From Azospirillum sp. TSO22-1 (lineage in GTDB: Bacteria > Pseudomonadota > Alphaproteobacteria > Azospirillales > Azospirillaceae): DNA of 64,000 bases. Made by a program: the position numbers and the translations under genes. The stretch lies in contig NZ_LGQZ01000079.1 in assembly GCF_003116015.1 (NCBI RefSeq), positions 1 to 64,000 on the forward strand, written 5' to 3'. The notes under the pieces are model-generated. The model saw nothing but the letters and a program-made list of their open reading frames with translations. It ran no database searches and was not told the origin of the DNA. Of this stretch, positions 1-64,000 are shown in pieces (positions within the stretch are counted from its first letter, which is position 1; the number at the start of each line of letters is the position of its first letter).

Positions 1-112
1 GCAGTTCCCGGTCACCGTGGTGATCGGCGCCATCTTCGTGGTCTGCGTCCTGCTCTTCCGCCGCGGCATCGTCGGCGAGGTGCAGGCCTACCTCGCCACG
101 CGCAGGCCCTGA
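1..112 (+). CDS. Branched-chain amino acid ABC transporter permease (LivM-like), C-terminal fragment
   Basis: Only the last 36 residues are present, reading in frame from base 2 to a TGA at 110-112. The visible tail is one hydrophobic helix (VTVVIGAIFVVCVLLF) followed by RRGIVGEV and a short polar end. A final membrane helix followed by an (R/P)RGIVGE-type motif is typical of LivM-type permeases of branched-chain amino acid importers. The fragment is too short to exclude another LivHM-type permease. A strong terminator follows at 163-190, so this is the last gene of its operon. Confidence 0.5.
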   Translation, partial: QFPVTVVIGAIFVVCVLLFRRGIVGEVQAYLATRRP

Positions 113-162
113 CCGCTTTTCATTGCGCTGGGTTCAGGAGCGTCCCCACGCGCAAAACTCCG

Positions 163-190
163 ACGGGGGCCGTTTGGCCCCCGTTTTTTT
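163..190 (+). terminator. Rho-independent terminator after the LivM-like gene
   Basis: A 9-bp GC-rich stem (163-171 pairing with 176-184) with a GTTT loop is followed directly by a run of seven T. It separates the upstream transport operon from the sigma-54 promoter at 290. Confidence 0.85.
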
Positions 191-208
191 GCCCGGGCGC
201 CGGAATCC

Positions 209-224
209 CCGACACCCCTGTCGG
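209..224. promoter_or_regulatory. Candidate upstream activator site (dyad CCGACA-N4-TGTCGG)
   Basis: A perfect 6-bp dyad with a 4-bp spacer lies about 66 bp upstream of the -24 element at 290. A further GACA half-site occurs at 232-235. The distance and symmetry suit an enhancer-binding protein site. The activator encoded at 2572-3984 is the obvious candidate ligand; that link is inferred. Confidence 0.5.
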
Positions 225-289
225 CTCCGCAGACACCTTTACCTACCCGAACCATCCGCTGCCCCAGCAAATCGGCCGTCCGGCCCTCC

Positions 290-305
290 TGGCACGCCGA
301 TTGCT
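290..305 (+). promoter_or_regulatory. Sigma-54 (-24/-12) promoter of the CoA-transferase gene
   Basis: The sequence TGGCACGCCGATTGCT matches the RpoN consensus TGGCACG-N4-TTGCW at every defined position. Initiation would fall near 315, leaving a short leader before the AGGAG-type ribosome-binding site at about 331-337 and the ATG at 347. Confidence 0.88.
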
Positions 306-346
306 CAAAACCACGCCAAGAAAAAACCTCGGGAGGAGACAGCGCC

Positions 347-2392
347 ATGGCGAACGGTTCAGCGCGCCCCGTGCCGCGCGGCGGCAAGAACAAGGTGGTC
401 TCGGCGGCCGAGGCGGTCGCCATCATCGGCGACGGCGACGTGCTGTGCAACTCGGGCTTCGTCGGTTGCGGCGTGCCGGACGAACTGCTGGCGGCGCTGG
501 AGACGCGCTTCCTGGAGACCGGGTCCCCGCGCAACCTCACCATTCTGTTCGCCGCCGGGCAGGGCGACGGCAAGGAGAAGGGGCTGAACCGCCTCGCCCA
601 CGAGGGGTTGGTCAAGCGCGTGGTCGGCGGCCACTGGGGGCTGATCCCCAAGATGGGCCGGCTGGCGCTGGACGGGAAGATCGAGGCGTACAACCTGCCG
701 CAGGGCTGCATCTCGCACCTGTACCGCGATATCGCGGCGGGGCGGCCGGGCGTGCTGTCCAAGGTCGGGCTGAAGACCTTTGTCGATCCGCGCCTGGAGG
801 GTGGCAAGATCAACAAGGCCTCACCCGAGGATATCGTCGAGCTGGTGACCCTCGGCGGCGAGGAGTGGCTGTTCTACAAGGCGATGCCGATCGACGTGGC
901 GTTCATCCGCGGCACCACCGCGGACACCCACGGAAACGTTACCATGGAGCGGGAATCGCTGTCGCTCGACGCGCTGGCCATGGCGATGGCGGCGCGCAAC
1001 TCCGGCGGCATCGTCATCGCCCAGGTCGAGCGCGTCGCCGAGGCCGGCACCCTCAACCCCAAGCTGGTCAAGGTCCCCGGCATCCTGGTGGACTGCGTGG
1101 TGGTCTCCCGGCCGGAGAACCACATGCAGACCTACGGCACCGCCTACAGCCCCGCCTATTCCGGCGAGATCCGCGTGCCCGTCGACAGCCTCGCCTCCAT
1201 GGCGATGGACGAGCGCAAGCTGATCGCCCGGCGCGTCGCCTGCGACCTGCCGCCGGGCGGCGTCGTCAACCTCGGCATCGGCATGCCGGAGGGCGTCGCC
1301 GCGGTGGCGGCGGAGGAGCGCATCCTCGACCGCATCACCCTGACGGCCGAGCCCGGAATCATCGGCGGCGTGCCGGCCAGCGGGCTGAACTTCGGCTCCG
1401 CCGTCAACGCCGAGGCGATCATCGAGCAGAACCAGCAGTTCGACTTCTACGACGGCGGCGGGCTCGACCTCGCGTGCCTGGGGCTCGCGCAGGTGGACGC
1501 ACAGGGGAACGTCAACGTCAGCCGCTTCGGCCGCAAGCTGGCGGGGGCGGGTGGCTTCATCAACATCTCGCAGAACGCGCGGCGGCTGGTGTTCGCCGGC
1601 ACCTTCACCGCCGGCGGGCTGGAGGTGGCGGTGGAGTTCGGCCGCCTGCGCATCGTCCGCGAGGGCGAGAGCCGCAAGTTCATCCAGGCGGTGGAGCAGG
1701 TCACCTTCTCCGGCCCCTACGCGGCGGAGCTGGAGCGGCCGGTCACCTACGTCACCGAGCGCTGCGTCTTCGCGCTGTGCCGAGAAGGGCTGGAACTGGT
1801 GGAGGTGGCGCCGGGCATCGACGTGGAGCGCGACATCCTCGCCCACATGGACTTCCGCCCCATCGTCCGTGCCCCGCGCCCGATGCGGCTGGAGATCTTC
1901 CGCCCGGAGATCATGGGCCTGAAGGACCGGCTGGTCGAGCTGACGCTGGAGGAGCGCTTCGTCCACGACCGCGAGCGCGACCTGATGTTCGTCAACTTCG
2001 AGAACCTGCACGTCCGCGAGGCCCGCGAGATCGCCGAGATCTTCGAGGTGGCGGTGCGCCGCTGCGAGGCGGCGGGCAAGCGGCTGGACGTGGTCGTCAA
2101 CTACGACGGCTTCCGCATCGAGGAGGACCTGCTGGACGAGTACGCCGGCATGGTCCAGGTGCTGGTGCAGGTCTGCTACGACCGGGTCAGCCGCTACACC
2201 ACCAGCGCCTTCATGCGCATGAAGATCGGCGACGCGCTGCGCGGCCGCGGGGTCAGCCCGGGCGTGTTCGAGACGCGCGGCGAGGCGCTGGCCTTCGCGA
2301 AGGACGACCTGCGCGTGGAGACGCCGGTGTCCGGCCAGCCGCGCGACTGGCGTACCGTGGCGGCGCGGTACGCCAGGGAGGGGAGGGCGTGA
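347..2392 (+). CDS. Acyl-CoA:acetate/3-ketoacid CoA-transferase with C-terminal extension
   Basis: 681 residues. A fused alpha/beta family I CoA-transferase (YdiF/propionate CoA-transferase type), which moves CoA between a short-chain acyl-CoA and a free acid through a glutamyl-CoA thioester. The alpha half begins around residue 15 and the beta half around 290. The catalytic glutamate is the Glu335 of TAEPGIIGG, preceded by the glycine-rich GIGMPEGVA loop. E. coli YdiF is about 530 residues; here roughly 150 extra residues (about 525-681) follow, holding [10 protein letters not shown] and [11 protein letters not shown] segments that look like a separate alpha/beta domain. The start is set by the GGGAGGAG site just upstream. 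The perfect RpoN promoter at 290 and the adjacent PAS/sigma-54 activator suggest induction by a metabolite for growth on short-chain acids. The exact substrate cannot be read from sequence. Confidence 0.85.
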
Positions 2393-2431
2393 GGAGTCCC
2401 GTCAACCCTCCCGAAAGCATAGGTCGCGTAT

Positions 2432-2571
2432 CCCCATCCTCCCCGCCTATACTGGTTGCGCGGCCGGTCGGCTCGTCCGTCGGGTGCATGCCCAGAGTTT
2501 CCTGTGCTAATGATGGCCGGACGGCGCGCAAGACCGCCGGCCGCATAACGCGTATAGGCGGGGAGGATGGG

Positions 2572-2572
<1 letters not shown>
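2432..2572. repeat. Large nested inverted repeat spanning the activator's translation start
   Basis: Three nested pairs of arms: 2432-2452 with 2552-2572 (21 bp, perfect), 2460-2467 with 2537-2544 (8 bp, perfect) and 2474-2479 with 2518-2523 (6 bp). The first and second arms are separated by exactly 7 nt on each side, giving a symmetric internal loop. The right outer arm contains the GGGAGG ribosome-binding site and ends on the first base of the GTG start codon of the next gene. It may be a readthrough-sensitive translational block, a remnant MITE-like element, or a regulator operator. Confidence 0.85.
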
Positions 2573-3984
<1,412 letters not shown>

Positions 3985-3987
3985 ATT

Positions 3988-4130
3988 CCCTCCCCCGCCC
4001 CCGGCGGGGGAGGGAGGGGACCCATGCGCAGCATGGGGAGGGTGGGGGCTGCGGCCAATCCAAGAATCAACGCCTGCCATTCAGATCGCTGCCCCCACCT
4101 AACCTCCCCCAGCGGGGCTGGGGGAGGGAC
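3988..4130. repeat. REP-like GC-rich palindrome pair between convergent genes
   Basis: Two palindromes, at 3988-4014 and 4103-4127, occupy the gap between the convergent activator and GST genes. The second has the core cctcccccagcggggctgg followed by gggagg, found again at 7266-7290 and 49737-49761 and in variant form at 56966-56989. It may also terminate transcription from both sides. Confidence 0.75.
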
Positions 4131-4135
4131 GGGCC

Positions 4136-4840
4136 TCACGCCGGCTTCGTGTTCGCCGCCGTCTGGCCGAACAGGATGCCGCGGCTTTCCTCGGGGATCG
4201 GCAGGGTGCGCTCCCAGGGTTTGCCCTTCTCATAGGCGCGCACGGTGGCCGGGCGCTCCTTGATCGCCTCGAACCAGCGCTTCAGGTTGGGGAAGTCGTC
4301 AAGATCCTGGCCCTGGCGCTTGTGCGGCACGATCCAGGGATACGACGCCATGTCGGCGATGGTATACTCGTGCCCCGCCACGAAGGCGCGGCCCTCCAGA
4401 CGGCGGTCGAGCACGCCGTACAGCCGGTTGGTCTCCTTGACGTAGCGGTCGATGGCGTAGGGGATCTTCTCCGGCGCGTAGAGGGCGAAGTGATGGTTCT
4501 GCCCGGCCATCGGCCCCAGCCCGCCGACCTGCCAGAACAGCCACTCCAGCGTCGCCGCGCGGCCGCGCAGGTCGGCGGGCAGGAAGCGGCCGGCCTTCTC
4601 GGCCAGATACAGCAGGATGGCGCCGGATTCGAACACCGACACCGGCGCGCCGCCATCGGCCGGGGCGTGGTCGACGATGGCGGGCATGCGGTTGTTGGGG
4701 GCGATGGCCAGGAACTCCGGCCGGAACTGCTCGCCCTTGGTGATGTCCACCGGGAAGATCCGGTACTCCAGCCCGGCCTCCTCCAGGAACATGGTGATCT
4801 TGTGCCCGTTCGGCGTCGGCCAGTAGTGCAGGTCGATCAT
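4136..4840 (-). CDS. Glutathione S-transferase family protein (YfcG/nu-class-like)
   Basis: 234 residues. The N-terminal thioredoxin-fold domain (about 1-85) opens MIDLHYWPTPNGHKI and carries the FESGAILLYLAEK glutathione-binding segment; the all-helical C-terminal domain follows. The TPNGHKI element matches the YfcG-type disulfide-bond oxidoreductase or nu-class GSTs, which often act as GSH-dependent disulfide reductases. The open frame extends further upstream, but the ATG at 4840 is correct because the preceding gene's TGA overlaps it in an ATGA arrangement, implying translational coupling with the CbiX-like gene. It is the last gene of the two-gene unit. Confidence 0.88.
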   Translation of the reverse strand: MIDLHYWPTPNGHKITMFLEEAGLEYRIFPVDITKGEQFRPEFLAIAPNNRMPAIVDHAPADGGAPVSVFESGAILLYLAEKAGRFLPADLRGRAATLEWLFWQVGGLGPMAGQNHHFALYAPEKIPYAIDRYVKETNRLYGVLDRRLEGRAFVAGHEYTIADMASYPWIVPHKRQGQDLDDFPNLKRWFEAIKERPATVRAYEKGKPWERTLPIPEESRGILFGQTAANTKPA

Positions 4841-5643
4841 GGTCCGGTTTCCCTCCGTTCTTCCGTGCTTCGGATGCCGAGCGCCGCCACCGCGCGGCGC
4901 AGGATCAGGCCGGCCATCGCCGGGTGCCGGCCGATGGCCGGGGTGAGCCACAGCCGCCGGCCGTCCGGCATCGGCGTGCCGTCCACCGGCGTGGCCTTGC
5001 GGCGCAGCAGCTCCGGCAGGTCGGATTCCTCGTGCCGGCCGCCGGAGACGAACAGCGGCACCACCACCACGTCGCGGGCGTCCGTCACCGTGCGCCAGTC
5101 GCAGGCGAGCGGCGGCTGCTCCAGGTAGATGGCGCCGACCTTGCCGTAGCGGCCCGTGGCCGCCAGCGCCGCCGCCAGCGCGCCGGTGGCGCGTTCGGAG
5201 GCGTTGCGCCGCGTGCTGCCGTGGCCGGCGACCAGGACGGCCGTCCGTTGCGGGGCCAGCCCGGCGTCGGTGATGGCGCGGTTGGCGATGTCGATGGCGA
5301 TGTTCCGGATCTCGTCGTCCATGCCGATGGGCGGCAGCACGGTGAGGCGCGCGGTGTCGCCGGACTCCTTCAGCAGGCGCGGCAGCACCAGGGTCGCCAC
5401 GCCGCCCTCGGTCGCCAATAGCGGCACCACCACCACCCGCGTTTGCGGCAGCGCGGCAAGCGCCGCGGCGGGGGAGGGGGCCTGCAGCGCGAAGGAGGTC
5501 GCCACCGCGCCGAACACGCCGGCCGCGCGGATCTCCGCCGCCAGCGCGTCGGCGATGGCCGAGCCGCTGCCATCCGAAGTGCCGTGCCCGAACAGCAGGA
5601 GCGCGGCGTCGGGGCCGGTGGGTGGAGGGGCGGCGGAGGGCAT
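4837..5643 (-). CDS. Sirohydrochlorin chelatase family protein (CbiX/SirB, two-domain)
   Basis: 268 residues with two tandem CbiX-type domains, starting with LLLFGHGTSDG (first) and VLVAGHGSTRRN (second). The histidine in each GHG motif is the expected metal-insertion base. Family members insert Co2+ or Fe2+ into sirohydrochlorin for cobalamin or siroheme. Two-domain proteins of this length resemble the long SirB/CbiX form. No other tetrapyrrole gene is nearby. The mcm gene at 33533 needs cobalamin, but that connection is only circumstantial. The start at 5643 is preferred because the long upstream extension has no family similarity. No cobalamin riboswitch was recognised upstream. Its stop overlaps the GST start by 4 nt. 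Confidence 0.82.
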   Translation of the reverse strand: MPSAAPPPTGPDAALLLFGHGTSDGSGSAIADALAAEIRAAGVFGAVATSFALQAPSPAAALAALPQTRVVVVPLLATEGGVATLVLPRLLKESGDTARLTVLPPIGMDDEIRNIAIDIANRAITDAGLAPQRTAVLVAGHGSTRRNASERATGALAAALAATGRYGKVGAIYLEQPPLACDWRTVTDARDVVVVPLFVSGGRHEESDLPELLRRKATPVDGTPMPDGRRLWLTPAIGRHPAMAGLILRRAVAALGIRSTEERRETGP

Positions 5644-5827
5644 GGCTTTTCCCGAGAGGAACCTATCTGTGCAAGGTAGCGCCCGCCACCGCCCTTGGCG
5701 AGCGGGTCCACGGACTGTATATAAGAATAGTCTAAATAACCGCATTCGGACTGCGTCGCGGCGCGTCGGGTGTGCTATTGCAATCGGGTGCCGCCCGGGC
5801 GGCGCCCAACGAGAAGAGGGAGTGACC

Positions 5828-6178
5828 ATGCCGACTCTGAGCCAGATCGCCGACGGGGTGTACGCCGCCGGCCAGCTTCACGACGAGGATCTCGCCGAGC
5901 TGGCGCGCCAGGGGGTCAAGGTGATCGTCAACAACCGCCCGGACGGCGAGGAGCCCGGCCAGCCCACCGCCGGCCACGCGGCCGAAGTGGCGGCGAAGCA
6001 CGGCATGGCCTACCACTACATCCCCGTGGGCCGCGAGGGCCCGACCGAGCAGGCGGTGGACCAGATGGCCGCGGTGCTGAAGGACGCGCAGGGGCCGCTG
6101 GTCGCGCATTGCCGCTCGGGCGCGCGCTCAACCAACATCTACCAGATGGCGCGGGCGCGCCTCGCCGGGGCGCGCTGA
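5828..6178 (+). CDS. DUF442/TIGR01244-type phosphatase-like protein
   Basis: 116 residues. The protein begins with the family signature for a beta-lactamase-hydrolase-like or DUF442 dual-specificity-phosphatase fold (QIADGVYAAGQL, VIVNNRPDGEEP) and has an active-site loop HCRSGARS around Cys95. The loop is C-X4-R, closer to rhodanese CRSGxRS than to the C-X5-R of classical PTPs. Proteins of this family are often linked to sulfide or persulfide metabolism, but no sulfide gene is nearby. The ATG at 5828 follows AGAGGGAG. The stop is 4 nt before the next start, so it forms a unit with the TrpD2 gene. Confidence 0.82.
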   Translation: MPTLSQIADGVYAAGQLHDEDLAELARQGVKVIVNNRPDGEEPGQPTAGHAAEVAAKHGMAYHYIPVGREGPTEQAVDQMAAVLKDAQGPLVAHCRSGARSTNIYQMARARLAGAR

Positions 6179-6182
6179 AGCG

Positions 6183-7163
6183 ATGGCGGCCGAGCATCCC
6201 TTCGCCCAGTACGTCCGCATCCTCGGCAAGGGGCCGACGCTGTCGCGCTCCCTGACCGAGCAGGAGACGTTCGAGGCCGTCTCGATGATCCTGCGCGGCG
6301 AGGTGGAGCCGATCCAGCTCGGCGCCTTCCTCTGCCTGATCCGCGTCAAGACCGAGACGCCGGAGGAGTTGGCCGGCTTCGCCCGCGCCGCCCGCACGGC
6401 GGTGGCGACGCCCGCCGACGCGCCGGCGGTGGATCTCGACTGGCCGTCCTACGCCGGCAAGTCGCGGCGGCTGCCGTGGTTCCTGCTGTCGGCGCTGTTG
6501 CTGGCGCGCGGCGGGGTGACGGTGTTCATGCACGGCACCGACGGGCACACCGCGGGCCGGCTGTTCAGCGGCGGCGCCCTGGAGGCGCTGGGGGTGCCGG
6601 TCGCCGGCTCGATGGACGAGGCGGCGGCGCAGCTGCGCGCCGGCCGCTTCGCCTACCTGCCGCTGGCGGCGATGGCGCCGAAGCTGCACGCGATCATGGG
6701 GCTGAAGCCGCTGCTCGGCCTGCGCAACCCGGTGCACACGGTGTCGCGCATGCTGAATCCGCTGGGTGCGCCCTGCCAGATGGTCGGCGTGGCGCACCCG
6801 CCCTACCGCGACGCCCACCAGAAGGCGGCGGCCATCCTCGGCCAGCCGCGCCTGGCGGTGTTCAAGGGCGAGGGCGGCGAGGCGGAACGCCGGCCGGAGA
6901 AGCCGACCGAGGTGCGGACCATCCGCGACGGCGAACTCGGCACCGAGCTCTGGGCGCCGATGGCCGCCAGCACGACGGTCCGCCACGACGAGGAACTGGA
7001 CGTGGCGCGGCTGAAGGCCCTGTGGGACGGCGCGTCGGACGATGAGGAAGGTCGGGGCGTGGTGATCGCCACCGCGGCGGTGGCGCTGAAGCTGCTGGGC
7101 CGGGCGGAGACGCAGGAACAGGCCGAGGCGCTGGCGGCGGAGCTGTGGCGGGGGCGGAAATAG
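6183..7163 (+). CDS. Anthranilate phosphoribosyltransferase-like protein (TrpD2/YbiB family)
   Basis: 326 residues. It has the helical N-terminal domain (HPFAQYVRILGKG, FLCLIRVKTETPEE) and alpha/beta C-terminal domain of nucleoside phosphorylase class III enzymes, including FMHGTDGHTAGRLF and the LNPLGAP element. The canonical PRPP-binding GTGGD-type loop of TrpD is not visible; this absence is characteristic of the YbiB/TrpD2 group, which binds nucleic acid and is not known to make tryptophan. It starts 4 nt after the DUF442 stop. True trpD function is unlikely. Confidence 0.78.
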   Translation: MAAEHPFAQYVRILGKGPTLSRSLTEQETFEAVSMILRGEVEPIQLGAFLCLIRVKTETPEELAGFARAARTAVATPADAPAVDLDWPSYAGKSRRLPWFLLSALLLARGGVTVFMHGTDGHTAGRLFSGGALEALGVPVAGSMDEAAAQLRAGRFAYLPLAAMAPKLHAIMGLKPLLGLRNPVHTVSRMLNPLGAPCQMVGVAHPPYRDAHQKAAAILGQPRLAVFKGEGGEAERRPEKPTEVRTIRDGELGTELWAPMAASTTVRHDEELDVARLKALWDGASDDEEGRGVVIATAAVALKLLGRAETQEQAEALAAELWRGRK

Positions 7164-7173
7164 CTTTGCAGTC

Positions 7174-7290
7174 CCTCCCCCTGCTCCGCAGGGGGAGGTT
7201 AGGAGGGGGCAGCGGCCTGTGTGGCAGGCGCTGATCCTCGGCCGCGGAGTAGCCCCCACCCTGACCCTCCCCCAGCGGGGCTGGGGGAGG
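7174..7290. repeat. REP-like GC-rich palindrome pair between convergent genes
   Basis: Palindromes at 7174-7198 and 7266-7290 fill the gap between convergent TrpD2 and universal stress genes. The right copy has the same 25-bp core as 4103-4127 and 49737-49761. Confidence 0.75.
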
Positions 7291-7298
7291 GAACGCGG

Positions 7299-8123
7299 TC
7301 AATGCGACAGCAGCACCGGCATGGGCGCGGTGCGCAGCACGTGGCGGGTGCCGCTGCCGCGGTGCAGGTATGGGAAGCCGTAATGCCCGTGCGCCCCCAT
7401 CACCAGCAGATCGGCGCCGCGGTCGATGGCCTGGGCCAGCAGCGCGTCCATGGCGCCGATGTCGTTCACCGCGAAGTTCGACGCCTCCGCCTTGATGCCG
7501 TGCAGGCGCAGGTGCTCCAGCAGGCCGATGCGCGGCGTGTCGGCCGGGTGGCCGGCGGTCGCCTGGGTCAGCACGGTGATCACCGTCACCTCGCTGGCGG
7601 CCTGCAGCAGCGGCATGGAATCGGCCACCGCGCGGGCGGCCTCGCGCTCGGCGTTCCAGGCGATCACGGCGCGCTTGCCGATCACCGGGAAATGGCCGGC
7701 GAAGGGGATCACCAGAACCGGACGGCCGGCGTTCAGCACCACCTGCTCCGCCAGCTCCTCCGGCGCGGTGCCTTCGGAATTGTCGCGGTCGTACTGGCCG
7801 AAGATCGTCAGGTCGGCGAAGCGCGACCAGATGATGGTTTCGCGGATGACGTGGTTGTACTCGCCGTGCGCCAGCGCGTGCCAGTCGGCGGTAACGCCGG
7901 CCTCCTGCGTCTTGGCGCGGAACAGCGCCTCGCTGCGCGTCGCCGCCTGGGCCAGATGATCGCTGGTGCGGCGCGCGATCACGCTGGTGGCCTGCCGGTC
8001 CGGCTGGGCGAACAGCCCCCGCAGGAAGGCGCCGTGCGCCTTGGCGAGGGTGATGCCCGCCTCGATGCGCGCCTCGGTGTGCGGGCTGGAGTCCAGATGG
8101 ACCAGGATGTGCTTGAGCGACAT
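7299..8123 (-). CDS. Tandem universal stress protein (UspA family)
   Basis: 274 residues containing two Usp folds. The first opens MSLKHILVHLDSS; the second begins around residue 150 (RAVIAWNAEREAARA). The second domain ends with the ATP-binding signature GAHGHYGFPYLHRGSGT, matching G-2X-G-9X-G(S/T), so at least this half should bind ATP. Tandem Usp proteins of this size (UspE/TeaD-like) assist survival during starvation or low oxygen. The gene is monocistronic and convergent with TrpD2, with the REP-like element between them. Confidence 0.9.
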   Translation of the reverse strand: MSLKHILVHLDSSPHTEARIEAGITLAKAHGAFLRGLFAQPDRQATSVIARRTSDHLAQAATRSEALFRAKTQEAGVTADWHALAHGEYNHVIRETIIWSRFADLTIFGQYDRDNSEGTAPEELAEQVVLNAGRPVLVIPFAGHFPVIGKRAVIAWNAEREAARAVADSMPLLQAASEVTVITVLTQATAGHPADTPRIGLLEHLRLHGIKAEASNFAVNDIGAMDALLAQAIDRGADLLVMGAHGHYGFPYLHRGSGTRHVLRTAPMPVLLSH

Positions 8124-8597
8124 GGTTGCGTTTGCCTCCCTCGGGTTCGGCCCGGACGTCTTGGCCGGGACCGTCGCCCGGCGAGCGTGCCTGTTGTGCG
8201 CGCCATGATGCCACGGGATCGCGCCGAGGCGAAGACCGCAAAACCGTAAACTAATATGTATTTGGGCAGGAAGCGTGAAACCCCGCCCCCGTCAAGGGAA
8301 CGGGCTTCGAAGTGCTGCCGCGGAACCGCACGTGCCGTGCGGGCGGTGCCGGGCCGATGCCGCTCGACGCACCGGTGATGACGATGGCCTGCCCGTCGAT
8401 GGCTTCAGGTGGGCGGGCGGCGGATTCTCCGTGGACGGGTGGGGCGGTCGTCCCTTCCCAACAGACGCCGGGGGGTGGCGTTCCGGTCGCGTCCGGATTG
8501 GGGTGGCTTCTGATATGCGCGCTCTGTTCGGTGTGTCCAATCCTGTGCTATTGTCCAGGTTGCGTTTGGTTGGTCTGTGGGCTCCGGCGGGGCGGCA
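8124..8597. other. Intergenic region between universal stress gene and DUF2431-like gene
   Basis: 474 bp separating divergent genes. No convincing additional reading frame is present. An AT-rich patch at about 8240-8262 could hold the promoter of the stress gene. The segment just before 8577 (tgtgctattgtcc) contains a weak TGCTAT-type -10 that could serve the rightward gene. No strong operator symmetry was found. Confidence 0.4.
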
Positions 8598-10259
8598 ATG
8601 GGGGCGACGATGTCCGTCAAACATGCGAAACCGTTCATCCAGTTCCCTGGAGGACGGCCGCCCGCAAGCGGACGCGCCGTCCTCCAGCCCGCGGCGGCAC
8701 CCGCCAACCCGGCCGTCGTGGCGGGCTGGCAAGCCAACATAGACGCGGCTTCTGGGGCGGGACACTCGATCCTGAACGCTCCCCGCATCTATTCCAGCTC
8801 TTCGAGTTCCTCCAGCTCTTCGAGTTCCTCCAGCTCTTCGAGTTCCTCCAGCTCTTCGAGTTCCTCCAGTTCGGCGGGTGGTCCGCCGGGTTCCGGTCCC
8901 CCGCCTGCACCGACGGGCGGAGCCTCCGCGCTTCCGCCGGGCGGGGGAAAATGGGTCATGCTGGTCGGCGAAGGAACCTTTGATTTCGCCGCGCAGTACA
9001 TCGCGCGGCATCGACACTACAACGTCGTGGCAACGGAGTACCGGTCGCAGGAGCAGGTCGCCGCCGGGCTCTTCAGCAACGAGGAACGGGAGCGGTTCTC
9101 CAAGACCGTTGAGAGTTTCCGGTCGCAGGGCGGTATCGCGCTGTTCGGCGTTGACGCCACCAAGCCGAAGGACATCAAGCGTGCGTGGGACGCGTTGCAC
9201 GAGGCGCGGGGTGGCCCTCCCGTTCCCTTCTCCAAGATCCAATGGAACGGACCGCACGGCGATAAGTACGGAAACGACAGCATCAAGCTTGAACGCGATT
9301 TGATGGACCGCTTCTTCGGAGCGGTCGCCGCCGCGCGGAAAACCGGAGTGGCCGGCCCGGAGATCGAGGTCAAGCTCATGCACGGCGGGTGGCCATACCT
9401 TCGCATGCGACATGGGAATGAGACCGTCGGCGTCGAAGAAATCGCCCGCAGGCACGGGTTCGTTCCGGCCAGGGGTTCGGATGGCAGGCTTAAGACCATC
9501 ACGGAAAAACTTGTCGAACGGAAGGACGGCCGGTCGGACCGAAGGCCCCCATGCGAGAGTTTCGATGGGCGGTCTCCCGAGAAGCGGGCGAAATACGAAT
9601 ACGATGTTGCAAAGACGAGCGGTGGCAGGGTGGGCAAAAATGCAGCCGCGGCCGGCTCCTCGCCTTCGGCTGCTCGGCCAGCCGGTGCCGCGGCGGGTTC
9701 GCGGCTGAAGACCTATAAAGACCTGCATCGGGAGGCGTTCGTGCTGGCCTCCGGTGCGGGGGCGGGGGTGTCGGGGATGAACGCCGCGCCGAATCTTCCC
9801 GTTCCGGCGCCCTCTCGTTTCCGGCCGACGGCGGTGCCACAGGCGCCGTCGCCCGCCGCTGCATCCAGCCCGCCACCGGCAGCGGCCGCGAAAGCGCCGG
9901 TGCCTCTACAGGCTCCCTCGGCACCGAAAGTGCCCAGCGTGGCATCGGCTGTTCCCGCGAAAGCGCTGGCGCGTCCGCCGTTTTCCCCGGAGCCGAAAGG
10001 CCGGGCTGCGCCGTCGCCGGTGGTAAGCACGCTTTCCGCGACCGGGGAACGGCCGGTGACGACCTCAAGGCCGCCGTCCGGCGCCTGGGCGCCTGGGGCG
10101 CGGGCGAGCAGGCCGCCGCCCGGTCGGGTCGCCTCCCCTCCGGCGGCGCATGGAGGACCGCCGTCGGGGCGTCCGCCGGGCGCCGGGAGGGGCGCGGCGT
10201 CGGGGCGGGGGGGGCCTCCTCCGCCGTCCACAGCCGTGAAGCGCGGGAGCCAGTTCTGA
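8598..10259 (+). CDS. Protein with BMT5/DUF2431-like Rossmann domain, poly-serine linker and Pro/Ala-rich tail
   Basis: 553 residues from the ATG at 8598; GTG 8577 and ATG 8610 are alternative in-frame starts. Three parts are seen. Residues 1-65 are nondescript and are followed by an unbroken run of 27 serines. Residues about 118-300 contain WVMLVGEGTFDF (V123-F130), GVDATKPKDIKRAWD, WNGPHGDK (N217-H220) and IEVKLMHGGWPYLRM. In order and spacing these match the DUF2431 domain of eukaryotic Bmt5-type 25S rRNA uridine-N3 methyltransferases (LLVGEGDFSFS ... FNFPHxG ... HVTLKxGxPY), so a SAM-dependent methyltransferase fold is inferred. Residues about 340-553 are disordered, rich in Pro, Ala and Ser. 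No signal peptide is evident and the gene stands alone. Target and role are unknown; an effector or toxin is possible. Confidence 0.65.
   Translation: MGATMSVKHAKPFIQFPGGRPPASGRAVLQPAAAPANPAVVAGWQANIDAASGAGHSILNAPRIYSSSSSSSSSSSSSSSSSSSSSSSSSSSAGGPPGSGPPPAPTGGASALPPGGGKWVMLVGEGTFDFAAQYIARHRHYNVVATEYRSQEQVAAGLFSNEERERFSKTVESFRSQGGIALFGVDATKPKDIKRAWDALHEARGGPPVPFSKIQWNGPHGDKYGNDSIKLERDLMDRFFGAVAAARKTGVAGPEIEVKLMHGGWPYLRMRHGNETVGVEEIARRHGFVPARGSDGRLKTITEKLVERKDGRSDRRPPCESFDGRSPEKRAKYEYDVAKTSGGRVGKNAAAAGSSPSAARPAGAAAGSRLKTYKDLHREAFVLASGAGAGVSGMNAAPNLPVPAPSRFRPTAVPQAPSPAAASSPPPAAAAKAPVPLQAPSAPKVPSVASAVPAKALARPPFSPEPKGRAAPSPVVSTLSATGERPVTTSRPPSGAWAPGARASRPPPGRVASPPAAHGGPPSGRPPGAGRGAASGRGGPPPPSTAVKRGSQF
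8793..8873 (+). repeat. In-frame 18-bp tandem repeat encoding poly-serine
   Basis: Four perfect copies of the 18-bp unit tccagctcttcgagttcc (8793, 8811, 8829, 8847) are followed by a partial fifth. All codons in the unit are serine, through five different codons. Copy-number change would alter linker length in steps of six residues without a frameshift. Confidence 0.95.
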
Positions 10260-10388
10260 CGCCGGGCCGCGGAGGCGGCGATTCGGCGCGGTCGCGGTAG
10301 CCTGACGGAACCATGGCTCCGAGAGCCACCTTCGGTTGTTGTCACTGCGGCCGGCGGGTGTGTGCCGTCTCGCCGCGGGGAGAGCGCC

Positions 10389-10607
10389 ATGGACGAAGAC
10401 CGCATCCGCGACCGCGCCTACGCGATCTGGGAACGCGAGGGCTGCCCGGACGGGCGCCACGAAGCGCATTGGGAGCAGGCGCGCCGGGAGCTGCTGGACG
10501 AGGAGCGCCGGGCCAGGGAACACCGCGTCCGTGCCCTCGCCGATGCCGGGGACTTCGGCCCGGACGACCTCCTGCACCCGTCCGGCCGCAACAGCGGCGG
10601 CATCTGA
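10389..10607 (+). CDS. DUF2934 family small protein
   Basis: 72 residues. The pattern RIRDRAYAIWEREGCPDG followed by EAHWEQARREL is diagnostic of DUF2934, a short helical family of unknown function common in alphaproteobacteria and often next to stress genes. The ATG at 10389 is preferred over an upstream in-frame start because a GGGGAGAG site lies just ahead of it and the domain begins immediately. The stop lies 14 nt before the Hsp20 start, so it is probably the first gene of the DUF2934-hsp20-lon unit. Confidence 0.85.
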   Translation: MDEDRIRDRAYAIWEREGCPDGRHEAHWEQARRELLDEERRAREHRVRALADAGDFGPDDLLHPSGRNSGGI

Positions 10608-10621
10608 GCGGAGGGCGCGCG

Positions 10622-11029
10622 GTGGGGCAGAGCATCGATCCCGACATCTGGATGTGGGCGGAGGCGGTCGAGATGCTCGACCGCGCCGAGCGCCTGCACC
10701 GGCAGTTCTTCCGCCCGGCGCGGGGCCGCGGGGCGCGGCCGTCCTGGACGCCGCCGGTGGACGTGTTCGAGGACGGCGAGGCGCTTACCATCGTCGCAGC
10801 GCTGCCCGGCGTCGAGCTCGGCGCGCTGGAGGTCGACATCGCCGACGGCGTGCTGCGCGTGGCGGGGGAGCGCACGCCGCCCGGCGCGCGCGCCGGCACC
10901 ATCCACCGGCTGGAGGTGCCGCACGGCCGGTTCGAGCGGTGCGTCGCGCTGCCGCCCGGCGCCTACGCGGTGGCGCGGCAGGAGCTGGTGGCCGGCTGCC
11001 TCGTGCTGTCGCTGACGCGGACCGCTTGA
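10622..11029 (+). CDS. Small heat-shock protein, Hsp20/alpha-crystallin family
   Basis: 135 residues, GTG start with GGAG upstream. After a short N-terminal helix (DIWMWAEAVEMLDRAERL) comes an alpha-crystallin domain: PPVDVFEDGEALTIVAALPG, then GVLRVAGER, then GRFERCVALPPGA, ending LVLSLTRTA. The C-terminal I-X-I/V anchoring motif of classic oligomerising sHsps is missing, so oligomer size may be reduced. It would hold unfolded proteins. The stop codon is immediately followed by the lon ATG, suggesting that chaperone and protease are made together. Confidence 0.9.
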   Translation: MGQSIDPDIWMWAEAVEMLDRAERLHRQFFRPARGRGARPSWTPPVDVFEDGEALTIVAALPGVELGALEVDIADGVLRVAGERTPPGARAGTIHRLEVPHGRFERCVALPPGAYAVARQELVAGCLVLSLTRTA

Positions 11030-13285
<2,256 letters not shown>

Positions 13286-13357
13286 ACGGAGGGGGCCGGC
13301 GGGGCCACATGTGGGGCGCGCGGAGGTTCCCCACCCCGCACCAAGGAGAATGGAACG

Positions 13358-14164
13358 ATGACGCCAGAGGAACGCAATCTGCTCGACGACCTGTTCCAGC
13401 GCCTGCGGCAGGCCGACGGCCAGCCGCGTGACCCGGACGCGGAGCGCCACATTCGCGAGGCCGTCCAGGCGCAGCCTGCCGCCCCCTACTACATGGCGCA
13501 GTCGCTGCTGGTGCAGCAGCACGCGCTGAGCGCGGCGCAGCAGCGCATCGAGGATCTGGAGCGCCAGCTCAAGGACGCGCAGGAGCGCGCCAAGCCCTCC
13601 AGCGGCGGCGTCGGCAGCTTCCTGGGCAACGCGCTCGGCCTCGGCCGCCGCGAGGAGCCGCGCCCGGCGCCGCAGCCCGCCCCGTCCGGTCCGTGGGGCG
13701 CTGCCCCCGCGCAGCCTTCCTATCCGCCGCCGGGCGGCCCGCGGCCGAGCCCATGGGGCGGCGCGCCCGCCGGCTATCCACAGCAGGCCGGCTATCCGCA
13801 GCCCGGCTACCCGGGTGCCGGCGGCTACCCGTACCCGCCGCAGCCGGGGCGCGGCAGCTTCATGGGCGGCGCGCTGCAGACGGCGGCCGGCGTGGCCGGC
13901 GGCATGCTGGCGGCCAGTGCCATCTCGTCGCTGCTGCACGGCAGCGGCAGCCCGTTCGGCGCGGCCGACGCCGCCCATCATGCGCCGGTCAGCCACACCC
14001 CGGCCGACACCGGTGACCCGGTGATCAACAACGACACCGGCTTCCTGCCTCCGGCGGCCCACCAAACCGGCTACCAGGAGACGGCCTACGAGCCGGACAA
14101 CGCCGACTACACCGTCGACGACGCCGATGCTGACGTCGGCGGCGGCGACGACAACTGGGCGTAA
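13358..14164 (+). CDS. DUF2076 domain-containing protein
   Basis: 268 residues. The start MTPEERNLLDDLFQRLRQA and the following helical, coiled-coil segment (LSAAQQRIEDLERQLKDAQ) are the hallmark of DUF2076. The middle is rich in Pro, Gly and Tyr (GYPQ/GYPG repeats), then a glycine/alanine segment (FMGGALQTAAGVAGGMLAA) that could lie in a membrane, and an acidic tail. Family members are uncharacterised; many are annotated as periplasmic ligand-binding sensor-like, but no cleavable signal peptide is visible here. The ATG follows AAGGAG. It lies 72 nt after lon and may be cotranscribed. Confidence 0.82.
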   Translation: MTPEERNLLDDLFQRLRQADGQPRDPDAERHIREAVQAQPAAPYYMAQSLLVQQHALSAAQQRIEDLERQLKDAQERAKPSSGGVGSFLGNALGLGRREEPRPAPQPAPSGPWGAAPAQPSYPPPGGPRPSPWGGAPAGYPQQAGYPQPGYPGAGGYPYPPQPGRGSFMGGALQTAAGVAGGMLAASAISSLLHGSGSPFGAADAAHHAPVSHTPADTGDPVINNDTGFLPPAAHQTGYQETAYEPDNADYTVDDADADVGGGDDNWA

Positions 14165-14403
14165 CCGCCCGCTACGCCGGCCCCCCCTCCCGGTATGGGA
14201 GGGGGGGCCGAGAAGCCGCCGGGATGAACGGCCTCGTGCAGGGTGTGGCCGCCGTACACGTCGCGCACCTGGACGACCGCCGCCAGCCCGCGCTGGCGCA
14301 CCATCCGCTCGAAGGCGGCCACCGCCTCCATCAGCGCGCGCCGCGTGTCGTCGTCGCGGTCTCCCGCGGTGCGGATCACGCTGCAGACGACTTCGTAATG
14401 CAT
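14107..14403 (-). CDS. Hypothetical protein overlapping DUF2076 gene tail-to-tail
   Basis: 98 residues. The first 65 residues look like a compact folded protein (MHYEVVCSVIRTAG, then RALMEAVAAFERMVRQRG and VVQVRDVYGGHTLHE). The rest is Gly/Pro/Ser-rich and antisense to the end of the DUF2076 gene and to the palindrome at 14179-14209. A GGGAGG site lies about 10 nt before the ATG. No family is recognised. Translation through the palindrome is suspicious, so a shorter true product or a spurious frame remain possible. Confidence 0.4.
   Translation of the reverse strand: MHYEVVCSVIRTAGDRDDDTRRALMEAVAAFERMVRQRGLAAVVQVRDVYGGHTLHEAVHPGGFSAPPPIPGGGAGVAGGYAQLSSPPPTSASASSTV
14179..14209. terminator. 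Strong GC-rich palindrome after DUF2076 gene
   Basis: Perfect 13-bp arms (14179-14191 with 14197-14209) with a 5-nt loop begin 15 nt after the DUF2076 stop. There is no T-run, so it may work as a REP-like stabiliser or a Rho-assisted terminator. Confidence 0.55.
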
Positions 14404-14735
14404 TCCCGCCGCCTCCCTGGACTCCGTTAAAGGGATGTGCGCAGCACACGCGGCGCGGGCAAGCGCGCCGAAGGGCAGGGCGGGCGGAGGGCCTAGGGCG
14501 TAGGCCGGGCCGGCCCCGGTGCCTATGCGGCCGCAAAAGAAAAGCCCGCCGTCACGGCGGGCTTCAGTTCGACATCAGCGAGAATGACTCCTTGGCGTCA
14601 CCCGTGGATATGGGCGTGGCGCACCCCGCCTGCAAAACCGAAATTCGGGCTAGGCCGAAGGTTTGAGGGCGCCGCAGTGGACCCCGGTGCCCGCTTCCGC
14701 CGTTTCCGCCGCGACAGGCGGACTCCGGAGGGGGC
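14404..14735. other. Intergenic region upstream of AI-2E-type permease gene
   Basis: 332 bp. It contains a leftward terminator at 14532-14563 and the presumptive promoter region of the permease gene. No convincing coding sequence is present on either strand. A minus-strand transcript ending at the terminator would have to originate inside this region or antisense to the permease gene. Confidence 0.4.
14532..14563 (-). terminator. Rho-independent terminator facing left with no annotated gene behind it
   Basis: Stem of 9 bp (14543-14551 with 14555-14563) and a 3-nt loop. Read on the minus strand it is followed by TTTTCTTTT, a good U-tract. No minus-strand gene lies immediately upstream, raising the possibility of a small RNA. 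Confidence 0.7.
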
Positions 14736-15824
14736 ATGGACGGCAATCGGCGCGCGGCCGAGGCGATGGCGCGGGTGGAGCGCGGTGCGGACGCGGCGGA
14801 CGCGGAGTCCCGCCGCCGCGTCGTGCAGGCGGATCTCAAGCTGTTCTCGTGGAAGGTGCTGATCGTCGCCGGGGTGGCGGCGCTCGCCTACCTGACGATG
14901 CAGGTGGCGGAGGCGTTGCTGCTGATCTTCGCGGCGGTGCTGTTCGCCATCCTGCTGACCCGCATGACCCGCGCCGTGAGCGGGTGGACCGGGGTGCGCC
15001 ATGGCGCGGCGTTCGCGCTGGTGCTGGGCGGGCTGGCGGCGGCGCTGGCGGCCGGCGGCTGGTTCATCGGCGCCGAGGTGGTGACGCAGTACGAGCAGTT
15101 CTCCGGCCAGATCGGCACGGCCATCGAGCGGCTGCCGCCGCAGCTGCGCGAGGAGGTGGTGCGCCAGGGCGATCCGGCGAGCTGGCTGGCCCGGCTGCGG
15201 CCGGTGGCGACCAACGTGGCGTTCGCCGTCGGCGACCTGATCGTGGTGGTGTTCGCCGCGGTCTACATGGCCGCGGCGCCGGACCTCTACCGCCGCGGGC
15301 TGGTGCTGCTGGTGCCGCCGGCCGGGCACGCACGCGCGCTCCAGGTGCTCGACGTCATCAGCGAGGCGCTGTGGAAGTGGCTGATCGGCCAGTTCCTCTC
15401 CATGGCCATCGTCGGCGTGCTGACCGCGGCGGGGCTGTGGGCGCTGGGCGTGCCGGCGGTGGCGGCGCTGGGCGTGCTGGCGGCGATCCTGGAGTTCATC
15501 CCGTTCCTCGGCCCCATCCTCGCCGCCGTGCCGGCGGTGCTGATCGCCTTCGCCCAGTCGCCGGATTTCGCGCTGTGGGTGGCCGGGCTGTACCTGCTGG
15601 TGCAGCAACTGGAGGGGCACATCATCCAGCCGCTGATGCAGAAGCGGGTGGTCGATCTGCCGCCGGTCGTCACCATCGGCGCCATCGCTTGCGGCGGGTT
15701 GCTCGGCGGGCTGCTCGGCATGTTCCTGGCGACGCCGCTGGCCGTGGTCGCCATGGTGATGGTCAACATGCTGTACATCGAGGACAAGCTGGGGCAGGGG
15801 CGGCACTTCCCCGACAAGGCGTGA
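14736..15824 (+). CDS. AI-2E family transporter (TqsA/PerM type)
   Basis: 362 residues with about eight membrane helices: an opening pair (WKVLIVAGVAALAYLTM and ALLLIFAAVLFAILLT), a third helix, an amphipathic cytosolic segment (about 110-165), then a helix-rich C-terminal half with the family signature EFIPFLGPILAAVPAVLIAF. Family members export autoinducer-2 or other small solutes; some are Na+/H+ antiporter-like, so the substrate cannot be assigned. The ATG follows GGAGGGGGC. It is convergent with the next gene, with a gap of only 3 nt. Confidence 0.85.
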   Translation: MDGNRRAAEAMARVERGADAADAESRRRVVQADLKLFSWKVLIVAGVAALAYLTMQVAEALLLIFAAVLFAILLTRMTRAVSGWTGVRHGAAFALVLGGLAAALAAGGWFIGAEVVTQYEQFSGQIGTAIERLPPQLREEVVRQGDPASWLARLRPVATNVAFAVGDLIVVVFAAVYMAAAPDLYRRGLVLLVPPAGHARALQVLDVISEALWKWLIGQFLSMAIVGVLTAAGLWALGVPAVAALGVLAAILEFIPFLGPILAAVPAVLIAFAQSPDFALWVAGLYLLVQQLEGHIIQPLMQKRVVDLPPVVTIGAIACGGLLGGLLGMFLATPLAVVAMVMVNMLYIEDKLGQGRHFPDKA

Positions 15825-15827
15825 GCC

Positions 15828-16286
15828 TCACCCCGTCCTGCGCCGCATCTCCTCCAGGTGGCGCTTGACGTGGGCGATCTCCTCCTGGGACTGATCCAGC
15901 TCCTCCTCGACGTCCTCCAGGCGCTCGCCGATGGCGCTCTCCTTCACCTTGGCGAACTCCTCCTTCACCTCCTGGAGCGTGTCCTCGGGGGCGTCCTCCA
16001 GGTTGATGAGGCCGTTGCGCGCCTCGTTGGTGACGCGGATCAGCTCGTCCAGCTTGATCTGGATGGCCTGGGTGTCGCGGTTCTGGGTGTTCTGGATGAG
16101 GAACACCATCAGGAAGGTGACGATGGTCGTGCCGGTGTTGATCACCAACTGCCACGTGTCGGAAAAGCCGAACATCGGTCCGCTGACCGCCCACACGACG
16201 ATCACCAGCACGGCGACCACGAAGGTCGACACGCGGCCGGCTTGGCGCGAGGTCCACAGCGCGGCCTTGTTGAAGAACTCTTTCAC
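15828..16286 (-). CDS. Low-affinity iron permease family protein
   Basis: 152 residues, GTG start preceded by GGAGGGAG. It has a short cytosolic N-terminus, two membrane helices (about 18-35 and 45-63, the second reading TIVTFLMVFLIQNTQNRD) and a long acidic C-terminal coiled coil. The QNTQNRDTQAIQIKLDELI segment is the signature of the bacterial low-affinity iron permease/DUF family related to fungal Fet4. Whether these small proteins actually transport iron is not established. FetAB at 19808-21183 is also iron-related, but lies in another unit. Confidence 0.8.
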   Translation of the reverse strand: MKEFFNKAALWTSRQAGRVSTFVVAVLVIVVWAVSGPMFGFSDTWQLVINTGTTIVTFLMVFLIQNTQNRDTQAIQIKLDELIRVTNEARNGLINLEDAPEDTLQEVKEEFAKVKESAIGERLEDVEEELDQSQEEIAHVKRHLEEMRRRTG

Positions 16287-16349
16287 GGGACCGCTCCCTC
16301 CGGTGCGTTGAAACGGAAGGGGAAACGTCCGGAGTCCTGCAAAGGGTCC

Positions 16350-16895
16350 TCAGCAGTGGCCGCTCAGCAGCTGTGCGCGGATCTCCGGGTTCAGCGCGCG
16401 CGGCCCCATCCAGATGTCGAGCAATGCCTCGATCAGCGCCGGGCCGGGGTTCACCGTCTGCGTCACCGTGTTCAGCCGCACCACCGAGCCGCGGCCGGGC
16501 CGGTACTCGATGGCCAGCACGTCGCCGCCCTTGAGGTTCTGGTACAGCCGGTCGAGGTCGGCGATCAGCGCCGGGGGCAGCCGCCGCTCCTCGAACCGCG
16601 TGCGCCAGGAGCCTGGCATGCGGCCGGGGATGTTGCCGGGATAGGTGACGGTCAGTTCCATCGCCTTGGGCGTCCCGGGATCGAAGGCGACCGCCTCGCT
16701 GGCCGGCCGCTGCGGCAGGTAGAGGTGCAGGTCGTAGACCGGGAACAGCAGGAACCGCCGTGCCGCGCAGCCGGCCAGCGCCAGCGGCGGCGGGGCCGCG
16801 GAAGGCAGCGCTGCGCTCTGCGGTTCGGCCGCCGGGAGGGGCGACGCCGAACACAGCGCGGACACCAGCAGCAGCGCGCCCAGGGCCCACCGCAT
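16350..16895 (-). CDS. Secreted chalcone isomerase-like domain protein
   Basis: 181 residues. It opens with a signal peptide (MRWALGALLLVSALCSASPLPAAEP). The body contains FLLFPVYDLHLYLP, MELTVTYPGNIPG, a TRFEERRLPPALIADL helix and GDVLAIEYRPGRGSVVRLN, matching the bacterial chalcone isomerase-like family of periplasmic proteins of unknown function. The start at 16895 is preferred because the upstream extension has no coding character. The region before it to 17068 separates it from the divergent hydrolase-like gene. Confidence 0.72.
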   Translation of the reverse strand: MRWALGALLLVSALCSASPLPAAEPQSAALPSAAPPPLALAGCAARRFLLFPVYDLHLYLPQRPASEAVAFDPGTPKAMELTVTYPGNIPGRMPGSWRTRFEERRLPPALIADLDRLYQNLKGGDVLAIEYRPGRGSVVRLNTVTQTVNPGPALIEALLDIWMGPRALNPEIRAQLLSGHC

Positions 16896-17068
16896 CGCCG
16901 GACACTCCTGAAATCGGACAGGGTGACCTGCCCAACAGACTATAGGCCGGCGCGGTTCCGCATGGCGGATCAGACTACCACGACGGGGAGAGGGCGAGCA
17001 TCGCCGCGGGGCGGAACCAGATCGCCTTTCCGGGGTTCCCCACATGGCCCAGACGGAGGGTTCCTGCC

Positions 17069-18046
17069 ATGCGCCCGGTGACCTTTCCCAGCTTCTCGCC
17101 CTGCGTCCTGACCGATGTGCTGCGCCCGCGCGCCCGGCGCCGGGAGGTGGAGGGGCTGGGCTACCTGTTCGAGCCGTTCGGACCCAGTGCCACCCGCATC
17201 CTGCCGGCGGTGCTGCTGCTGCCCGACCTCGACGGGCCGAAGCCGGGACATGAGTTCACCTACGCCGAACAGCTGACCCGGCGCGGCTACGTGGCGCTGG
17301 TGCTCGACCCCTTCGTGCGGCGCGGCTGCCGTACGCCGGCCCCGGCGCGGCGGCTGGCGCGGGTCAGCGAGGCTGCGGTGCTCGCCGACGCTTTCGCCGC
17401 GCTGCGGCTGCTGGCCGCGCACCCGCGGGTCGATCCTGCGCGGGTGGCGGCGCTGGGTTTCGGCTATGGCGGCATGGTGGCGGTGATGGCGGCGTACCGG
17501 CAGCTCCGCGATCTATACGTGCTGGACGGGCTGCAATTCGCCGCGCACGTTTCCTACTATGGCTGCCCGGCGTCGCGCTTCGACCGCGGCGAGACCACCG
17601 GCGCGCCGGTGCTGATGCTGCTGGGCGAAGTGGACGAGGCGGTGTCGCTCCGCCGCTCGCGCGACATCGCCGCCGACCTGCGGCGCGGTGGCTCGCCGGT
17701 CAACGTCCGGGTCTATCCGGAGACCGCACACGCCTGGGACGCCGAGGAGGGCGAGGCGCTGCGCCCCGACCTCGGGCTGGCGCAGCTGCGCCTGCGCGTT
17801 ACCGAGGACCACCGGGTGACCGCGCCCTGGTCGGGCATCGAGCTGCGCGGCCCGCTCAGCCGCCGCGTCGCGCTGTGGATGGCGCGGGCGCGGGCGCCGT
17901 ACCTCGTGCAGAAGAGCGCGCAGGCGAAGGGCTGGTCGGACGATGATCTGGCGCAGTTCCTCGCCCAGACCATCGGCGAACCGGCCGCGCTGATCCGCGC
18001 CGGGACGGCACCGACGAGCATCGGGTCGCGCACGTCGCGGGGATAG
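17069..18046 (+). CDS. Dienelactone hydrolase-fold protein lacking the nucleophile
   Basis: 325 residues with an alpha/beta-hydrolase core of the dienelactone hydrolase family (about 40-230) and an added C-terminal region of about 95 residues. The nucleophile elbow, normally G-(F/Y)-C-x-G-G, reads GFGYGG at 130-135, so the expected Cys is Gly132. The acid (Asp189 in LGEVDE) and the histidine (His221 in ETAHAW) are kept. It may be a non-catalytic relative or use another mechanism. The ATG is preceded by GGAGG. It is monocistronic, closed by the hairpin at 18055-18087. Confidence 0.75.
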   Translation: MRPVTFPSFSPCVLTDVLRPRARRREVEGLGYLFEPFGPSATRILPAVLLLPDLDGPKPGHEFTYAEQLTRRGYVALVLDPFVRRGCRTPAPARRLARVSEAAVLADAFAALRLLAAHPRVDPARVAALGFGYGGMVAVMAAYRQLRDLYVLDGLQFAAHVSYYGCPASRFDRGETTGAPVLMLLGEVDEAVSLRRSRDIAADLRRGGSPVNVRVYPETAHAWDAEEGEALRPDLGLAQLRLRVTEDHRVTAPWSGIELRGPLSRRVALWMARARAPYLVQKSAQAKGWSDDDLAQFLAQTIGEPAALIRAGTAPTSIGSRTSRG

Positions 18047-18054
18047 GTCATACC

Positions 18055-18087
18055 AAAGGCGCTTGATGGCTTCCGTCAAGCGCCTTT
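18055..18087. terminator. Bidirectional hairpin between convergent genes
   Basis: Perfect 12-bp arms AAAGGCGCTTGA (18055-18066) and its complement (18076-18087) with a 9-nt loop lie between the convergent hydrolase-like and MFS genes. The A-start and T-end allow function in either direction. Confidence 0.75.
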
Positions 18088-18174
18088 GCTTCAAACCCGG
18101 CAGCTCAACGCAACGCATTGAGCGGGAGGGTGATACGGTCGGCAGGACAATGAAGCATTCATGCGCCGGCCGTA

Positions 18175-19698
18175 TCACTCCTCCGCCGGCTTGGCGGAGC
18201 GCAGCGGCAGCTCCTCCAGGAACAGCGTCATCACCAGCGACACCAGCCCCAGCGCCGCGGCCAGCACGAACAGCGTCTCGAAGGCACCGGCGAAGGCGTT
18301 CAGCGCCGCGCCCCGCGCCACCGGGGGCAGCGTGGCGAGCACCGAGGTGCCGTGTTCCAGCACGTCGCGCGGGTTCAGGTCGGGCAGACCGGCGGCGCTC
18401 AGGCGCCGGGACACGTCCCAGGTCAGCACCGCGCCGAACAGCGCCACGCCGGCCGAGCCGCCCAGCGAGCGGAAGAAGCCCACCGACGCCGTCGCCGCAC
18501 CCAGGTCGCGGCGGTCCACCGCGTTCTGCACGGCCACCGTCATCACCGGCATCACCAGCCCCAGCCCGACGCCCAGTGGCACCAGCACCAGCGTCGACCA
18601 AAGCGGGTTGCCGGCCACCGAGCCGGCCAGGCCCAGCACCAGGTACATAGCCACCGCCAGCCCCAGCCCGACGATGGGGAAGATCTTGTAGCGCCCGCTG
18701 CGCGCGATCAGCCGGCCGCCGCCGACGGCGCCGAAGGTCATGCCGAACACCAGCGGCAGCAGCAGCAGGCCCGACGCCGTGGCGCCGGTGCCCAGCACCA
18801 GTTGCAGATGCAGCGGCAGGAAGACGATGCCGGCGAACAGCGTCATCGCCGAGACCGCGACCACCGGCGTCGCCACCGTGAACACCGGGATGCGGAACAG
18901 CGGCAAGGGCAGGATCGGTTCCGCCACCCGGCGCTCGTGCCAGACGAAGGCCACCAGCAGGGCCACGCCGAACGCCCCCAGGCCGAGCACTGTGGGCGAG
19001 GTCCACGATACCATGGTGCCGCCGCGCGAGACGACGAACAGCAGGCTGGTGACCGCGCCCATCAGCAGCGCGGCGCCCAGGTAGTCGATCCGCGGCCGGG
19101 CGATGCCGGTTGGCAGGCGGCCGAGCGCCCGGTTGGTCATCACCAGCGCCGCCGCGCCGATGGGCAGGTTGATGAGGAAGATCCAGTGCCAGGACAGCTT
19201 CTCGGTGAACAGGCCGCCGAGCAGCGGCCCGGCGACGCTGGCCAGCGCGAAGACGCCGCCGATGTAGCCCTGGTAGCGCCCACGCTCGCGCGGGGCGACC
19301 ACGTCGCCGATGATGGTGAAGGCCAGCGCCATCAGCCCGCCGCCGCCCAGCCCCTGCAGGCCGCGGAAGACGATCAGCTGAACCATGCTCTGGGCGAGCG
19401 CGCACAGCAGCGATCCGGCCAGGAACAGCCAGATGGCGATCTGCAGGATCCGCTTGCGGCCGTACAGGTCGCTCAGCTTGCCGTAGATCGGCGTGGTCGC
19501 GGTGGAGGCCAGCATGTAGGCGGTGACCACCCAGGGCAGGTTCTCCAGGCTGCCGAGGTCGGCGCCCATGGTGGGCAGCGCGGTCGCCACCACGGTCTGG
19601 TCCATGGCGGCCATCAGCATGGCGAGCGCCACGCCGCTGAACACGCGCAGGATCTCGCGGTGGGTGAAGGCGACGCGGTCGGTGGTGAAATCGGGCAT
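18175..19698 (-). CDS. MFS multidrug exporter, DHA2/EmrB-QacA type
   Basis: 507 residues with about 14 predicted membrane helices. Motif D1 of the DHA2 family is clear near the N-terminus (LMAAMDQTVVATALPTMG), motif A appears as GKLSDLYGRKRIL, and motif C-like glycine/proline residues follow (ASVAGPLLGG). It is a proton-driven exporter of drugs or other amphipathic compounds from the inner membrane. The ATG at 19698 is chosen because family alignments begin a few residues ahead of the first helix. No adjacent regulator or membrane-fusion partner was found. Confidence 0.88.
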   Translation of the reverse strand: MPDFTTDRVAFTHREILRVFSGVALAMLMAAMDQTVVATALPTMGADLGSLENLPWVVTAYMLASTATTPIYGKLSDLYGRKRILQIAIWLFLAGSLLCALAQSMVQLIVFRGLQGLGGGGLMALAFTIIGDVVAPRERGRYQGYIGGVFALASVAGPLLGGLFTEKLSWHWIFLINLPIGAAALVMTNRALGRLPTGIARPRIDYLGAALLMGAVTSLLFVVSRGGTMVSWTSPTVLGLGAFGVALLVAFVWHERRVAEPILPLPLFRIPVFTVATPVVAVSAMTLFAGIVFLPLHLQLVLGTGATASGLLLLPLVFGMTFGAVGGGRLIARSGRYKIFPIVGLGLAVAMYLVLGLAGSVAGNPLWSTLVLVPLGVGLGLVMPVMTVAVQNAVDRRDLGAATASVGFFRSLGGSAGVALFGAVLTWDVSRRLSAAGLPDLNPRDVLEHGTSVLATLPPVARGAALNAFAGAFETLFVLAAALGLVSLVMTLFLEELPLRSAKPAEE

Positions 19699-19807
19699 CG
19701 GTCGGGTCTTGGGTGGCGGCGACGCACCAGACCATAGCGACCGATCCGCGCGGTGCAAGCCCATCCGCCATTCGCGGTGCGGAGGGTGTTGGGCTAAGCT
19801 GACGGTC

Positions 19808-20398
19808 ATGCTGTCCGTCCATAACCTCGCCACCCCCGTGCTGAAGCCCGCCAGCCTGTCGGTGGCGGAGGGCGAGTGCGTCGCCGTGCAGGGGCCGTCC
19901 GGTGCCGGCAAGTCGGTGCTGCTGCGCGCCATCGCCGACCTCGACCCTAACACCGGCGCGGTGAGCCTGGGCGACCGGCGGCGCGAGGCGATGCCGGCCC
20001 CGGCGTGGCGGCGGCTGGTCGCCTACGTGGCGGCGGAGTCGGGCTGGTGGCTGGAGCGTGTCGGCGACCACTTCGCCGATCCCCGGGCGGCGCTGCCGCT
20101 GGTCGAGGCGCTGGGCCTGCCCGCCGGCGCGCTGGAGTGGCCGATGATGCGGCTGTCCACGGGCGAGAGGCAGCGCCTCGCCTTCGCCCGCACGCTGGTG
20201 CAGCGGCCGGCGGTGCTGTTGCTCGACGAGCCGACGGCGGCGCTGGACGAGGCGTCGGTGAACCGGGTTGAGGCGCTGCTGCGGGCCGAACTGGCGCGGG
20301 GCGTCGCCATTCTGCTGGTCACCCACGCCGCGGCGCAGGCGGAACGGCTGGCCGGCCGGCGGCTGTGCATGGAGGGCGGATGCCTCTCATCCCGCTGA
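19808..20398 (+). CDS. fetA: Iron-export ABC transporter ATP-binding protein (FetA/YbbL-like)
   Basis: 196 residues, a compact ABC ATPase with Walker A GPSGAGKS (29-36), Walker B VLLLDEPTAALD and an H-loop in LLVTHAAAQ. The signature motif reads LSTGE rather than LSGGE. Its small size and coupling to a YbbM-type permease identify the FetAB system, which in E. coli enhances iron export and peroxide resistance. The ATG lies divergent to the MFS gene with about 110 bp between. It overlaps the permease start by 19 nt. Confidence 0.83.
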   Translation: MLSVHNLATPVLKPASLSVAEGECVAVQGPSGAGKSVLLRAIADLDPNTGAVSLGDRRREAMPAPAWRRLVAYVAAESGWWLERVGDHFADPRAALPLVEALGLPAGALEWPMMRLSTGERQRLAFARTLVQRPAVLLLDEPTAALDEASVNRVEALLRAELARGVAILLVTHAAAQAERLAGRRLCMEGGCLSSR

Positions 20399-21183
20399 GT
20401 TACTGGGACCTCGCCATCGCCGGCCTGCTGCTGCTGATCAACGGCGGCCTGTCGGTGGCCATGGCGCTGCGGCTGGAGCGCCCGCTGTTCCTTGCGGCGC
20501 TGCGCATGGTGGTGCAGCTCTCGCTGGTCGGGCTGGTGCTGAACCAGCTGTTCGCGCTGCGCTCGCCGTGGCTGACGCTGGGGATGGCGGCGGTCATGGT
20601 GGGGTTTGCCGGGCACGAGATCCTCGGCCGGCAGGACCGCACGCTGACCGGCGGCTGGACCTACGGGCTGGGTGCCGGCTCCATGGCCTTCGCGGCGTCG
20701 CTGGTGATGGTGGTGGCGCTGACCACCGCAGTGCGGCCGGACCCCTGGTACGACCCGCGCTACGCCATCCCCATGCTGGGCATGGTGCTGGGCAACACGA
20801 TGAGCGGGGTCAGCCTCGCGCTCAACACCCTGTCCAACGCCGCGGTGCGCGAGCGCGCCGCCATCGAGGCGCGCCTGGCGCTGGGGAGCAGCCGGTGGGA
20901 GGCGCTGCGCACGCAGCAGCGCCAGGCCTTGCGCACCGGCATGATGCCGATCGTCAACGGCATGGCGGCGACCGGGGTGGTGTCGCTGCCGGGGATGATG
21001 ACCGGCCAGATCCTCGGCGGCGTCGATCCCAGCGAGGCGGTCAAGTACCAGATCCTCATCATGTTCCTGATTGCCGGGGCGACCGGGCTGGGGGTGCTGC
21101 TCGCCACTTTCGGGGCGGTGCACCGCCTGACCGATGGGCGTGACCGGTTGCGCCTGGATCGACTAAACGCCTACGACCGTTGA
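20380..21183 (+). CDS. fetB: Iron-export ABC transporter permease (FetB/YbbM-like)
   Basis: 267 residues with about seven membrane helices. The segment MLGMVLGNTMSGVSLALN and the later LPGMMTGQILGGVDP are characteristic of the UPF0014/FetB family. The ATG at 20380 follows GGAGGG within the end of fetA; an in-frame GTG five codons earlier is an alternative. It forms the membrane half of the exporter with FetA. Confidence 0.88.
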   Translation: MPLIPLSYWDLAIAGLLLLINGGLSVAMALRLERPLFLAALRMVVQLSLVGLVLNQLFALRSPWLTLGMAAVMVGFAGHEILGRQDRTLTGGWTYGLGAGSMAFAASLVMVVALTTAVRPDPWYDPRYAIPMLGMVLGNTMSGVSLALNTLSNAAVRERAAIEARLALGSSRWEALRTQQRQALRTGMMPIVNGMAATGVVSLPGMMTGQILGGVDPSEAVKYQILIMFLIAGATGLGVLLATFGAVHRLTDGRDRLRLDRLNAYDR

Positions 21184-21258
21184 CCGGAACCAAGGCAGCG
21201 CCAACTGGTTTCTCTGCCAGCGGCCGTAAGAGCCGCGGCTGACCCGGAGGAATGACGG

Positions 21259-21420
21259 ATGGCGGACGTGCAGCCGGTGGAACGCCGGAGATCGCGCGAG
21301 TTGTGGGCGTTCCTGTTCCTGACCGTGGTGTTCTGGCCGCTGCTGGCCATCGCGGTGGTCGGCGGCTACGGCTTGGCCGTCTGGCTGTACCAGCTCGTCG
21401 CCGGCCCTCCTGGCGCGTGA
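21259..21420 (+). CDS. napE: Periplasmic nitrate reductase component NapE
   Basis: 53 residues, a single-helix membrane protein. The pattern RRRSRELWAFLFLTVVFWP followed by VVGGYGLAVWLYQL and GPP matches NapE. It starts behind GGAGG and its stop lies 7 nt before napF. NapE is a small accessory subunit of unknown exact role, found first in napEFDABC operons. Confidence 0.88.
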   Translation: MADVQPVERRRSRELWAFLFLTVVFWPLLAIAVVGGYGLAVWLYQLVAGPPGA

Positions 21421-21427
21421 GGCGGCC

Positions 21428-21928
21428 ATGGCCGACGGCGGCGGGTTCGATCCCGGACGGCGGCGCGTCCTGTTCGGGCGCAGGCGGGCGGAACGTCCGG
21501 CCCTGCGGCCCCCCTGGGCTCGCGCGCATGACTTCACCGACCTGTGCACCCGCTGCGGCGCTTGCGAGGCGGCCTGCGCGGAGACGATCATCGTCAAGGG
21601 CGACGGGGGTTTTCCCACCGTGGACTTCCGGCGCGGCGAGTGCACGTTCTGCGGCGCCTGCGCCGACGCCTGTCCGCAGCCGATCTTCGACCGGACCACG
21701 CGCGCCTGGACCGCGGCACCGGCGGTGGGGCGCGGCTGCCTGACGCGGGCCGGTGTGATCTGCCAGACCTGCCGGGACATCTGCCCGGAGAACGCCTTCT
21801 CCTTCGTGCTGGTGCCGCACGCGGCGCCCCGGCCGGTGCTCGACGCCACGCGCTGCACGGGCTGCGGCGCCTGCGTCTCGGCGTGTCCGGGCGAGGCCAT
21901 CACCATGGAGGTGCGCCATGGCGCGTGA
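21428..21928 (+). CDS. napF: Ferredoxin-type protein NapF
   Basis: 166 residues with several iron-sulfur motifs: C40-X2-C-X2-C-X3-C50, C72-X2-C-X2-C-X3-C82 and C143-X2-C-X2-C-X3-C153. An additional CQTCRDICP cluster lies at about 112-119. NapF is a cytoplasmic protein thought to help load the [4Fe-4S] cluster into NapA before export. It starts in the operon 7 nt after napE and overlaps napD by 11 nt. Confidence 0.92.
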   Translation: MADGGGFDPGRRRVLFGRRRAERPALRPPWARAHDFTDLCTRCGACEAACAETIIVKGDGGFPTVDFRRGECTFCGACADACPQPIFDRTTRAWTAAPAVGRGCLTRAGVICQTCRDICPENAFSFVLVPHAAPRPVLDATRCTGCGACVSACPGEAITMEVRHGA

Positions 21929-22172
21929 ACTGCACATCTCCAGCCTCGTCGTGCACGCCCGGCCGGAGGCGGCGGACGCGATCCGCCCCGCCATGGCCCG
22001 CCTGCCCGGCATCGAGATCCACGGCGAGGCCAACGGCAAGTTCGTCCTGACGCTCGAGACCGAGAGCGAGCAGACCATCGTCGATCACCTCAACACCATC
22101 AGCCTGCTGGACGGCGTCCTCGCCGCCACGCTGGTCTTCCATCACGTCGAAGAATTGACCGAGGCGGAGTGA
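21918..22172 (+). CDS. napD: NapA signal-peptide-binding chaperone NapD
   Basis: 84 residues. [14 protein letters not shown] and [19 protein letters not shown] are typical NapD sequences. NapD binds the Tat signal peptide of NapA and holds back export until cofactor insertion is complete. It overlaps napF and ends 7 nt before napA. Confidence 0.92.
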
Positions 22173-22179
22173 GGCTCCC

Positions 22180-24702
22180 ATGACGCTGACCCGACGCAAC
22201 TATCTGAAGGCGCAGGCCGCCGCCACCGCGGCCGCGGCCGCCAACATCACCCTGCCGGTGCAGGCCGCCCCGCCGGGCGTGGGGGGAGACCCCGGCATCA
22301 AATGGTCGAAGGCCCCATGCCGCTTCTGCGGGACGGGCTGCGGCGTCATGGTCGGCGTCAAGGACAACCGCGTCGTCGCCACCCACGGCGACATGCAGCA
22401 CGAGACCAACCGCGGCCTCAACTGCGTCAAGGGCTACTTCCTGTCCAAGATCATGTACGGCGCCGACCGGCTGACCACGCCGCTGATGCGCATGAAGGAC
22501 GGCAGGTTCGACAAGAACGGCGAGTTCCAGCCGGTCACCTGGGACCAGGCGTTCGACGAGATGGCCCGGCAGTGGAAGAAGACGCTGAAGGAGAAGGGGC
22601 CGACGGCGGTCGGCATGTTCGGTTCCGGCCAGTGGACGATCTGGGAGGGCTACGCGGCGTCGAAGCTGATGCGCGCCGGCTTCCGCTCCAACAACCTGGA
22701 CCCGAACGCCCGGCACTGCATGGCGTCGGCCGCGGTGACCTTCATCCGCGCCTTCGGCTCGGACGAGCCGATGGGCTGCTACGACGACATGGAGCACACG
22801 GACATCTTCGTCCTCTGGGGCTCCAACATGGCAGAGATGCACCCCGTGCTGTGGACCCGCGTCACCGACCGCCGGCTGACCAACCCCAATTCGAAGATCT
22901 TCGTGCTGTCCACTTACGAGCACCGCTCGTCCGACCTCGCCGACGTGTCGCTGGTGTTCAAGCCGGGCACCGATCTGGCGATCCTCAACTACATCGCCAA
23001 CTACATCGTCTCGAACGGGCTGGCGAAGAAGGAGTTCGTCGACAAGTTCGTCAACATCCGCCGCGCCAACACCGACATCGGCTACGGCCTGCGCCCCGAG
23101 AACACGCTGGAGCAGCGCGCCCAGCACGCCAACGACGCCCAGGTCTCCAACCCGTCGAACTGGGACGAGTACGTCGAGTTTCTCAAGAAATACACCCTCG
23201 ACTACACGGCCGAGCTGACCGGCGTGCCGAAGGAGCGGCTGGAGGCGCTGGCCAAGGCCTATGCCGACCCGAAGCTGAAGGTCGTGTCGTTCTGGACCAT
23301 GGGCTTCAACCAGCACGTCCGCGGCGTGTGGGCCAACCACCTCGTCTACAACATCCATTTCCTCACGGGGAAGATCTCCGAGCCGGGCAACAGCCCGTTC
23401 TCGCTGACCGGGCAGCCGTCCGCCTGCGGCACCGCGCGCGAGGTCGGCACCTTCGCCCACCGCCTGCCGGCCGACATGCAGGTCACCAACGCCGAGCACC
23501 GCAAGGCGGCCGAGCGCATCTGGAAGCTGCCGGATGGGCTGCTGCCCGACAAGATCGGCTTCCACGCCGTGCAGCAGGACCGCATGCTGAAGGACGGCAA
23601 GCTGAACGCCTATTGGATCCAGGTGAACAACAACCTGCAGACGGCGCCCAACACCGCGCAGGAGACCTATCCCGGCTACCGCAACCCGTCGAACTTCGTG
23701 GTGGTCTCCGACGCCTATCCCACCATCACCGCCATGGCCGCCGACGTCATTTTGCCCGCCGCCATGTGGGTGGAGAAGGAGGGCGCCTACGGCAACGCCG
23801 AGCGGCGCACCCATTTCTGGCACCAGCTGGTGGAGGCGCCGGGGCAGGCGCGCTCCGACCTGTGGCAGCTGATGGAGTTCTCCAAGCGCTTCACCACCGA
23901 CGAGGTCTGGCCGGCCGAGATCCTCGACAAGAACCCGGAGTACAAGGGGAAGACCCTGTTCGACGTGCTCTACGCCAACAAACAGGTCAACAAGTACCCG
24001 GTGACCGACCTTGAGGCCGGGTACAGGAGCGCGGAGTCCGAGGCCTTCGGTTTCTACGCGCAGAAGGGGCTGTTCGAGGAGTACGCGGAGTTCGGCCGCG
24101 GGCACGGCCACGATCTGGCGCACTTCGACGAGTACCACCGCACGCGCGGCCTGCAATGGCCGGTGGTCGACAACAAGGAGACCAAGTGGCGCTACCGCGA
24201 AGGCCTGGACCCGTACGTGAAGGCCGGCACCGGCTTCCACTTCTACGGCAACCCGGACGGCAAGGCGAACCTGGTCTTCGCCCCCTACGAGCCGCCGGCC
24301 GAGAGCCCGGACCAGGAGTTCGACCTGTGGCTGGTGACGGGCCGCGTGCTGGAGCACTGGCACTCCGGCTCCATGACCATGCGGGTGCCGGAGTTGTACC
24401 GGGCGTTCCCCGGCGCTGTGCTGTTCATGCACCCCGACGACGCAGCGGCGCGCAACCTGCGGCGCGGGTCGGAAGTGCGGGTGGTGTCGCGGCGCGGCGA
24501 GATCCGGAGCCGCGTCGAGACCCGCGGGCGCAACCGCATGCCGCGCGGCGTGGTGTTCGTGCCGTTCTTCGACGCCAGCCAGCCGATCAACAAGGTCACG
24601 CTGGACGCCACCGACCCGATCTCCAAGCAGACGGACTTCAAGAAATGCGCGGTGAAGGTGGTGCCGTCGCAGATGGCTTCGGCGGGGGAGGGGAAGCAAT
24701 GA
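22180..24702 (+). CDS. napA: Periplasmic nitrate reductase catalytic subunit NapA
   Basis: 840 residues. The Tat signal is [13 protein letters not shown]. The mature protein opens with the [4Fe-4S] ligands C47-X2-C50-X3-C54 and C82. The molybdenum-coordinating cysteine is Cys180 (NARHCMASA), and the rest is the bis-MGD-binding fold with a full C-terminal cap domain. It reduces nitrate to nitrite in the periplasm with electrons from NapC via NapB. The start is fixed by the RR motif. Its stop overlaps the napB ATG in an ATGA arrangement. Confidence 0.96.
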
Positions 24703-25157
24703 GACTGCGTCTGCTGATGGCGGCCTTGGCCGTGCTGCCTGTCCTTGTGGGGGCCGCGATGGCGGCGGATTCGCCGCGCCTCGTCGGGCCGAAGCCGTTC
24801 ACCGAGGTGCCGGCGGCGCCGGCCCTGCCGGCCGAGGTCACCGACGACGTGCGCAAGATGCGCAACTACCCGGAACAGCCGCCGGTGATCCCGCACTCGA
24901 TCCGCGACTACCAGATCGACCTGAACTTCAACAAGTGCCTGAGCTGCCACAGCCGGCGCTACACCGAGCAGTCGCAGGCGCCGATGGTGTCGATCAGCCA
25001 CTACCAGGACCGCGAGGGCAACATGCTGGGCGCGCTGGCGCCGCGTCGCTACGTCTGCACCTCCTGCCACGTGCAGCAGACCAACGCGCCGCCGCTGGTG
25101 GACAACCAGTTCCGCGACCTGGACGCCCTCGCATCGCCACCCGGCGGGGGGCGGTGA
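24699..25157 (+). CDS. napB: Diheme cytochrome c NapB
   Basis: 152 residues with a signal peptide cleaved after AMA at about residue 22. Two c-type haem sites are present, CLSCH (80-84) and CTSCH (120-124), with distal histidines such as SISHYQ. It is the electron-transfer subunit of the NapAB complex. The ATGA overlap with napA implies coupled translation. Confidence 0.94.
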
Positions 25158-25160
25158 GCC

Positions 25161-25787
25161 ATGGCGCTGCGGGATTCGGTGCTGGCCGTCTGGCGCACGC
25201 TGACGCGGCCGGCGACCTTCTTCAGCCTGGGCTTCCTGACGCTGGGCGGCTTCATCGCCGGCGTGGCCTTCTGGGGTGGCTTCAACACCGCGCTGGAGGC
25301 CACCAACCGCGAGGCCTTCTGCATCTCCTGCCACGAGATGCAGACGAACCCCTACGAGGAGCTGAAGCAGACCATCCACTTCACCAACCGCTCCGGCGTG
25401 CGGGCGACCTGCCCGGACTGCCACGTGCCGCACAACTGGACCGACAAGATCGCCCGCAAGATGCAGGCCTCCAAGGAGGTCTGGGGCCACCTGTTCGGCT
25501 CCATCGAGACGCGCGAGAAGTTCGTCAGCCTGCGCCGCACCCTGGCGGAGCATGAATGGCACCGGCTGAAGGCCAACAACTCGCTGGAATGCCGCAACTG
25601 CCACAGCGCGGAATCGATGGACATCACCAAGCAGGGGGCGCGGGCGGCGCGGGCGCACGAGCAGTACCTGTTCACCGGGCAGATGACGTGCATAGACTGT
25701 CACAAGGGTATCGCCCACCGCCTGCCGGACATGACCGGCGTCGCCCAGTGGGACCCGCAATCCCAGCAGCCCACGCGAGGCCACTGA
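25161..25787 (+). CDS. napC: Tetraheme quinol dehydrogenase NapC
   Basis: 208 residues, a NapC/NirT family protein with one N-terminal membrane anchor (about 20-40) and four CXXCH haem sites: CISCH (54-58), CPDCH (84-88), CRNCH (144-148) and CIDCH (177-181). It oxidises ubiquinol and passes electrons to NapB. It starts 3 nt after napB. napG, napH and napK are absent, so quinol oxidation relies on NapC. Confidence 0.95.
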
Positions 25788-26020
25788 TGTCCCACATCAT
25801 CGAGATCCACGGCAAATCGGTGGTCGCCAACGACGACGCCGACGACACCTACCTCCCGGTCGGCACCCACATCGACCGCCCGGATGGGCATTACATCCGT
25901 TTCGGCATGGACGTGGAGGGGCCGTACTCGCGCGATGCGGCGGCCGAGAGGGTGGAGGCGTTGCGGAAGGCAAGGGAGGGGGAACTGGACGTGAAGGATG
26001 GGCACAAGCACGGGGCGTGA
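25787..26020 (+). CDS. Small hypothetical protein coupled to napC
   Basis: 77 residues, no recognised family. Its ATG overlaps the napC stop (TGATG), which fixes the start and implies co-translation at the end of the nap operon. The protein is hydrophilic and without cysteines, membrane helix or signal peptide. It has a possible compact core (IIEIHGKSVV, YIRFGMDVEGPYSRDAA) and an acidic/His-containing tail. A nap accessory role is only inferred from position. Confidence 0.7.
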   Translation: MSHIIEIHGKSVVANDDADDTYLPVGTHIDRPDGHYIRFGMDVEGPYSRDAAAERVEALRKAREGELDVKDGHKHGA

Positions 26021-26262
26021 CTGAGGTTTCGCCCCCTCTCCATTCCATCCCGCGGGTCGGTCGGGATCTCCGGGTTCCAGGATCGCAGAAACCCTCCATC
26101 CCCGCCGTTCCATGCAGCGGTCGCGGTGGAGGTTCCGCGCGGACTTTCGACATTCCCTCCTTATCGGCGAGGAGGAAGGTCGTATACGGCCGCCGGGTGA
26201 TGCTGGACGGGCGGCGGGGCGGCCGGCATGATGCGGGCGGCGGAACCTGGGGGAAGAAGGGG

Positions 26263-26748
26263 ATGGCGTCGGTGCACGCGCTGCTGCTCGGCTGGTACGT
26301 GGTGCCGGTGGCGCTGGCGATGGGGTGGGACGCGGTGTCCTACCGGATCCCCAACTGGACGGTGCTGCTGCTGCTCGCCGGGTTCCCGGTGGCGGGGCTG
26401 CTGGCGCCGGGCGGCGTTCCTTGGCTGTGGCACCTCGCCGCGGCGGCGCTCGTCTTCGCGGTGGGACTGGGGCTGTTCGCGTTGCGCCTCGCCGGTGGCG
26501 GCGACGTCAAGCTGCTGACCACCGTGGCGCTGTGGGCGGGGTGGGAGCACCTGCTGGAACTGGCGGTCCTGATGGGCGTGCTGGGCGGCGTGGCGGTCGT
26601 GCTGCTGCTGCTGGCGCGGGTGGCCGCTTCCGGCATCGGCATTGTCGCACCGCGCCTGCTGCGCGCCGGGGAGCCGGTGCCCTACGGACTGGCCATCGGC
26701 CTCGCGGCGCTCATGCTGGCACCGGATCTGGCACTGTTGCGCGGGTGA
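26263..26748 (+). CDS. A24-type prepilin peptidase/CpaA-like membrane protein
   Basis: 161 residues, about five membrane helices. The two catalytic aspartates of the A24 family can be placed in MGWDAVSYRIPN (loop after helix 1) and in the GxGD motif GGGDVKLLT. The N-terminal methyltransferase domain of PilD is missing, as in CpaA/TadV-type peptidases that process Flp pilin. No tad or pilin gene is near. The ATG at 26263 follows GAAGGGG; upstream in-frame extension has no coding character. Its end overlaps the convergent glycosyltransferase-like gene by 38 nt. Confidence 0.8.
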   Translation: MASVHALLLGWYVVPVALAMGWDAVSYRIPNWTVLLLLAGFPVAGLLAPGGVPWLWHLAAAALVFAVGLGLFALRLAGGGDVKLLTTVALWAGWEHLLELAVLMGVLGGVAVVLLLLARVAASGIGIVAPRLLRAGEPVPYGLAIGLAALMLAPDLALLRG

Positions 26749-28144
26749 GGCCGAGGCGCGCCAGAAGCGCGCGCCAGAACCGGCCGGAGGTGTAGTGCGC
26801 CCGGTGCCACGCGTGCGCCTGTTCGGCGATGCGGGCGCGGACGTCGTCGTGCGCCAGCAGGAACTGCGAGAACATCACCAGTTGGTGGGCGCTCGCATAG
26901 GGTACGTAGTGGACGAACGGCACGAAGTAGTCGTCCAGGCGGCTGCCGATCTCCTCCAGCAGAACGGTCTTTGCCAGGATCGCCTCGAAGCAGCGGCCGG
27001 TGACGAGACTGAGGGTGCGGCTGTTCTCCACCCGTCCGGTGTTGCAGGTCAGCTTCGCGGCGCGCATGAGGGCGGCGTATTCGTCCATGTCCGGCGCCTC
27101 CCCCGCGCGGCGGTTGTGCAGCCGGGCGGAGATCGGAACGCCGTACGCGGTCAGCAGCACCACCAGATCGCCGCGGTTGCGGGCGTTGGTGCCCACAAGG
27201 GTCATGGCCTCGGTCTTGCCGCTCCCATCGGCGGCGAACAGCGCCTCGTCGAAGGGCAGGCCGCACGCCAGGACCACCTTGTCGTCCTGGCCGGTGAGGT
27301 ACGGCTTTGCCGCCTCTGCGTTGAACACCAGGACAGCGTCGGACGCGTCCGCCCAAACGGCGAAGCAGTTCTGGGCGAGGTCGTAGCAATCGGGAATGAC
27401 GGTGACGACCCGGCAGCCGTGCCGCCGCCGCGCGTCGCTCAGCCACGCGGGATCGAGCGTGCGCGGGGTGGGCAGGAAATTGCCCTCGAACACCAGCAGA
27501 TCGGGGCGGAACGCCGCGAGCGTCTCGTCCAGGGCGCACCGGGCCTCGGCGATCTCCCCGTCGGTGAATGGGTGCTTCGTCGGTGAGTCGTAGATCAGCG
27601 CATCGGCGGCGAACGCGCGCGCCTCCAGCCCGGCCCGGGCGGCGCTGCGCATGAAATGGAACAGGAGGTCGCTTTCGATGCAGAGCGGGTTGGCGGCGAC
27701 GTGGCGCGCCATGACGAACAGGACGCGCAGGGGCGGGAGGTCCGGCTCCGCCGCTGCGTCGCCGTACAGGCCGCTGAGCAGCGGCGGTGGCGTGGCACCG
27801 GACTCGAAGGCGGCCTGGGCATGGTCGAAGACCGTGCGGATCAGCGCGGCCTTGCCCGGATCGAGCGTCAGGCCGGCGGCGCCGAAGATGGCGCAGGGGC
27901 GACCGATCTCGCCGCCGCGCGGTCGGTGCAGGGCGAAGGTGGCCGCCGCCATGGGCCTGATCTCGGCGGGGCCGTGGAGGGCGGCGAAGAGGACGACGTC
28001 GAGGTCCCGGCGCGCCGCCATGTCCATCAGCGCGTGCGCCTCGGCCGGGCGCCGCTCCTCAAGCCGGCCGACCGCAAGGCGGATGCAGGTGATGGCGGAG
28101 TCCCTGAGGCCTTCCGGGGCGTTCGTGGGATCGTGGGGGCTCAT
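26711..28144 (-). CDS. Glycosyltransferase-like protein with CgeB-type C-terminal domain
   Basis: 477 residues. The C-terminal half has the pattern of CgeB or glycosyltransferase family 1 proteins: AKLTCNTGRVENSRTLSL then GRCFEAILAKTVLLEE, with the E-to-E spacing of a sugar-nucleotide site. The middle region includes VLFVMARHVAANPLC and FRPDLLVFEGNFLPTP, typical of a Rossmann-like N-terminal lobe after a roughly 100-residue leader. No signal peptide or membrane helix is present. The ATG at 28144 is used; a GTG further upstream is possible. It follows ScfR on the same strand, but with a gap of 86 nt and no functional link. Confidence 0.65.
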   Translation of the reverse strand: MSPHDPTNAPEGLRDSAITCIRLAVGRLEERRPAEAHALMDMAARRDLDVVLFAALHGPAEIRPMAAATFALHRPRGGEIGRPCAIFGAAGLTLDPGKAALIRTVFDHAQAAFESGATPPPLLSGLYGDAAAEPDLPPLRVLFVMARHVAANPLCIESDLLFHFMRSAARAGLEARAFAADALIYDSPTKHPFTDGEIAEARCALDETLAAFRPDLLVFEGNFLPTPRTLDPAWLSDARRRHGCRVVTVIPDCYDLAQNCFAVWADASDAVLVFNAEAAKPYLTGQDDKVVLACGLPFDEALFAADGSGKTEAMTLVGTNARNRGDLVVLLTAYGVPISARLHNRRAGEAPDMDEYAALMRAAKLTCNTGRVENSRTLSLVTGRCFEAILAKTVLLEEIGSRLDDYFVPFVHYVPYASAHQLVMFSQFLLAHDDVRARIAEQAHAWHRAHYTSGRFWRALLARLGLTRATVPDPVPA

Positions 28145-28230
28145 GGAGATGGTCCGGCTGCCGGCAGGCTGCACTTACGGTTGTGTGCAACCTTTAGCAG
28201 ATCGAGCCGCTTTCTCCAATCCAAATGCCG

Positions 28231-29685
28231 TCAGACCACGCCCTCCGGCGCACCTTTGCGCGTGAACAGGTACGGCACGAAGCTGCGGTGGTGCTCGTCC
28301 ACCGACAGGCCCCGCCCAATCGGCGGGAAGGCGCGCTGCTGGCAGTCGATGCGCTCGCAGATGCGGCAGTTGACGCCGATGGGAACCGCCGCCTTCACGT
28401 CGGTGATGTCGATGCCGGCGGCGTAGACCAACTCGTTGGCGTAGCTCGCCTCGCAGCCGAGGCCGACGGCGAACTGCCGCGAGGGGCGCAGGTAGGCGCC
28501 GCCGCGCTTGGTCACCGTGCGGGCGATGCCGATGTAGGTGGTGCGGTCGGGCATCTCGGCGAACTGCACCAGGATCTTGCCGGGCTGGCCGAACGCCTCG
28601 TGCACGTTCCACAGCGGGCAGGCGCCGCCGAACCGGGCGAAGTGGAAGCGCGTCGCCGAATGCCGCTTGGTGATGTTGCCGGCCATGTCGACCCGCACGA
28701 AGTAGAACGGCACCCCGCGCGCCCCCGGCCGCTGCAAGGTGGACAGCCGGTGGCAGACCTGCTCGAAGCTGGCGCCGAAGCGGCTCTGCAGCTGCTCCAC
28801 GTCGTGCTTGAGGGCGCGCGCCTGGTGCAGGAAGGCGCGGTAGGGCATCACCAATGCGCCGGCGAAGTAGTTGGCCAAGCCCACCCGGCAGATCGAGCGC
28901 GCGTCCTCGCTGGAGAAGTTCGCCTGCCCGATGATCTCCTCGATGATGTCGCGGAAGCCCAGCAGGGCGATCTGGTGCGCCATGTGGAAGGCGCGGCTCG
29001 GCCCGTTCAGCAGCGCCGACAGGCGCAGCGTGCCGGTCGCCTCGTCGTAGGAGCGCATGGCGGTCTCGCCGCCCTCGTCGGCGACGATCTTCACCCGCAC
29101 GTCGTGCCGGCGCTTCAGGACCGCGGCCAGTTCGTTGAGCAGCGCGCCGGCGTGGATCTTCTCGCTGTCCCACAGCCGCTCCGCCGCCTCGTCCAGCGGG
29201 CCGACATAGTTGTTGCAGTAGTGGAAGTAGTCGCGCACCTCCTCGTACGGGAACTGTGCGCGCGTCAGGTCGCTGCCGCCCTCCTGGGCGTCCAGGTTAT
29301 CGGCGAGGCCCTGCACCCGCTCGGTCAGCTTCTGGTAGGCTTGGTGCAGACCGAGCACCCGCCGCGCCAGCTCCGGCGAGGCGCCGACCACGCCGCGCAG
29401 CTCGGCTGCGGCCAGCGGCTCGCCGCCGAACAGCGGGTCGGCCAGGGCTTCGCGCAGGTCGGCGACGAGGCGCGCCTCCTCGTCCTCGATGAAGCTGCTC
29501 AGTTCCACCTCGAACACGGCGCTGACCTTCAGCAGCACCGGAAGCGTCAGGGGGCGCTGGTTGTTCTCCAGCTGATTCAGGTAGCTGGGCGACAGGTCCA
29601 AGGCCTTCGCCAGGGCGGCCTGGGTCATGCCGCGCTGCTCGCGCAGACGGCGCAGCTTGTATCCGAGGTAGAGCTTCTTTTGCAT
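28231..29685 (-). CDS. Short-chain fatty acyl-CoA regulator, ScfR/PccR-like (XRE + IrrE-like)
   Basis: 484 residues. An XRE helix-turn-helix sits at about 8-62 ([22 protein letters not shown], split by the usual turn), followed by a middle IrrE/ImmA-like domain in which the metalloprotease HExxH is degenerate (HMAHQ), and a DUF2083-type C-terminal domain with the cysteine cluster [11 protein letters not shown]. This is the architecture of RamB, PrpR and PccR. PccR controls propionyl-CoA carboxylase in Rhodobacter. It is divergent from pccB with repeated TTCGCAA-type motifs between them. The start at 29685 precedes the HTH directly. Confidence 0.9.
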
Positions 29686-29704
29686 AGGAACGGATCTTAG
29701 CGGG

Positions 29705-29815
29705 TTCGCAACCTTCGCAAACCATTCTCTGCGTTCGCGAAGTTTTTTGCAAGTTCGCACTATTTCGACCGTGCCTAAGTTTCAGGCGGATTGCAGCGTT
29801 GCGAACTTTGTGAAT
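29705..29815. promoter_or_regulatory. Cluster of TTCGCAA-type motifs (candidate ScfR operators)
   Basis: Direct or inverted copies of a TT(C/T)GCAA-like heptamer occur at 29705, 29714, 29734, 29745 and 29754, and on the other strand near 29800. The pair at 29734 and 29745 has 8+3+8 geometry, like the TTTGCAAA-N3-TTTGCAAA operator reported, as recalled, for PccR. They lie in the 193-bp divergent region between scfR and pccB. Confidence 0.6.
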
Positions 29816-29878
29816 AATCGCCCCAATTCAGACTGGGGCACCCAAGGTGTCCGGCTTCGTTCAAGTGGGAAACGCGGA

Positions 29879-31411
<1,533 letters not shown>

Positions 31412-31428
31412 CGTGAGGTAGGCGTCCC

Positions 31429-33426
<1,998 letters not shown>

Positions 33427-33435
33427 TCTGCTAAT

Positions 33436-33500
33436 CTCCCCTCCCTCGCCCCCTGGCGGGGGAGGGAGGGACCCGCTTGCAGAGCGGGAGGGTGGGGGCA
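33436..33500. repeat. REP-like GC-rich palindrome between pccA and mcm
   Basis: A long palindromic run centred on the CCCCCTGGCGGGGG segment is followed by a second small inverted repeat (acccgcttgcagagcggg). It is a shorter member of the family at 3988, 7174 and 49648, here inside what may be one operon. Confidence 0.65.
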
Positions 33501-33532
33501 AGGTCCCCGCAAGGAATTCTTGGAGGCATTGC

Positions 33533-35686
<2,154 letters not shown>

Positions 35687-35754
35687 GATAAGGGCTGAGG
35701 GCTGCGCGCCCTCAGCACTCTGCGCCAGGGGGCGAGAGCCCCCTGGACCCCTGG

Positions 35755-35782
35755 AAGGCGCCGCGAGGCGCCTTTCTTTTTA
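35755..35782 (+). terminator. Rho-independent terminator after methylmalonyl-CoA mutase gene
   Basis: Stem AAGGCGCC (35755-35762) with GGCGCCTT (35767-35774), GCGA loop, then TCTTTTT. It ends the pccB-pccA-mcm transcript and separates it from the convergent small gene. Confidence 0.85.
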
Positions 35783-35785
35783 AGC

Positions 35786-36091
35786 TCAATGGGTCGTTTC
35801 GGGTTCGTGGGCGATCGGCGTTCCCATTTCGCGGAAGTGGAACAGATGCATGGCCCGCTGGCCGTTGTAGTCCAGCACCCGCAGGTCGTCCGTCTGCTGC
35901 AGGTCCTGGCACACGGCGTCGAAATGCCGGGCGTACCGCTGCTTCACCAGGGACAGCGGCAACTCGTAGGCAAGGAACTTGTCGATCCCCTTGGTCGCCA
36001 GTTTCCTGAGGAGTTGGCGGTCCTCGACCGACTCGTAGGAGGACAGGATGACCAGAGGGCCGCTGCCCGTAAGCAGGAAGAACGCGTGCAT
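35786..36091 (-). CDS. Conserved-looking hypothetical protein
   Basis: 101 residues with no recognised domain. It begins MHAFFLLTGSGPLVILSSYE and has a charged helical middle (SVEDRQLLRKLATKGIDKFL) and a C-terminal segment LRVLDYNGQRAMHLFHF. The composition is that of a globular cytoplasmic protein, with no signal peptide despite the hydrophobic start. A GAGGTGGG site lies just before the ATG. It is convergent with mcm across the terminator. Confidence 0.65.
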   Translation of the reverse strand: MHAFFLLTGSGPLVILSSYESVEDRQLLRKLATKGIDKFLAYELPLSLVKQRYARHFDAVCQDLQQTDDLRVLDYNGQRAMHLFHFREMGTPIAHEPETTH

Positions 36092-36312
36092 CACCCACCT
36101 CGCCGTGACGGCGGGCGTGGAGCTTCGCGTCCACGCCCGGATGCGCAGGGCGGACCGTCTTGAAGCGCCCGCATGATCAATATGTTGCTCGGACAGCCTT
36201 GCTGAAAGTGGGGCCTTCCTTTTGGGTTTGCCCGGCGGTCTGCCGTTGTGGCTCCTGCTTCCTCCCTCTAGACTTCTGCCGCTTTCCAGACGTGACAAGG
36301 CCTCCAGTCCGA

Positions 36313-36741
36313 ATGCCTTCCGACAGCCTGCCCCTCACCGTCGCCGACCAGATCGATCCCGCCGTGGCCGACCAGCTGTTCGATGGCCTGCGTGCGTACA
36401 ACGAGGTGCACGCCGGCGCCTTCGACCGGCAGTCCCTGATGGTCGCCGCGCACGCGCCGGACGGCGCGCTGGCCGGCGGCATCACCGGCTTCACCCAGTG
36501 GCAGTGGCTGTACGTCGATTACCTTTGGGTGGCCGAGGAACAGCGCCGCTCCGGCCTCGGCTCGCGCCTGCTGCGCGCGGCGGAGGACGAAGCGCGGCGC
36601 CGCGGCTGCCGCTGGTCGCGGCTCAACACCTACAGCTTCCAGGCGCCGGGCTTCTACGCCGGGCACGGCTACGAACCATGTGGCGAGATCGAGGACTACC
36701 CGCCGGGCCATCGCCTGATCTGGCTGCGCAAGGCGCTCTGA
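36313..36741 (+). CDS. GNAT family N-acetyltransferase
   Basis: 142 residues with the GNAT core: strand YVDYLWVAEEQRRSGLGSRLL, which holds the acetyl-CoA pyrophosphate loop R/Q-x-x-G-x-G/A as RRSGLGS, then an amphipathic helix and NTYSFQAPGFYAGHGYEPCG, the classic motif B. The acyl acceptor is unknown. The next gene starts 1 nt after its stop, so the two are probably cotranscribed. Confidence 0.88.
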   Translation: MPSDSLPLTVADQIDPAVADQLFDGLRAYNEVHAGAFDRQSLMVAAHAPDGALAGGITGFTQWQWLYVDYLWVAEEQRRSGLGSRLLRAAEDEARRRGCRWSRLNTYSFQAPGFYAGHGYEPCGEIEDYPPGHRLIWLRKAL

Positions 36742-36742
36742 C

Positions 36743-37438
36743 GTGCCGATCGCCGCGGAAACCGAGTTGTACGCCCCGGTGAAGGCCTTCCTGGAGGGCC
36801 AGGGCTATGTGGTGAAGGCGGAGATCCACAGCTGCGACCTCGTGGCCGTGCGCGGCGAGGAGCCGCCGGTGATCGTCGAACTGAAGAAGCGCTTCACGCT
36901 GGAACTGCTGTTGCAGGGCGTGGACCGGCTGGCGGTAACGGACGCCGTCTATCTCGCCGTGCCGCAGCCGGGCCGCCGCGCCTCCGGCCCGTCGCCGTAT
37001 GATTCCAACGTGAAGAAGCTGTGCCGCCGCCTCGGCCTCGGGCTGCTGATCGTCGATCCGGCGCGCAGCGAGCGGCACCGGGTGGAGGTGCTGCTCGACC
37101 CCGTGCCCTACACCCCGCGCAAGGACAGGAAGCGCGCCACCCGGCTGCTCGGCGAGCACGCGCGGCGGGCCGGCGACCCGAACCGCGGCGGCTCGACCCG
37201 CGTGCCCATCGTGACGGCGTACCGGCAGGACGCGTTGCGCTGCGCCCGGCTGCTGCACGCCGGGGGGCCGATGACGCTGAAGGCGCTGCGCGCGGCGGGC
37301 GCGCCGGCCGACGTGGCGAAGATCCTCCAGCAGGACGTCTACGGCTGGTTCGAGCGGGTCGAGCGCAGCACCTACCATGTGTCGGAAGGCGGGGTTCAGG
37401 GGATCGCCATCTTCGCCTATGCTCTGGAGGACGCATAA
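36743..37438 (+). CDS. DUF2161 family protein with PD-(D/E)XK nuclease-like core
   Basis: 231 residues, GTG start immediately behind the GNAT gene. The N-terminal half (about 5-110) has an early glutamate (AETELYAP), then CDLVAVRGEEPPVIVELKK, which fits the D-Xn-(E)-X-K active site of the PD-(D/E)XK superfamily. The C-terminal part (about 140-231) looks like a helical winged-helix region (LKALRAAGAPADVAKILQQ). DUF2161 proteins are predicted phosphodiesterases of unknown substrate. No methylase or helicase neighbours it. Confidence 0.8.
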   Translation: MPIAAETELYAPVKAFLEGQGYVVKAEIHSCDLVAVRGEEPPVIVELKKRFTLELLLQGVDRLAVTDAVYLAVPQPGRRASGPSPYDSNVKKLCRRLGLGLLIVDPARSERHRVEVLLDPVPYTPRKDRKRATRLLGEHARRAGDPNRGGSTRVPIVTAYRQDALRCARLLHAGGPMTLKALRAAGAPADVAKILQQDVYGWFERVERSTYHVSEGGVQGIAIFAYALEDA

Positions 37439-37462
37439 GCAAGGCCAAGGGAGGGACGGGGC

Positions 37463-38203
37463 ATGGCGACGCTGATCGTGACGGGCGGCAGCCGCGGCAT
37501 CGGCGCCGCGGTGGCGCGGTTGGGGGCGCAGCGCGGGTACGCGGTGGCGGTGAACTACGCGTCCAACGCTGCGGCGGCCGAGGCCACCGTCCGCGCCATC
37601 CACGACGCCGGCGGCGTGGCCGAAGCATTCCAGGGCGACGTGGCCGCCGAGGCGGACGTGTGCGCCCTGTTCGAGGCGGCGGAACGGCTGGGGCCGCTGG
37701 CAGCGCTGGTCAACAGCGCCGGCATCGTCGGGCCGTACGGCCGGCTGGACGAGGCGGACGTGGACGGGCTGCGGCGCACGGTGGAGATCAACGTGATGGG
37801 CAGCATCCTGTGCTGCCGCGAAGCGGTGAAACGGCTGTCCACCCGGCACGGAGGGACGGGCGGGGCGATCGTCAACCTCGGTTCCATGGCGGCCGAACTG
37901 GGCTCGCCGGGCGAGTTCGTCACCTACGCGGCGAGCAAAGGGGCCATCGACAGCCTGACCATCGGCCTGGCGCGCGAGGTGGCCAAGGAAGGCGTCCGGG
38001 TCAACGCCGTGCGGCCGGGGCTGATCGACACCGACATCCAGATGATTCCGGGGGTGGGCAGCCGGCTCGACAAGTTCGCCACCTCGCCGCCCATCGGCCG
38101 GCCGGGCACGGCGGAGGAGACGGCGGAGGCGATCCTGTGGCTGCTGTCGGACGCCGCGTCGTACGTGACCGGGGCGGTGCTGAACGTGAGCGGGGGGCGG
38201 TAA
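37463..38203 (+). CDS. Short-chain dehydrogenase/reductase (SDR) family oxidoreductase
   Basis: 246 residues. The NAD(P)-binding TGGSRGIG motif is at 7-14, NSAG follows in the middle and the catalytic Tyr-Lys pair is YAASK. The C-terminal PGLIDTDI and TGAVLNVSGGR are standard for FabG-like classical SDRs. The substrate cannot be predicted. It is convergent with the NACHT gene, whose stop lies 35 nt beyond. Confidence 0.92.
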   Translation: MATLIVTGGSRGIGAAVARLGAQRGYAVAVNYASNAAAAEATVRAIHDAGGVAEAFQGDVAAEADVCALFEAAERLGPLAALVNSAGIVGPYGRLDEADVDGLRRTVEINVMGSILCCREAVKRLSTRHGGTGGAIVNLGSMAAELGSPGEFVTYAASKGAIDSLTIGLAREVAKEGVRVNAVRPGLIDTDIQMIPGVGSRLDKFATSPPIGRPGTAEETAEAILWLLSDAASYVTGAVLNVSGGR

Positions 38204-38238
38204 GGTCCTTTCCAACATCTGCTGCGTCCGGTCCGTGG

Positions 38239-41200
38239 TTACCGTTTCGCCGTCATGTTGAATGTTTGGAGTGCAAGGCGGGCACTGCGGGATACGCCGT
38301 CGTCCTCGTCCCGCGTGGCGTCCTCCAGCAGCTCGCCTGCTCTTTCGTGTTTGAAGTTTTCCAGCGCTTTGACGGCAGTTCCCCGGACACTTGCCGATGG
38401 GTGTTTGAGCAATGTTGCAAAAGTTGCAAATGACGATTCTTTGCCAATTTTAGAGAGCGCCTCCATGTACAGCTGCAGCCGCGTATCGGTTGCATTGTTG
38501 CCGACGGCATCGGCTCCGAGCGCCAGAAACAGGAGGAGGCGCCGCCAACGGCACTGCCGCATTGTCAAACGTTCCAGTGTGGGAACGGCCTGCTCCGCTT
38601 TGAGTTGGCCGAGCGCGTGAGCAAGGGCGCACTGCCGCCAACGGGATCTCGTTGTCTTCAGAGCCTCGATCAACCCATCGATCTTGTCGGGTGTAACTGT
38701 CGCTGCCACAGCGTCGGCAGCTTGCTTCCAACAGTGCTTGTCGCCCATCAACTCATAGGCTTTCTGGAAGAACACGTGCAGGGAGCGTGTGCCGACCTCT
38801 TCAAGCGCCGAGGCGCGAACACGCTGATCCGCATCGGACAAGGCGTCGCACAAGACGGCGTTCTGATCGATGTCTGGAAGGTGCTGCAAGCTTTTGAGTG
38901 CATCAGCGCGCACCATCGGGTCTTGATCCTTTAGGCGCTCAGTGAGCGATGTTTGTAAGGCGCGGGTGAGTGCCTGGTGATCGCTATCATGATTGTGTGT
39001 CTTTAAGATAAGTTTCTTTATAATGCTCTGCATCGTGGAGACAGCCGCCATTCGAACGTGGGCGTTCGTGTCGTTGCAGGCCTGAATGACGGCCGGGACG
39101 CTTATGTCAGGCGAAATGTTTATGTAAGCATACGTGGTCGCTCTTCTGACTTTTTCGGCGGTATCCCGGAAACATATCTCCAGCAAATCGGGCAATCTCT
39201 CCGGAAAAAGGTCGTTCGCAATTTTTATTGCGGACAATTTGTCATCAATTTCTTTAGAATTAATCATTCTATTTATTGCAGCAAATATTTTTCTCCCGAA
39301 TTTTTCTTTAATTGGCGTAGATATATCTTTTTGTGGAGCAAATAAAGTATTACCAAATCTTGCGTTCGCAAAGTGAGTTAACGCAATATCAAATAAATAA
39401 TCATCACTGTCTTCGAAAAGTCTGATTATAATTTCATCTCCGCAATACATTCCTATCTTATTAAGTTGAATAAGGCCGGCTGCGCGAATTTTTGCTGCGT
39501 TGTCATTTAGGAATTCCATGGAAAGTTTGTGTCTTTCTTTGTATTCAAGTCGATCAAATGCGTCGGCTATGAGAATCCTGATCTTGCTATCCGGCTCCGA
39601 GCGTAAGACGTGCAACAGCATTTTGGGGCGGTCTGGTGATGGAATTTTCACCAGAAGAGAAACCGCTTGGGCGCGCAGTTTCGGATCCTCGTTACGGGTT
39701 AATTCCACGATGGTGTCGAAGGAGGCAACACCCTGCAGTGCCAATTTTTGCATAATATTTATACGTTCACTACCATGGCTTGTGCTTAGGGTTGCTGTCA
39801 GTTCTCGAACGGCGAAATGATTTCTCAAAATAATATGTATGAATTCATAGTCATCCTCGATTTTTCGCAATAAAAGTGTGTGGCAAGAATAATCAAAAAA
39901 TAGTTGTGTTTGCCAAGGTATGGTGCGACGGATTTTAAGCCATAGCTTTGCTGCGGTGTTGAGGCTTGCTTGCTTGCTATGAGTGCTGTTCCGTCGAACG
40001 GATAATACGAAAAGCAGAACGACCCATGCTGCCGCCATTGCTGCGGCGGCGCTGGCTGTGAGGGTGGCAACAGCGACAGCTGCGCCAGCGGCGAACAGTC
40101 CTACGTCGCCAATGATTGCCAGCGCTCCGAGCAGCATGGCGAGCATCGCGGTATCGTAGAGCGGCGGAAACGGTCCGAAGTACCAATCCATCAACCAACC
40201 GATGAAGGCGCCCAAGCCGAACGCCGCGCTACACACCAAGCCGGCAATGAGACGCTCGTCTGGAGCTTCGAGCGCCACCTGAGCCAGGGTAATGAGGCAC
40301 CCCGCCGCCGCCGCCGCCAGCCATCCGTGGTCGGGGAAAAGAGCCGCGGCCACACTGGCGCCAACAACTGGTAGGGCGACGCAGCGAATCCATCGGGCCA
40401 CGGCGTACATACGCCGTAGACGCCGAGGCACGTCATTCGGCATGTCTTTAGGCATGAAGGCCATCGTCAGCAACGATGCCGTTGCTAGCGCAGACAGTGC
40501 TGCGACATCGGAAGGGCTGCCGAACAGTCGGGCCGCAGCGTTGCCAACGGTGCCGATCACGGCAAGGGCGCCTATGATCAGCGCTCCGCGGATGGCGTAG
40601 AGCGCAGTTTGAGAAGCCCAAGGTGGAAGCCAGGGGAGGTTATCCTCGTCTGCGGCATATATGCTGAGGGCACAGAGCACCGCAATTGGAGGGGGGTAGA
40701 GGATGCTGCCGTCCAGCCCTCCCGCAATGGCTTGGATTCCACTCGCGGCCACGCCCAGGGCGGTGGCGAGCAGCAGAGCCGCCGGCAAGAAGATTTCGTT
40801 TGGAGCGCTGCTCGAGGTGTGTTTCGGGGTGAGGAAGAAACCCCCGATCTTGCGTCCGGAGAACCGAACCTGAGCCCGTTCGCTCAGCGCGATGGCGAGG
40901 TTGGCAAGGTAGTGGTTGACCTCGTCCCGGGAGTAGTGCGTCGCCAGTGTCTCCCGTGAGTTCGGGTTCCAATGGCGGTTGGCCTTCCGGAAGGCCTCGC
41001 GCTGCATCATGCGGTCGATGAAGTTGTCGAACAGGCTGAGGCGCCGCTCATGCAGTGGCAATTCCTTGCCGATCTCGGAGCGCTCCATGCCGCGGTAGGC
41101 CAGCGCCATCATGCTCAGGGTCAATGGGTTTCGCGCCAGTTCGGTCAGCGCCTTGTCGTCGGCCAGTCCTTCGCTCAACGCGTCGGCGCCCGCCTTGACC

Positions 41201-42261
41201 AGATACGCGGTGACCTGTTCGTCGCGCAACGGCTGCAAGGTCACCGCGCCGGTGAGCCGCAACTTCGTGTCGTTGCCGTGCTCCAGCGGCTGGTACTCGA
41301 TGAGCCGGGACGCCACGACGGTTGGAAGCTGTGAGTGCCGGGCCAGCAGCGTATTGTTTAGATACTCAGCGAACATCGGAAGGAAACGGTCGCTGATCTC
41401 GTCCAAGCCGTCGAGCAGGAGAACCACCGAGCCTCTTTCGATCCAACTGTCGACTACGGCGGGCGAGAGGGCCGGAACCCGGAGGGATCCCACCAGGAAT
41501 GCGATTCGGTTCTGGATCGTGAGGTCGGTTGCCGGATCTTCCTTTGGTGTCTCGTCCTGTTGCAACTTGCCCCTGTTTTCTTTCGGAGCCCGGTTGGTGT
41601 GGAATCGCCCGGCCTTTTCCTGGATGAGGACGCTCTGAAAGCGCGACAGGCTTTCCAAGATCGGCACAGGGGCGGAATCGTCGGCCAGCGCCCGCGCGAT
41701 CAGGTCGCGGGCAAAAATCAGCAGAGTCGTGCTTTTGCCGGATCCCGGCGCCCCGAAGAGAAGGAGTCGGCGATCAAAATGTTCGTAGGCCTCCTGAAAA
41801 GTTGAGAATGCGTGGCCGCTCCCGCTCATGCTTTCCGGGTAGTGCCAGGGATTCGTGACGTCGGAGCGTTCGTCCATGTTGAGGCTGAGCAGAAGCGCGT
41901 GATGAATCGAGGCGTTGAGCCTGTTCTCGACCTCGCGCTTCATGTGTTGCAGGTAGCGGCGGCGGACGTCGGTCATGTCGCCGGCCGCGTCAGCACGCCC
42001 GGACGGCAGTTCGTTGTCTTTCCCACTGCCCTTCACGAGGCGAACGAGGATTATTGCCATGATGGCGATGAATAAAACGATAGCCACCAATACGATGGTG
42101 TTTCCGCCTGGTGTTCCCGACAGGTCAATAATGCTGCTATCTCGCAGGAATTCCACCACAGCCATGCCGCCTTCCAAGGCGCCCTTGCCGACATCCAGGA
42201 CCGTAATGGCTACGAGCAATGCCGCCGCGACCGCGGCTATCAGGTGCACCTTGTTATTCAT
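38239..42261 (-). CDS. Membrane-anchored NACHT NTPase with HEAT-repeat C-terminus (bacterial NLR-like)
   Basis: 1340 residues from the ATG at 42261; an upstream GTG at 42315 is possible. Order: two membrane helices (about 5-23, 55-75), a cytosolic linker, then NACHT with Walker A GAPGSGKST (170-178) and Walker B LLLDGLDEIS (281-290). A hydrophobic block of several helices follows (about 490-755), then EFIHIILRNHFAVREL (806-821), which resembles the F-H-x5-(Q/E)YFA motif closing many NACHT modules. About 500 residues of HEAT-like helical repeats follow (about 830-1330, e.g. LRAQAVSLLVKI, VRADALKSLQHL, VRASALEEVG). NACHT-HEAT proteins of bacteria are STAND NTPases and several protect against phage; here the helices suggest a membrane effector. 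The gene stands alone and part of it is very AT-rich, suggesting transfer. Confidence 0.85.
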   Translation of the reverse strand: MNNKVHLIAAVAAALLVAITVLDVGKGALEGGMAVVEFLRDSSIIDLSGTPGGNTIVLVAIVLFIAIMAIILVRLVKGSGKDNELPSGRADAAGDMTDVRRRYLQHMKREVENRLNASIHHALLLSLNMDERSDVTNPWHYPESMSGSGHAFSTFQEAYEHFDRRLLLFGAPGSGKSTTLLIFARDLIARALADDSAPVPILESLSRFQSVLIQEKAGRFHTNRAPKENRGKLQQDETPKEDPATDLTIQNRIAFLVGSLRVPALSPAVVDSWIERGSVVLLLDGLDEISDRFLPMFAEYLNNTLLARHSQLPTVVASRLIEYQPLEHGNDTKLRLTGAVTLQPLRDEQVTAYLVKAGADALSEGLADDKALTELARNPLTLSMMALAYRGMERSEIGKELPLHERRLSLFDNFIDRMMQREAFRKANRHWNPNSRETLATHYSRDEVNHYLANLAIALSERAQVRFSGRKIGGFFLTPKHTSSSAPNEIFLPAALLLATALGVAASGIQAIAGGLDGSILYPPPIAVLCALSIYAADEDNLPWLPPWASQTALYAIRGALIIGALAVIGTVGNAAARLFGSPSDVAALSALATASLLTMAFMPKDMPNDVPRRLRRMYAVARWIRCVALPVVGASVAAALFPDHGWLAAAAAGCLITLAQVALEAPDERLIAGLVCSAAFGLGAFIGWLMDWYFGPFPPLYDTAMLAMLLGALAIIGDVGLFAAGAAVAVATLTASAAAAMAAAWVVLLFVLSVRRNSTHSKQASLNTAAKLWLKIRRTIPWQTQLFFDYSCHTLLLRKIEDDYEFIHIILRNHFAVRELTATLSTSHGSERINIMQKLALQGVASFDTIVELTRNEDPKLRAQAVSLLVKIPSPDRPKMLLHVLRSEPDSKIRILIADAFDRLEYKERHKLSMEFLNDNAAKIRAAGLIQLNKIGMYCGDEIIIRLFEDSDDYLFDIALTHFANARFGNTLFAPQKDISTPIKEKFGRKIFAAINRMINSKEIDDKLSAIKIANDLFPERLPDLLEICFRDTAEKVRRATTYAYINISPDISVPAVIQACNDTNAHVRMAAVSTMQSIIKKLILKTHNHDSDHQALTRALQTSLTERLKDQDPMVRADALKSLQHLPDIDQNAVLCDALSDADQRVRASALEEVGTRSLHVFFQKAYELMGDKHCWKQAADAVAATVTPDKIDGLIEALKTTRSRWRQCALAHALGQLKAEQAVPTLERLTMRQCRWRRLLLFLALGADAVGNNATDTRLQLYMEALSKIGKESSFATFATLLKHPSASVRGTAVKALENFKHERAGELLEDATRDEDDGVSRSARLALQTFNMTAKR

Positions 42262-42407
42262 GACCAACTCGCTCAGGGAATATCCGCTTGCAACAGAATG
42301 GTGTCGACGGGGCACAGGGGCTCAGGCGAGCGGGTGGCAGGATACACCCGGCGGTACAGGTGTGGCAAACCAGCGCGCGGAACAGTGGGGGGTAAAGACC
42401 CTTCCCG

Positions 42408-43747
<1,340 letters not shown>

Positions 43748-43751
<4 letters not shown>

Positions 43752-45475
43752 GCGGGGGCCTCCGTGCGCTTGAGGGTCAGGGTGAAACAGGCGCCGCCGT
43801 CGGGATGGTTCGCCGCGGTGATGGTGCCGCCGAAGTCGCGGACGATGCCGTGCGAGATCGACAGGCCGAGGCCCAGCCCTTCGCCGGCCTCCTTGGTGGT
43901 GAAGAACGGCACGAACATGCGGCCGAGGTCGTCGGGGGCGATGCCGGCGCCGGTGTCGCGCACCGTCAGCACGGCGCAGCCGTCGTCCGTCCGCAGGCTC
44001 AGGTGGAGGGTCCGCTCCGGCCGGCCGCGCATGGCATCGCCGGCGTTGGTGAACAGGTTGACCAGCACCTGCTGCAGGCGCACGTCCTCGCCGTTCACCC
44101 ACACCGGCTCGCCGGGCAGGTCGAGGGCCACGGTGACGTCGTCGCGCCGCCGCCGCGCCTCCAGCAGCGCCAGCGCCTGGTGCACGGCGGAGACCACGTC
44201 CACCGCGCTCTGCCGGCCGGACGCGCGGCGGGCGAAGCCCTTGAGGTGGCGGGTGATGGCGGCCATGCGGTCGGTCAGGCTGGCGATCTCCAAAAGGTTG
44301 TCGCGCACCATCTCGGCCTTGCCGCGCTCCAGCAGCACGGTGGCGTTGTCGGTGAAGGTGCGGATGGCGGCCAGGGGCTGGTTGATCTCGTGCGCGATGC
44401 CCGCCGACATCTGGCCGAGCGCCGCCAGCTTCGCCGCCTGCACCAGCTCGTTCTCGCGGGCGCGCAGCTCGGCGGTGGCGTCGGCGACGCGGCGCTCCAG
44501 CTCGGCGCGCGCCTCCTCCTGGATGGCGAGGCGCTCCTGCATGGCGTGGCGGCGCTGGGCGATCAGCAGGCCGCCCATCACCAGCAGCGCCACCGCGCCG
44601 GCCGCCAGCAGCGCCGCCTGCCGGGCGCGGGCGTAGGCGGGCTCGAGCTTGGTCAGCAGGTGCAGCGTCCAGTCGCCGTCGGGCAATGCCATGGAGGCCG
44701 TCAGGTAGGAGCGGCGCTGCCGGTTCTCCTCCACCGTCACCACCTCGCCGCCGTGCGGGTCGAGCCGCCAGGGCAGGGGGTCGATGCCGGGCATGGTGCC
44801 GGGGGCGTCGGGATGCTCGGCCGGCAGGCTGTGGAAGCGCCAGGAATCGACGTTGGTGATGAAGACCAGCCCGTCGCGGTCGGTGACGGCGACGCGTGGC
44901 GTCGCCTCGCGCCAGCCGGCCTCCAGGGCGTTGAAGGCCACCTTGAGGACGAGCACACCCAGTGTGCGGTTTTCCGCCACCACCCGGTGGGCGGTGTAAT
45001 AGCCCGGCACCAGCGAGGTGGTGCCCAGCGCGAAATGGTGCCCCTCGCCGCGGGCGATGGCGTTCTGGAAATAGGGGCGGAAGGCGAAGTTCTGGCCGAC
45101 GAAGCTGTCGGGGCGGTTCCAGTTGCTCGACGCCAGCGTGTTGCCCTGGGCGTCCATCAGGTACAGCGCCGAGGCCGGCAGCGCGTCGGCGATGGCCTCC
45201 AGCTTGCGGTTCATGGCGATCCGCGCGTCGGGCTGCGGGTCGGCCAGCAACTCGACGACGCCGCGGTCGTGCACCATGACGAAGGGCACGGCGCGGTGCT
45301 TTTCCAGCTCGGTGCGCAGGTTGGCGCTGAACAGGGCGAGCTGGGCGTGCCCCTCCTCGCGCAGGCTCTGGCGGGCGACCTGCTCGCCCCACGCCGCCGC
45401 CACCGCCGCGGCCAGGGGCGCGCCGAGGATGAGGACGAGCAGCGCCAGGAGGCGCATGCGGCCGGGCGGGTTCAT
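43748..45475 (-). CDS. dctB: C4-dicarboxylate sensor histidine kinase DctB
   Basis: 575 residues. An N-terminal membrane helix (about 8-28) is followed by a periplasmic double-PAS/Cache sensor (about 30-285), a second helix ([20 protein letters not shown]), a coiled coil and the kinase core. The phosphoacceptor is His362 in [13 protein letters not shown]; the ATP site includes [12 protein letters not shown] and [14 protein letters not shown]. It senses external succinate-type acids with DctA and phosphorylates DctD. It is divergent from dctA. Confidence 0.93.
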
Positions 45476-45661
45476 GGGACTTTGACGGGCGTGGTCATCC
45501 CAAGGGTTCTGCGCCGGGCGGGCTGTGTCGGCAAGGTCTCTTTTTCGGGCGCTCTACGGGATTTCCGAGTCTTGCGGCCCGGCTTACGGAATGTCGCGTC
45601 GTTGCGCTGCGAAGTTCATCATCTTCCATCTTTTGCTGCGTTGCAGAAACGACCGGCATGC

Positions 45662-45681
45662 GTGTGCGGAAATCCGCACAC
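45662..45681. promoter_or_regulatory. DctD upstream activator site 1
   Basis: A 20-bp palindrome GTGTGCGGAAATCCGCACAC, mismatched only at the central AA. Its form matches DctD-type enhancer sites. It lies about 75 bp upstream of the -24 element. Confidence 0.8.
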
Positions 45682-45696
45682 CCGTCCGTGCAGGTT

Positions 45697-45714
45697 TGTG
45701 CGGATTTCCGCCCC
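45697..45714. promoter_or_regulatory. DctD upstream activator site 2
   Basis: A second copy of the GCGGA-N2-TCCGC core (45700-45711), less symmetric in its flanks than site 1. It lies about 42 bp from the -24 element; the pair would allow cooperative DctD binding. Confidence 0.7.
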
Positions 45715-45755
45715 TCGGGAACCGGGAAATCCAGGGGAGTCAACAGGTACGCGTC

Positions 45756-45770
45756 TGGCACGCGGCTTGC
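45756..45770 (+). promoter_or_regulatory. Sigma-54 (-24/-12) promoter of dctA
   Basis: TGGCACGCGGCTTGC matches the RpoN consensus exactly at TGGCACG and TTGC with a 4-nt spacer. The leader runs to the ATG at 45845, preceded by an AAGGAGA site. Confidence 0.93.
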
Positions 45771-45844
45771 CTAAGAGGAGGGCAGACCAAGAGGCGCCGC
45801 ACTCAGCCGCGACGCGACCTAGGGAAACGCCAAGGAGACCACGC

Positions 45845-47149
45845 ATGCCGCACTCCGGCCACCCGGCTCAGAAGAAGCCGTTCTACACGAACCTGACCGT
45901 CCAGGTCCTGACGGCCATCACCATCGGCATCCTGCTCGGCCACTTCTACCCGTCGGTGGCGGTGGAGATGAAGCCGTTGGGCGACGTCTTCATCAAGATG
46001 ATCAAGATGGTCATCGGCCCGATCGTGTTCCTGACCGTGGTGACCGGCATCTCGTCGATCGGCGACATGAAGAAGGTCGGCAAGGTCGGCGGCAAGGCGA
46101 TCCTGTACTTCGAGATCGTCACCACCTTCGCGCTGGGCATCGGCCTGATCGTCGTCAACCTGGTGCGTCCGGGCGGCGGCATGAACATCCAGCCGGGCCA
46201 GCTGAAGGTCGACGCGGTCGCCAAGTACGCCACCGCGGCGAAGTCGCAGAGCTCGGTCGACTTCTTCCTGAACATCGTGCCGGAGAACGTCGTCGAGGCG
46301 TTCGCCAAGGGCGAGATGCTGCAGATCCTGTTCTTCGCGGTGATCTTCGGCGTGGCGCTGGCCGCCATGGGCCAGAAGGGCAAGCTGGTCGAGGACATCT
46401 TCGACAAGGTCGCCCACGCGCTGTTCGGCGTCATCGGCATCCTGATGCGCGTCGCCCCGCTGGGTGCGTTCGGCGCCATGTCCTTCACCATCGGCAAGTA
46501 CGGCGTCGGCTCGCTGTTCGCGCTGGGCCAGCTGATGGCGTCGGTCTACATCACCATGGCGGTCTTCGTGTTCGTCGTGCTGGGCTCCATCGCCCGCATG
46601 TACGGCTTCAGCCTGTTGCGCTTCCTGCGCTTCATCAAGCAGGAGCTGCTGATCGTGCTCGGCACCTCGTCGTCGGAATCGGTGCTGCCGCGCATGATGG
46701 AGAAGATGCAGAAGTTCGGCTGCTCCAAGCACGTGGTGGGCCTCGTCATCCCGACCGGCTACTCGTTCAACCTGGACGGCACCTCGATCTACCTGTCGAT
46801 GGCGGCGATCTTCATCGCCCAGGCGTTCAACGTCGATCTGACGGTGTGGCAGCAGCTCTACATCCTGCTGGTCCTGATGCTGACCTCGAAGGGTGCGGCC
46901 GCGGTCACCGGCGGCGGCTTCGTCACCCTGGCGGCCACCCTGTCGGCCACCGGCGTGCTGCCGATCGAGGGGCTGGCCCTGCTGCTGGGCGTGGACCGCT
47001 TCATGTCCGAGGCCCGCGCCATCACCAACCTGATCGGCAACGGCGTCGCCACCGTCGTGGTCGCCAAGATGGAAGGCGAGTTCGACGAGAGCAAGGCCGT
47101 GGCCGAGTACCAGCACTTCTTCCGCGAGCCGGCCATCGCCAAGATCTGA
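45845..47149 (+). CDS. dctA: C4-dicarboxylate:cation symporter DctA
   Basis: 434 residues, DAACS family. Hallmarks are the serine-rich reentrant loop [17 protein letters not shown], the [11 protein letters not shown] helix and [19 protein letters not shown]. It imports succinate, fumarate and malate with protons or sodium. The ATG gives the normal length; the upstream frame is the antisense of dctB. It is controlled by DctBD and RpoN. Confidence 0.95.
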
Positions 47150-47185
47150 TGGCGGCACCATCGCTGGATCGGGTTGTTGAAACGG

Positions 47186-47219
47186 GACAGGGGCGGCGAG
47201 AGCCGCCCCTGTTTCCTTT
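47186..47219 (+). terminator. Terminator after dctA
   Basis: Stem of 11 bp (47187-47197 with 47202-47212), GAGA loop, followed by TTTCCTTT. It isolates dctA from maeB. Confidence 0.75.
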
Positions 47220-47297
47220 ACCGCCCGCGCCGCAGACGCTACCTTGTGCGTCCGGGAGGATGCGGTATAACCGGGTCCGGTCAGACGCACGCAAAGA

Positions 47298-47316
47298 TTA
47301 ACTGAAAACAAGTTAA
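47298..47316. promoter_or_regulatory. Inverted repeat in front of maeB
   Basis: TTAACT and AGTTAA flank a 7-nt spacer about 14 nt upstream of the maeB ATG, in an AT-rich patch. It may be an operator overlapping the leader; no regulator is known from the window. Confidence 0.35.
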
Positions 47317-47329
47317 CTGGGAGCCCAGA

Positions 47330-49642
47330 ATGTCCAGCGACCTCGATTCCTTGGCGCTCGAATACCACCGCAAGCCGAAGCCGGGTAAGCTGGAGATTGT
47401 CGCCACCAAGGCGATGGCGAACCAGCGCGACCTGGCGCTGGCCTATTCGCCGGGCGTGGCCGCCGCGTGCATGGCGATCCACGGCGACCCATCGCTGTCG
47501 GCTGAGCTGACCACCCGCGCCAATCTCGTGGCGGTGGTGACCAACGGCACCGCGGTGCTGGGCCTGGGCAACATCGGCCCGATGGCGGCCAAGCCGGTGA
47601 TGGAGGGCAAGGCCGTCCTCTTCAAGAAGTTCGCGGGCATCGACTGCTTCGACATCGAGCTGAATGAGCTGGACGTCGACGGGCTGGTCGACACCATCTG
47701 CCGGATGGAGCCGACCTTCGGCGCCATCAACCTCGAGGACATCGCCGCCCCCGCCTGCTTCGAGGTGGAGCGCCGCTGCCGCGAGCGCATGAAGATCCCG
47801 GTCTTCCACGACGACCAGCACGGCACCGCCATCGTGGTGGGGGCGGCCGTGCTGAACGGCCTGAAGCTGGTCGGCAAGGACATCTCCAAGATCAAGGTGG
47901 TCTCCACCGGCGGCGGCGCCGCCGGCATCGCATGCCTGGACCTGATGGTCAGCCTGGGCCTGAAGCGCGAGAACGTCTGGCTTGTCGATAAGGTCGGCCT
48001 GGTGCACAAGGGCCGCAACGAGGAGATGAACCCCTTCAAGGACGCCTACGCGCAGGAGACCGACAAGCGCACGCTGGACGAGGTGATCGACGGCGCCGAC
48101 CTGTTCCTCGGTCTGTCCGGCCCGCGGGTGCTGACGCCGGATATGCTCAAGCGCATGGCCGACAAGCCGGTCATCATGGCGCTGGCCAACCCCGAGCCGG
48201 AGATCATGCCGGACCTCGCGCGCCAAGCGCGGCCGGACGCCATCATCGCCACCGGGCGCTCGGACTTCCCGAACCAGGTCAACAACGTCCTCTGCTTCCC
48301 CTTCATCTTCCGCGGCGCGCTCGACGTCGGCGCGACGACCATCAACGAGGAGATGAAGATCGCCGCCACCCACGCCATGGCCGGGCTGGCGCAGGCCGAG
48401 CCGTCGGACGTGGTGGCCGCCGCCTACCTCGGCGAGGAGCTGCGCTTCGGCCCCGACTACATCCTGCCCAAGCCGTTCGACCCGCGCCTGATCATCGAGA
48501 TCTCCTCGGCGGTCGCCAGGGCCGCCATGGAAACCGGCGTGGCGACGCGCCCCATCGCCGACTTCCGCGCCTACCGTGACCAGCTGGGCCAGTACGTGTT
48601 CCGCTCCGGCCTCGTCATGAAGCCGATGATGGACCGCGCCAAGCAGGCGCCCAAGCGCGTCGTCTACGCCGAAGGCGAGGACCAGCGCGTGCTGCGCGCC
48701 GCGCAGAGCGCGGTGGACGAGGGCATCGCGCAGCCGGTCCTGCTCGGCCGGCTCGAGGCGATCGAGCGCAGCATCAAGGAACTGGGCCTGCGCCTGAAGC
48801 CGGGCGTGAACGTCGAGGTCATCGAGGTCCTCCGCGACCTGCGCTACCACAACTACGCCGAGATCTACCGGAAGATGATGGGCCGGCGCGGCGTGTCGCC
48901 GGCGCACGCCATGAACGTGGTGCGCACCCAGCCGGCGGTGTTCGGCGCGCTGATGGTCAAGCGCGGCGAGGCGGACGCGCTGATCTGCGGCACGTCGGGG
49001 CGCTACAACGAGTACTACCAGCACATCATGGACGTGATCGGCCTGCGCAAGGGCGTGAACGTCGGCGCGACCATGAACCTGCTGATCCTGACCAAGGGCA
49101 CCTACTTCCTCTGCGACACCTACGTGAACCCCGACCCCAGCGCCGAGCAGGTGGCGGAGATCGCGCGGCTGGCGGCGGAGGAGGTGCGGCGCTTCGGCAT
49201 CGAGCCGAAGGTGGCGCTGCTCTCGCACTCCAACTTCGGCAGCGCCGACACGCCGAGCGCGCGCAAGATGCGGCTGGCCTACCAGCTGATCGAGCGCGAG
49301 ATGCCGGACCTGGAGGTGGACGGCGAGATGCACGCCGACGCTGCGCTGTCGGAGGCGATCCGCAAGGGTGTGTTGCCCGACTCGCGGCTGAAGGGCGAGG
49401 CGAACCTGCTGGTGATGCCGACGCTGGACGCCGCCAACATCGCCTTCAACATGCTGAAGATCCTGGGCGACGCGCAGAACGTCGGGCCGATGCTGCTGGG
49501 CGCCGCGCGCCCGGTGCACATCGTGACGCCGTCGATCACCGTGCGCGGGCTGCTCAACATGACGGCGATCGCCGTGGTGGACGCCCAGCTCGCCGCCCCG
49601 GTCAACGCCGCCCCGAGCCCGCCGGCGATGGTGGCGGAGTGA
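47330..49642 (+). CDS. maeB: NADP-dependent malic enzyme (MaeB type, with phosphotransacetylase-like domain)
   Basis: 770 residues. The N-terminal malic enzyme half (about 1-430) includes [21 protein letters not shown] and the nucleotide-binding [13 protein letters not shown]. The C-terminal half (about 440-760) is a phosphotransacetylase-like domain that acts in regulation, not catalysis, in this family. It oxidatively decarboxylates malate to pyruvate and makes NADPH. Lying behind dctA, it would feed imported dicarboxylates into pyruvate and acetyl-CoA. Confidence 0.95.
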
Positions 49643-49647
49643 TGACA

Positions 49648-49764
49648 CCCTCCCCTGCCTCCGGCGGGGGAGGGAAGGGGCCCGCGAAGCGGGAAGGGAG
49701 GGGCGGCCGTTCCAAAAGGCCGCTGCCCCCTCCTAACCTCCCCCAGCGGGGCTGGGGGAGGGAC
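49648..49764. repeat. REP-like GC-rich palindrome pair between maeB and metQ
   Basis: The left palindrome is around 49648-49676, with a smaller inverted repeat at 49680-49692, and the right copy at 49737-49761 has the same core as 4103-4127 and 7266-7290. It lies between convergent genes. Confidence 0.75.
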
Positions 49765-49774
49765 TATTACGCTC

Positions 49775-50560
49775 TCACCACCCCGCGACCACGGCGCCCT
49801 TGAACTTGTCGAGGACGAACTGCTTCACCTCGGGCGTGTGGTAGGAGTTGACCAGCGTGGCGACCCACGGCTTGTCCTTGTCTGCCTTCCGCACGGCGAT
49901 GATGTTGGTGTAGGGGCTCTCGGCGCTTTCCTTGGCGATGGTGTCCTTGTTGGGATCCAGGCCGGCCTCGATGGCGTAGTTGGTGTTCACCGCCGCGGCG
50001 TCCACGTCGTCCAGTGAGCGCGGCAGCTGCGCCGCGTCCAACTCGAGGAGCTGGAGCTTCTTCGGGTTCTCCTTGACGTCCACCGGAGAGGCCTTCAGCC
50101 CGGCGCCGTCGCGCAGCTTGATCAGCCCCTGCGCCTGCAGCAACAGCAGGGCGCGGCCGCCGTTGGTCGGGTCGTTCGGCACGGCGATCTTGGCGCCGTC
50201 CTTCAGCTCGCCCAGCGCCTTCACCTTCTTCGAGTAGATGCCCATCGGGAAGACCACCGTCTTGCCGACATTGACGATCTCGTAGCCGCGATCCTTCACC
50301 TGGTTGTCCAGGTACGGCTCGTGCTGGAACGAGTTGGCCTGCAGGTCGCCCTGCGACAGCGCCTGGTTCGGGATCACGTAGTCGGTGAACTCGATGATCT
50401 GGATCTCCAGCCCCTGCTTGGCGGCGATGGGCTTCACCTGCTCCAGGATCTGGGCGTGCGGGCCGGCGGAGACGCCGACCTTGATGGTTTCGGCCGACGC
50501 CGAACCGGCCACGAGGGCCGCGGCGCCGAACACGGCGGCGAGCAGGCGGGTGCGCAACAT
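49775..50560 (-). CDS. metQ: Methionine ABC transporter substrate-binding protein (MetQ/NlpA family), copy 1
   Basis: 261 residues. A Sec signal peptide ends ASAE; no lipobox cysteine is present, so this is a free periplasmic protein. Family motifs are IKVGVSAGPHAQILE and KIAVPNDPTNGGRALLLLQ, followed by DAAQLPRSLDDVDAAAVN. It captures methionine for MetNI. The ATG at 50560 is used because AAGGAG lies 8 nt ahead; the GTG three codons earlier is too close to that site. It is last in the met operon, after the 29-bp inverted repeat. Confidence 0.9.
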   Translation of the reverse strand: MLRTRLLAAVFGAAALVAGSASAETIKVGVSAGPHAQILEQVKPIAAKQGLEIQIIEFTDYVIPNQALSQGDLQANSFQHEPYLDNQVKDRGYEIVNVGKTVVFPMGIYSKKVKALGELKDGAKIAVPNDPTNGGRALLLLQAQGLIKLRDGAGLKASPVDVKENPKKLQLLELDAAQLPRSLDDVDAAAVNTNYAIEAGLDPNKDTIAKESAESPYTNIIAVRKADKDKPWVATLVNSYHTPEVKQFVLDKFKGAVVAGW

Positions 50561-50612
50561 GTCTCTCACTCCTTGCGTTTACAGTTTCTTGTTGGTCCCG
50601 CCCCTTCTTCGG

Positions 50613-50699
50613 CCGTCATCCCCGCGAAGGCGGGGATCCATGTTCCCGATGAGGGGACGCGCTGCGGAGCATGGATCCCCGCCTTCGCGGGGATGACGG
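50613..50699. repeat. 29-bp perfect inverted repeat (REP doublet) between metI and metQ copy 1
   Basis: Arms 50613-50641 and 50671-50699 are perfect complements over 29 bp with a 29-nt spacer. Each arm is itself a small hairpin (CCCCGC-GAAG-GCGGGG). The gtcatccccgcgaaggcg type of sequence is a widely dispersed palindrome in proteobacteria. Confidence 0.9.
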
Positions 50700-50717
50700 T
50701 GAAAGAACGGGTGGGAA

Positions 50718-51386
50718 TCAGGCTTTCAGGTTCCGCTTGTTGAAGCGGCGGGCCAGCAGGTCGCCGGCCGACTGGACGATCTGCACCAGCACCACCAGTA
50801 CCACGACCACCGCCAGCATCACCTCCGGCAGGAAGCGCTGGTAGCCGTAGCGGATGCCCAGATCGCCCAGCCCGCCGCCGCCCACCGCGCCGACCATGGC
50901 CGAATAGCCGATCAGGCTCACCGCCGCCAGCGTCAGGCCCAGCGTGATCGACGACAGCGCCTCGGGCAGCAGGACCTTGCGGATGATCTGGAACGGCGTG
51001 GCGCCCATGGCCTGGGCCGCCTCGATCAGGCCGCGGTCGACCTCGCGCACCGAGCCCTCGACGATGCGGGCGATGAAGGGGATGGCGGCGACGGTCAGCG
51101 GCACGATGGCCGCTGAGGTGCCGATGGAGGTGCCGGCGATCAGCCGGGTGAACGGGATGATCGCCACCACCAGGATGATGAAGGGCGTCGAACGCGTGAC
51201 GTTCACCACCGCGCCGAAGACGCGGTTGAAGGTCAGGCTCTGCAGCAGCTCGCCCTTGCCGGTGACGGCCAGGGCCACGCCGATGGGCAGGCCGATCAGC
51301 GTGCCCAGCAACCCCGACACCGCCACCATGTGCAGCGTGTCGAGCGTCGCCTTAAACAGCAACGCGATGATTTCCGGGGACAGCAT
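50718..51386 (-). CDS. metI: Methionine ABC transporter permease MetI
   Basis: 222 residues with five membrane helices and the EAA loop EAAQAMGATPFQIIRKVLLPEAL, which contacts MetN. SRSTPFIILVVAIIP-like and VGAVGGGGLGDLGIRYGYQ segments are typical of MetI. Its start overlaps metN by 35 nt. Confidence 0.93.
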   Translation of the reverse strand: MLSPEIIALLFKATLDTLHMVAVSGLLGTLIGLPIGVALAVTGKGELLQSLTFNRVFGAVVNVTRSTPFIILVVAIIPFTRLIAGTSIGTSAAIVPLTVAAIPFIARIVEGSVREVDRGLIEAAQAMGATPFQIIRKVLLPEALSSITLGLTLAAVSLIGYSAMVGAVGGGGLGDLGIRYGYQRFLPEVMLAVVVVLVVLVQIVQSAGDLLARRFNKRNLKA

Positions 51387-52416
51387 GGCCGAGCACCTCG
51401 ACTCCGAGATTGTTGACTTTGAGCAGGCTGACCGCCGCCTCGATGGCGTTCGGCGGCCCGACGACCTCGACCACCAGCGTGCCGAACGGCGCGCCCTGGA
51501 TCTCGTCGATCTGGCCGTGCCAGATGTTCAGGTCGATGTTGAACTTGCGGCTCAGCAGGCTGATGACCGGGGAGGTCGCGCGCTCGCCGGTGAAGGTGAT
51601 GCGCAGGACGGGGTTGCTCTCCGCCGCCGGTTGCGGTATCAGGCGGTCCTTCAGGCTGTCCGGCAGGCCGCGGTTGATGACCGGATCGACGAAGCTGCGC
51701 GTCACCTCGCTCTGCGGGTGCGCGAAGATGTCGAACACCGGCCCGCTCTCGATCACCCGCCCGTCGTCCAGCACCGCCACCTTGTGGCAGATTTCCTTGA
51801 TCACCCCGATCTCGTGCGTGATCAGCACGATGGTCAGGCCGAGGCGGCGGTTGATGTCGGCCAGCAGGTGCAAGATCTGCTCGGTGGTCTCCGGATCCAG
51901 GGCCGAGGTCGCCTCGTCCGACAGCAGTACCTTGGGCTTGGAGGCCAGCGCGCGGGCGATGCCGACGCGCTGCTTCTGGCCGCCCGACAGCTCCGCCGGG
52001 TAGCGGTCGCGCTTGTCGGACAGGCCGACGAGGTCGAGCAGCGGCTCCACCGCCTCCCTGATCTGCGCCTTCGGCACCCCGGCCAGCTCCAGCGGCAGCG
52101 CCACGTTGTCGTACACGGTGCGCGAGGACAGCAGGTTGAAGTGCTGGAAGATCATGCCGATGGAGTGCCGCGCCTCGCGCAGCTGCGCCGGCTTCAGCGC
52201 CGTCATCTCGACGCCGTCCACCCACACCTTGCCCCGGGTGGGCGTCTCCAACAGGTTGATGGTGCGCAGCAGCGTGCTCTTGCCGGCGCCCGAGCGGCCG
52301 ATGACTCCGAAGATCTCGCCCTTCTCGATGGTCAGGCTGGTGTCGGCCAGCGCGGTGACGGCGCCGCCGCCGCCGCGGGCCGGGTAGGTCTTCTCGATGT
52401 GCTCTAGCGTGATCAT
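51352..52416 (-). CDS. metN: Methionine ABC transporter ATP-binding protein MetN
   Basis: 354 residues. It is an ABC ATPase with Walker A GRSGAGKST, signature LSGGQKQRV and Walker B VLLSDEATSALD. A C-terminal NIL/ACT-like domain (about 275-354) in this family binds methionine and shuts the importer (trans-inhibition). It pairs with MetI and the two MetQ proteins of this operon. Confidence 0.94.
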   Translation of the reverse strand: MITLEHIEKTYPARGGGGAVTALADTSLTIEKGEIFGVIGRSGAGKSTLLRTINLLETPTRGKVWVDGVEMTALKPAQLREARHSIGMIFQHFNLLSSRTVYDNVALPLELAGVPKAQIREAVEPLLDLVGLSDKRDRYPAELSGGQKQRVGIARALASKPKVLLSDEATSALDPETTEQILHLLADINRRLGLTIVLITHEIGVIKEICHKVAVLDDGRVIESGPVFDIFAHPQSEVTRSFVDPVINRGLPDSLKDRLIPQPAAESNPVLRITFTGERATSPVISLLSRKFNIDLNIWHGQIDEIQGAPFGTLVVEVVGPPNAIEAAVSLLKVNNLGVEVLGHAVPGNHRVAV

Positions 52417-52522
52417 GCCGGTGCTCTCTGGCCCGCGAACGAGTGGGCTTTTCTAGAGGCGGCGCGGTGGTGATACCAGTGCTTTGCGCGAGGATCTGGT
52501 GCCAGCACCGCGCCGGTCTGGC

Positions 52523-53296
52523 TTACCAGGTCGGGACGATTGTGCCATTGAAGCGCGTCAGGATGAACTGGCGCACCTCGGGCGAGCGGTACAGCTCGAT
52601 AAACCGCTTGATCGCCGGATCGTCCTGCCGGTCCTTGCGCACGGCCCACACCAGATGCCACTTGGACTGGTCGTCCTCCAGCTTCAGCGCCGCCTTCGGG
52701 TCGAGCCCGGCCAGCACCGCGTAGTTCAGCGTGATGACCGAGGCGTCCACGTCGTCCAGCGAGCGCGGCAGCTGCGCGGCGTCCAGCTCGGCGAACTTGA
52801 GGTTCTTCGGGTTGGTGGCGATGTCGATGAGGCTGGTGGTCGGGCCGGTGCTCTTCAGCGTGATCAGCCCGACGTCGGACAGCAGCACCAGCGCGCGCGC
52901 CGCGTTGGTCGGGTCGTTGGGGATGGAGATGGTGGCGCCGTTCTTCACCTCCGCGACCGCCTTGGCCTTCTTGGAGTAGAGGCCCATCGGCACGACGACG
53001 CTCTTGGCGACGGAGACGATGTCGTAGCCGCGCTGCTTGATCTGGTTGTCCAGGAAGGGCTGGTGCTGGAAGTTGTTGGCGTCGATGTCGCCGGCCTGGA
53101 GCGCGGCGTTCGGCATGTTCCAGTCGGTGAACTCGATCACCTTGGCCTCCAGGCCCTCCTTGGCGGCGAGCTTGGCGGTGAAGTCGAGGATCTCGCCGTA
53201 CGGGCCGGCGGAAACGCCGAGCTTCAGCGGGGCGGCGAGAGCGGAGGACGAGATCAGGCCGGCGGCCAGCACGGCCGCGGTCAGCAGGGTCTTCAT
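52523..53296 (-). CDS. metQ: Methionine ABC transporter substrate-binding protein (MetQ/NlpA family), copy 2
   Basis: 257 residues, with a Sec signal ending ALAA and no lipobox. LKLGVSAGPYGEILDF, ATISIPNDPTNAARAL and DAAQLPRSLDDVDASVI align with copy 1. Binding-pocket differences between the copies could broaden uptake, for example to methionine derivatives; this is inference. It precedes metN on the minus strand with about 106 bp between, in front of the operon. Confidence 0.92.
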   Translation of the reverse strand: MKTLLTAAVLAAGLISSSALAAPLKLGVSAGPYGEILDFTAKLAAKEGLEAKVIEFTDWNMPNAALQAGDIDANNFQHQPFLDNQIKQRGYDIVSVAKSVVVPMGLYSKKAKAVAEVKNGATISIPNDPTNAARALVLLSDVGLITLKSTGPTTSLIDIATNPKNLKFAELDAAQLPRSLDDVDASVITLNYAVLAGLDPKAALKLEDDQSKWHLVWAVRKDRQDDPAIKRFIELYRSPEVRQFILTRFNGTIVPTW

Positions 53297-53323
53297 TGTG
53301 CTTGGTTCCCTTGGATTTTACAG

Positions 53324-53515
53324 TCAGGAGGCGCGGCGGGCGCGCAGCAGCAGCTCGGCGGCGCGTTCGGCCTGGCCGACGTGGCGGAAGCGGCGGCGGT
53401 CGAGGTCCTTGAAGGCCCAGTCGGAGGCGAAGAAGGTGAATCCGCGGTTCTCGGCGACGACGATGCCGGCGGAACGGCCGTGGACTTCGATGGCGTAGGC
53501 GTGCGGCTGGGACAT
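53324..53515 (-). CDS. Small conserved-looking protein heading the met operon
   Basis: 63 residues. The core reads HAYAIEVHGRSAGIVVAEN then FTFFASDWAFKDLDRRRF, then a basic helix. It resembles the short hypothetical proteins beside sulfur-compound ABC importers, but no named family is assigned. The start at 53515 is supported by AGGGGAG about 12 nt ahead. It ends 27 nt before metQ copy 2, so they are likely cotranscribed. Confidence 0.7.
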   Translation of the reverse strand: MSQPHAYAIEVHGRSAGIVVAENRGFTFFASDWAFKDLDRRRFRHVGQAERAAELLLRARRAS

Positions 53516-53586
53516 GGTGCAGAACTCCCCTGGGGCGCGCTCGTGGCGCGCGGTAGACCCGTGTCTGTGGGCGAAAGCGGGCGGCG

Positions 53587-53658
53587 TCAGCCGCGGCGAC
53601 ACATTCGGCGACAGAGGGTTCGCAGGGCGGGGAGGACGGCGGTGCGGGCCATGGTCAT
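53587..53658 (-). CDS. Candidate cysteine-containing leader peptide upstream of the met operon
   Basis: 23 codons, start ATG at 53658 preceded by AGAGGAGAG. The peptide opens MTMARTAVLPA and ends LRTLCRRMCRRG. It ends 71 nt before the 63-residue gene. The arrangement (strong ribosome-binding site, short Arg/Cys-rich peptide, GC-rich inverted repeat around 53532-53562 between it and the operon) resembles attenuation-type leader peptides. It is too short to be scored as a gene by length alone. Confidence 0.5.
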   Translation of the reverse strand: MTMARTAVLPALRTLCRRMCRRG

Positions 53659-53989
53659 TCCGGTCTCTCCTCTTGGATCCACGACCGGCATCGTGGCGCT
53701 TTAGCGTTTGGTGACGCGGCGCAAGCTGCTGACTTCAAATTGCCGCGGGGCGCCCACGGTGGGCGTCCGGAGACTTTCCTACTCCCTTTGCGGGGAATAG
53801 GTCAAGCGATTTGTGGAATGCGTTGTGTGAAATTCCGCTATAAACAATACGGATGCGTAAATACGCTTCGCCGGTCTGACGGGCGGCCCTGGGCGAACGG
53901 TATCCCCTGCGCGCAGGACACGCAAAGAGGTGACGGCGGCGCGGAATGTGGCTATCTATCGGCGATCGGATATGCCGAGGAGAGTTCCG
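53659..53989. other. Divergent promoter region between the met leader and hisG
   Basis: 331 bp, less GC-rich than its surroundings at about 53800-53880. It holds a short perfect dyad CGCCCACGGTGGGCG (53751-53765). AT-rich segments such as ctataaacaata around 53840 may be part of a promoter for hisG. No additional reading frame is convincing. Confidence 0.4.
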
Positions 53990-54685
53990 TTGTCCGCCGT
54001 TACCCCGCCGCAGGCCGCGGCGCCTGATGATGCACTGGTTCTGGCCCTGCCCAAGGGGCGCATCCTGAAGGAGTTGCGCCCGCTGTTGACCCATGCCGGC
54101 ATCGTGCCCGAGCCGGAGTTCGACAACGAGGACAGCCGTCTCCTGCGCTTCGCCACCAACGTGCCGAATCTCAGCATCATCCGGGTGCGCTCGTTCGACG
54201 TGGCGACCTTCGTCGCCTTCGGCGCGGCGCATCTCGGCGTGGCCGGCAACGACGTGCTGATGGAGTTCGACTATCCGGAGATCTACGCGCCGCTCGATCT
54301 TGGCATCGGCGCGTGCCGGCTGTCGGTGGCCGAGCCGGTGGCGCTGAGCGAGACCGACGACCCCTCGCGCTGGAGCCACGTGCGCGTCGCCACCAAGTAC
54401 CCGGAGGTCACCAAGCGCCACTTCGCCGCCCGCGGCGTGCAGGCGGAGTGCGTGAAGCTGAACGGCGCTATGGAACTGGCGCCGACGCTGGGACTGTGCC
54501 GACGCATCGTCGACCTGGTCTCCACCGGCTCGACCCTGAAGGCGAACGGGCTGAAGGAAGTCGAGCACATCGCCGACGTCACCTCGCGCCTGATCGTCAA
54601 CCGCGCCGCCGTGAAGACCCGGCCCGAAGAGATCACCATGTGGATGGACAAGTTCCGGGAGGCCGTCGATGCCCGCAAGGCTTGA
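53990..54685 (+). CDS. hisG: ATP phosphoribosyltransferase, short form (HisG-S)
   Basis: 231 residues from the TTG at 53990; an in-frame ATG at 53972 is possible. The TTG is chosen because GGAGAG sits 5 nt ahead of it and the family begins shortly after. Motifs include [13 protein letters not shown] and the PRPP-binding [13 protein letters not shown]. It is the short form, without the C-terminal regulatory domain, so it needs HisZ, which is not in the window. It overlaps hisD by 17 nt. Confidence 0.92.
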
Positions 54686-55973
54686 TGCCACGGATCCCCG
54701 CTTCGAGGACGGCTTCAAGGGCCTGCTGCACGCCAAGCGCGAGGCGGCGGAAGACGTGCAGGCCATCGTGCACGGCATTCTGGAGGACGTCCGCGCCCGC
54801 GGCGACGCGGCGCTGATCGAGTACACCAACCGCTTCGACCGCCAGACCCTGACCGCCGACACGCTGCGCGTCCGCGCGCACGAGATCGAGGCGGCGCTGG
54901 CGCAGTGCGGCGCCGACACGCTGGCCGCCCTCGACACCGCAGCGGAGCGCATCGAGGCCTTCCACCGCAACCAGAAGCCCGAAGCGCTGGACTACAAGGA
55001 TGCCGCCGGGGTGCGCCTGGGCGCGCGCTGGACGCCGGTGGGCGCGGTCGGGCTGTACGTGCCGGGCGGCACGGCGGCGTACCCGTCCTCGGTGCTGATG
55101 AACGCCATGCCGGCCAAGGTGGCGGGCGTCGAGCGCATCGCCATGGTGGTGCCGACGCCGGACGGCCGACTGAACCCGCTGGTGCTCGCCGCGGCGCGCC
55201 GCGCGGGCGTGACCGAGATCTATCGGGTGGGCGGCGCCCAGGCGGTGGGCGCCTTGGCCTACGGCACCGCGACCATCGCCCCGGTGGACAAGATCGTCGG
55301 CCCCGGCAACGCCTTCGTGGCGGCGGCCAAGCGGCAGGTGTACGGCGTGGTCGGCATCGACTCCATCGCCGGCCCGTCGGAGATCCTGGTGGTCGCCGAC
55401 CGGCACAACGACCCGGCCTGGGTCGCCATGGACCTGCTGTCCCAGGCGGAGCACGACACCTCGGCGCAGTCGATCCTCATCACCGACGACGCGGCCTTCG
55501 CCGACGCCGTCTGCGCGGCGGTGGACAGGCACCTGGAGACGCTGCCGCGCACCGCCATCGCCGGCGAGAGCTGGCGCGAGCATGGCGCGGTGATCCTGGT
55601 ACGCGACCTGACGGCCGACGCGCCAGCCCTGGTCGACCGTCTGGCGCCGGAACACCTGGAACTGGCGGTGGAGGACCCCGACGCGCTGGCCGCGACGATC
55701 CGCAACGCCGGCGCCATCTTCCTCGGCCGCCACACGCCGGAGGCCATCGGCGACTACGTCGCCGGGCCGAACCACGTGCTGCCGACCTCGCGCACGGCGC
55801 GCTTCTCGTCGGGCCTGAACGTGCTCGACTTCATGAAGCGGACGACCTTCGTGGGCTGCGACGCGGAGAGCCTGAAAGCCATCGGCCCGGCCGCGGTGAC
55901 GCTGGCCCGCGCCGAGGGGCTGGACGCGCACGCGCTGTCGGTGGCGCTGCGCCTGCCGGAGGGCGGCGCGTGA
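54669..55973 (+). CDS. hisD: Histidinol dehydrogenase
   Basis: 434 residues, full length. The zinc- and substrate-binding segments are [25 protein letters not shown] and [14 protein letters not shown]. It performs the last two steps of histidine synthesis, NAD-dependent oxidation of histidinol to histidine. It overlaps the preceding hisG and the following UPF0262 gene. Confidence 0.95.
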
Positions 55974-56452
55974 ACGCCCGCGCCAACCGCCGCATCGTCC
56001 ACGTCACGCTGGACGAGCAGTCCGTCGTCCGGCGCAAGCCGGAGGTCGAGCACGAGCGCGCGGTCGCCATCTTCGACCTGCTGGAGGAGAACGAGTTCTG
56101 CCCGTGCGACCACATGGACGACGGGCCGTTCCATCTGCACCTGTCCATCGAGGACAACCGCCTGATCTTCGACATCCGGCGCGAGAACGATGAGGCGCTG
56201 TCCAAGGTGGCGCTGCCGCTGACGACGTTCCGCACCATCGTCAAGGACTACTTCCTGATCTGCGAGAGCTATTACAACGCCATCAAGCGTTCGACGCCCT
56301 CGCAGATCGAGGCGATCGACATGGGCCGTCGCGGCCTGCACAACGAGGGCTCGGAGCTGCTGCGCGAACGGCTGGCCGGCAAGGTCGAAATGGACCTTCA
56401 GACCGCGCGCCGGCTGTTCACGCTCATCTGCGTCCTCCACATCCGCGGCTGA
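55970..56452 (+). CDS. UPF0262 family protein
   Basis: 160 residues, GTG start overlapping the hisD stop by 4 nt. The sequence [20 protein letters not shown] and [13 protein letters not shown] identifies UPF0262, an alphaproteobacterial family without known function, almost always found between hisD and the LMW phosphatase gene. No membrane helix or signal peptide is present. Confidence 0.9.
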
Positions 56453-56468
56453 GGCGGCGGATTCCGGC

Positions 56469-56930
56469 ATGGCGGCAGCGATCCAGCCCCTCCCGGTCAC
56501 CAGCGTCCTGTTCGCCTGCACCTACAACATCATCCGCTCGCCCATGGCGGCCGGCATCCTGCGCCATTTCCACGGCAACCGCCTGTTCGTCGATTCGGTC
56601 GGCGTGCGCGAGTCCGACGAGGTGGACCCCTTCGCCGTCGTGGTGATGGAGGAACTGGGGATGGACATCTCCCGGCACCGCCCGAAGACCTTCGAGGAGC
56701 TGGAGGACACCTCCTTCGACCTGATCATCTCGCTGTCGCCGGAGGCGCACCACCGCGCCCTGGAGCTGACCCGCACCATGGCCTGCGACGTGGAGTTCTG
56801 GAACACCTTCGACCCCACCCTGGTCGAGGGCAACCGCGAGGCCATGCTGGAGGCTTACCGCAAGGTGCGCGACGGCCTGATGGAGCGGGTGAAGGACCGC
56901 TTCCCGACGCAGCGCGGGCCGATGGTGTAG
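56469..56930 (+). CDS. Low molecular weight phosphatase family protein
   Basis: 153 residues. The catalytic loop CTYNIIRS gives the C-X5-R-S motif with Cys17 and Arg23. The C-terminal general-acid segment is less clear: the usual DP pair could be FDPT at about 117-119. It is related to LMW tyrosine phosphatases and arsenate reductases. Its place in the conserved his/infA cluster suggests a housekeeping role, not arsenic resistance. Confidence 0.88.
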   Translation: MAAAIQPLPVTSVLFACTYNIIRSPMAAGILRHFHGNRLFVDSVGVRESDEVDPFAVVVMEELGMDISRHRPKTFEELEDTSFDLIISLSPEAHHRALELTRTMACDVEFWNTFDPTLVEGNREAMLEAYRKVRDGLMERVKDRFPTQRGPMV

Positions 56931-56963
56931 TCCCCACCTTTCCACGCCTGCGGCGTGAGCCCC

Positions 56964-56992
56964 TTCCTCCCCGGCGGGGCTGGGGGAGGGGG
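56964..56992. repeat. REP-like GC-rich palindrome (variant copy)
   Basis: A single copy of the palindrome core (cctccccggcggggctgg followed by gggagg, 56966-56989) follows the LMW phosphatase gene. It differs from the copies at 4103 and 7266 at two or three positions. Confidence 0.65.
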
Positions 56993-57086
56993 TATTGGCG
57001 CGTGATAACGCAGTGACCCGCCGCTCCCGCCCGTCGCTGAAATCAGGACATTGTTAACCAGCCGTGCTATCAATGGAGGTAGGTCC

Positions 57087-58037
57087 ATGGAGCAGGCGGT
57101 GCCGGTCGTCCGGCATCGGAAACGCATGAAGGTCGCGCAGCCAACCGTCGCACCGATTCCCGAGCGCAAGCCGGAGCCGCCGGCCACCGCCGGCGCGTCC
57201 AGCGGTGCGTTCCAGGCCGCGCTGGCCGACCTGAAGGCCGTCGGCGCGCAGAAGGCGCAGACGCTCTCCACCATGCGCCCCACCGTTCCGCTCATCGAGA
57301 CCTCCACCGCCGATGCCGGCCGAATCGTGCAGGCGAGCCGCAGCGTCGCCGGTCTGTCCGGGCACAGCTACGCCGCCATCCTTGCCCAGGCGACGCAGGA
57401 GAGCGGGCTGGACGCCGCCGCCAAGAACCGCACCAGCTCGGCCGCCGGGCCGTTCCAGTTCCTCGAGCGCACGTGGCTCGACCTGTTCCGCCGGCACGGT
57501 TCCGCCTACGGGCTGGGCGACCTCGCCCGGCAGATCGACAGCCGCAACGGCATCCCGTCGGTCAAGAGCGCGGCGGTGCGCAAGCAGATCCTCGACCTGC
57601 GGCACGACGTCGACATCTCCGCCGGCATGGCCGGCCGTTATTTGTCCGAAGGGCGGGAACGGTTGGAGAAGCGCCTGAAGCGCCCGGTGACCGAGGCCGA
57701 GAGCCGCATTGCCTACGTCATGGGCGTTGGCGGCGCTGCCAAGCTGATCCGCACCGCCGAGGTGTCGCCCGGTGCCCAGGCGGCGGAGCTGCTGCCCGGC
57801 GCCGCCAAGGCCAACAAGAACCTGTTCTATGACCGCGCCAGCGGCCGCGCGCTGAGCGCCCAGGAGACTGTGGCGCGCCTGACCGACCGCATGGAGAATC
57901 AGCAGCGCGCCATGTTCGCCGCCATCACCCAGCCGGAGGCGCGGCGTCAGTTGCTCGACGGCGGCGCCAATTCGCCGCTCGGCTCATTCCGGACCACCGA
58001 TTCGGGCGAGGTGCCGGACGACGAACCGCTGGGTTGA
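57087..58037 (+). CDS. Transglycosylase SLT-domain protein without a visible signal peptide
   Basis: 316 residues. The lysozyme-like SLT domain is at about 85-210, with the catalytic Glu105 in ATQESGLDA and SAAGPFQFLERTWLDLF. The start at 57087 is set by GGAGGT 6 nt ahead. The N-terminus is basic and proline-rich (VVRHRKRMKVAQPTVAPIPE) and has no hydrophobic signal stretch, so export to the periplasm is unclear. The C-terminal region (about 215-316) is helical. Confidence 0.82.
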   Translation: MEQAVPVVRHRKRMKVAQPTVAPIPERKPEPPATAGASSGAFQAALADLKAVGAQKAQTLSTMRPTVPLIETSTADAGRIVQASRSVAGLSGHSYAAILAQATQESGLDAAAKNRTSSAAGPFQFLERTWLDLFRRHGSAYGLGDLARQIDSRNGIPSVKSAAVRKQILDLRHDVDISAGMAGRYLSEGRERLEKRLKRPVTEAESRIAYVMGVGGAAKLIRTAEVSPGAQAAELLPGAAKANKNLFYDRASGRALSAQETVARLTDRMENQQRAMFAAITQPEARRQLLDGGANSPLGSFRTTDSGEVPDDEPLG

Positions 58038-58162
58038 CGGTTCGGCGCGCGCAAAATATCACTCTCTGCGCAGTTCAAGCATGCGCGGGCGGTAATCCCC
58101 CTTGACCCGGAGCCCCGGGAGGGTCAGTTATTGCCGCAAAACCAAAGTGGACTAAAGGGCAT

Positions 58163-58381
58163 ATGGCCAAGGAAGATCTGATCGAGTTCTCCGGCACGGT
58201 GGTCGAACTGCTGCCGAACGCGATGTTCCGGGTGAAGCTGGACAACGACCACGAAGTGCTGGCGCACACCTCGGGCAAGATGCGCAAGAACCGCATCCGC
58301 GTGCTGGCGGGCGACCGCGTGAACGTGGAGATGACGCCCTACGATCTGACCAAGGGTCGGATCACCTTCCGTTTCAAGTAA
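58163..58381 (+). CDS. infA: Translation initiation factor IF-1
   Basis: 72 residues, the canonical length. It is an S1/OB-fold protein: [20 protein letters not shown], then [15 protein letters not shown] and [18 protein letters not shown]. It assists initiator tRNA selection on the 30S subunit. The ATG lies behind AAAGGG. It precedes maf and rng in the usual alphaproteobacterial order. Confidence 0.97.
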
Positions 58382-58406
58382 GCCCTCGGGCTCACGGGTT
58401 CTTCGC

Positions 58407-59003
58407 ATGCAGGTGCAGCGCCCGGCGCAACGGTTCGTCCTCGCGTCGGCTTCGCCGCGCCGGCTCGACCTGCTGCGCCAGCTCGGCCTCGTCCCCGACG
58501 CGGTGGACCCGGCCGACATCGACGAATCGCCGCTTCCCCGCGAACTGCCGCCGCAGCACGCCGCCCGCCTGGCGCTGGCCAAGGCGCGTGCGGTGGCGGA
58601 ACGCCATCCCGATGCCGTCGTGCTGGCCGCCGACACCGTGGTCGCCTGCGGCCGCCGCATCCTCCCCAAGGCCGAGACCGAGTCGCAGGCCCGATCCTGC
58701 CTGGGCCTGCTGAGCGGCCGGCGCCACCGCGTGCTGGGCGGCGTGGCGCTGCTCGCCCCCGGCGCGGAGCGGCCCATCGAACGCCTCGTCCGCACCGACG
58801 TCACCTTCAAGCCACTGTCGCACGAGGAGACCGAGTCCTACATCGCCTCCGGCGAATGGCACGGCAAAGCCGGCGGCTACGCCATCCAGGGGCGGGCGGC
58901 GGCGTATGTGCGGTGGATCGGCGGCTCCTACTCCAACGTCGTCGGGCTGCCGCTGTTCGAGGTGGCCGGCATGCTGCGCGGCGCCGGCTTCCCGCTGCCC
59001 TGA
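58407..59003 (+). CDS. maf: Maf family nucleotide pyrophosphatase
   Basis: 198 residues. The diagnostic N-terminus VLASASPRRLDLLRQLG is followed by LAADTVVACG and TESYIASGEWHGKAGGYAIQG. Maf proteins hydrolyse dTTP/UTP or modified nucleotides and affect septum formation in some bacteria. It sits 25 nt after infA and 10 nt before rng. Confidence 0.93.
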   Translation: MQVQRPAQRFVLASASPRRLDLLRQLGLVPDAVDPADIDESPLPRELPPQHAARLALAKARAVAERHPDAVVLAADTVVACGRRILPKAETESQARSCLGLLSGRRHRVLGGVALLAPGAERPIERLVRTDVTFKPLSHEETESYIASGEWHGKAGGYAIQGRAAAYVRWIGGSYSNVVGLPLFEVAGMLRGAGFPLP

Positions 59004-59013
59004 GGATGACGCG

Positions 59014-60186
59014 ATGAGCGCCCGCGAGATCCTGGTTGACCGGGATGGGCCGCTGACGCGGGCGGCGGTGCTGACCGGCGGCCGGCTCAGCGACCTTTAC
59101 ATCGACAACGCCGAGAGGCCGTCACTGCTCGGCTCCATTTTCCTGGGCCGGGTCGAGCGCATCGCCACCGGCCTGGATGCCGCCTTCATCGACCTCGGTG
59201 CCGGCAAGCCCGGCCTGCTCGGCGTCGCCGATGCGCGTGGGCCGAAAGGGCGCATCGAGCGCATCGGCACGCTGCTGCGCACCGGGCAATCCGTATTGGT
59301 GCAGGTGAAGGCCGACGCGGTCGGCGCCAAGGGGCCGACGCTGACCATGGACGTCACGCTGCCCGGCCGCTTCCTGGTGCACGCACCGCTGGGGCGTGGC
59401 ATCGCGGTATCGAAGCGCCTCGCCCAGGGGGCGGCCAAGGCCGACTTGGTGCGGCGGCTGGAGGCCGTGGTGCTGGGTGAGGGCTGGATCGCCCGCTCCG
59501 GCGCCGCCACCACCGATCCGGACCTGCTGGCGCAGGAGGCCGAAGCGCTGGTGCTGGCGTGGCGCGCCGTGCAGGCGCAGGCCGCCGGCCCGGCGCCCGC
59601 CCTGTTGCGTCTCGGCCCCGATGCCGCCCAGCGCGCCCTGATCGAGCACGGCACCCCGTTGCGGATCGCTGCGCAGGGGAAGGACCTCGCGGATGCCGTG
59701 GCGGCGTGGTGCGCCGAGTTCGCCCCCGACCTCGCCGGCCGCGTCGAGGCGTATACCGCCACACCAGGCTTGTTCGAGATGAGCGACCTCGATTCGGAGA
59801 TCGATACGCTGCTTGGCATGCGGGTGCCGCTGTCGGCCGGCGGCTCGCTGGTGATCGAGCGGACCGAGGCGCTGACCGTGGTGGACGTCAACGCCGGCGA
59901 GCGCGGCAACGCGCTGGACGCCAACCTGGAGGCGGCGCGCGAGATTGCCCGTCAGTTGCGGCTGCGCAACGTCGGCGGCATCGTGGTGGTGGATTTCGTC
60001 AACATGAAGGGCCGCGGCGAGGCGGAGCGTCTGCTGGCCGCGCTGTCGGCGGCGGTGGCCGACGACCCGGCGCAGACCCAGGTCTACGGGCTGTCCAAGC
60101 TGGGACTGGTGGAGATGACGCGGGCGCGGCGGGGCACGGCGCTGGTCGACCTGCTGCCCCCCGATTCACGAGGAGGAAACCCATGA
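59014..60186 (+). CDS. rng: Ribonuclease E/G family protein, short form
   Basis: 390 residues. An S1-like N-terminus (about 30-110, FLGRVERIATGLDAAFIDLG) is followed by the RNase H-like catalytic domain with the metal ligand motif VVDVNAG and IVVVDFVNMKGR. It ends at VEMTRARRGTALVDLLPP, without the cysteine-containing Zn-link that follows in RNase E and G, so tetramer assembly may differ. The stop overlaps the yacG ATG by 4 nt. Confidence 0.9.
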   Translation: MSAREILVDRDGPLTRAAVLTGGRLSDLYIDNAERPSLLGSIFLGRVERIATGLDAAFIDLGAGKPGLLGVADARGPKGRIERIGTLLRTGQSVLVQVKADAVGAKGPTLTMDVTLPGRFLVHAPLGRGIAVSKRLAQGAAKADLVRRLEAVVLGEGWIARSGAATTDPDLLAQEAEALVLAWRAVQAQAAGPAPALLRLGPDAAQRALIEHGTPLRIAAQGKDLADAVAAWCAEFAPDLAGRVEAYTATPGLFEMSDLDSEIDTLLGMRVPLSAGGSLVIERTEALTVVDVNAGERGNALDANLEAAREIARQLRLRNVGGIVVVDFVNMKGRGEAERLLAALSAAVADDPAQTQVYGLSKLGLVEMTRARRGTALVDLLPPDSRGGNP

Positions 60187-60362
60187 CAGAGCGCGCTTCC
60201 GACACCGGGGCCTGCCCGATCTGCGGCAAGCCGACGGCGGCCGCGTACCGTCCGTTCTGCTCGAAGCGCTGCGCCGACGTGGACCTGTCGCGCTGGCTGG
60301 GCGGCGTCTATCGGGTGGAGACCGAGGAGAGTCCCGACTCCCCGAAAAAAGATGAGGAGTAG
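60183..60362 (+). CDS. yacG: DNA gyrase inhibitor YacG family zinc protein
   Basis: 59 residues. The zinc site is CPICGK then FCSKRCADVDLSRWLGG (C-X2-C-X15-C-X3-C), diagnostic of YacG. In E. coli it binds GyrB and inhibits gyrase. It starts in an ATGA overlap with rng. The acidic tail is typical. Confidence 0.93.
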   Translation: MTERASDTGACPICGKPTAAAYRPFCSKRCADVDLSRWLGGVYRVETEESPDSPKKDEE

Positions 60363-60385
60363 CGAAAAAACATCGCGTTAGGGGC

Positions 60386-60414
60386 TGGACAGCCTCCGCG
60401 ATTTTGCCTATAAG
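60386..60414 (+). promoter_or_regulatory. Sigma-70 promoter of tRNA-Phe
   Basis: -35 TGGACA (60386-60391), 17-bp spacer, -10 TATAAG (60409-60414), each one base from consensus. The tRNA begins at 60471. Confidence 0.75.
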
Positions 60415-60470
60415 CGCCCCACCCCGGCGGGACGCGGAGCACCATCTCCGGAAGCAACGACCGCCACGGC

Positions 60471-60546
60471 GCCCAGGTAGCTCAGCTGGTAGAGCAGGGG
60501 ACTGAAAATCCCCGTGTCGGCGGTTCGATTCCGTCCCTGGGCACCA
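60471..60546 (+). tRNA. tRNA-Phe (GAA)
   Basis: 76 nt with encoded CCA. Acceptor GCCCAGG pairs with CCTGGGC; the D-arm is GCTCAGCTGGTAGAGC, the anticodon stem-loop GGGGACTGAAAATCCCC has anticodon GAA, and TTCGATT is in the T-loop. Confidence 0.98.
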
Positions 60547-60766
60547 CTTACTTTTCAAGCGCTTAGCCATCCCTTTTAAAGTCGTCTAAACTGTCGTTAG
60601 ACAGAAGTTAGACACTCATGTGTTCGGCGTGCGTTCGCTGGGCTGTAGCGCGACACATAGTTTTGGTACCAATGACATTTAGCTCTGGTATGTATTCTCA
60701 CTGATTCTGGAGAGGCGTCTCGGCCAGCTTCGCGGCGCGAATAGCACGCCAAGCGCTCACCATGTA
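60547..60766. other. Region between tRNA-Phe and the RTX-like gene
   Basis: 220 bp, less GC-rich than the housekeeping block. A direct GTTAGACA-like duplication (cgttagacagaagttagaca, around 60595-60614) is the only repeat seen. No att duplication of the tRNA 3' end was found in the window. Confidence 0.4.
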
Positions 60767-63127
60767 TCACTCAAGTGCCAAGCTGCCCGCGACAAGCCCC
60801 GGCGAACCGAAGAACTTGGCCAGCAATCGCACCTCGCCAGAAGCGATGGTGCCGTCGCCGTTGCCATCGACGATCCAATACAGGCCGGTGCTGATGCCGT
60901 TGCTTGCCAGCACCAGGGCGTCTGCCCCGATCGCCGTTTTTGCCATCGCTCCGAGCGCGGCGCGTAGGGCGGCGAAGTCACCGTTGTCAAGCGGCGCCGC
61001 GGCCGTCGTGAGCACCACCAGTTCATCGTTCTGCAGGTTGACCGTCCCCGCGGTCCGCGTCGCGGCGGCCAGAGCGCCGTTGCTGTCATCGTCGGCCGCA
61101 AGGCACAACGCGCCGGTGACGACGATGCGGTCGTCCGCGGCTTGGAAACCGGTCACCACATCAAAGCCTGCGGTCACGCTGGGAGCGCCGCCGTCCTCTG
61201 TGCCGGCGAAGACGATGCGGTCAGCCCCGACCCCGGTCTGCAACGCTAGCGTGTCGGCCCCGCCGTTGCCCTGAAAGCGCACATTGCCGCCGCTTACCGT
61301 GATCGAATCGGCCGCCGCCCCACCGGTCAGACTCTCGACGCCGCTCGCCGTCATGGTGGCACCGAGGTTGCTGAGCGTCACCACGTCCACCCCGGCCGAG
61401 CCGGTCAGCGCCTCGAGGGCCGCCAAAATGATCGTGTTGCCTAGGCCGCCCAGCGTGACGACGTCCATACCGGAACCGCCGCGCAACGTTTCTACGCCAG
61501 TCATCGTCATGGTGTGGCCGAGATCGGTCAGCGTGATCCAGTCGCCGCCCGCGGAGCCGGTCAGCACTTCCACGCGCGCCAGCAGGACCGCGTTGCCAGA
61601 GCCGCCCAGCGTGACGACGTCCACACCGTTTCCGCCGCGCAACGTCTCGACGCCGGCGACCGTGATGGTGCTGCCGGCCATTCCAAGGGTGATCCATTCG
61701 GCCCCCAGGCCGCCGGCCAGGGTCTCGACTGCGGCGACCGTCATGGAATGGCCGATGTGGCTCAGTGTGACCACGTCCGCCCCGGTGCCGCCGGTCAGAT
61801 CCTCGATCCCCCCAACGATCAGGGTGTTGCCGCCGTCACCCAGTCGAACCGAGTCGAAGCCGGCCCCACCGCGCAGCGTCTCGACTCCGCTCACCGTCAC
61901 GGCGCCACCGAGGTTGGAGAAGATCACCCAGTCGCCGCCAGATGATCCGCTCAGCGTGTCGATGGCCGCCACGATGATCGTGTTACCCGAGCCGCCCAGG
62001 GTGACCACGTCCGCCCCGGTGCTGCCGCCGCGCAGCGTCTCCACGCCGCTCACCACCATCGTGCTGCCCAGATTGGAAAGGGTGATCCAATCGCCGCCCG
62101 CGGAACCGGTCAGCACGTCGACAGCCGCCATGATCAGGGTGCTGCCGACGCCGCCCAGGGTGACCACGTCGACGCCGGCACCGCCGCGCAAGGTCTCGAC
62201 GCCACTCACCGTCATGGTGCTGCCGCCGTCGGCTATGGTGACCCAGTCGCCACCCGTTGAACCGACCAAAGTCTCGATGCCGCGCAGCACGATCGATCCG
62301 TTTCCGGTTCCCAGAGTGACCGTATCGACGCCGGTGTCACCGGCCAGGAACTCGACTCCCGACAGGATCGTCAGCGCGTTGGACGGGTCTTCCAGAAAGA
62401 CAGCGTCGTACCCCGCGTCCCCGGTTACGAATTCGACGCCGTGAAGCGTTACGCTGCCTCCAGTCCGGCCGAGGATGGCGGTGTCGTTGCCGCTGCCGCC
62501 GACGATGGTGTCGTTGCCGCCACCGCCCTCGATCGTGTCATCCCCGCCAAGGGCACTGAACATCTCGGCCGAGGTGCCGCCGAACAGGCGTTCGGCGCCG
62601 TCGGTGCCGGGAATCGTGGTGATCGGCGATGGAGTGGGCGTCGGCGGCGGGAGCGGCGGCGCATCGATGATGTTGATCGACATGCTCGAAGACACGGTGA
62701 GGTTCACATACAGCGTGCTGCTCAGGCTGTACGTACCGCTCCGTCCCGAAAGCTGGATCGTCTCTCCACTCTCGTTGCCGTCGCTGTCCTGCAGCGCCGT
62801 GATCCGTAAGGTGCGGACACTCTCCCCCGTTATGGTCAACGCGTTGTCGGTCACGCCCTCGATGGTGAAGTCGCCCGCCCCCGCCCGACCGGTAGACTGC
62901 AGCGGCATGCTGAAGGACAGGGTCCGGGCGGAATCATCGTACACGTCGATGTTATTCCACGTCGTCTTTACGAACGTGGTGGTGACCTTGACCGCGTCGG
63001 CGGTGCTGCCTTCGGTAAGCGACGTGGTGAGCGTCTCGAACGTCACGTCGAAATAGTGGATGTAAGGGATCGGACTGTCGTCGTAGACCGGCTGCACACG
63101 GGCGGCGGCAGGGGGCGATGTGCTCAT
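60767..63127 (-). CDS. RTX-like secreted protein with 26-residue tandem repeats
   Basis: 786 residues. An N-terminal beta-rich region (about 1-165) precedes a Pro/Thr linker, then a short run of canonical calcium-binding nonapeptides (LGGDDTIEGGGGNDTIVGGS). About fifteen 26-residue repeats follow, of pattern VETLxGGxGxDxVTLGxxGxT, each carrying one GGxGxDxU core. The C-terminal about 120 residues hold an aspartate-rich YWIVDGNGDGTIASGEVRL. No Sec signal peptide is seen, so type I secretion by the C-terminus is likely. No T1SS genes are in the window. The start at 63127 is preferred to the upstream GTG because that extension overlaps the preceding gene. Confidence 0.8.
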   Translation of the reverse strand: MSTSPPAAARVQPVYDDSPIPYIHYFDVTFETLTTSLTEGSTADAVKVTTTFVKTTWNNIDVYDDSARTLSFSMPLQSTGRAGAGDFTIEGVTDNALTITGESVRTLRITALQDSDGNESGETIQLSGRSGTYSLSSTLYVNLTVSSSMSINIIDAPPLPPPTPTPSPITTIPGTDGAERLFGGTSAEMFSALGGDDTIEGGGGNDTIVGGSGNDTAILGRTGGSVTLHGVEFVTGDAGYDAVFLEDPSNALTILSGVEFLAGDTGVDTVTLGTGNGSIVLRGIETLVGSTGGDWVTIADGGSTMTVSGVETLRGGAGVDVVTLGGVGSTLIMAAVDVLTGSAGGDWITLSNLGSTMVVSGVETLRGGSTGADVVTLGGSGNTIIVAAIDTLSGSSGGDWVIFSNLGGAVTVSGVETLRGGAGFDSVRLGDGGNTLIVGGIEDLTGGTGADVVTLSHIGHSMTVAAVETLAGGLGAEWITLGMAGSTITVAGVETLRGGNGVDVVTLGGSGNAVLLARVEVLTGSAGGDWITLTDLGHTMTMTGVETLRGGSGMDVVTLGGLGNTIILAALEALTGSAGVDVVTLSNLGATMTASGVESLTGGAAADSITVSGGNVRFQGNGGADTLALQTGVGADRIVFAGTEDGGAPSVTAGFDVVTGFQAADDRIVVTGALCLAADDDSNGALAAATRTAGTVNLQNDELVVLTTAAAPLDNGDFAALRAALGAMAKTAIGADALVLASNGISTGLYWIVDGNGDGTIASGEVRLLAKFFGSPGLVAGSLALE
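61262..62437 (-). repeat. Coding tandem repeat of about 78 bp, fifteen units
   Basis: From the first VEFVTG codon (62437) to the last VESLTG codon (61339) is 1098 bp, exactly 14 units of 78 bp plus two extra codons, with a degenerate fifteenth unit after it. Alternate units are more alike (for example VDVLTGSAGGDWITL and VEVLTGSAGGDWITL), suggesting duplication as 52-residue pairs. Confidence 0.85.
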
Positions 63128-63131
63128 GACG

Positions 63132-64000
63132 CTACATCCCCGCTCCGTCGGTGCGGCATCCGCCGGCATGCTTGTGGTCCGGCGACGCTGCCGCGCGTTC
63201 TCCCGGCACCGGGAACGCTGTCGGCGCGCGGCCCAGGGGCTTGTCCACGATCAGCGAGTCCTGCGCCCGCATGGCCTCGGCACGGCCTCCTTGGTCGCAA
63301 CTCGCCAGGGCCGGCGCGGCAGGGATGGCGTTGACCGGGCGCGTGTTTCCCGTCGGGTCCATGCGGCCGAACAGCGGGGTGTCGAGACGGATCGTGCCGC
63401 TGAATCCGAAGGTCGATGACACCGAGACCACGCTGTCGGGAGAGGCGTGGTAAGTCGACGAAGCGACACGGATGGCGCCGCCGTCGCCGTCCACTGCCGT
63501 GGCCGCGACCGTGCCGCCGTCCAGCACCACGGAGCGGGCACCAATGGTCACGTTGCCGCCGCCGCCCTGACCGCCCGCGGAGGCGGTCACCCGTCCGCCC
63601 CGAACGCGGACGAGGCGCCCGGCTTCGACCAGGACGTTGCCGCCCGCCGCCCGCGTGGCGCTAGCGTTAAGCGTGCCGTTGTCGACGCTCAAGGGCCCGG
63701 TCAGGAACACGTGAAGGTCGCTGGCCGGGCTGGCCGACAGGCTGCGCACCGTCACCTCGCCGCCATCCGCCACGTCCATGGAACCACCGCGGATGACGAC
63801 CGAACCGCCGCGCGCGGCCGTGGTGCCTGCCGAGGAACCAATGGTTCCGCCACCGCCGAGACTCAACTTGTTCGCGACCACCTCGACGGGGCCGCCGGCT
63901 CCGGAACCGAAGCTGCCGCTGCCGATCTGGCCGAAGCGGCTCAGCGACAGTTCCCCGGTGCGCACGGTGACGCTGCCGGCGTCGCCCGTGCTTCCCGGGC
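63132..64000 (-). CDS. C-terminal part of an FHA/TPS-type exoprotein (truncated by window end)
   Basis: At least 289 residues; the frame continues beyond 64000, so the N-terminus is missing. The sequence is a glycine-rich parallel beta-helix with repeats such as GGPVEVVANKLSL, GGSVVIRGGSMDV, GGNVLVEAGRLVRVRGG and GGNVTIGARSVVLDGG, as in haemagglutinins secreted by two-partner systems (filamentous haemagglutinin type). The C-terminal 90 residues are less repetitive and contain one cysteine. It ends 4 nt before the RTX-like gene, so the two are probably cotranscribed. The TpsB partner is not seen. Confidence 0.75.
   Translation of the reverse strand, partial: PGSTGDAGSVTVRTGELSLSRFGQIGSGSFGSGAGGPVEVVANKLSLGGGGTIGSSAGTTAARGGSVVIRGGSMDVADGGEVTVRSLSASPASDLHVFLTGPLSVDNGTLNASATRAAGGNVLVEAGRLVRVRGGRVTASAGGQGGGGNVTIGARSVVLDGGTVAATAVDGDGGAIRVASSTYHASPDSVVSVSSTFGFSGTIRLDTPLFGRMDPTGNTRPVNAIPAAPALASCDQGGRAEAMRAQDSLIVDKPLGRAPTAFPVPGERAAASPDHKHAGGCRTDGAGM

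Follow-up and report, generated by a model that had tools for sequence, protein, structure and literature searches.

A predicted membrane-integral NACHT-HEAT protein of Azospirillum sp. TSO22-1 with a winged-helix domain split by membrane helices, a candidate NLR-type receptor

The protein analyzed in this study is interpreted, with moderate confidence, as a membrane-integral STAND/NACHT receptor of the NLR type, most likely directed against phages or other invaders. It is encoded within a 64,000-nucleotide stretch of DNA from Azospirillum sp. TSO22-1 (hereafter, the window) by an open reading frame on the reverse strand (38239..42261), which starts with ATG at position 42261, comprises 1340 amino acids (aa) and carries a single terminal stop. 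An alternative GTG start at 42315 would add only 18 aa. All protein features given below are encoded on the same strand. From the N- to the C-terminus, two membrane helices are followed by a NACHT NTPase, a winged-helix domain split by a membrane block, and HEAT repeats. This anatomy fits a STAND receptor, because it combines variable C-terminal repeats, an NTPase switch, and a changeable N-terminal output; judged from architecture and homology, the protein probably has an immune function.

The initial annotation had described an NLR-type NACHT-HEAT receptor with Walker A and Walker B motifs, an FIH-like segment, and a HEAT C-terminus, and all of these elements were recovered. The Walker A motif GAPGSGKS (aa 170–177; 41731..41754) and the Walker B motif VLLLDGLDE (aa 280–288; 41398..41424) have core residues that were invariant in a 13-row alignment, and the FIH-like segment corresponds to YEFIH at residue 805. 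The Pfam family HEAT_2 matched the protein well above the cut-off (1.5e-33, 115 bits). The HEAT-repeat C-terminus, the putative sensor, was assigned to aa 831–1340 (38242..39771), its start being taken from the helix pattern of the model, with the best Pfam stretches at 1055–1331; no LRR family appeared among the best 25 Pfam families listed at E ≤ 1. For the NACHT NTPase and HD1 region (aa 151–440; 40942..41811; Pfam and predicted fold), the outcome of the profile comparison was divided: the protein itself matched NACHT at 6.3e-4, but its 20.1 bits fell short of the 26.7 set as gathering score, which was reached by five of the 11 clade members scanned singly and missed by the other six, while all 40 wider relatives scanned matched at E ≤ 1e-3. 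Furthermore, the predicted fold (AF2 model) represents an NLR core consisting of NBD, HD1, and winged helix. Taken together, the matches of the relatives and this fold speak for genuine NACHT homology, with the protein's own Pfam score lying under the gathering cut-off.

Two N-terminal helices and a block of membrane helices at about residues 490–755 had also been noted. Hydrophobicity analysis (Kyte-Doolittle) supported both, with two N-terminal membrane helices (aa 7–25 and 55–73, forming a hairpin at aa 7–73; 42043..42243) and eight segments between 491 and 755, and the AF2 model contained ten helices across 491–757, at low confidence (block means 44–79, mostly 50–67). In total, ten hydrophobic windows were observed; 200 composition shuffles of the same residues gave 4.0 on average and never more than eight. 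The position assigned to the block, simply between the NTPase and the FIH-like motif, had to be revised: the block (aa 491–757, approximately 8–10 helices by hydrophobicity and model; 39991..40791) is predicted to interrupt the winged-helix domain after the second of its helices and before the third. The first half of this domain (aa 441–480; 40822..40941) comprises helices at 445–461 and 472–477 and a strand at 466–468 in the model, and the second half (aa 781–830; 39772..39921), placed by motif and model, comprises a helix at 785–794 and wing strands at 798–801 and 804–807. A membrane block at the same winged-helix position was also found in the predicted model of a distant cyanobacterial relative. 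The winged helix is the subdomain that keeps STAND proteins off; here, by prediction, this mobile element of the switch lies physically within a polytopic membrane protein.

To place the protein among its relatives, a tree of the NACHT region was calculated from 47 hand-chosen rows, drawn from the matches listed, and 391 columns. On this tree, 43 rows formed one clade versus four outgroup rows (100/99), and the window protein grouped with P0002 and P0009 (100/100). The clade members differ at the N-terminus: the window protein has a bare hairpin there, and sister proteins bear effectors at this end or fused upstream of it. Pfam identified SIR2 (P0006), TIR (P0051 and P0074, the sequence of the latter being cut), trypsin (P0014 and P0056), EAD11 (P0052), DUF4062 (P0064), and CHAT (P0060) at this end, as well as an Mrr nuclease ahead of the hairpin (P0057 and P0070); in all, N-terminal domains of at least seven kinds are accommodated on the same chassis. 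PMC13174449 (accessible portion) assigns DUF4062 to antiphage defence as an NADase similar to TIR. Six further clade rows were labelled as having a soluble N-terminus, based on length and hydrophobicity, and six tree rows as 'truncated'. The opposite end also varies, with TPR in place of HEAT in P0064 and HEAT absent from the known part of P0014. The N-terminal labels required 21 changes for 13 labels versus a shuffled mean of 27.6, indicating partial clustering by kinship; this value includes six changes for the 'truncated' label and does not equal the number of swaps. TIR, trypsin, and Mrr rows needed two changes each, which means repeated gain or loss of these slots.

In the Mrr subclade, the start of the second hairpin helix lies 114–117 residues ahead of Walker A in the nuclease-bearing proteins and 115 residues ahead in the window protein; this matching spacing identifies the hairpin as part of the chassis there. 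P0057 and P0070 are intermixed on the tree with the hairpin-only members P0061 and P0063, from which it follows that an enzyme is easily gained or lost, and the window protein could be a chassis on its way out after losing its effector, or a functionless passenger. This is considered very improbable, because 1340 codons have stayed open with intact Walker motifs, and the bare-hairpin label, likewise assigned by length and hydrophobicity, applies to 18 of the 43 chosen clade rows (P0061 with a single segment over the threshold), too many for mere decay.

The varied N-termini also bear on the role of the membrane block, which had initially been regarded as the effector: HEAT repeats would sense, NACHT would switch, and the block would open a pore by which the cell is depolarised. 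No enzymatic domain besides the NTPase was detected among the best 25 Pfam families listed for the protein, which makes an output at the membrane level the simplest default, and the even number of internal helices in the model (ten, low confidence) is compatible with both flanks being cytoplasmic. However, the block co-occurs with SIR2, DUF4062, CHAT, trypsin, and Mrr domains; alongside TIR it is reduced, P0051 having the smallest block of the clade (about two hydrophobic segments). Its size ranges from 2 to 11 hydrophobic segments across the 38 of 43 clade rows having the winged-helix motif, counted with a looser form of the motif that was placed earlier in P0010, P0053, and P0060, where the block ends are unsure. 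The block yielded no Pfam family above the cut-off and is the least conserved part of the protein (mean identity to the window protein of 0.17 versus 0.42 in NACHT), with zero invariant or nearly invariant columns at aa 485–780 in the 13-row alignment. Such variation in size and sequence is unlike a dedicated channel, and a pore-forming block is therefore rated as rather unlikely. Since sister proteins combine the block with enzyme-type N-terminal domains, it is regarded as a chassis part and probably not as the primary effector; it may anchor the receptor and may also sense. The enzymatic domains of the sisters do not tell the window protein's own output.

The genome setting agrees with the earlier observation that the gene stands alone and differs in base composition from its surroundings. 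Its GC content is 0.563, versus 0.664–0.757 in 257 overlapping 4020-bp segments elsewhere in the 64 kb. Within the gene, GC3 amounts to 0.84–0.87 at aa 301–500 (0.87 at 301–400) versus 0.24 at aa 901–1000, a contrast that may reflect a distinct evolutionary past of the HEAT part. The gene is single-copy, and its neighbours are ordinary, with a DUF2161 gene and an SDR on one side and a DctD-like regulator on the other; no adjacent partner gene was found beside it. Two weak promoter-like matches lie ahead of the gene, the search for a mobile-element boundary returned only short, partly matching repeats, and one tRNA is present in the window, at 60471.

The region between the DUF2161 gene and the dctD-like gene (37439..42407) represents an accessory spot, occupied here by the SDR and the NACHT-HEAT gene. 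Of the 44 other same-genus genomes, 16 have the best-listed matches to both flanks adjoining; in the remaining 28, the flanks were not seen together. In these 16, the flanks are separated by 20–91 bp in eight cases, by a TPR-glycosyltransferase in six, and by a histidine kinase in two (Pfam on one of each, the rest by translated ORFs), and no DNA match to the NACHT-HEAT gene or the SDR was detected between the flanks in any of them (0/16). From these variable contents it follows that the spot is a site of gene turnover and that the NACHT-HEAT gene is most likely an insertion. A match at E ≤ 1e-10 was found in one of 45 same-genus genomes, the window's own, with up to seven candidates scored per genome, so a housekeeping or core gene was rejected and the accessory nature of the gene was supported. 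At the family level, two of 82 genomes matched at this threshold, the HEAT type being confined to the window's genome; the second genome (G079) encodes a 602-aa NACHT-membrane protein (8e-23) whose C-terminus follows the winged helix and whose gene is preceded, 44 bp upstream, by a TIR gene. Two further surveys, with up to two candidates per genome at E ≤ 1e-25, bear only on close relatives, the G079 protein being uncounted at this threshold. A phage-borne gene was rejected, as no match at E ≤ 1e-5 occurred in 50,697 phage records and PHROGs gave one negligible match, in HEAT. A plasmid-borne gene was also rejected: 14 of 72,556 plasmid records matched, all cyanobacterial, over approximately residues 84–481 only and with 26–31% identity.

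More distant relatives are numerous. A search of 5.8 billion proteins returned at least 33 relatives and a profile search 163, of which the best 120 were listed, both scoring only the candidates sharing most words; at least 71 relatives were found in 84,980 species genomes, and two distant loci in IMG/VR. Among the matches listed, the membrane block was present in 47 of the 73 loci fetched, originating from Cyanobacteria, Chloroflexota, Actinomycetota, and others (including L109 without Walker A and L118 with three segments). The layout had been considered a departure from known NACHT arrangements, which holds for the named systems checked; given these 47 loci, it is not unique. Of the block-bearing loci, 40 were scanned, leaving out L084, L088, L100, L108, L109, L115, and L125 (near-copy, cut, or short frames). 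Besides NACHT, five CHAT, four kinase, four TIR, three WD40, and two HEAT domains were identified. In 27 of the 40, the protein ends within 40 aa past the winged-helix motif (by eye also in L107 and L130); with almost nothing following the winged helix, the membrane block becomes the candidate sensor or anchor.

Some wider relatives carry XRE HTH, SARP, or sigma-70 region 4 domains, pointing to regulatory roles in some branches of the family, and cyanobacteria and actinobacteria are prominent among the matches listed. Both observations would suit a regulatory, non-immune STAND protein, i.e., a switch anchored in the membrane that relays stress or developmental signals. This reading is nevertheless judged unlikely, because the close clade bears SIR2, TIR, DUF4062, protease, and nuclease domains instead, and because occurrence in one genome of the genus together with a foreign composition is ill-suited to a housekeeping regulator.

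Co-location with known defence genes, proposed initially as a check, was not borne out. None lies beside the NACHT-HEAT gene, and PADLOC models matching the protein at E ≤ 1 were limited to HEAT-ARM_XIII and mad8 (HEAT repeats and a generic P-loop), with no Avs model among them. The survey of the relatives' surroundings gave no interpretable enrichment: 132 near ORFs matched 75 PADLOC models and 96 far ORFs matched six (E ≤ 1e-20), a contrast that might pass for enrichment, but these are counts of models rather than of proteins, and one protein can match many models. These ORFs were chosen by a greedy procedure rather than with a gene caller, and those of at least 900 aa were dropped (7 of 139 near, 1 of 97 far). 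The far set included Avs3a and PycC matches, and among the first 25 near models listed, most with two members were PD-T4-6, which we take to be kinase-type matches. The XRE-, SARP-, and sigma-type relatives and the lack of defence genes alongside count against an immune reading.

The analysis shows the domain anatomy, the NLR-like predicted fold, the predicted insertion point, the varied N-termini of the clade, the sporadic distribution, and the foreign insertion; an immune function, a ligand, oligomerisation, and an output of the receptor are inferred. The cytoplasmic HEAT repeats, possibly together with the membrane block, would sense an infection cue, by which the winged-helix domain would be freed from NACHT; nucleotide exchange would then lead the receptors to oligomerise within the inner membrane plane. 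The clustered N-terminal slot would provide the output; in the sisters, this slot holds an enzyme-type domain (SIR2, TIR, DUF4062, CHAT, trypsin, or Mrr) or, with EAD11, an adaptor. As the slot of the window protein holds a two-helix hairpin without an enzyme, its output is probably at the membrane level; the candidates are membrane damage by clustered hairpins and block, and recruitment of a separate, unlinked protein.

Tentatively, the membrane block could itself act as a sensor, built straight into the switch of the NLR. Owing to its predicted position between winged-helix helices 2 and 3, a membrane change could pull the switch and fire the N-terminal slot, and possible cues would be phage DNA entry, holin action, loss of potential, or a phage membrane protein. 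If this applies, the family would represent bacterial NLRs guarding the membrane, with HEAT, WD40, or TPR as optional second sensors. Should the protein be an immune receptor, it would represent a directly testable NLR sensing or acting at the membrane, from a family with swappable and comparable effectors.

Compared to animal NLRs (NLRP3, NOD2, NLRC4), which carry a PYD or CARD at the N-terminus, the window protein has a membrane hairpin there; it also has no LRR listed, and its winged helix is split by a polytopic membrane block. To our knowledge, the named NLR/STAND systems are either soluble or attached to membranes at the periphery only. Antiphage proteins of the bacterial bNACHT type (e.g., bNACHT25) resemble the window protein in the central NACHT and the principle of an N-terminal effector, as far as the accessible portion of PMC12169576 describes them. 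According to the same portion, bNACHT25/32 feature a PD-(D/E)XK effector and an NCH1 domain, and bNACHT02/12 a SNaCT domain with no discernible effector; the word 'transmembrane' is absent from its main text, whereas the window protein is polytopic by prediction. The sensor of Avs is of the TPR type (PMC10907252, accessible portion), in contrast to HEAT here; the same source reports a locus with NACHT domains predicted to be cytoplasmic in one protein and periplasmic in the other. Bacterial NACHT and STAND systems are described in PMC12169576, PMC10907252, PMC7159879, PMC8195603, PMC13092281, PMC13174449, and PMC13236601, and no description of a winged helix split by membrane helices was found in the accessible portions of these papers. 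Likewise, no title or opening of an abstract describing a NACHT winged helix with an inserted membrane block was found in the literature searched, a collection outside of which most subscription journals lie, including the papers defining the bNACHT clades and Avs. The closest counterparts in layout are database proteins annotated as 'NACHT domain-containing' from cyanobacteria, Chloroflexota, and actinobacteria (many of L081–L150 and P0015–P0048), which share NACHT, followed by the membrane block and the Y-x-F-I-H winged-helix motif. They differ in their other N-terminal domains and in the missing HEAT repeats of those 27 of the 40 scanned that end shortly after the motif. The split-winged-helix layout is thus little-studied, but not a one-off.

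Within the tree clade of the NACHT-HEAT protein, the relative P0051 represents a natural near-deletion of the membrane block. Featuring the domain order TIR-NACHT-HEAT, this protein retains only about two hydrophobic segments of the block, and the distance from its Walker A motif to the winged-helix motif amounts to 410 aa, compared to 507-694 aa in the other 37 clade rows in which the latter motif was placed. In the wider family (the cyanobacterial loci L092 and L082 and other cyanobacterial relatives), the membrane block features small-residue repeats (GLxxGLxxG) as well as consensus WSW and PNQGI segments, near which the predicted model of L092 places strands at 174-177 and 229-232. No Pfam family covering the membrane block was found for the six block pieces tested.

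Base composition was also found to vary within the gene. Its HEAT part contains an AT-rich stretch (aa 901-1000, window 39262-39561) with a GC of 0.33 and a GC3 of 0.24, versus GC3 values of 0.84-0.87 for aa 301-500, suggesting possible intragenic recombination of the putative HEAT sensor.

The interval between the DUF2161 gene and the dctD-like gene (window 37439-42407), in which the gene resides, represents a turnover spot, its content being near-empty, TPR-glycosyltransferase, histidine kinase, or SDR and NACHT, depending on the genome of the genus compared.

A short NACHT-membrane gene from a different genome within this bacterial family was identified with a TIR gene 44 bp upstream (L002, 580-2897), possibly representing a two-gene effector-receptor pair.
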